This document shows positions 1-25,007 of a stretch of 25,007 nucleotides of DNA, piece by piece. Made by a program: the position numbers and the translations under genes. Under the pieces are notes generated by a model. The model was not told where the DNA came from. It searched no databases and was given only the letters and a program-made list of their open reading frames with translations. The stretch lies in the IMG/VR virus record IMGVR_UViG_3300043772_002495, positions 1 to 25,007 of that record; one strand, given 5' to 3'. This stretch comes from a virus. Every line of letters begins with the position of its first letter. Positions within the stretch are counted from its first letter, which is position 1.

Positions 1-310
1 CTCCACTGTGAGGACAGATACGAACCGCGGCGACGCAGGTAACAATGTTATCCCCGGCTCCACTGTGAGGACAGATACGAACCGCGGCGACGCAGGTAAC
101 AATGTTATCCCCGGCTCCACTGTGAGGACAGATACGAACCGCGGCGACGCAGGTAACAATGTTATCCCCGGCTCCACTGTGAGGACAGATACGAACCGCG
201 GCGACGCAGGTAACAATGTTATCCCCGGCTCCACTGTGAGGACAGATACGAACCGCGGCGACGCAGGTAACAATGTTATCCCCGGCTCCACTGTGAGGGC
301 GGATACGAAC
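1..310 (+). repeat. 57-bp perfect tandem repeats inside the structural gene
   Basis: Five identical 57-bp units lie at 8-64, 65-121, 122-178, 179-235 and 236-292. A partial unit occupies 1-7 and a diverged one starts at 293. Each unit encodes 19 residues beginning VRTDTNRGD and ending VIPGST, so copy number can change without breaking the frame. There are no spacers. The array runs off the left edge, so total copy number is unknown. Confidence 0.97.
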
Positions 311-2119
311 CCTTCCCGCAGAATAGCCACTCCTTTGAATAACTTAAATCCGGGATCTACGGTCAGAGGCGAAACAACCCGTACCAGAATTAACCCGGAT
401 CCTATCACTAATTCAATAACCTTAACAGACATTCTCAATCCGACTGGGCAAACGGTAAGAGCCAGCACCGATGAAAAGACTAGGTTGTTTTTCCCAAATT
501 CAGAATGGCTGAATTCCTACCTCGAACAGTTAAAAGTTGAACCGGAAGGTCCGACCACGAAGCAGAAGATACTTTCTGGCCTGAAGACCATTGTCGGCCT
601 GAGTCCCTTGCTCGGCCTGATCCCCGCCGGCGATGGTGGTGGGGGCACTCTGGATCCCGGCCCCGGTCTTACCCGGGGAGGAACCGGTGGCATAGGTCGG
701 ATTCGGAATCCTGCAACCTTTGATCCGTTCACCTATGGTCAGCGCGAAGGCGAGTTTGATTTCTTCCGTAACGCGCCCGCTACGACTGGCACCGTGACCG
801 GCATTGGCGGGACGGGAACAACCGGCACCACAACGACGGGAACAACCGGCACTACAACGACTGGCAGGACGACGGCTGGTACACCGGGCCCCGCCGCGAC
901 CGCCGCTGAAGTTCAAGCCGCCTATCCCGGTTACACCAACATTCGTCAGTCCGCCGATGGCCGGTGGTTTGGCGAGCCCATTCCCGGCTACACTGCAAGC
1001 GGGACGCCGGCGACTGGCCTGCGCGTGACTGCGGGTGGCACATTTGATCCGACGGTTGCAGACTACGGGCTTTTCAACCCGGGCTTTGAGAGCATCGAGC
1101 GGGGCGCAGATGGGCGGTATTCCGGGGCGAGAACAGTTGACGTTGTTGGGACGCCCGGCATGACGCTGGCACAGGTTCAGGCGCAATATGGCGCGACCCA
1201 TCGCAACATCACACGGGACGCTTCTGGCCAGTTTTTTGGCACACGCGATGTGCCGATGCGATCCGAAACGGCTCCGACGACGCTTGAGCAAGTTCGCGCT
1301 TTGAATCTAGGATACGATGATTACGAACTGGATAACGGAAACTTCTCGGGCATTCGCAGAGTAACGACGAATACGCCGCGTCCAGCCACACTGGAGGACG
1401 CTCAGGCGCAGTTTGGCCAGACGTATAGCAACATCACCCAAAACCCTCAGGGCCAGTTCGTTGGCGCGCGCACCGTGCAGACATCTGCTGCACCGACGCT
1501 TGAGCAAATTCGGAACCTTGGATTGGGCTACGATGATTACGAACAGGACGGTACGGATTACTACGGCATTCGTACCGGGCCTAACACCGTAGTACCGGGC
1601 ACTCGACTGACGTTCGATCAGGTCCGCGCGGCGAATCCGGGTTTCGATGATTACGGCACAAACGAAGCAGGAGATGTTTTCGGCGTTCGCATTGTTAATG
1701 ACGGCCCCGCGATGGCCGAAGGTGGTGAAGTCGACGACGATATGGTAAGGCACCTTATCGAGTATCGTAAGGGTGGCGGCCACATGGGTCCGGGGCAGGT
1801 CAAGGGCATCGGCAGTGGTCAGGAGGACAAGATCCCGGCTTGGCTCTCGGACGGCGAGTATGTCTGGAGCGCGCAGGATGTCTCCGATCTTGGCGATGGT
1901 TCGAACGCTGAAGGCGTCCGCCGCCTTGACCGGATGCGGAAGATGGTGCGTCAGCAGGCGGGACGTAAAGACGTGAAAAAGATTGCGAAGCCTCAGCGTG
2001 GAATTGAAGATATGCTGAAGATGGTGCGTAAGGGTGCAGGACGCAAGGACGTGAAAAAGATTGCGAAGCCGCAGCGTGGAATTAAGAATATGCTGAAGGC
2101 TGTCGGAGGTGCAGTGTAA
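2..2119 (+). CDS. Repeat-rich phage virion structural protein, 5' end outside window
   Basis: The frame is open to the left edge, so the true start lies upstream; the GTG at 8 is part of a repeat unit and is not a credible start. About 705 residues are visible. From the N-terminus: five identical 19-residue repeats, degenerate copies ending in PGSTVR or similar, a Gly/Thr-rich linker (GTTGTTTTG, about residues 265-290), then seven degenerate ~38-residue repeats (about 298-563). Near the C-terminus is a segment with IPAWLSDGEYV and LGDGSNAEGVRRLD (about 607-643), which I recall from structural proteins of environmental podophages, followed by a duplicated 26-residue basic helix. The short motif AEGGEV precedes this region. 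It is first in a rightward virion gene run and its TAA overlaps the next ATG by one base. A virion role is inferred from context and the DGEYV segment; the exact role (fibre, spike or internal protein) cannot be told. Confidence 0.7.
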   Translation, partial: STVRTDTNRGDAGNNVIPGSTVRTDTNRGDAGNNVIPGSTVRTDTNRGDAGNNVIPGSTVRTDTNRGDAGNNVIPGSTVRTDTNRGDAGNNVIPGSTVRADTNPSRRIATPLNNLNPGSTVRGETTRTRINPDPITNSITLTDILNPTGQTVRASTDEKTRLFFPNSEWLNSYLEQLKVEPEGPTTKQKILSGLKTIVGLSPLLGLIPAGDGGGGTLDPGPGLTRGGTGGIGRIRNPATFDPFTYGQREGEFDFFRNAPATTGTVTGIGGTGTTGTTTTGTTGTTTTGRTTAGTPGPAATAAEVQAAYPGYTNIRQSADGRWFGEPIPGYTASGTPATGLRVTAGGTFDPTVADYGLFNPGFESIERGADGRYSGARTVDVVGTPGMTLAQVQAQYGATHRNITRDASGQFFGTRDVPMRSETAPTTLEQVRALNLGYDDYELDNGNFSGIRRVTTNTPRPATLEDAQAQFGQTYSNITQNPQGQFVGARTVQTSAAPTLEQIRNLGLGYDDYEQDGTDYYGIRTGPNTVVPGTRLTFDQVRAANPGFDDYGTNEAGDVFGVRIVNDGPAMAEGGEVDDDMVRHLIEYRKGGGHMGPGQVKGIGSGQEDKIPAWLSDGEYVWSAQDVSDLGDGSNAEGVRRLDRMRKMVRQQAGRKDVKKIAKPQRGIEDMLKMVRKGAGRKDVKKIAKPQRGIKNMLKAVGGAV
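898..1695 (+). repeat. Seven degenerate ~38-residue protein repeats
   Basis: Units begin near 898, 1040, 1160, 1277, 1385, 1493 and 1607. The loose consensus is T-L/F-x-Q/D-V-R/Q, then G-Y/F-x-D/N, then D/N-x-x-G-x-F/Y-x-G-x-R-x-V. Two sub-types partly alternate: one with LGYDDYE and one with Y/H-x-NIT. The DNA has diverged but the protein pattern is kept, which suggests an old repeated domain in a beaded virion protein rather than recent slippage. Confidence 0.8.
1934..2089 (+). repeat. 78-bp tandem duplication encoding a basic tail
   Basis: Two 78-bp units (1934-2011 and 2012-2089) encode near-identical 26-residue segments sharing AGRKDVKKIAKPQRGI. A third start (MLKAVGG) opens at 2090 before the gene ends. 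The units differ at several bases and a few residues, so this duplication is older than the 57-bp array. The segment is Lys/Arg-rich and may contact DNA or another virion part; that is inference. Confidence 0.9.
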
Positions 2120-3090
2120 TGGCTACGCAGACTACCCAGACTCAGACTATCTTGCCGCAGTGGTATACTGATTACGCCACGAACCTTCTGACCAAGGCGG
2201 AAGCCGCCACTTCGCAGCCGTATCAGCGGTATGACGTCGCCCGCATCGCGCCGTTCCAGCAGGAGCAGCAGCAGGCGTTTGACCTGTATAAGCAGGGCAT
2301 GGGCTCGTACCAGCCCTACCTGAGTTCGGCCACGCAGGCACTGGGTCGCGGCACGGGATCGTTTACGGATACTGGCGTCGCTGAGCGTTACATGAACCCG
2401 TACATCCAGAACGTCATCTCTGGGATTGGGTCGACGGCGGCGCGCAATCTGTCTGAGAATATCCTGCCGCAGCTTAATCGCACCTTTATTGGCGGCGGCA
2501 CGTTTGGCGGATCGCGCAGTGCGGAGTTCACGCGCCGTGCGGTTCGCGACACGCAGTCGGCGGCGTTGAGCAAGCAGATGGAAGCGATGGCCGACGCCTA
2601 TAAGTCGGGCGCTGATCTCTATGGCACCGAAGCCAGCCGCGCGCTCACAGGGGCGCAGCAGTATTCACAGTTGGGCGACACGGCTCAGCAGCAACGCCTG
2701 CGTGAACTGTCTGGTCTGGAGTCCATCGGTGCGAAGCGTCAGGAACTGGCGCAGACGTCGGCCAATCTGGCGTATGAAGACTTCCAGCGTCAGCGTGACT
2801 ATCCGCTCACGCAGGTGCAGCAGTTGGCTGGCATTGGCGGCACGCCTTCCGCTCAGGGATCGGGTACGTCGATCCGCAATGAGCCGGGCACGTCTGGCTT
2901 GGGCAACGCTCTTGGCTTGGCTGCGACGATTGCCGGCGGGTTGGGTGCTACCGGCGCGTTTGGTAAAACGGGCTGGCTGACGGGCCTGTTCAAGAAAGAG
3001 GGCGGCGCGATTGAGAGCCCCGTCAAGGATGGGAAGCGTAACCTGAAGAGCCCGATGCACGGGCTCGGCTGGCTGAAGGATGTGCGCTGA
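2119..3090 (+). CDS. Phage virion-associated protein, possible DNA-ejection protein
   Basis: This 323-residue protein starts at an ATG overlapping the previous stop (TAATG), with GGAGGT eight bases upstream. The N-terminal half is Gln-rich and helical (QQEQQQAFDLYKQG), followed by GGGTFGGSRSAEF and long charged helices. Near residues 260-283 is a hydrophobic Gly/Ala stretch, then a basic C-terminus with the short motif KEGGAI. The pattern 'RYDVARIAPFQQEQ' is one I associate with virion proteins of environmental podophages. No signal peptide is seen. Its place between the repeat protein and larger internal-type proteins suggests it is packaged in the head or neck and leaves with the DNA. Family membership is from memory and role from context; it could also be a head-tail or tail-needle component. 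Confidence 0.6.
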   Translation: MATQTTQTQTILPQWYTDYATNLLTKAEAATSQPYQRYDVARIAPFQQEQQQAFDLYKQGMGSYQPYLSSATQALGRGTGSFTDTGVAERYMNPYIQNVISGIGSTAARNLSENILPQLNRTFIGGGTFGGSRSAEFTRRAVRDTQSAALSKQMEAMADAYKSGADLYGTEASRALTGAQQYSQLGDTAQQQRLRELSGLESIGAKRQELAQTSANLAYEDFQRQRDYPLTQVQQLAGIGGTPSAQGSGTSIRNEPGTSGLGNALGLAATIAGGLGATGAFGKTGWLTGLFKKEGGAIESPVKDGKRNLKSPMHGLGWLKDVR

Positions 3091-4403
3091 TGGCTGCGAT
3101 GGATATGAGACGGGCTCGCGCTATCGCGGAGCAGATGATTAGGTCCGGACAGAATAAAGGTAAGAGCCTAGAGGATCTAGTCCGTCAGATGGTGGGAAGT
3201 CAGGAAGGCGCAGGCGCGCCCGGTACGGCGATTGGCGCCGCGTTGGCGCCCGTCACCTTGACGCCTGCTGCGACCGCGCAGCCGGGTGTGCCGTTTGTCG
3301 CTCCGAAGTCGACGGCGCAGATGTTGCCCCAGCCGCAGGAGCAGGAACTGCCGGTGGCTCCGCAGCGTGCGTCGAAATATGCCCCGATGCTAGCAGGCTT
3401 GCAGCAACAGATCGCGGCAACGGAAGCCAAGATAGCCGACGCTGCTAAAAATAAGAAGCCAATTTCTCCTGTTGATAAGGCGACTTTGGCTGGCCTGCTT
3501 CAGGCTGCCAATCAAGTTTCCGAGATGAAGGCGGCTGATGAGAGCGCCTCGATCCCGCAGGAACTGCAGGAAACCTTTGCGAACCGTGAAGCCCGTATCG
3601 CGCGTCGCGAAGAGTTGCTGGCCGAAGACAAGGCTCGTTCCCCGTTCGCGGCTCTGCTGGCTGCTGGTGCGGCGGGGACGCAAGGTCGTCGCGGTGAGAC
3701 GGATGTTGAAGCTATAACACGCATCCTGCAGGCTGGCTTCGGCAGTTACGGGGATGCCCGTCGTGAAAACCTCGAAGGCATTGAGAAACTGGGTGAGGCG
3801 CGTGACGAGGCCCGGTTGAAACAGTTTGAGTTGGGCGAGAAGGTTCGTGCCGATGCCGTTGATTTGATCAAATCGCGGAACACCATCCAGAAAGATGCTC
3901 TGTCTCTTGCCGATGCAATACGGCAAGGGGCCGTGGCTGAGGAGCTTGTTGATCCCACGATCCAAAGCGGTAAGGCGGCAGCTAGCAAGGCTACGACTCA
4001 GGCAAAATTTGAACCGCAGTTGATCATGTCGCAAATTCAAGATAATTTGGCTTCGGTTGCTTTTAAGCTCGGCCAAGGTCGTCAAACCAGCAGCGGTGGT
4101 GGGACTGGCGTAAAGGGGCTCAGCACTCTGCTGACATCGCTTGACCGTGATGCCAAAAATCTTCAAGATCTTCAGAATGATCCGCTTACTTCCTCTGCGG
4201 ACAAGCAGCAGGCTAAGCAGCAGCTTGCTGAGGTAAATGCGAATCGCAATCGCATTCGATCAATGATCGCAGGCGGTGAATTTGGCGGTGGTGATGGCGG
4301 CGGCGGTGGTGCGCCTCCCGTTCCCGGCGCCACCCGCGCTCTAGATGGAAACTATTACGTGAAAGATCCAAAAAGACCGGGTAAATATCTGCTGGTCTCG
4401 TGA
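3090..4403 (+). CDS. Phage internal virion protein-like, helical coiled-coil protein
   Basis: The protein has 437 residues; its ATG overlaps the previous stop (TGATG) and AAGGA lies nine bases upstream. It opens with a basic helix (DMRRARAIAEQMIRSG), has a Pro/Ala/Gln-rich stretch (about 50-95), then long helical, charged segments (about 105-390) likely to form coiled coils, a Gly-rich linker (GGGDGGGGG) and a short C-terminal segment ending in KRPGKYLLVS. No enzymatic motif is visible. Length and composition resemble the middle internal virion protein of short-tailed phages, but I do not recognise a named family. It is followed 13 bases later by the next virion gene with its own AGAGGG ribosome binding site. 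Confidence 0.55.
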   Translation: MAAMDMRRARAIAEQMIRSGQNKGKSLEDLVRQMVGSQEGAGAPGTAIGAALAPVTLTPAATAQPGVPFVAPKSTAQMLPQPQEQELPVAPQRASKYAPMLAGLQQQIAATEAKIADAAKNKKPISPVDKATLAGLLQAANQVSEMKAADESASIPQELQETFANREARIARREELLAEDKARSPFAALLAAGAAGTQGRRGETDVEAITRILQAGFGSYGDARRENLEGIEKLGEARDEARLKQFELGEKVRADAVDLIKSRNTIQKDALSLADAIRQGAVAEELVDPTIQSGKAAASKATTQAKFEPQLIMSQIQDNLASVAFKLGQGRQTSSGGGTGVKGLSTLLTSLDRDAKNLQDLQNDPLTSSADKQQAKQQLAEVNANRNRIRSMIAGGEFGGGDGGGGGAPPVPGATRALDGNYYVKDPKRPGKYLLVS

Positions 4404-4416
4404 TAGAGGGTAAAAC

Positions 4417-7164
4417 ATGGCCCGTTACAAGCCGGTCGACTACGATCCGTTCGCGCCAGCTTCAAGCGGAGTCTCACTGAAGCCGGTCGATTACGATCCG
4501 TTTGCGCCACCGAAGAAAAAGAAGGAAGAGGGTGAAACCTCCTTCATTCGCGATGTGGGCGGCGCCGCTATTAGTGGCGTCGGTAGCCAAGTCATTGGTC
4601 TTCCGGGCGTCCTTTATGGTCTCGTTACCGGAGATATGGACAACATCTCCACGCGCGCTGGCAAAGCCGTTGAGAAGTTCGGCGAGGAGCTCCAGACGGA
4701 GGCTTTCCGTGAACGCCAGCGCCAGCAGACAGAGCGCGTGGAAAAGGCCGGGAAGGAAGGCTTCCTCTCCGGTTTTGGGCAGCAGGCCAAAGAACTACTG
4801 ACCGATCCTCTGTCGCTGGCTGCTGGCGTTGCTCAGACACTCCCTGCGTTAGTTGGTACAGGCGGCGCCGGTCTCGCGGGACGTGCTGCTGCCACTGCTC
4901 TGGCTAGAAACCAGATAGCGAGGGAAGCGACTGTCGAAGCGGCGAAACAGGCTGCAAGGCGCGCGGCCAATCGCGGCGCTGTTGTTGGCACTTCAGCTGG
5001 TGGTAGCGCGCTCGTTGCCGGCGATGCTGCGCAGTCAACGTATGAGCGTGTGAAGCAAATGCCGGCAGAAGTTGTCGAGCGTTCGGAAGTGTATCAGGCT
5101 GCCCTTGCGGAAGGTTTGACGCCTGAAGAAGCTCGTGAATCTGCCGCTGTTTCTGCCGCCCGCCGCGCTGCTGCCATCGCCGCCCCCATCGCGGCGGTTA
5201 CTGGACCACTTGGCCTTGAAGCATCGCTTCTCACTGGCGGCTTGCGTCGGGGTGTCATCCGTGGCGGCGCTGAGGGTCTTGCCCGAGAAGGTGGCCAAGA
5301 ACTTATTGAGGAAACCGGGCAGGGTCTTGCTGAAAATATTGGGGCGCAGGCCATTGATCCGAATGTCGCGCTGACGGAAGGGCTCGGTGCCCGTGGGGCG
5401 GCTGGCTTGATTCTTGGTGGGACGATGGGTGGCGTTGGCGGCGCTATAAGCGGGCTGCGGGGGCCTGAGGAAGAAGGCGCTCCCCCGCCCCCGCCACCGC
5501 CGCCCCCGCCTCCGCCTGCTAGTGAGGCAGCTGCACAGCCTCCGCCGCCTCCGCCGCCGCCGCCTGCTAACATGGGTGCGCTCTCGCAGGCGCTGGGCCC
5601 GGTTGGTGGGAAGATCACACTGCAGGAGCCCGGTGGTCCGCAGGAATACACGTATCAGGGCTTGGACGAGGACGGCAGCGTCCTATTGGTAGATCCCAAT
5701 GGCAATGTGTTTGCGGAAGATCCGGATCAGATCTCTGCGGCGATGAAGGCTGGCGTCGTTGAACCCAAGGACGGGCTTGGCGCTGTGGCGTTTGGCGCCG
5801 AGGATATTACGGAGGGGCTGCCGGCGGTTGAGGCCGAACCTGTTCTTACGCCCGTGACTGCTGCGGCGCCTGCCACTGCGCCCGCTACCACTGCGCCTGC
5901 AGTTGAATCGATTGCCGCGTTGGAGCAGATGCCGATTGACGAAGACGTTGGCCCTTACCTCCAAGAGTATTCGAAGTTCCGAACGGCTAAGCAGATTCTT
6001 GAAATCGAAGACAATGCCCGGGTTATCGCTGCTCAACGCGGCGCATCGAGCGTGTCAAGGAAGGACATATTTGAAGCGGGTATGGCGTTTGACGATGCGC
6101 TTTTCAAAGAGCCGTCCCCCGCTCCTGCGCGTGCGCGTGTGCCTGCGCCTGCTGCTGCACCGGCACCCGCTCCTGCGGCGGCTGTCGAGACCGCCCCGAC
6201 GCCCGCTGCGGCGCCTGCCGTTGCTGAGCCTGTGACCGAGCAAACGCTTCGGGATGCAGGGTTTACCAGTGGCGAGATTGCATCTTGGAGATCCGGGCAA
6301 GGATCCAAGGACTATGCAGAAAAAGCCGGTCGAGGCTTCATCTATCATAGAGGGGACTTTACCCCGGCCACCACGGAAAACGTGGCTGAAATCACCAGTC
6401 GCATTGAAGCGGACATTGCCAAGAATGCCGCAACCCGTGATCGTCTTATAGCGACAGACACGGGGAAGAGGACGGTTCTGGTTGGAGATGCTCGTCCGCA
6501 GCTTTTGTCAGAAAATCTCAAAGATCTTGAGACATCTGATAGCAAACTCAAGGCTCAGATTGAGGGCCTGAACCGTCAGCTTGAGCGCTCCAAAAGATAT
6601 GCCGCGCCTGCGGCTGTGACCGAAGAACAGCTTGCTCTCGAAGATGAGGAAGAGATCGACTACGACGAGCATCCACTCATGCAGGAGCATGAGGCTAAGT
6701 ACGACGAAGCCATCGAGGAGATCGGTAACGCCGAGTACATGAAGGAGTTGCGCAAGCTCGTTACCCGCTTCAAGCGGGAAGGGCTGATCGACGAAGACGA
6801 CGTTGTTGAAATCAACGAGCGCATTCTAGATGTGGAGAAGACCGAACGCCTCGAAGAGGGCATGGCCGCCCTTGAAGACGCCTTGAACAACCAGCGTGAT
6901 AACCAGCGTGACGACGTCGAGGAGCGCATCCGGGAAGAGGTGGAGAGCCGCTCGTCTCAGTCCGCCGTGGAGCCCGGGGATTTGCCCGCCACGGGAATTA
7001 CGCCCGCTATCGGAAAGTCAAAAACGCGCAATCAAATCAGCGAGATACTTAAATTCGGCAGCCCGGCTGATATGAAGGACGCTATTGCCGAGATTGAAAA
7101 GCCCGACGATAAGGTGATGAACGAACGCGCGAATCTGCAGAAACAGAACAGGGGCTGCGACTAA
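4417..7164 (+). CDS. Large phage virion protein, hydrophobic and proline-rich (possible DNA-ejection protein)
   Basis: The protein has 915 residues and AGAGGG lies six bases before the ATG. Residues 5-14 and 22-31 are two copies of KPVDYDPFAP. Several hydrophobic Gly/Ala segments follow (about 47-72, 130-155, 250-275 and 325-348) that could insert into a membrane. Next come two polyproline runs (12 and 9 prolines), an acidic region, an Ala/Pro-rich linker (about 565-605), and a charged coiled-coil C-terminal third with EDEEEIDYDEHP. The mix of membrane-active segments, extensible linkers and coiled coils fits a protein ejected with phage DNA. No lytic transglycosylase or protease motif is evident by eye. 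The stop overlaps the next start (TAATG), so it may form one functional unit with the 1011-aa protein. Function is inferred. Confidence 0.6.
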   Translation: MARYKPVDYDPFAPASSGVSLKPVDYDPFAPPKKKKEEGETSFIRDVGGAAISGVGSQVIGLPGVLYGLVTGDMDNISTRAGKAVEKFGEELQTEAFRERQRQQTERVEKAGKEGFLSGFGQQAKELLTDPLSLAAGVAQTLPALVGTGGAGLAGRAAATALARNQIAREATVEAAKQAARRAANRGAVVGTSAGGSALVAGDAAQSTYERVKQMPAEVVERSEVYQAALAEGLTPEEARESAAVSAARRAAAIAAPIAAVTGPLGLEASLLTGGLRRGVIRGGAEGLAREGGQELIEETGQGLAENIGAQAIDPNVALTEGLGARGAAGLILGGTMGGVGGAISGLRGPEEEGAPPPPPPPPPPPPASEAAAQPPPPPPPPPANMGALSQALGPVGGKITLQEPGGPQEYTYQGLDEDGSVLLVDPNGNVFAEDPDQISAAMKAGVVEPKDGLGAVAFGAEDITEGLPAVEAEPVLTPVTAAAPATAPATTAPAVESIAALEQMPIDEDVGPYLQEYSKFRTAKQILEIEDNARVIAAQRGASSVSRKDIFEAGMAFDDALFKEPSPAPARARVPAPAAAPAPAPAAAVETAPTPAAAPAVAEPVTEQTLRDAGFTSGEIASWRSGQGSKDYAEKAGRGFIYHRGDFTPATTENVAEITSRIEADIAKNAATRDRLIATDTGKRTVLVGDARPQLLSENLKDLETSDSKLKAQIEGLNRQLERSKRYAAPAAVTEEQLALEDEEEIDYDEHPLMQEHEAKYDEAIEEIGNAEYMKELRKLVTRFKREGLIDEDDVVEINERILDVEKTERLEEGMAALEDALNNQRDNQRDDVEERIREEVESRSSQSAVEPGDLPATGITPAIGKSKTRNQISEILKFGSPADMKDAIAEIEKPDDKVMNERANLQKQNRGCD
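4429..4509 (+). repeat. Duplicated N-terminal motif KPVDYDPFAP
   Basis: Two 30-bp units at 4429-4458 and 4480-4509 encode the same ten residues and differ at only two bases, both silent. They are separated by seven codons. Similar PVDxDPF motifs occur, as far as I recall, near the N-termini of other large phage virion proteins, so this may be a docking or packaging signal. That role is inference. Confidence 0.85.
5482..5565 (+). repeat. Two polyproline runs (12 and 9 residues)
   Basis: Codons at 5482-5517 encode twelve prolines and codons at 5539-5565 encode nine, separated by ASEAAAQ. Codon choice is mixed (ccc, ccg, cca, cct), so this is not simple trinucleotide slippage and is probably kept at the protein level. 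It joins the hydrophobic N-terminal third to the rest of the protein as a stiff extended linker. Confidence 0.9.
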
Positions 7165-10100
7165 TGCTCGGATCAGATTGCTCCGTCGATATGACCCAGA
7201 ACATTCTGGCCAAGCAGACGCCTCCCCCGAAGACGATTGACCCTGTGCGCAACATCGGGTGGATCGGATCATTCGTGACCACGGCTTCATCGCTCGCGCG
7301 TAAGAGCAAGCTGTTCGCGGCGATGCACGGGATCACGAACAACAAGATCAAGATGCGCAACTTCCTCATGGCTGAGTACGAGGGCTTGCTGCACGAGCTC
7401 AACCTCTTGCCTGACGAATCACGCCAGAGGATTAACGCGGTCCTAGAATATCTGCGCCTGTCAGAGACGGTGGTGCGCGACACGGGTCGCCCGTTCTCCA
7501 TCAAGACAGAGGGTATCATCCGCGAAGGGAAGGATGGCATTGAGCGGTTTGTAAGACCGCAGCTTTCCAAGCCGGGGCAGGTGCTGAAGTTGAACGCTAA
7601 CGAGACGCGCCTTCTGCATGAGGTGCGCGGGTATCTCGAAAGCCGCTACACGCTGAACGCCAAGTCGATTCTAACGGCGCTGGGTTACAGCGGGGAATAT
7701 AACCGCCAGTCGATCATGGACACGGTGGAGGATGAGTCCTTCCGCAATGATCTGCTGCGCCTCTATGACGTGCTGGAGAAGCGGCGAATCACTTCGTACA
7801 TTCCGTTTATGCGTTCCGGGGATACGCGGGTCATGGTCTATGGCCCCGATGGCTCACTGGAAAGCGGCGGGTTTTTCATGTTCGACAGCCTTGAGTGGCT
7901 GAAGGACATCGTTGGTCCCAAGATCGCCGCGACAATTAAGGACCCCGGCGCGGATAAGAAGATCGCAGAGATCAAGGCGAAGTACCCAGAGAAGGACGGT
8001 TACAAAGTCATTGTCTCGCGCATGGGTGCGAACAAGGAGAGCGACCGCCTTACCATTGATGACCTATCGTCGCTGGATAAGCTGTTGAACCTGATGGACG
8101 CTCGCTCCGGCGAGATGGTCAAAAGTTATTTTGATAAAACGATGGGCGGCATTTTTAATCAAGATGCCGTTGGTAAGTTGAATGGCGTCGATCAGGCCGC
8201 CATCGCCAGAGGCTTCTTCTCCGACCTCGACAAGAACGTGCGCTCCGTCCTGATGGACGATCTGATCGCTGGCTTCATGAAGGAGTCGCGCGACATCCCG
8301 GGCTATGATACGAACTTCACGGATCGGCTGCTGGACTACAACCGCATCGTCGCGACGACGGTATCCGACCGTATGTACCGCAAGGATTATTCCAAAGCGT
8401 TCGACGAGCTAAAGCGCAAGGCCGCGAAGCCTGAAGTGAGCTATGCCGAAAGCTGGGACAAGTACGTCGACAGCCCCGAGTGGGGTGTGTGGCGTGGCGC
8501 TCGCACGATTGGTTTTTATAACTCCATGTGGGCGAGCATCGCCTCGTCCGCTGTCAACGCCATGTCCGTCTGGACTGTCACGGCGCCGCAGATGACCATC
8601 ATGAAGGCGTCTGCTGGCCTCGACGTTTATCGCATGGGCGTGCAGGTTCTGAAGGGCTTCAGGGGCGCAGTCGGCTACGGCCTGCACATTGACCCTGCGA
8701 AGATCCCCGGCCTGACGCAGGAAGAGCGGGAGGCTCTGACGCTCGCCAACAAGCGCGGCACGACGCGCGCTCAGATGAACCCTGAGCTCATGGGTATGGA
8801 GACAGGGATCGGCCTGACGAAGGCTGGTCCTTTGAAAAAGAAGCTCTCGCGCTATTTCCAGTACGGGTCGAGCGTGGTCTCGGTCACGGAGGAGATGAAC
8901 AAGGTCGCGGCTTTCATCACCGCTTATCGATACGCCAAGGATCCAGCTGCCCTGAAGAATTGGAAGGAGGCCTACAAGGAAGACGAGCGGGCGCAGGCGA
9001 TCATGGATCGCGGGTCAGACCCGTTCGAAGTCGCCGAGTTCATGGTCGAGACGGCTACGTTCATGGGCGGTCAGATCGATAAGCCGCGTATCATGCGCGG
9101 CGCTGGTGGCGTGGCATTCCAGTTCTCGCAGTACGCCTTGAACCTGATGTCGCTGTTGAAGCGGAACCTCACGAAGCAGGGCCCGCGCGGCAAGATGGCT
9201 GGCACGTTCGTCTTGTTCAGCATGTACACGGTGGCCGGCTTGCTGTTTGCGCTGCCGTTCGGGGACGACGCCATCAACATATTTGAGTGGCTTTATAAGA
9301 GCCTCAATGGTGAGGATCTCGATATTCGAACGGAGGCGCAGCAGATGCTGGCCGACATGTTCGGTAACGGGGAAGAGGGGCGCCGCGCTGCAGAGGCCAT
9401 TCTCTATGGCCCGACGCGCACGCTCACCGGCCTGAACATCGGCCAGCGTGTCGGCTTCACGTCTCTGTTGCCTGAGATGGGTGACCCGGTTTCTGCCATC
9501 CCGGCACTGTCAACGAGCATTGGCAAGTTCCAAGAATACATCGCCCGCCGCAACACGGGTGTCCAACCAATCGCTGCATACACATCATTGATTTCACCGG
9601 TCATTGGCAAGGGGCCGACCGACCTTCTGAAGGGATTTGTGCAGTACCCACAGGAAGGGGTTCGGACGCGCTTTGGCACTATCGTGAAACCGGCTGATGA
9701 GATGGAGCCGTTCGAACAGTTCGCGCGTGGGTTCGGATTCCAGTCTGCGTCCATTGCTCGTGAGCAGCAGGGCGCCGCTGCAGTTAAGCGCATTCAGGAA
9801 TCGACGCGCAATGCAGAGCGCAACAACACCCTGCGTCTGGGCAAGATGCTAGCCGACGCAATCACTGCAGAGAACAAAGGCAACGTGGCTGAAGCGGAGC
9901 GAATCCGTTCTCAGTTTGAGAAGGATCTGGAAGAGATCGTTGAAAAATTCCAGAAGGATGTCGATGCCGGCAAAGCGGGCAAGGCAATCAAACCACCGAC
10001 GTCGCAGACGCTTCGCGAGGCTGTGCTGCTTGAGCTTTATCCCGAGATGAAATTGAACAACGTCGGCAAGCTGAAGTTGCAGGCGGCGCTTGAAGCCAGA

Positions 10101-10199
10101 CGTACAGCGCAGGTTGAGCAAGATGAAGAGGATCTGTTTTATGAAGAGGAGGAGGAGGAGGACGAAGACGTCCCCCTCCTGACCGAACAGATGCCGTAA
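7164..10199 (+). CDS. Very large phage virion protein resembling C-terminal part of polyvalent proteins
   Basis: The protein has 1011 residues. The ATG overlaps the previous stop (TAATG), with AGGGG nine bases upstream supporting it as a real start. The first ~440 residues are mixed alpha/beta without a catalytic motif I recognise. Around 447-476 is a hydrophobic stretch (WASIASSAVNAMSVWTV), around 640-655 FQFSQYALNLM, and around 677-700 a likely membrane segment (FVLFSMYTVAGLLFALPFG). The TRFGTIVKPADE segment (~832-843) and the helical end recall the C-terminal region of phage large polyvalent proteins of the PLxRFG type; this match is from memory. The C-terminus is strongly acidic (EEEEEDEDVP). 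It is the last gene of the virion run. Most likely it is a DNA-ejection protein, packaged in the particle and membrane-active on entry. Confidence 0.6.
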   Translation: MLGSDCSVDMTQNILAKQTPPPKTIDPVRNIGWIGSFVTTASSLARKSKLFAAMHGITNNKIKMRNFLMAEYEGLLHELNLLPDESRQRINAVLEYLRLSETVVRDTGRPFSIKTEGIIREGKDGIERFVRPQLSKPGQVLKLNANETRLLHEVRGYLESRYTLNAKSILTALGYSGEYNRQSIMDTVEDESFRNDLLRLYDVLEKRRITSYIPFMRSGDTRVMVYGPDGSLESGGFFMFDSLEWLKDIVGPKIAATIKDPGADKKIAEIKAKYPEKDGYKVIVSRMGANKESDRLTIDDLSSLDKLLNLMDARSGEMVKSYFDKTMGGIFNQDAVGKLNGVDQAAIARGFFSDLDKNVRSVLMDDLIAGFMKESRDIPGYDTNFTDRLLDYNRIVATTVSDRMYRKDYSKAFDELKRKAAKPEVSYAESWDKYVDSPEWGVWRGARTIGFYNSMWASIASSAVNAMSVWTVTAPQMTIMKASAGLDVYRMGVQVLKGFRGAVGYGLHIDPAKIPGLTQEEREALTLANKRGTTRAQMNPELMGMETGIGLTKAGPLKKKLSRYFQYGSSVVSVTEEMNKVAAFITAYRYAKDPAALKNWKEAYKEDERAQAIMDRGSDPFEVAEFMVETATFMGGQIDKPRIMRGAGGVAFQFSQYALNLMSLLKRNLTKQGPRGKMAGTFVLFSMYTVAGLLFALPFGDDAINIFEWLYKSLNGEDLDIRTEAQQMLADMFGNGEEGRRAAEAILYGPTRTLTGLNIGQRVGFTSLLPEMGDPVSAIPALSTSIGKFQEYIARRNTGVQPIAAYTSLISPVIGKGPTDLLKGFVQYPQEGVRTRFGTIVKPADEMEPFEQFARGFGFQSASIAREQQGAAAVKRIQESTRNAERNNTLRLGKMLADAITAENKGNVAEAERIRSQFEKDLEEIVEKFQKDVDAGKAGKAIKPPTSQTLREAVLLELYPEMKLNNVGKLKLQAALEARRTAQVEQDEEDLFYEEEEEEDEDVPLLTEQMP

Positions 10200-10218
10200 C
10201 TTAGAACGGGACTTCGTC
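10161..10218. other. Convergent gene junction with 1-base gap and inverted repeat
   Basis: The rightward TAA ends at 10199 and the leftward TAA begins at 10201, leaving one base between opposing genes. A perfect 7-bp inverted repeat (GACGAAG at 10161-10167, CTTCGTC at 10212-10218) flanks the junction with a 44-base loop and lies inside both coding ends. There is no U-tract, so this is not a standard intrinsic terminator. The repeat arises because both proteins end in acidic 'DE..VP' peptides. Confidence 0.5.
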
Positions 10219-10500
10219 GTCCAGCGGACGCTGCGGTGCTGGCTGCCGCTGAGCGGGCGCTGCTGACCGCTGCTGGGTGGGCTGAGCGCCGTCCTGCTTC
10301 GGCTCATACATCGAGACGATGATGCTCTCACGGCCATCGTTGCCGCCGACACCAGCCGGGTTGAACGTGCGGTCGAGCAGGATGTAGGGGCCGTTCTGCC
10401 CATCCATCACGACGCCGACGTTCTTGAAGCGGCCCTTGGTCTGGCCTTGGCCGTCAGTGTATTCGCCAACTTTGACGACCAGATCGTATTTCTTACCCAT
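10201..10500 (-). CDS. ssb: Single-stranded DNA-binding protein-like protein
   Basis: The protein has 99 residues. The body (about 1-70) has short strands (YDLVVKVGEY, FKNVGVVMD, YILLDRTFNP) compatible with a small OB fold. It continues into a flexible Gln/Pro/Ala-rich linker and ends in PLDDEVPF, which closely matches the acidic SSB C-terminal tip (DDDIPF) that recruits replication and repair partners. It is much shorter than E. coli SSB (about 178 residues), as is common in phages. A strong GAGGAG site precedes the ATG, and the gene directly follows RecT, 11 bases after its stop. It would coat single-stranded DNA in replication and during RecT annealing. The OB fold is inferred, the tail is seen. 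The symbol is by function, not proven homology. Confidence 0.75.
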   Translation of the reverse strand: MGKKYDLVVKVGEYTDGQGQTKGRFKNVGVVMDGQNGPYILLDRTFNPAGVGGNDGRESIIVSMYEPKQDGAQPTQQRSAAPAQRQPAPQRPLDDEVPF

Positions 10501-10511
10501 TCACTCTCTCC

Positions 10512-11552
10512 TCAGTTAAACAGTTTGCGCAGCTTCGAGGCGCCACGCGGTGCCATTAGTTCGGCTTCATCGAGATAGCCGTTGTGTAGTTCACGCCACT
10601 CGCTGCGCTCTTCCGGTGTCAGCTTCGCGACGATGTCGTATGCGGCCTCGCACCATTCATCCCAATCGACCATGTCGCCTTCTTCCTGCGGCTCCAGAAT
10701 GTCGATGTGGAGTTCCTTCTTCTGGCGCGGTGCTGCCGTTGTCTTGGCAGCCAGCTTCTCTTCGAGGCTCTGCACCTGCACTTCTGCAGCTGGAGTTTCC
10801 TCGAAGTCCGTGATGTCGACTTCGCTGCCGGCATACTCGTCAGCTTCGACCACGCCTTCCGCCTGATTGTCCACGGCCACAGCGCGCTGCGCTTCGGTCG
10901 AGAGCGGCATGTACTTGCTGGCCCGGCGGACCACGGTCTTGCGCCACATCTCGGCTTCGTCCGTCTTCCACGGGCCGACGATGTTGCCGTCCTTAGTCTT
11001 GGCCGATGAGCGATCACGGATGGCAAGGATCTGTTCCTTGCTCATCACCTCGAACTGGGTCTCGCCGTTCTTCAGCTTCCACACGCAGTAGGCACCGACC
11101 ATCGCGCCGCGGTTGGACAGGCCGTGCTTGTGGACGATGCTGGAGTCCAGACCTTCTACAACCTCGAACAGATCGTTCTCGTGAACCAGCCGGCTCTCGA
11201 TCTTCAGCACCTCACCCGACTGCATGGCCAGCTTCATCAGGCCCTTATAGCGGGGCCGGAATTGCGCCACGTTCTTCTTCAGGCGGCCATCCCACACCTT
11301 CAGGATGTCTGCCTCACCCATGTTCTTGTTGAGGCTCAGGCCCAGTTCTGCGGCGCTCAGGCACGCCTTCAGCAGCGAGCCTCGGTCGCAGTCCAACAGG
11401 TCCATGTTGTCCGCCACAGCGGCGACGACGATGCCTTGGAACTTATCGACGGTCATGGCCTGCGGAAGCAGGCTGCGCAGGTGGCTCTCGCGCATGGCGA
11501 GCTCCTGCTTGAACCGGTCCATCGGTTTGGCCGGGAGGTTACTTGTTGACAT
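10512..11552 (-). CDS. recT: RecT-type single-strand annealing protein
   Basis: The protein has 346 residues. The RecT core covers about 12-235: an N-terminal helix with LRSLLPQAM, then LLKACLSAAELGLSLN, then FRPRYKGLMKLAMQSG (98-113), then EMWRKTVVRRASKYMPLS (201-218), all hallmark RecT segments. It pairs complementary single strands after exonuclease resection. E. coli Rac RecT is about 269 residues; the extra C-terminal part here is an acidic linker plus a helical segment (about 295-346, WDEWCEAAYDIV). The start overlaps the end of the small upstream gene by 14 bases. With the YqaJ-type exonuclease gene upstream and the SSB-like gene downstream it forms a full annealing recombination module. 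Confidence 0.93.
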   Translation of the reverse strand: MSTSNLPAKPMDRFKQELAMRESHLRSLLPQAMTVDKFQGIVVAAVADNMDLLDCDRGSLLKACLSAAELGLSLNKNMGEADILKVWDGRLKKNVAQFRPRYKGLMKLAMQSGEVLKIESRLVHENDLFEVVEGLDSSIVHKHGLSNRGAMVGAYCVWKLKNGETQFEVMSKEQILAIRDRSSAKTKDGNIVGPWKTDEAEMWRKTVVRRASKYMPLSTEAQRAVAVDNQAEGVVEADEYAGSEVDITDFEETPAAEVQVQSLEEKLAAKTTAAPRQKKELHIDILEPQEEGDMVDWDEWCEAAYDIVAKLTPEERSEWRELHNGYLDEAELMAPRGASKLRKLFN

Positions 11553-11706
11553 TGCTCAGTTCCTCTTCGAGATCTTCAATCATCAGTTCAATCGCGCGCT
11601 CAACGGTGGCGCGCAGGGTGGGCTTGAGCGGGTGGCGTGCAGCCACTGAGCGCAGCTTGCCTAGCAGTTCGCGGTTTACCCGCATCATCACGTCTTCTTT
11701 CTTCAC
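11539..11706 (-). CDS. Small ribbon-helix-helix-like protein
   Basis: I choose the GTG at 11706, whose GTGA overlaps the exonuclease stop by four bases and gives 55 residues; an ATG at 11688 is the alternative. The longer open frame upstream runs inside the exonuclease gene and is not credible. The pattern is EDVMMRVNRELLGKLRSVA, then helix LRATVERAIELMIEDLEEEL, fitting a strand-helix-helix DNA-binding fold (Arc/CopG type). It is wedged between the exonuclease and RecT genes and overlaps both. It could autoregulate the recombination genes or act as a small accessory subunit; neither is shown by the sequence. Confidence 0.65.
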   Translation of the reverse strand: MKKEDVMMRVNRELLGKLRSVAARHPLKPTLRATVERAIELMIEDLEEELSNVNK

Positions 11707-12641
11707 TTTGACACCGTCACTTTCTTGTAGCCGGAGCGAGCGCCGTAGAACGTGCCGATCATCTGCTCCGTGATCTCGGTTCCAACCGACGCCTTCACGG
11801 TGCTGATCGACAGCTTGTGGTCGCCGCACTTCACGACGGCCTTGTCCTGCGACGTGTTCATCTTCTTCATCTCCTCGATGCTGAGGGTCAGAAGCTCGGT
11901 CTTCGCTGCGTCCTTCTTGGCCTTGGCCTCCTTCTCAATCGCAGCGTTCTCCTGATACGTCTGGAACAAGTGGGCATGCTCCGTGGTGAGCGTCACCTCA
12001 GACATGGGCACGAAGTCCAGCAGGCGCACCACGGCGTCTCCGTCCTTATTGAAATCCACCGGTGGCTCTTCGCCTGCCCGGACGCTGTCCCAGAACTTCG
12101 CGACATGAGATTTAATTTTCGAAATTATTTCCACGCTGCGAGGAACCTTCATGCGGCGTGGCTCGTTCCGTATCAACGCGATCAGCCAGCCATACTCAGC
12201 GCCAGTGCAGGCCATCTGATGCAGAACCTGCAGGACGTAGTTGTCGGGAGCGCAGGTGATCGTGTCACCTTCGTATTCCCAGCCGTCACCGTGGGCCGAC
12301 CACTTGATCTCGACCGGGTGACCGCCGTCCGTCTGGAAGTCCAGTGACGCGCCCATGCCGGGACAGTCGTCTGCGGTATAGTAATCGACGACCTTCTCAA
12401 TCTTCATGTCCCAGCGGTGCGCCGCCCAGTTAGCGATGCCGCTTTCAAGGAAGGTGCCGGCCTGAACGGATTTGTTGCCCGAGAGATCTTCGGGCGGCAG
12501 CTTGCCAGACTTCTCCATCCACAGCTGCCATAGCGTCGTGAACGGGGACATGTCGAACAGCGCCGCGACTTCGCTTGCGCCGATGTGTTGTGATCTTATA
12601 TCGTGCCAGTGGGTCTGGTCACGGACGGATATTGCTCCCAT
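11703..12641 (-). CDS. YqaJ/lambda-type viral recombination exonuclease
   Basis: The protein has 312 residues, with GGAGG before the ATG. Family landmarks are IGASEVAALFDMSPF (20-34), AGTFLESGIANW (61-72), GMGASLD (95-101), VEIK (110-113) and YVLQVLHQMACTGAEYGWL (135-153). D101, E111 and K113 form the D...ExK metal site of this PD-(D/E)XK nuclease group, and the LQ..HQM helix is typical. It would degrade one strand of double-stranded ends to give 3' tails for the RecT homologue downstream. The C-terminal ~90 residues are a charged helical region and a small basic end. A TTGACA promoter candidate lies just upstream within the end of the VRR-NUC gene. Confidence 0.9.
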   Translation of the reverse strand: MGAISVRDQTHWHDIRSQHIGASEVAALFDMSPFTTLWQLWMEKSGKLPPEDLSGNKSVQAGTFLESGIANWAAHRWDMKIEKVVDYYTADDCPGMGASLDFQTDGGHPVEIKWSAHGDGWEYEGDTITCAPDNYVLQVLHQMACTGAEYGWLIALIRNEPRRMKVPRSVEIISKIKSHVAKFWDSVRAGEEPPVDFNKDGDAVVRLLDFVPMSEVTLTTEHAHLFQTYQENAAIEKEAKAKKDAAKTELLTLSIEEMKKMNTSQDKAVVKCGDHKLSISTVKASVGTEITEQMIGTFYGARSGYKKVTVSK

Positions 12642-12675
12642 GTATGCCTCCGGTCTTGTTGTTGTGGGCTTACAC

Positions 12676-12704
12676 GCATACTGCTGTCTACGGTTTTATG
12701 TCAA
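12676..12704 (-). promoter_or_regulatory. Candidate sigma70-type promoter before the recombination genes
   Basis: On the minus strand a perfect -35 (TTGACA, 12704-12699) is followed after 17 bases by GTATGC (12681-12676), or after 18 bases by TATGCG. The -10 is weak, but position and spacing suit expression of the exonuclease gene starting at 12641. The -35 lies inside the last codons of the VRR-NUC gene, so chance coding sequence cannot be excluded. Confidence 0.45.
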
Positions 12705-13008
12705 GCCCCTTGTAAACATCGTCGAGAGAGCGGGCTAAGATATAGATTCCGCCACGTCTTTCCCATGCGACCTGCCACGCAGCCTGCACCTGACGCTGCT
12801 TACCGCGCTGTGCTTTCACCTCGATGGCGAACGCGCGACCCGGGGCGATGACACCCAGCAAGTCCGGGGTTCCCTCCGGCGCCGACTGAATCACGCGAGC
12901 GCCACCGTCCAGCGAGCGGAACTTCCCGACGTTGATGCGGAACATCATGATGTCCGTTCGCCGCCCCAGAGCGAGGCGGATCTCGGCTTGGAGGATTGCT
13001 TCTTTCAT
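12688..13008 (-). CDS. VRR-NUC domain nuclease
   Basis: I choose the ATG at 13008 (106 residues); its ATGA overlaps the stop of the upstream gene by four bases, and the frame upstream lies inside that gene. The whole protein is a stand-alone VRR-NUC domain: an N-terminal helix (KEAILQAEIRLALG), then EGTPDLLGV with D49, then AFAIEVKAQRGKQRQ with E63 and K65, then a helix. This D...ExK pattern with G-K-Q after it is typical of phage VRR-NUC proteins, which are structure-selective nucleases related to Holliday-junction resolvases and FAN1. It probably trims branched replication or recombination intermediates. It sits just upstream of the exonuclease and RecT genes. Confidence 0.88.
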   Translation of the reverse strand: MKEAILQAEIRLALGRRTDIMMFRINVGKFRSLDGGARVIQSAPEGTPDLLGVIAPGRAFAIEVKAQRGKQRQVQAAWQVAWERRGGIYILARSLDDVYKGLDIKP

Positions 13009-13862
13009 GCCCGCGACTCCACCTTGTAATCCTTCACCACGATGCCGTCCGTGCCGTTGATCATCGCGGCTCTGACCCACGACTTGCGGCCCGACTTGTA
13101 TGTCCGCCAATGGCCACGACGCAGGTGAGCGACGGGTGATGCGTGTGTGCCGCCCTTGCTGACCTCCGACACCCGGCGCTTCCCGGTGATCGTGATGACC
13201 TTGTAGGTGTAGAGCGGCTTCTTTCCACGAATCCGGCGCTGCCTTGCAAGCTCGGCGTCGGGACGGTGGTCGGTGAACTCGGTCTCGTATTCAGCCAGCG
13301 CGTTGCAGAAGTCTATGTAAACGGACAGTTCTTGGCTCACGTTTTCCATCTGGGCAGAAGCGTAGTGATCCACGGACATCTTGCTACTGATTGCGCCTTT
13401 CCACCCCTCTCCGACGGAAAGGATTTCAGGAGGGAGTTCTCGCGAGTGCTTGCGACTAAGCGAAATTTGCTTCCCGAAGTGAAAGCGCCAATAGATAACT
13501 GGGGGAATCCAATTGGCGTCATCATCGTTATAATAGGAGGGGAACAGTACGACGCTGTCCTCTTCCTCCACCGCCAGAACCAGACGCTTAGAGGATCTAA
13601 AATAGCCGGGTTCTAAATCGAGCCCAATCGATGAGTACTCTATGACGGTAACTGGAAACGGCGGCTTAAGAGTGTCGGTGCTCACAAGCACGCACTCTTG
13701 GTCGCCCGGCAAAATGAATCCGTTGTTAGGCAACCGGAAGTGAACTGCATGCGACTGCAGCCGCTTCCGTAGGCGTCCAAAAAACGCGGCCCCCTGAGGG
13801 TTTATTTTCATATACCGCGTCAGGTCATCGCAGAACTCATCCGAAAAATATCCAATGCTCAT
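13005..13862 (-). CDS. Conserved phage protein of unknown function with RRGH motif
   Basis: The protein has 285 residues and overlaps both neighbours by ATGA junctions. The N-terminal two thirds is a mixed alpha/beta region rich in aromatic residues, with an acidic patch (VEEEDSVVLFPSYYNDDD). A basic segment follows (ELARQRRIRGKK, about 204-214). The C-terminal piece has GGTHASPVAHLRRGHWR (237-253) and SWVRAAMINGTDG. I recall this H-x-R-R-G-H-x-R ending in many phage and prophage proteins without known function. The paired histidines and basic residues suggest nucleic-acid or metal contact, which is inference. Its place between a small helical protein and a nuclease suggests a DNA-processing role. 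Confidence 0.7.
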   Translation of the reverse strand: MSIGYFSDEFCDDLTRYMKINPQGAAFFGRLRKRLQSHAVHFRLPNNGFILPGDQECVLVSTDTLKPPFPVTVIEYSSIGLDLEPGYFRSSKRLVLAVEEEDSVVLFPSYYNDDDANWIPPVIYWRFHFGKQISLSRKHSRELPPEILSVGEGWKGAISSKMSVDHYASAQMENVSQELSVYIDFCNALAEYETEFTDHRPDAELARQRRIRGKKPLYTYKVITITGKRRVSEVSKGGTHASPVAHLRRGHWRTYKSGRKSWVRAAMINGTDGIVVKDYKVESRA

Positions 13863-14083
13863 TGCAGCGTCATCCCTTCGTTCTCACCGCTCAGGCATTC
13901 CATTGCGGCGTTGACCGCTGCGGCCATCGCCACGAAGCACCTGCTGGCCTCCATCTCCTCGATGCCGCGCTCTTCCTGCCACTCATCCAGTGCCCGCAGC
14001 AGACCAACTGACAGCGCCTGTATCAGCGAGAGTGGTATCAAGACCGCATCGAGCCCTGATTCGTCCCCGTTATCGTCTTCCAT
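13859..14083 (-). CDS. Small acidic helical phage protein
   Basis: The protein has 74 residues. A GAGAGGG ribosome site precedes the ATG at 14083. The first 46 bases overlap the 3' end of the helicase gene in another frame, an unusually long overlap for this cluster. The protein is acidic and almost all helix: an Asp/Glu-rich start, LIPLSLIQALSVGLLRALDEW, then EEMEASRCFVAMAAAVNAAME. It ends with an ATGA overlap to the RRGH gene. No known family is recognised; it may be a partner of the helicase or of the protein downstream. Confidence 0.6.
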   Translation of the reverse strand: MEDDNGDESGLDAVLIPLSLIQALSVGLLRALDEWQEERGIEEMEASRCFVAMAAAVNAAMECLSGENEGMTLQ

Positions 14084-15525
14084 ATCGACACCCTCTCTTC
14101 CTGAGTAAGTCCGTTCGTGGTCGGAACGGCTCGCGTCCCCACCTTCTTCGCAATGCGCGCAGCCTCCTGACCGCAGATGACATTGTATGCCCAGAGCGTG
14201 GGGTTCTTATACCCACGCTTGCGCCCGACACTGGTCAGCACCTTGAACTTGTTCTGGAGCACGCCCTCTGCGGTCGTCAGGTCCTGCTCACCATCGCGAG
14301 ACGTCACCACCAGATCGCCATCGATGTGCTTCACCATCCGCGGCTTCACGGGATAAACGTAACCGCACACGGGGCAGGTCGGGCTCGGCTTGTGCATGGC
14401 GAAGCAGCCGGTGCAGGTTCGCACCGTCTCAGCCTTGTCGCCCTTGCCGCGCCCCTGAACGAAACCATCGGCCAGCGTCCACTCGCGGTCGTCGTCGATG
14501 AACCCATGCCGCGCCGTGTTGCCGGCGTGATCGAGGATGATGGTCTTCTCCTTGTCAGGGTGAGGACGAATCGCGCGCCCGCATTGCTGCAGGTATAGGC
14601 CCAGAGACTTCGTCGGGCGCAGCAGGATTGCCACCTCCACCGCTGGCAGGTCGAAGCCCTCGCTCACCAGATCGCAGCTGGTCAGCACCTGCACCCGGCC
14701 TTCCTCGAACGCCTTCAGGACGCCATCGCGTTCCTCTTCGTTCATGCCGCCGTCGATGTGGCTGGCCGTGTAGCCAGCCTCCCGGAATTCTGCAGCCACA
14801 TCCTTGGCGTGCCTCACGCTCACGCAGAACGCGATAGCCTTCTTGCCCGGCGCATACTTCCCGTAGTGCTTGACCGCGCTCCCGGTGATGACGGTCTTCA
14901 CCATCGCCTCCTCAAGCTGCTTCTGCACGTAGTCGCCCATGCGCGTGCCCACCCCGTTCAGATCCGGCGCGCTCGGCGCATAGACGATGGCGTGGGATAG
15001 GAACCCCTGAGCGGTCAATTCAGCCACCGTAGGGCCCATCACCATGTCGTCGAACATCTGACCCAGCCCCTTGCCGTCGAGGCGCTCAGGGGTGGCTGTG
15101 ACGCCCAATACGCGGGCACGCGGAAAACCAATGACGACCTTGCCCCAGCTGGAGTCAGGCGTGAAGTGATGCGCCTCGTCGCCGATGATGAGATCGAACG
15201 GCTGCATGCCTTTGATTCGCTTCACGAGCGTGAACACTGATGCCACGACGACGTTCGCCGTAGGCACGCCGCGATACCCGCCGGCCATCACCGCATGCGC
15301 CACGCCGACCTTCTTCAAGGCGGCACTGATCTGCTTCAGCAGTTCGCGGCGGTGGGCCACGATCAGGATGCGCTTGTTGTTCCGGGCCATGCCGGCGGCG
15401 ATGTATGAGAAGATCACTGTCTTCCCTGAACCGGTCGGGCTGACCAGCAGGGTGTTCTTGTGACCAGAGCGAAAGCTATCGCGCACCGCCTGCACGGCGG
15501 ATTCTTGGTAATCTCGAAGCTGCAT
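14038..15525 (-). CDS. DEAH-box superfamily 2 helicase with zinc ribbon
   Basis: I choose the ATG at 15525 (495 residues): it has AAGGA upstream and the protein begins MQLRDYQ, the usual Q-motif-like start of this family; the open frame upstream is a non-conserved extension. Motifs: SPTGSGKT (Walker A, 29-36), IVAHRRELL (Ia), DEAHH (116-120), GVTATPERLDG (141-151), the second RecA lobe with ILLRPTKS, and QCGRAIRP (motif VI, 314-321). C371, C374, C384 and C387 form a zinc ribbon. It resembles phage DNA helicases related to UvsW and to the SSL2/RAD25 group. It would remodel forks or recombination intermediates. An 8-bp inverted repeat lies right before its ribosome site. The gene is upstream of the recombination genes. 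Confidence 0.93.
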   Translation of the reverse strand: MQLRDYQESAVQAVRDSFRSGHKNTLLVSPTGSGKTVIFSYIAAGMARNNKRILIVAHRRELLKQISAALKKVGVAHAVMAGGYRGVPTANVVVASVFTLVKRIKGMQPFDLIIGDEAHHFTPDSSWGKVVIGFPRARVLGVTATPERLDGKGLGQMFDDMVMGPTVAELTAQGFLSHAIVYAPSAPDLNGVGTRMGDYVQKQLEEAMVKTVITGSAVKHYGKYAPGKKAIAFCVSVRHAKDVAAEFREAGYTASHIDGGMNEEERDGVLKAFEEGRVQVLTSCDLVSEGFDLPAVEVAILLRPTKSLGLYLQQCGRAIRPHPDKEKTIILDHAGNTARHGFIDDDREWTLADGFVQGRGKGDKAETVRTCTGCFAMHKPSPTCPVCGYVYPVKPRMVKHIDGDLVVTSRDGEQDLTTAEGVLQNKFKVLTSVGRKRGYKNPTLWAYNVICGQEAARIAKKVGTRAVPTTNGLTQEERVSIWKTITGTNQGSMRS

Positions 15526-15539
15526 TGTATGTCCTTGTT

Positions 15540-15566
15540 TGGCAGACACCTTGGCCCGGTCTGCCA
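15540..15566 (-). promoter_or_regulatory. 8-bp perfect inverted repeat before the helicase start
   Basis: TGGCAGAC at 15540-15547 and GTCTGCCA at 15559-15566 form a perfect dyad with an 11-base spacer, centred about 27 bases upstream of the helicase ATG and only a few bases from its AAGGA site. It lies in a 103-base gap, one of the larger gaps in this crowded cluster. There is no U-run, so it is not an intrinsic terminator. It could be a repressor operator (half-sites 19 bases apart centre to centre) or an RNA hairpin limiting helicase translation. Confidence 0.55.
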
Positions 15567-15628
15567 GCGGGGGGCGACGTGCCGACTCCCCAATATTGGA
15601 AAGTCTTCCCGGCCCGTCCAAGCTCTGA

Positions 15629-15793
15629 TCAGTCTTTGCGCCGGCCCTTGGCGATACGCCCGGTCTTTCGGTCGCGATGGAACATCGTCTCGCATTCCAT
15701 CTTTAGCTCGTGAAGCTCACGGCGCAGCTTTCCCTCGACGTGCATCAAGGCAAAGATAGCTGCCAGCAGAGCAAGTGCAATCAGAATAGTCAT
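15629..15793 (-). CDS. 54-aa single-span membrane protein
   Basis: The sequence gives a 54-residue protein starting at the ATG at 15793, whose ATGA overlaps the stop of the 179-aa gene; GGAGGT lies nine bases upstream. The N-terminus is one hydrophobic helix (MTILIALALLAAIFALM), followed by a charged helix (EGKLRRELHELKMECE) and a basic end (RKTGRIAKGRRKD). Fewer than 20 residues are hydrophobic, so it could be a signal anchor with the charged part on either side. Layout recalls short spanin-like or membrane-tether proteins, but no lysis gene is nearby. Function unknown. Confidence 0.65.
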   Translation of the reverse strand: MTILIALALLAAIFALMHVEGKLRRELHELKMECETMFHRDRKTGRIAKGRRKD

Positions 15794-16329
15794 CGTTCGC
15801 ACCTCCATATCTCGCTGGACGTAGCCAGATTGCTCGGCCAGCCGGTGTCCTCAGTGAAACTGCGCTCCTCGAACAGCAGCATATTCGTCGGTCGAATCAG
15901 GAGCCTGTCCCCCTCCGTCCGCATAAACATAAACTCTTTGCTCTGCTCCGGCGCCGCGCTGAACCCATCGTCCCGCGGGCAAGCCGTGAACAGATACCGC
16001 GCCCGGTGATCGGTGCAGTCATAGCGCGCCGTGAGATCCGAGAGATACGCATAGCGCACCACGTCGAACCCGTGGCCGTAGCAATCCCACACCTGCGCCT
16101 GCCTCAGCGTCCAGTGTGGCTGACCGGGCTTGGGACTGAACGCAATCGCATGGGGTGGGACACCGCGATAAACGGCGCCGCACTCCAGCATAACGTGGCA
16201 ACCCCAAGCCCGACCCGGTTCACTGCGTATGGCGAACCACACCGCAGGCTCCCAGCCTTCCCCGTCGCGCCGGATCAGGGCGCTCGACACCCAGACATAC
16301 TGGTGCAGGGGGATGTCCCGGCTACTCAT
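15790..16329 (-). CDS. Conserved phage protein of unknown function
   Basis: The protein has 179 residues, joined to both neighbours by ATGA overlaps, with no strong ribosome site of its own, so it may depend on coupling to the 42-aa gene upstream. It is rich in Trp, Tyr and Cys with strand-forming segments: YVWVSSALIRRDG, WEPAVWFAIRS, WGCHVMLECGAVYRGVPPH and VWDCYGHGFDVVRYAYL. I recall similar YVWVSSALVRR proteins in phages but no assigned function. The compact aromatic pattern suggests a globular beta-rich domain. No catalytic motif is clear; H, C and D residues are scattered. It lies between two genes for single-span membrane peptides. Confidence 0.65.
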   Translation of the reverse strand: MSSRDIPLHQYVWVSSALIRRDGEGWEPAVWFAIRSEPGRAWGCHVMLECGAVYRGVPPHAIAFSPKPGQPHWTLRQAQVWDCYGHGFDVVRYAYLSDLTARYDCTDHRARYLFTACPRDDGFSAAPEQSKEFMFMRTEGDRLLIRPTNMLLFEERSFTEDTGWPSNLATSSEIWRCER

Positions 16330-16454
16330 GGCCAGATGTCGTCATCGTATAGCATGCCCAGCGTCTCCTGCTCGGTCGCCTTGTTGCGGACGATCAGAAA
16401 GATCGCAGTCGCAAACGTCGCGACCATGACTGCCAGCAGGTATTTGCCCGACAT
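16326..16454 (-). CDS. 42-aa single-span membrane peptide
   Basis: A 42-codon frame starts at the ATG at 16454, with GGGGGT upstream, and ends with TGA overlapping the next ATG. The peptide has a short basic N-terminus (MSGK), one hydrophobic span (YLLAVMVATFATAIFLIV) and a short acidic tail ending in YDDDIWP. The strong ribosome site and the ATGA junction make it a credible gene despite its size. Function unknown. Confidence 0.6.
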   Translation of the reverse strand: MSGKYLLAVMVATFATAIFLIVRNKATEQETLGMLYDDDIWP

Positions 16455-16456
16455 GA

Positions 16457-16678
16457 TTACCCCCGATCCCCCGGGATCCACATGTGAGTGCGCCATTCGA
16501 GTGGCGGCGTGCTTCGTTGTTCGCTCACATCCACAACCATCAAGCCGCGCTTAGTGAAACTCAAAGACAGAGCGGCGATTTGCTCTTTGGTAAACCCGCA
16601 GTGCTCCATCTCCTCTTTGAGAAGGCCCGTCAGGTGATGACCATTGTTTTGCAGGTCGTATTTCATATTCTCAACCAT
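16457..16678 (-). CDS. Small phage protein of unknown function
   Basis: The protein has 73 residues. A GAGGGG site nine bases before the ATG at 16678 supports that start over the ATG four codons later. It reads as a helical N-terminal half (LTGLLKEEMEHCGFTKEQIAAL) and a strand-like C-terminal half (LSFTKRGLMVVDVSEQ, then PPLEWRTHMWIPG). No family is recognised. Its stop is two bases before the start of the 42-aa membrane peptide. Confidence 0.55.
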   Translation of the reverse strand: MVENMKYDLQNNGHHLTGLLKEEMEHCGFTKEQIAALSLSFTKRGLMVVDVSEQRSTPPLEWRTHMWIPGDRG

Positions 16679-16684
16679 TTCGAA

Positions 16685-16861
16685 TTACCCCTCAATCTTC
16701 AGCGGGCAGATGCGATAGCCGACGTTCAGCACAGTGCCGTTGTCGTATCGGCAGAAGTGATTGCCATTGGCATACCACTCAGCGACGAGGTAGCTCGCCA
16801 GAGCCAGCGCCGGGGTGGCGGCGGTCACTGCAATCACAGCGGCGATAATCAGTTTCTTCAT
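16685..16861 (-). CDS. 58-aa exported protein with signal peptide and two cysteines
   Basis: The frame gives 58 residues from the ATG at 16861, with AGGAGAG upstream. The N-terminus is a textbook signal peptide: MKK, then the hydrophobic core LIIAAVIAVTAATPALA, with likely cleavage after ALALA. The mature part is about 36 residues, with C37 and C52 able to form one disulfide in the periplasm (FCRYDNGTVLNVGYRICPL). I recall similar 'C-x-Y-x-D/N-G-T-V...CPL' peptides in other phages with no known role. A secreted product inside a replication gene block is unexpected; it could act in the envelope, for example in superinfection exclusion, but that is a guess. Confidence 0.7.
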   Translation of the reverse strand: MKKLIIAAVIAVTAATPALALASYLVAEWYANGNHFCRYDNGTVLNVGYRICPLKIEG

Positions 16862-16882
16862 GATACTCTCCTGTTTCTCAGC

Positions 16883-17110
16883 TTACTCGTAACGCCACAC
16901 ACGCACACCGCCATCGGCCAAACGGACGACGAACTTCTTACCGTAGCGCCGACCCGCATGTGACGCAGTGCTGGTCATCGAACGGAGCGGTGCGCCTTCG
17001 ACGAAGAAGCTCTGCCCCACTTCCAGCTTCGTCCACGGATACTTCGGACGCCGGCTGCTCGGCTGGCGCGCTGCCGGGATTGCGTAACCATCTTCAACTT
17101 GGAATGTCAT
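16883..17110 (-). CDS. Small conserved phage protein, unknown function
   Basis: I choose the ATG at 17110 (75 residues) because GGAGGACAG directly precedes it; the ATG at 17143 would overlap the upstream gene and lacks a good site. The protein has PKYPWTKLEVGQSFFV, then SHAGRRYGKKFVVR and a C-terminal GGVRVWRYE. I associate this 'YPW..L..G.SFFV ... YGKKF..R....GVRVWR' pattern with small proteins in many phages; function is not known to me. The basic beta-rich body suggests nucleic-acid binding, which is inference. Confidence 0.7.
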   Translation of the reverse strand: MTFQVEDGYAIPAARQPSSRRPKYPWTKLEVGQSFFVEGAPLRSMTSTASHAGRRYGKKFVVRLADGGVRVWRYE

Positions 17111-17132
17111 TCTGTCCTCCGGTTTTTTAAAC

Positions 17133-17306
17133 TTATAAGTCACGGCGATACCGCTCGTCCCTAAATATCACGTTTGCTTCAGCTAGGCTAATACCAAACG
17201 TGTATGTCAACTCATGCGGCTCACGTTCCATCAGTGTGGAATCAGACCATCCGCGCGCCGTCTGAAGCGCAAGCTCGAAGCCCTTCGATCTCTTCGTCAG
17301 TTTCAT
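17133..17306 (-). CDS. Small protein following the primase-helicase
   Basis: The ATG at 17306 makes an ATGA overlap with the primase-helicase stop, giving 57 residues; a GTG five codons upstream is less likely. The protein has a basic start (MKLTKRSKG), then FELALQTARGWSDSTLMEREPHEL and ISLAEANVIFRDERYRRDL. A helix-turn-helix is possible but I cannot assign it with confidence. It is probably made by coupling to the primase-helicase, so may be an accessory factor for it. Confidence 0.5.
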   Translation of the reverse strand: MKLTKRSKGFELALQTARGWSDSTLMEREPHELTYTFGISLAEANVIFRDERYRRDL

Positions 17307-19711
17307 AACCCTACTGGCCACTCATGTTTCGGCAGAAAGATCCCGCGCGACATCGCCCCCTTGAAGCGGATCGAGTTTTCACTCTTCCGCGCACTCGGAT
17401 GGCGCAGCAACACGCCCGACCATCCTTCGTAATAGGTCGACGTCTGCATTATCTTGTTCATGCCGACGATGCTCTGACCAATCCACACTCCGGTCGCCAG
17501 CCCATGCTCGATCTCAACCTTCAAGCCGACGCGCGACAGCGACTCGTCCGCAATCTTCAGGCCCACGTCTGCGTGCTCTTGCCGGGTGAAGGAGATCAGC
17601 AGAAGCTCACCAATCGTCCGGTCTTGCACGCCATGCACGGTTTCAACGCGGATCGCACTCTGCACGATATGATCGAGCAGCACCCGATCCTCACGCTCCG
17701 ACTTCACTTGCAGAAACTCGTCGAGGTTCACCGTGTTCAGGTATTTCTCGCACTGCTTCATGTCCAACCGCTTCGTGCTGTAGAGGCTGAAGTTCCCAGC
17801 CATCAGCGTCCCTAGCTGGTCACCGATGCGGCGGTTGGCCAGCACCGTCGCAATCGTTTCCTTGAAGACACCAATGTTATGGCGCAGCGTGAACAGGTTG
17901 TGCAGTTGCCGCGCCAACAGCCTTTGCGGCATGTCGTCTGGTATCCCAGCGGCCAGATTGAGGAATTCCTTGAAATTCTCCTCCTTCTTGCGCCGCTCCT
18001 CAGCCGTGAACGATTCCATTGGCCTGATCGTCAGCACCGCCGTGCGCGTCAGGTCGGCAGCTTCCTTCAGGCCCACGCCAATCGACGACATCAGGAACGC
18101 AGACCGCATGGTGAAGGCCCGCGCTTGGTGGTTCGCTGACCCCTTCATGATGCGCCCACGCCCTTCGGTCGACGCCTGCCGCATCAGATCAAGCACCGCC
18201 TTACGACGCGCGGCCATCTGCATCTTATACTTCTCGTCGCCGTCTTCAGCTTCGTCGAAAATCACAGGCATGGCGTCGTTATCGATCATCTGCCGGATGC
18301 CAGCTTCCGTCGTAGCCCCCAGTGGATAGAGCCCTAGACCGCCAAGGCAAGAACCCGCCACAAGATTCACGATTGTGGACTTCCCTGACCCTTGGTTACC
18401 CGTGACCCATGCGTGAGTGCGCCAATCCAGTCCACCACACACCACCGCCGTCGCAATCCAGCCAGCCAGCAGGTCTCCGTAGATCGGGGCATCCCATTGC
18501 ACCTTGTTGCACAGTTCACGGATCTTGCGCCCATCATCGTCGGTCGCCTGCTGGCTGTAATCATGCACATCCAAGATAAGGCTTTGACTTTTACTGTAAA
18601 TCCAGCGGCTCTTAATCCGAACGAACGAAATATTGCGCGTTTCCGCACCGGGCCTGCTTACGATCAGCTTTCCGCCCGTGTTCATAATCGCCCGTTCAAC
18701 GCCGTCCTCTGCCTTATCAATCCAGACACCGCGCCCGCGCAGTCGCCTCGAATCATACACGTCAACGTCGTGACACATCTTCATAATTCGCGCGCCAGCC
18801 ATGACCCAATCGACGTTCTTCCCATCCGGTTTGCCCTGAGGCGCGCCCCAGTGCCCCGGGTCTGGATAGATATTGATGCACCCCTTCTGGCTCATCAAAT
18901 AGCTCGGATCGTATGTGTCCACCTGCTGCCCGGCCTGCGACATAACCATAAATTTATTTTTATCGAACCCCAGCGGTCGCCACTCACGCGCGGGCTCCTC
19001 GTCAGGGTCATCGCCCTCCAGCGGTGTCACATCGACGACCACCTCAGGCACCGCCGCGCGCTTCAGTTCCCGGCGCAGGATGTCCGTGATCTGCTGCGGC
19101 TTCGCCTTCAACGGCAGCGTATCGGCCAGATCCCAGCCATCCGGGAACACCGCACTCAGCGTCACAATCGACACCGGCACACGCTGCTCACCCAGTTTCT
19201 TCTGGATCTCCAGCGCCGCCTCGATGCCCGGCGTGTCGTTGTCAGGCCAGACCACGCAGCTATGCCCAGCGAGCAGGCTCCAGTCCGTCTGGTCGACAGC
19301 CTTCGCCCCGCCCTGCCACGTCGTAATGACCCAGCCCTCAGGCACATATTGCGCTGCACCATCGGCGGCCTTCTCGCCCTCGACGATCAGCACCGGTGCG
19401 CTCGGCGATGCCGCCAACAGGTCGCCGTTATACAGCGGGCGCTCCTTGCCGAACCCGGACGTGAGAAACTTCTTCCCGTCCCAGACAATCGGCCTGATCT
19501 CTTTGCGCGCACCCGGCGGATTCCACCGTGCCACCGCCCCAAACGCGGCGCCATCAGCCATGCGGTAAATCCACATCGCATCAGGCTCCGGGCCGAGAGA
19601 CTTCCGCAGCGAGTCCGGGATCACCACCGGCTCAGGCATCGGCGTGACGATCTCGGCCTTAGCCGTGATGTCCTCAGCAATCGCCAGTGCCTTCAGGTCT
19701 ACCTTACGCAT
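17303..19711 (-). CDS. TOPRIM primase-helicase
   Basis: The protein has 802 residues. A TOPRIM domain covers about 105-195: VLIVEGEKAADGA supplies the catalytic Glu (E111 or E113), and VVWPDNDTPG (153-162) the D-x-D acidic pair. A linker with an acidic patch (GDDPDEEPAREW) follows. The C-terminal P-loop ATPase has GNQGSGKST (Walker A, 438-446) and PVIFDEAED (Walker B, 482-490), and probable further ATPase motifs around 515-545. The layout is like phage and plasmid proteins in which a TOPRIM primase is fused to a DUF927/SF3-like helicase. It would prime and unwind DNA at the fork. Its first 8 bases overlap the upstream gene for a primase N-terminal-type domain, so the primase appears split in two. 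Confidence 0.88.
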   Translation of the reverse strand: MRKVDLKALAIAEDITAKAEIVTPMPEPVVIPDSLRKSLGPEPDAMWIYRMADGAAFGAVARWNPPGARKEIRPIVWDGKKFLTSGFGKERPLYNGDLLAASPSAPVLIVEGEKAADGAAQYVPEGWVITTWQGGAKAVDQTDWSLLAGHSCVVWPDNDTPGIEAALEIQKKLGEQRVPVSIVTLSAVFPDGWDLADTLPLKAKPQQITDILRRELKRAAVPEVVVDVTPLEGDDPDEEPAREWRPLGFDKNKFMVMSQAGQQVDTYDPSYLMSQKGCINIYPDPGHWGAPQGKPDGKNVDWVMAGARIMKMCHDVDVYDSRRLRGRGVWIDKAEDGVERAIMNTGGKLIVSRPGAETRNISFVRIKSRWIYSKSQSLILDVHDYSQQATDDDGRKIRELCNKVQWDAPIYGDLLAGWIATAVVCGGLDWRTHAWVTGNQGSGKSTIVNLVAGSCLGGLGLYPLGATTEAGIRQMIDNDAMPVIFDEAEDGDEKYKMQMAARRKAVLDLMRQASTEGRGRIMKGSANHQARAFTMRSAFLMSSIGVGLKEAADLTRTAVLTIRPMESFTAEERRKKEENFKEFLNLAAGIPDDMPQRLLARQLHNLFTLRHNIGVFKETIATVLANRRIGDQLGTLMAGNFSLYSTKRLDMKQCEKYLNTVNLDEFLQVKSEREDRVLLDHIVQSAIRVETVHGVQDRTIGELLLISFTRQEHADVGLKIADESLSRVGLKVEIEHGLATGVWIGQSIVGMNKIMQTSTYYEGWSGVLLRHPSARKSENSIRFKGAMSRGIFLPKHEWPVGL

Positions 19712-20096
19712 GGGTCAAACCCAGCATTTCGGCGAAGCCATTGATGGTTTCCTGCAGGCTGTCGCCGAACAGCTTCATGGACAGGTCAATCATGTCGCCC
19801 TTCTCGCCGGTCGCGAAGTCCTGCCAGCGCCCGGTGCTGAACGATACGCCCAGCGATGGGTTGCGGTCGTCGCGCCACGGCGCACACGCCAGATACCAAC
19901 CGCCCTGCCGCTTGCCACCCGGCAACCAGTCACGGCACAGCGCCTCAATGTGAGACGGGCTCAGGCGATCCTTGATGTCACGGATGGAGTAAGACCGGGA
20001 CTTGACGGATACGGCGGGGGAACAGGGGGGAGCACGCCTCCCGCCGCTCTTGTGGTTTTTAGGCAAGCCTTGGACATCGCCACAATTCCCGGTCAT
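19704..20096 (-). CDS. Primase N-terminal-like protein (zinc-finger fold lacking cysteines)
   Basis: The ATG at 20096 gives 130 residues; the frame further upstream is not conserved. The recognisable domain is the C-terminal ~75 residues: IEALCRDWLPGGKRQGGWYL, then APWRDDRNPSLGVSFSTGRWQDFATGEKGDMIDL. This matches the shape of the CHC2-type primase zinc domain (substrate-like loop, then 'SL.v...G.w.dfat...GD.idL'), but the zinc cysteines are not in place; only two cysteines (LCRDW and LACAPW) are visible in this stretch. It is probably the DNA-recognition part of a two-gene primase, because its TAA overlaps the TOPRIM gene start by 8 bases. A promoter candidate sits so close upstream that a leaderless transcript or a later start is possible. 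Confidence 0.75.
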   Translation of the reverse strand: MTGNCGDVQGLPKNHKSGGRRAPPCSPAVSVKSRSYSIRDIKDRLSPSHIEALCRDWLPGGKRQGGWYLACAPWRDDRNPSLGVSFSTGRWQDFATGEKGDMIDLSMKLFGDSLQETINGFAEMLGLTHA

Positions 20097-20100
20097 TTCG

Positions 20101-20129
20101 ATATTATCCCTCTGTATCCGCGCCGTCAA
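20101..20129 (-). promoter_or_regulatory. Candidate promoter for the primase genes
   Basis: On the minus strand TTGACG (20129-20124) is followed after 17 bases by TAATAT (20106-20101); GATAAT two bases earlier is an alternative -10 at 15 bases. It lies in an 89-base gap without a gene. The expected start of transcription would fall at or near the ATG at 20096, which would leave almost no leader. Confidence 0.5.
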
Positions 20130-20164
20130 ACGCGGGGGCGCCAATGCTACAGTTTCAAATTGAA

Positions 20165-20180
20165 CTGACAAGCCTGTCAG
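20165..20180. promoter_or_regulatory. Short perfect dyad before the primase genes
   Basis: CTGACA and TGTCAG flank a four-base loop (20165-20170 and 20175-20180). On the leftward transcript the stem is followed by TTCAATTT, so it may be a weak terminator after the gene ending at 20186, or an operator for the promoter candidate 36 bases downstream. The stem is only six base pairs. Confidence 0.4.
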
Positions 20181-20185
20181 CAAAA

Positions 20186-20527
20186 TTATTCGTCAGCATC
20201 AGCATCGTAAATGCCACTGACAAAGCTAAACCTATGGAAACGCTTAGGGATTTCCGACAGCACATAGGTGTGACCCTGTGCGTCCTTCCATTCCCCGAAC
20301 TTCGTCAGCCGAATCCGCAACATCAGTGCCTCTGGATCAACCTCGATGTCCCACTGCTGCTCCTGCTCATTCGTGCAGTTACCCAACAGCATGATCGGCT
20401 TCCAGCCTTTACGCAGGGTGCAATCCATCTCGCAAATGATCATCTCGGTCGGACTGACAGGCTCCAGCACCTGAAAGGGCAGGATACTCCCATCTTCGGT
20501 GCAACGGTTCGCATATTTCCACGTCAT
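20186..20527 (-). CDS. Small phage protein of unknown function
   Basis: I choose the ATG at 20527 (113 residues), which makes an ATGA overlap with a tiny gene upstream; the longer frame is a GC-rich extension with Arg/Gly runs. The protein begins MTWKYANRCTEDGSILPF and has MIICEMDCTLRKGWKPIML, then WDIEVDPEALMLRIRL. It ends in an acidic tail (YDADADE). Four cysteines lie in the first half (residues 9, 32, 36 and 51), so metal binding is possible. No family is recognised. It is the last gene before the small gap and promoter candidate of the primase genes. Confidence 0.6.
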   Translation of the reverse strand: MTWKYANRCTEDGSILPFQVLEPVSPTEMIICEMDCTLRKGWKPIMLLGNCTNEQEQQWDIEVDPEALMLRIRLTKFGEWKDAQGHTYVLSEIPKRFHRFSFVSGIYDADADE

Positions 20528-20595
20528 CGATCCAGCGCCTTCGCAATCCCATAGACCGCAGCCAGTGCGCCCAGCATACTCAGTGCCGTCATCAT
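20524..20595 (-). CDS. 23-aa hydrophobic peptide
   Basis: A 23-codon frame starts at the ATG at 20595, which shares one base with the stop of the gene before it (TGATG). GGAGG lies eight bases upstream. The stop overlaps the next start (ATGA). The peptide is one hydrophobic helix (MLGALAAVYGIA) with a basic end (KALDR). The correct ribosome site and both junctions favour a real mini-gene; the alternative is a translation bridge keeping ribosomes moving between the flanking genes. Confidence 0.45.
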   Translation of the reverse strand: MMTALSMLGALAAVYGIAKALDR

Positions 20596-20792
20596 CAGCC
20601 CGCCCTCCGGCCCAGCCGCGCCTCCACCGCACGGCGCAGCATCAGCGGGGTAAATCCCCACATCCGCATCGCCTCGCTGTAGTGCTTCACCAACTCCGCA
20701 ATCTCAGCGTCAACGACATCCATCTGCGCCTTCAGCGCATCGCGCCTGTCAAACTCAGCAGCCGCAGCCGCAATCACTTCATTCTCAGTCAT
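20595..20792 (-). CDS. Small coiled-coil phage protein
   Basis: The protein has 65 residues and a strong GGGAGGGGGAG ribosome site. It is nearly all helix: MTENEVIAAAAAEFDRR, then MDVVDAEIAELVKHY with heptad spacing, then a basic C-terminus (RRAVEARLGRRAG). Such small helical proteins are common among phage early genes. The function is unknown; dimerisation by coiled coil is likely. Confidence 0.6.
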   Translation of the reverse strand: MTENEVIAAAAAEFDRRDALKAQMDVVDAEIAELVKHYSEAMRMWGFTPLMLRRAVEARLGRRAG

Positions 20793-20806
20793 GCTCCCCC
20801 TCCCTC

Positions 20807-21115
20807 TCAGTGCTTCGCGGCTGGCCGCATGCCGTATTCCCGGAGCAAGTCCAGCGCCCGCTCCATCTCGGCATACAGGCGCCCCGGTATGATGCTGTCA
20901 TCCGTGAAGGCGTCGAACGCATCCACCAGATTGTCCAGCACACGCAGCGCCCGGCCAGCATCGCGCGCCGTCAGGTCGCCCGGCTTCTCCAGATGCATCG
21001 CGCTGATCAACTGATCCCGTGAGATCGACTTCAGCAGGTCGCCCAACTGCGCCCACGCATCGACTTCATCTTCGGCCCTGATGCCGAAGCACAAATTAAA
21101 TTCATGGTGTTTCAT
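20807..21115 (-). CDS. Small helical phage protein, unknown function
   Basis: I choose the ATG at 21115 (102 residues), which makes an ATGA overlap with the gene before it and has GGAGGGGG upstream; the TTG five codons earlier is unlikely. It begins MKHHEFNLCFGIRAEDEVDAW, followed by amphipathic helices (LGDLLKSISRDQLISAM, ALRVLDNLVDAFDAF, EMERALDLLREYG). No known domain is recognised. The first ~30 residues look strand-helix-like, the rest a helical bundle. Confidence 0.6.
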   Translation of the reverse strand: MKHHEFNLCFGIRAEDEVDAWAQLGDLLKSISRDQLISAMHLEKPGDLTARDAGRALRVLDNLVDAFDAFTDDSIIPGRLYAEMERALDLLREYGMRPAAKH

Positions 21116-21351
21116 ATTTCCCCCTCCCAATCGATTCCGTCAGTCAGTCCGTAAATCGCGTCACGCAAATCCTTCGGCAGCGCCGCCGCATCCACAGACA
21201 CGCCCAGTATCTCAAGCTCGTCGATCTCAGCGGTCTCCTGCACAGGCTCCCACCACGATGGTGAGCGCGGCACACCGTAGTCGGCGCGCTCCATCTGGCA
21301 GACGAACGTCACCCGCAGGTCGTCGCTCTCGTATGTCGCAGTCGCAAACAT
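21112..21351 (-). CDS. Small acidic phage protein, unknown function
   Basis: I choose the ATG at 21351 (79 residues), eight bases after a GGAG site; a GTG at 21360 overlapping the previous stop (GTGA) is the alternative and would add three residues. The protein has strand-like YESDDLRVTFVCQ, then SPSWWEPVQETAEIDELEILGVSV and a helical, acidic end (LPKDLRDAIYGLTDG). The pattern 'EI.EL.I.GV.VD' is one I have seen in small phage proteins of unknown role. Confidence 0.6.
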   Translation of the reverse strand: MFATATYESDDLRVTFVCQMERADYGVPRSPSWWEPVQETAEIDELEILGVSVDAAALPKDLRDAIYGLTDGIDWEGEI

Positions 21352-21356
21352 CTCAT

Positions 21357-21776
21357 TCACTCCGTCACAGTGGTAAAGCTGCTCGTCGGTATCAGCACCA
21401 CGCGCTCGACATCGCGGCTGTCGTCCCGGTCATAGCGGCCCCCGGTGGATACCGTGTGTTCGACAGGCACCTGAACGATGCCAAGCTCATCCGTCCACTG
21501 CACCGCCAGCAGCGCGTCAGCGCCCCTCGCGTCGATGGCGCAGAGCGCATTGTATTTATGCTCACTCAGCAGATAGGTTTCGTATCGCGCGCGCTCATTC
21601 CTACGCACTTTGATCTCGACGACACAGGGGCGCGGCTGGCGGCGGAACACAGCATCGTATGAAGCGAACGGATCTCGCGGCGCAGTGGCAGGCAGCCCGA
21701 AGGCGCGCTCCAGCTTGGCGATGACGCCCGCCTGATTGGCGCGATCCGCATCGCTTTCGTAGACGGGTCGCGTCAT
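21357..21776 (-). CDS. Candidate PD-(D/E)XK-like nuclease-fold protein
   Basis: The protein has 139 residues with ATGA overlaps on both sides. It begins with a helix (ANQAGVIAKLERAFG), then SYDAVFRR with D41, then CVVEIKVRRN with E54 and K56, then YETYLLSEHKYNAL. This order (helix, D, then ExK in a strand, then a helix with a lysine) is the pattern of PD-(D/E)XK nuclease folds. The C-terminal part has VQVPVEHTV and a strand. A third nuclease-like gene in this cluster would suit a phage that processes DNA ends or branches, or degrades host DNA. The match is by motif only and the fold is unproven. Confidence 0.6.
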   Translation of the reverse strand: MTRPVYESDADRANQAGVIAKLERAFGLPATAPRDPFASYDAVFRRQPRPCVVEIKVRRNERARYETYLLSEHKYNALCAIDARGADALLAVQWTDELGIVQVPVEHTVSTGGRYDRDDSRDVERVVLIPTSSFTTVTE

Positions 21777-22225
21777 TCCCCCTCCTCTTTCTTCCTCGAT
21801 TGCCTTCGGCCATTAGCCACAGCCCGCGCGTGTATCTCTGGCCGCAGCTTCCGCAACTGCACGCCGAATTTCGTCCCACAGCCCCAGCCACAGGCCCGCC
21901 CCAGTTGAGACAGGTTCAGGGTTTCATCATACTGGCCCGCAATCGGCAGCCTGCGTGTGCCTGTGTCGGTGCTGCGATGCAGCCCAGTCACCTTGCGCCA
22001 CTCCGCCACCTTCCGCACATCGACGCCATACCGCGCCGCCAGATCGTCGTTGCTGCGCCCCGCGAAGGTCGCAAAATCGTCCGGCACCGGGCTACCCTTA
22101 GCCACGACAGACGACACCTGCGACAGGTGCGCCCGCGCCCGCTCAGACAGGCGCACAGGCGTCAGCTTCTTGCCGTCCCACCACATGAACCTACGGTCGT
22201 GGATAATCACACGCCTATCCGACAT
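21773..22225 (-). CDS. Candidate DNA-binding protein with helix-turn-helix
   Basis: The protein has 150 residues from the ATG at 22225, and its TGA overlaps the next start (ATGA). Residues 59-81 (NDDLAARYGVDVRKVAEWRK) fit a helix-turn-helix of the kind in phage and transposon proteins, after a helical region (SERARAHLSQVSS). A second possible helical unit lies at 100-135 (LNLSQLGRACGWG). The C-terminus is very basic (RRQSRKK). Upstream are three ATTAAT boxes, which could be its own operator; this link is inference from position. The first 20 residues include WWDGKK. Confidence 0.6.
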   Translation of the reverse strand: MSDRRVIIHDRRFMWWDGKKLTPVRLSERARAHLSQVSSVVAKGSPVPDDFATFAGRSNDDLAARYGVDVRKVAEWRKVTGLHRSTDTGTRRLPIAGQYDETLNLSQLGRACGWGCGTKFGVQLRKLRPEIHARAVANGRRQSRKKEEGE

Positions 22226-22253
22226 CGCCCTCGCCCATCACACAGCCCCTCAA

Positions 22254-22307
22254 ATTAATCCGCCAGTAACTCGCCATTAATTCGCCGCGCCTCGAAATTA
22301 ATCCGCC
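22254..22307. repeat. Three 11-bp ATTAAT-containing direct repeats, about 21 bp apart
   Basis: The + strand reads ATTAATCCGCC at 22254-22264, ATTAATTCGCC at 22276-22286 and ATTAATCCGCC at 22297-22307. Start-to-start distances are 22 and 21 bases, close to two turns of the helix. ATTAAT is itself a perfect palindrome. The first two copies are in the 72-base gap between genes, the third runs into the end of the gene stopping at 22298. Spacing and position fit an operator for the helix-turn-helix gene starting at 22225, or an iteron-like array. A 20-codon frame (22277-22215) in the gap is probably spurious. Confidence 0.65.
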
Positions 22308-22480
22308 GCGCCTTCGCAGATAAGATCGGCAACGGTTGCGCCGTCGAACCAATAGTTATTGATGGCGTCCATCGCGCCTTTGACCCGCTCACCAGCCGCC
22401 ATGCGAATCTTCAGCGCCTCATTCAGCGCGGCCAGTTCGCCTGTGGTGTAAACGTAATCGGTGTTGTCGTGCGTGAACAT
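22298..22480 (-). CDS. Small phage protein of unknown function
   Basis: I choose the ATG at 22480 (60 residues), sharing one base with the previous stop (TGATG) and having GAGG seven bases upstream. It begins MFTHDNTDYVYTTGELAALNEALKIRM and has helical ERVKGAMDAINNYWFDGATVADL. No family is recognised. Its final bases carry the third ATTAAT box, so any constraint on that box would also affect the last codons. Confidence 0.55.
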   Translation of the reverse strand: MFTHDNTDYVYTTGELAALNEALKIRMAAGERVKGAMDAINNYWFDGATVADLICEGAAD

Positions 22481-22671
22481 CACTCCACCTCATACGTGTC
22501 GAACGGTGCGCCGCAGGCTTGCTCCCAGCCACCATGCGCTTCCTCTGCATCTAGTTGAGCGATGCGCCGCAGCAGTGCCGCCCTGAACATCTCAGGCGTC
22601 ACGTCCAACCCCTCTGGGTCATTGCTCACGACACTGAACGCCAATTCATAGGCGTGATTATAGCGCTTCAT
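22480..22671 (-). CDS. Small conserved phage protein
   Basis: I choose the ATG at 22671 (63 residues; TGATG overlap, GGGAG upstream). The sequence runs MKRYNHAYELAFSVVSNDPEG, then VTPEMFRAALLRRIAQLDAEE and ends PFDTYEVE. This 'F.V.ND.EG..VT...L..AL..RI..L ... CG.PFDTYE' pattern is one I recall from many small phage proteins in early gene clusters. No function is known to me. Confidence 0.65.
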   Translation of the reverse strand: MKRYNHAYELAFSVVSNDPEGLDVTPEMFRAALLRRIAQLDAEEAHGGWEQACGAPFDTYEVE

Positions 22672-22832
22672 CACTCTGCTCCCTCTGCCCTGTTAATCAT
22701 CTGCTGCACGTCATACAGCAGCCGCGCCGCGCTATTCGGCTCCATGCCGCCATAGCCGTCAGATTCGTAATCGGCATACCGATCCAGAAATTCCGCGCAC
22801 TCGGCCAGCATGTCCAGTATCTCGGCCATCAT
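22671..22832 (-). CDS. Small acidic helical phage protein
   Basis: I choose the ATG at 22832 (53 residues); it makes an ATGA overlap with the preceding gene and has GAGGG upstream. The longer reading has no support. It is acidic and helical: MAEILDMLAECAEFLDRYADYES, then a YGGMEPNSAARLLYDVQQMI segment. It resembles small phage proteins with 'D..YG...PN.A..L...'. Function unknown. Confidence 0.55.
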   Translation of the reverse strand: MMAEILDMLAECAEFLDRYADYESDGYGGMEPNSAARLLYDVQQMINRAEGAE

Positions 22833-23014
22833 GATACAGCCCTCATTTCCACACAATCCATCGACAGCTTGCCCATGAACCGCTTGAACCCGCGCACCCG
22901 CTCCCGAACAATGTCCAGAGCATGGCTGTGGTCAACGGCGCTCACAACCCGGCGGCAGGACGCCATGTGGCCCGTCCATGTCGCGTAGTGAGCGGTGACG
23001 ATAAACGTCATCAT
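22829..23014 (-). CDS. Small phage protein of unknown function
   Basis: I choose the ATG at 23014 (61 residues), which makes an ATGA overlap with the upstream 52-aa gene and follows GGGAGCGG. The protein begins MMTFIVTAHYATWTGHMASC, then SHALDIVRERVRGFKRFMGK and ends DCVEMRAVS. The strand-helix-strand order suggests a small alpha/beta domain. No family recognised. Confidence 0.55.
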   Translation of the reverse strand: MMTFIVTAHYATWTGHMASCRRVVSAVDHSHALDIVRERVRGFKRFMGKLSMDCVEMRAVS

Positions 23015-23169
23015 TTCCGCCGCTCCCTCTCCAGCCGCGACCACCGCGCCAGCGCCTCACGCGCCACCTGCGCGGCCTCGTCACGCACCCGGCGGGCATG
23101 AACCCACCGCGCCCGCTCCTGCTCCGCAATCGCCGCATCCAGCGCGGCCAGTGCTTGCTGTCCCGTCAT
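23011..23169 (-). CDS. 52-aa charged helical protein
   Basis: The frame gives 52 residues from the ATG at 23169, with ATGA overlaps at both ends. It is one long, strongly charged helix: MTGQQALAALDAAIAEQERAR, then VRDEAAQVAREALARWSRLERERRK. Coiled-coil association is likely. The start context TGAAATGACG is shared with the next two genes upstream. The function is unknown. Confidence 0.6.
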   Translation of the reverse strand: MTGQQALAALDAAIAEQERARWVHARRVRDEAAQVAREALARWSRLERERRK

Positions 23170-23486
23170 TTCATCGTTCCTTTTATAAGGCCCATCGGCG
23201 TCATCGACATCGCCCGCTCGTAGGCGTTTTTCTTCTTCACCGCCGATTTAAACTGCTGCTCCCTCAGCCACAAAAGCTCCTCCAGCACCTCCAGCATGTC
23301 AGGCGCGGCAGCGATCAATCGCGCATTCGCATCTGCGGTCTGCGCGTCCCAATCTTTCTCCATTGTGCAGACTGGCAGCCAGCGTGCCTCGCCATCAGGC
23401 CCCGGCTCGCACAGCGCCTCAACCCCTTTCTTGATCCCGAACCCCTTGCGGGTAACGAACCACGGCCCCGGCGTGTGTCCCGTCAT
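23166..23486 (-). CDS. HTPGPW-type phage protein (copy 1)
   Basis: I choose the ATG at 23486 (106 residues), inside a 24-bp sequence also found 272 bases upstream; GGGGG precedes it. The protein begins MTGHTPGPWFVTRKGFG, a signature of a large family of small phage proteins, and has TADANARLIAAAPDMLEVLEEL, also typical. The rest is helical and basic (FKSAVKKKNAYERAM). It is a paralogue of the gene at 23755-24051, with which it shares near-identical DNA at two places. I know no assigned function for the HTPGPW family. Confidence 0.75.
   Translation of the reverse strand: MTGHTPGPWFVTRKGFGIKKGVEALCEPGPDGEARWLPVCTMEKDWDAQTADANARLIAAAPDMLEVLEELLWLREQQFKSAVKKKNAYERAMSMTPMGLIKGTMK
23292..23317. 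repeat. 26-bp direct repeat shared by HTPGPW paralogues (copy 1)
   Basis: This 26-bp stretch is identical to 23872-23897 and encodes the LIAAAPDML segment in both HTPGPW genes. With two differences the match extends left to 23282. A second block of 20 bp, encoding the HTPGPWF region, is shared at 23458-23477 and 24020-24039. It shows that the two genes are paralogues or have exchanged sequence. Confidence 0.85.
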
Positions 23487-23504
23487 TTCAATTCCCCCTT
23501 CGCA
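23481..23504. repeat. 24-bp direct repeat at gene junction (copy 1)
   Basis: Identical to 23753-23776. On the coding strand it contains the end codons for KGELK, a GGGGG ribosome site and the ATGA stop/start junction. The two copies bracket one 91-aa gene exactly, start to start. Confidence 0.9.
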
Positions 23505-23758
23505 TTCGCGATTTGCCAGCGAGCATCGTCCTGAAGAATTTCGTCTCGCACGTCCCAAGACGGTGAGTCCCTTAACGCGCCATGCCTCTCAACCAGATGC
23601 TCCAGTGTGGCCAATATCCGCAGCGTCGTATCCGCCGCCCGCCTCAGATCGTGCATCACCTCGCGCATGTGCGAGCCAGCCGGGGCCTCCAGCGCATCCG
23701 CTGCATAGGCCAGTGAACCAGCCGCAGCGACCAGCGTTTCCATCACACCCTTCGTCAT
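23483..23758 (-). CDS. Small phage protein bracketed by direct repeats
   Basis: I choose the ATG at 23758 (91 residues), within the second copy of a 24-bp repeat; the upstream extension is implausible. The protein is helical: MTKGVMETLVAAAGSLAYAADALEAP, then MREVMHDLRRAADTTLRILATLEHLVERHG, and ends in IANAKGELK. The last residues are shared with the HTPGPW gene upstream (ASAKGELK) because of the repeat. Exact loss or gain of this gene by recombination between the repeats would leave both junctions intact. Function unknown. Confidence 0.65.
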   Translation of the reverse strand: MTKGVMETLVAAAGSLAYAADALEAPAGSHMREVMHDLRRAADTTLRILATLEHLVERHGALRDSPSWDVRDEILQDDARWQIANAKGELK

Positions 23759-23776
23759 TTCAATTCCCCCTTCGCA
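23753..23776. repeat. 24-bp direct repeat at gene junction (copy 2)
   Basis: Identical to 23481-23504. It covers the last codons of the upstream HTPGPW gene, the ribosome site and the start of the 91-aa gene. A shorter part of the same junction (TGAAATGACG) recurs at the start of the 52-aa gene near 23169. Confidence 0.9.
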
Positions 23777-24051
23777 CTCGCTATCACTGACGCAATCGCC
23801 GCCAGCACTTCGTCGTCTTCGCTCTCGAAGTTCGACGCCTCCAGACAATCACACGCAACCTCCAGCATCTTCAGCATGTCAGGCGCGGCAGCGATCAGGT
23901 GGGCATTCGCCATCGCCGTTGCATCGTCATGCAAGCCGCCCTGCCCAAACAGGTGTGCGTTCGTCGTGCAGATATCCGCGACAGTCTCGCTCTCAATTTC
24001 CACCTGATACCCGACCGCAAACCACGGCCCCGGCGTGTGCCGCGCTCTCAT
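23755..24051 (-). CDS. HTPGPW-type phage protein (copy 2)
   Basis: The protein has 98 residues from the ATG at 24051 (CAGGGAGC upstream, ATGA overlap with the gene before). It begins MRARHTPGPWFAVGYQVEIES and has TAMANAHLIAAAPDMLKMLEVACDCLE, the same two signatures as the gene at 23166-23486. The middle portions differ, as expected for old paralogues that still share conserved DNA blocks. The C-terminus ASAKGELK is shared with the bracketed gene downstream. The function is unknown. Confidence 0.75.
   Translation of the reverse strand: MRARHTPGPWFAVGYQVEIESETVADICTTNAHLFGQGGLHDDATAMANAHLIAAAPDMLKMLEVACDCLEASNFESEDDEVLAAIASVIASAKGELK
23872..23897. repeat. 26-bp direct repeat shared by HTPGPW paralogues (copy 2)
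   Basis: Identical to 23292-23317, 580 bases apart. See copy 1: it encodes the LIAAAPDML segment in the second paralogue. Confidence 0.85.
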
Positions 24052-24302
24052 GCTCCCTGCTCCCTGATAGCAACCGCCTCGGCGACAATCTCAGCCGCCA
24101 TGACGTGCAGCGTGTTCAGCCGGTCATAGTGCGCGTTGCGATCGATAGTGCAGCGGTCAATGTCGCCCGGATAATCCCGGCCATGCGGCGTCACCTGCTG
24201 CAACGCCTTGATGGCGTCCTGCACGGCGTCATAGGCGGCGATGCGCGGGTCGATCAAATCGCTGGCGCTGCTGCCGTTGTGGTTCAATGTGGGTGTGATC
24301 AT
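24048..24302 (-). CDS. Small phage protein of unknown function
   Basis: I choose the ATG at 24302 (84 residues), eight bases after GGAG; it lies 5 bases after the stop of the first gene of the block. The protein begins MITPTLNHNGSSASDLIDPR and has DAVQDAIKALQQVTPHGRDY, then helical HYDRLNTLHVMAAEIVAEAVA. The pattern 'LNHNG.S...L.......A...A...L....PHGRDY' recurs in small phage early proteins, as far as I recall. No function is known to me. Confidence 0.65.
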   Translation of the reverse strand: MITPTLNHNGSSASDLIDPRIAAYDAVQDAIKALQQVTPHGRDYPGDIDRCTIDRNAHYDRLNTLHVMAAEIVAEAVAIREQGA

Positions 24303-24307
24303 GCCCT

Positions 24308-24655
24308 TCACTCCGGATAGAAACACAGGTCGAAACTGTAGTGCGGCTCCGCAAAGATACCGCACTGGCACAGCGCCTCACTCGCCACGATGGCCCATTC
24401 ATACGGGCCAGCCTCGAACGATACGCGCCAGCTGTCGCCTTCCTGCCGGATGAAGCATTCCTTGTCCGGGTTGCAGCCGATAGCAGCCGCAAACTTGCAC
24501 ATCGCCTTATAGGCAGCCTCAGCCTGACCCTTGCAGCTTTTGCGCTTGCTCGCAGCCAGCGCCACCCACTCGGCAATCAGCGCCGCGCCGTCGCCGTAAT
24601 AATAGCCCTCACCCTTGCGGGCGTAGTCTAGGTTCAACTTCTTGCCAACAGACAT
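24308..24655 (-). CDS. Small phage protein, first gene of the leftward block
   Basis: The protein has 115 residues, with GAGGGAGA upstream of the ATG at 24655. It begins MSVGKKLNLDYARKGEGYYY, then AALIAEWVALAASKRKSCKGQ, then FEAGPYEWAIVASEAL and ends EPHYSFDLCFYPE. The PYEWAIVAS and YSFDLCFYP segments are ones I recall from a widespread phage protein family of unknown function. Five cysteines are scattered. It opens the leftward run, right after the gene-poor control region. Confidence 0.7.
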   Translation of the reverse strand: MSVGKKLNLDYARKGEGYYYGDGAALIAEWVALAASKRKSCKGQAEAAYKAMCKFAAAIGCNPDKECFIRQEGDSWRVSFEAGPYEWAIVASEALCQCGIFAEPHYSFDLCFYPE

Positions 24656-24833
24656 ATAACGTCTCCCTCTTCAAACGGCCCGTCAGAACCGTCACACAAT
24701 CGATAGTTCGGGCTGACATTTTTCACAACGGCAAACAGCACCGAAATCGAAACTATTTTCATTCGCAATCGGATCAACCGAGAAACAGCCCCAGATCACG
24801 CCCCAAATCAGGCTAACCCCCTGTAATCGCTCA

Positions 24834-24979
24834 TGAAACAAAATGTCACGGGCCAAGTCCCTGAAACCAAACGATAAAACAGCGTTTTGAAACGGGTGAA
24901 ACGCCCCTGTTACGGTTGGCTGTTTCACTCCAAGGCACTGATAACATTACCGAAATCGGGGCAAAAATCGAAATGAAAC
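24834..24979. repeat. Cluster of TGAAAC boxes
   Basis: TGAAAC occurs on the + strand at 24834, 24862, 24888, 24897 and 24974, and inverted (GTTTCA) at 24922-24927. Six copies in about 146 bases is well above chance for a hexamer. Spacing between the first three is 28 and 26 bases. They may be sites for a repressor or an initiator. Confidence 0.6.
24896..24928. promoter_or_regulatory. Operator-like dyad GTGAAAC...GTTTCAC
   Basis: A perfect 7-bp inverted repeat (24896-24902 and 24922-24928) with 19 bases between arms, formed from two of the TGAAAC boxes. The arms overlap the rightward promoter candidate. It could be a repressor-binding dyad; hairpin formation is also possible. Confidence 0.5.
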
Positions 24980-25007
24980 GGTTTTTCGGGAAATATAGCC
25001 CCATATA

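Follow-up and report, generated by a model that had tools for sequence, protein, structure and literature searches.

Gain, loss and exchange of small genes at stop/start junctions in an ATGA-coupled array of uncultured phages

Comparison of a virus record with related IMG/VR phages shows, at the level of sequence, that an array of small genes changes through the gain, loss or replacement of single genes or pairs at their stop/start junctions. On balance, the array is probably a fast-changing operon in which gene units are exchanged at ATG(A), shared tails in its core aiding annealing. The window analysed here is the complete virus record of 25,007 bases; the array genes lie on its minus strand. 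The genes considered, together with a conserved anchor beyond the array, are:

24308..24655, minus strand: g115, 115 aa, where the array begins within the window; 83-94% identity in nine relatives over residues 7-115
24048..24302, minus strand: g83, 84 aa; ATG at 24302, ATGA overlap with A
23755..24051, minus strand: gene A, 98 aa (HTPGPW..LIAAAPDML); matches phrog_1273, E 1.4e-17; ATGA overlap with B
23483..23758, minus strand: gene B, 91 aa, the 'cassette'; apparent chimera of residues 1-47 and 48-91
23166..23486, minus strand: gene C, 106 aa, paralog of A; matches phrog_1273, E 8e-15
23011..23169, minus strand: gene D, 52 aa; comes after the variable stretch in nearly all relatives
22829..23014, minus strand: gene E, 61 aa; variably present between D and F
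22671..22832, minus strand: gene F, 53 aa
22480..22671, minus strand: gene G, 63 aa; variably present between F and H
22298..22480, minus strand: gene H, 60 aa; c28 stands in its place in some relatives
21357..21776, minus strand: gene J, 139 aa; Pfam PDDEXK_14; conserved anchor beyond the array

Some starts given by the gene caller are doubtful, and those of E and F may differ in part; the junctions of A, B, C and D were taken directly from the sequence. The Pfam entry matched by J, PDDEXK_14, is described as a putative phage endonuclease.

The preliminary description had drawn attention to B as a gene bracketed by 24-bp repeats that contain a ribosome site and a start, and this description holds. 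The sequence CGTCATTTCAATTCCCCCTTCGCA is present in two exact 24-nt copies spaced 272 nt apart; allowing 3 mismatches revealed no further site in the window, nor did dinucleotide-preserving shuffles produce any. Extended without gaps, the repeat reaches 32 nt at 94% identity. Read on the minus strand, each copy is TGCGAAGGGGGAATTGAA|ATGACG; it encodes the end of the upstream gene (..AKGELK*), the stop and start overlapping as ATGA, and contains a purine-rich ribosome site 7 nt 5′ of the ATG. For A|B and B|C alike, the predicted anti-SD pairing energy is –10.8 kcal/mol, against a background mean of –6.1 and a 5th percentile of –10.9. Recombination between the copies would drop exactly 272 bp while the ATGA junction stayed intact, in agreement with the proposal that the gene could be excised exactly with translation kept. 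A shorter form of the junction had also been noted at a third gene start near 23169: the 10-mer TGAAATGACG is indeed found at the start at C|D (23164-23173), the true shared stretch being the 15-nt repeat TGAAATGACGGGACA, identical at C|D and B|C. Taken alone, TGAAATGACG is within chance at up to 1 mismatch (3 found, 1.78 expected). The start ATGACG is common to B, C and D.

23753..23776, minus strand: 24-bp repeat, copy 1, A|B junction; last codons of A, ribosome site and ATGA
23481..23504, minus strand: 24-bp repeat, copy 2, B|C junction; last codons of B, ribosome site and ATGA
23476..23490, minus strand: 15-nt repeat TGAAATGACGGGACA at B|C, family D20
23159..23173, minus strand: 15-nt repeat TGAAATGACGGGACA at C|D, family D20; the joint in the C-less relative

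The genes that carry these repeats are partly related to one another. Both A and C match phrog_1273 in PHROGs (no Pfam family was found for either), and they have in common a 52-nt block that is 88% identical. B had no match in PHROGs, phrog_1273 included, and only sub-threshold scores in Pfam. Its residues 48-91 are 66% identical over 44 aa to the C-terminus of c97, a 66-aa gene of the relatives L084 and L031 that itself matches the C-terminal half of phrog_1273 (E 1e-4), and residues 1-57 match a separate family. B thus looks like a chimera of an N-terminal part from its own family and a phrog_1273-type tail.

23859..23910, minus strand: 52-nt block, copy in A, family D1
23279..23330, minus strand: 52-nt block, copy in C, family D1
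23483..23613, minus strand: 3′ half of B; 69% DNA identity over 131 nt to c97 of relative L084

Since A and C are paralogs and the C-terminal half of B is family-like, the 24-bp repeats may most simply be read as related gene tails plus the ATGACG start. In more distant relatives the g83 family is likewise located upstream of phrog_1273-type genes. Two apparent gene fusions were observed in relatives. In L077, gene c0 (105 aa) consists of an A gene fused directly after IAAAPEML to a c97-like C-terminus, which indicates that exchange takes place within genes too, at a conserved motif. In L078, D and c87 appear to be fused: a 250-aa gene that follows a B-family gene begins like D (ATGACGGGACAGCAGGCATTG) and then turns into c87-family sequence.

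Relatives were collected by scanning IMG/VR with the 24-mer, B, D, g115 and J, which yielded some 17 close relatives, surrounded by a ring of more distant ones. The 24-mer itself is present in five other IMG/VR records, at B|C in four of them and at B|D in one (L004; L004, L013 and L080 are the same contig). Among the related phages we distinguished 13 arrangements, of which two lack B, one lacks C and one lacks both: A is joined to C in L074 (3300045999_007246) and L076 (3300032093_001869), B to D in L080/L004, and A to D in L075 (3300037042_004997). The upstream neighbour of D can be C, B, A, c10 or c159. The comparison of related phages that the preliminary description had suggested therefore gave the expected outcome: B, C or both are missing in some of them, with breakpoints at these junctions.

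The joints in the B-less relatives consist of A joined to C with one tail, through the shorter TGAAATGACG and not the full 24 bp. Full 24-bp identity between A|B and B|C was seen in the window only, and the other B-carrying relatives share TGAAATGACG; the exact A|B junction of the window was likewise seen in the window alone. None of the IMG/VR records that contain the 24-mer shows the deletion product of the 24-bp repeats (272 bp shorter, A..TGCGAAGGGGGAATTGAA|ATGACGGGACAC..C). What sets the window apart is that its A tail equals the tail of B, whereas the A tails of relatives differ; the match suggests that the A tail of the window may have been acquired by a recent exchange or conversion.

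In these relatives the downstream 1 kb has 88-95% identity to the window; thus, gene content changes far faster than the neighbouring core. The core-gene tree is star-like, with 8 of 12 inner branches open, so gain and loss are not distinguishable on it and parsimony changes are rough. Misassembly is an unlikely source of the arrangements, four of which recur in differently numbered IMG/VR samples (L085/L086, L011/L012, L031/L084 and L014/L081). No cultured model was found for this group, since the array DNA had no match among cultured phages, tblastn with gene A returned one weak phage record, and primase relatives were all below 60% identity. A scan of genome contigs with C gave weak relatives only (32-45% identity). 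In L075 (4568-5197) a 209-aa gene with alanine-tryptophan-rich repeats (AAWDAARDAAWDAAR), resembling phrog_8332, is inserted between D and F.

We located breakpoints relative to start codons along the array. The 13 arrangements contain 145 junctions, 81 with a 4-nt overlap and 21 with a 1-nt overlap. When the same gene is followed by different genes, the last shared base falls within –10 to +10 of the ATG in 20 of 22 comparisons; when the same gene has different predecessors, the first shared base falls within –27 to 0 of the ATG in 36 of 37. This switching of flanks at the start codon is seen along the whole array, and cuts at junctions recur where E varies between D and F, where G varies between F and H, where c29 varies between g115 and c38, and in other cases. 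A distant clade has a cut of this kind too: L099 lacks a phrog_1273-type gene between c4 and c20, and the shared junction is only about 5 nt.

To what extent shared sequence accompanies these events was assessed in two ways. Tails of at least 14 identical nt across different gene families occur in 13 of 325 pairs, one of which (HT/c97, 30 nt) is a gene fusion and not independent; a null obtained by column permutation, which keeps the ribosome-site and start composition, gave a mean of 0.67 pairs and a maximum of 3, and two internal control regions gave 0. Tails of at least three unrelated types are seen repeatedly (GCGAAGGGRGA.., GAGCAGGGA.. and GATTGTCTG..). Junctions of the A-B-C-D core share 10-24 nt, as A and C are phrog_1273 paralogs and the C-terminal half of B is like theirs; elsewhere in the array 3-9 nt are usually shared. 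At a threshold of 9 nt, which was set after the data were seen, flanking junction identity is present in 7 of 28 one- or two-gene presence/absence variants versus 10 of 144 control pairs. Across in-register and register-free tests, flanking identity of variants is marginally greater than that of controls (Mann-Whitney P-values 0.055-0.07, neither below 0.05). The counts lend support to exchange that may be assisted by homology in the A-B-C-D core. With only 7 of 28 variants sharing at least 9 nt at the junction, homology is unlikely to be the sole driver of gain and loss, and many variants could reflect selection that keeps coupled genes intact. Of the junction-linked shuffling proposed at the outset, gain and loss at junctions is well supported for the whole array, whereas the product of the 24-bp repeats was not found and extended identity accompanies a minority of variants.

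It is possible, if on the unlikely side, that illegitimate recombination strikes at random positions and selection does the rest, the repeats being non-causal. With neighbouring genes overlapping by 4 nt, a cut anywhere but at ATGA would damage or uncouple them, so that all survivors would look junction-targeted. The 21 of 28 variants with less than 9 nt, mostly sharing ATG, ATGA or a few bases more, are consistent with this, as is the short junction of the distant replicate in L099. Gumball and Troll4, too, have discontinuities exactly at start codons, and many mosaic boundaries are without conserved boundary sequences (PMC3233612). Random cutting does not readily account for the A-B-C-D joints, which sit in shared stretches of 10-15 nt, for cross-family tails far above the composition-preserving null, or for the tail that A and one B-family gene have in common, similar across about the last 60 nt.

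In the reading of a fast-changing operon exchanged at ATG(A), the last codons of each array gene would carry the ribosome site of the next gene. A gene plus its tail would therefore be an interchangeable unit, and a cut at ATG(A) would give a new order that is still translated. Within the core, the shared tail most likely permits single-strand annealing, leading to precise deletion or insertion of B or C; outside the core, most of the sorting is probably due to selection against broken or uncoupled genes. The annealing agents may be the phage's own RecE/RecT-type pair or host enzymes. The window encodes both members of such a pair:

10512..11552, minus strand: RecT annealing protein, 346 aa
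11703..12641, minus strand: RecE-like recombination exonuclease, 312 aa; phrog_434, E 1.1e-47

Six relatives were found to carry RecT, at 95-99% identity; ten other records are shorter fragments with no match. Single-strand annealing by RecT and the RecE-like nuclease at these short junction repeats is plausible, judging from the genes present. A stronger version, in which the phages keep a standard joint of C-terminal tail, ribosome site and overlapping start on accessory genes that are otherwise unrelated, so that their own annealing recombinase can swap single genes with translation unbroken, would make the array an evolved, integrase-free cassette array; this we consider decidedly doubtful.

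That the repeats are a mere relic, duplicated phrog_1273-type tails kept by the coding of ribosome site and start with no ongoing exchange, appears very improbable. The paralogy of A and C, the resemblance of the C-terminal half of B to the same family and the good ribosome site within the repeat would all fit a relic, but the presence of B and C differs among relatives with joints inside these very tails, the A tail of the window departs from those of relatives and matches that of B, which suggests recent exchange or conversion, and the column-permuted null already retains ribosome-site and start composition. A dedicated site-specific recombinase would explain precise cuts at a repeated short sequence, yet it deserves next to no credence given at least three unrelated junction sequences and cuts that track the start codon with no fixed motif.

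The closest precedent is in the mycobacteriophages Island3 and Brujita: an 85-aa gene in Island3 (genes 67/68) shares its 3′ end with the upstream gene, and Brujita is without the small gene, its single copy of the shared 3′ sequence being recombinant (PMC3029335). Similarly, A and B share a tail, and L074 and L076 have A|C with a single tail. The precedent involves about 50-60 bp in one event between two genomes; here the shared stretches are 10-24 bp, the genes overlap by ATGA, at least three unrelated tail types are present, and the array has 28 variants. The array is an unusually rich case of a known mosaic process. A role of short conserved boundary sequences in phage mosaicism has been proposed (PMC3029335, PMC3233612), and the two rival models are set out in PMC3233612. 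As in the boundary-sequence model, short sequences at gene boundaries coincide here with module breakpoints; unlike in that model, the boundary is coding and translational, and at least 9 nt are shared in only about one variant in four.

In the older literature on lambdoid phages, junctions of the nin region act as exchange points. That region, as summarized in PMC8022706 from Kroger and Hobom 1982, holds tightly packed, variable small accessory genes linked by ATGA. The present array is likewise a run of small genes with ATGA overlaps that varies between phages, but its genes are other ones, in an unrelated group of uncultured phages, and no nin family was found in Pfam or PHROGs among the part of the array genes scanned. 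Phage Rad52-like recombinases join diverged phage sequences by relaxed homologous recombination (PMC3945230), and the phages studied here similarly encode RecT and a RecE-like nuclease. Cases described for such recombinases involve stretches of 300-980 bp with longest identical runs of 11-116 bp (PMC3945230), versus 10-24 bp in the array.

Whether short boundary sequences target recombination or random cutting is followed by selection is a decades-old argument about phage mosaicism. The array supplies 28 one- or two-gene variants with breakpoints mapped within a few bases in closely related genomes, and these, together with a 24-bp repeat that has a defined 272-bp product, make both models testable. 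Our observations also suggest that ATGA-coupled operons are easy to rearrange, each gene providing the ribosome site of the next.

Several other features of the window were noted. Upstream of the array, at 24834-24979, six GTTTCA/TGAAAC hexamers lie within about 150 bp (16 in the whole window); the block is conserved in 8 of 13 phages, window included, and was not found in the other five. The hexamers are possibly operators or iterons. At the record end (1-311) there is a 57-bp tandem repeat of 5.5 copies at 99%, in frame in a 703-aa ORF (STVRTDTNRGDAGNNVIPG units), which could be real or an assembly end effect. Positions 4417-7164 encode a 915-aa protein with partial resemblance to phage proteins of very large size whose annotations are virion RNA polymerase and DarB-like antirestriction.
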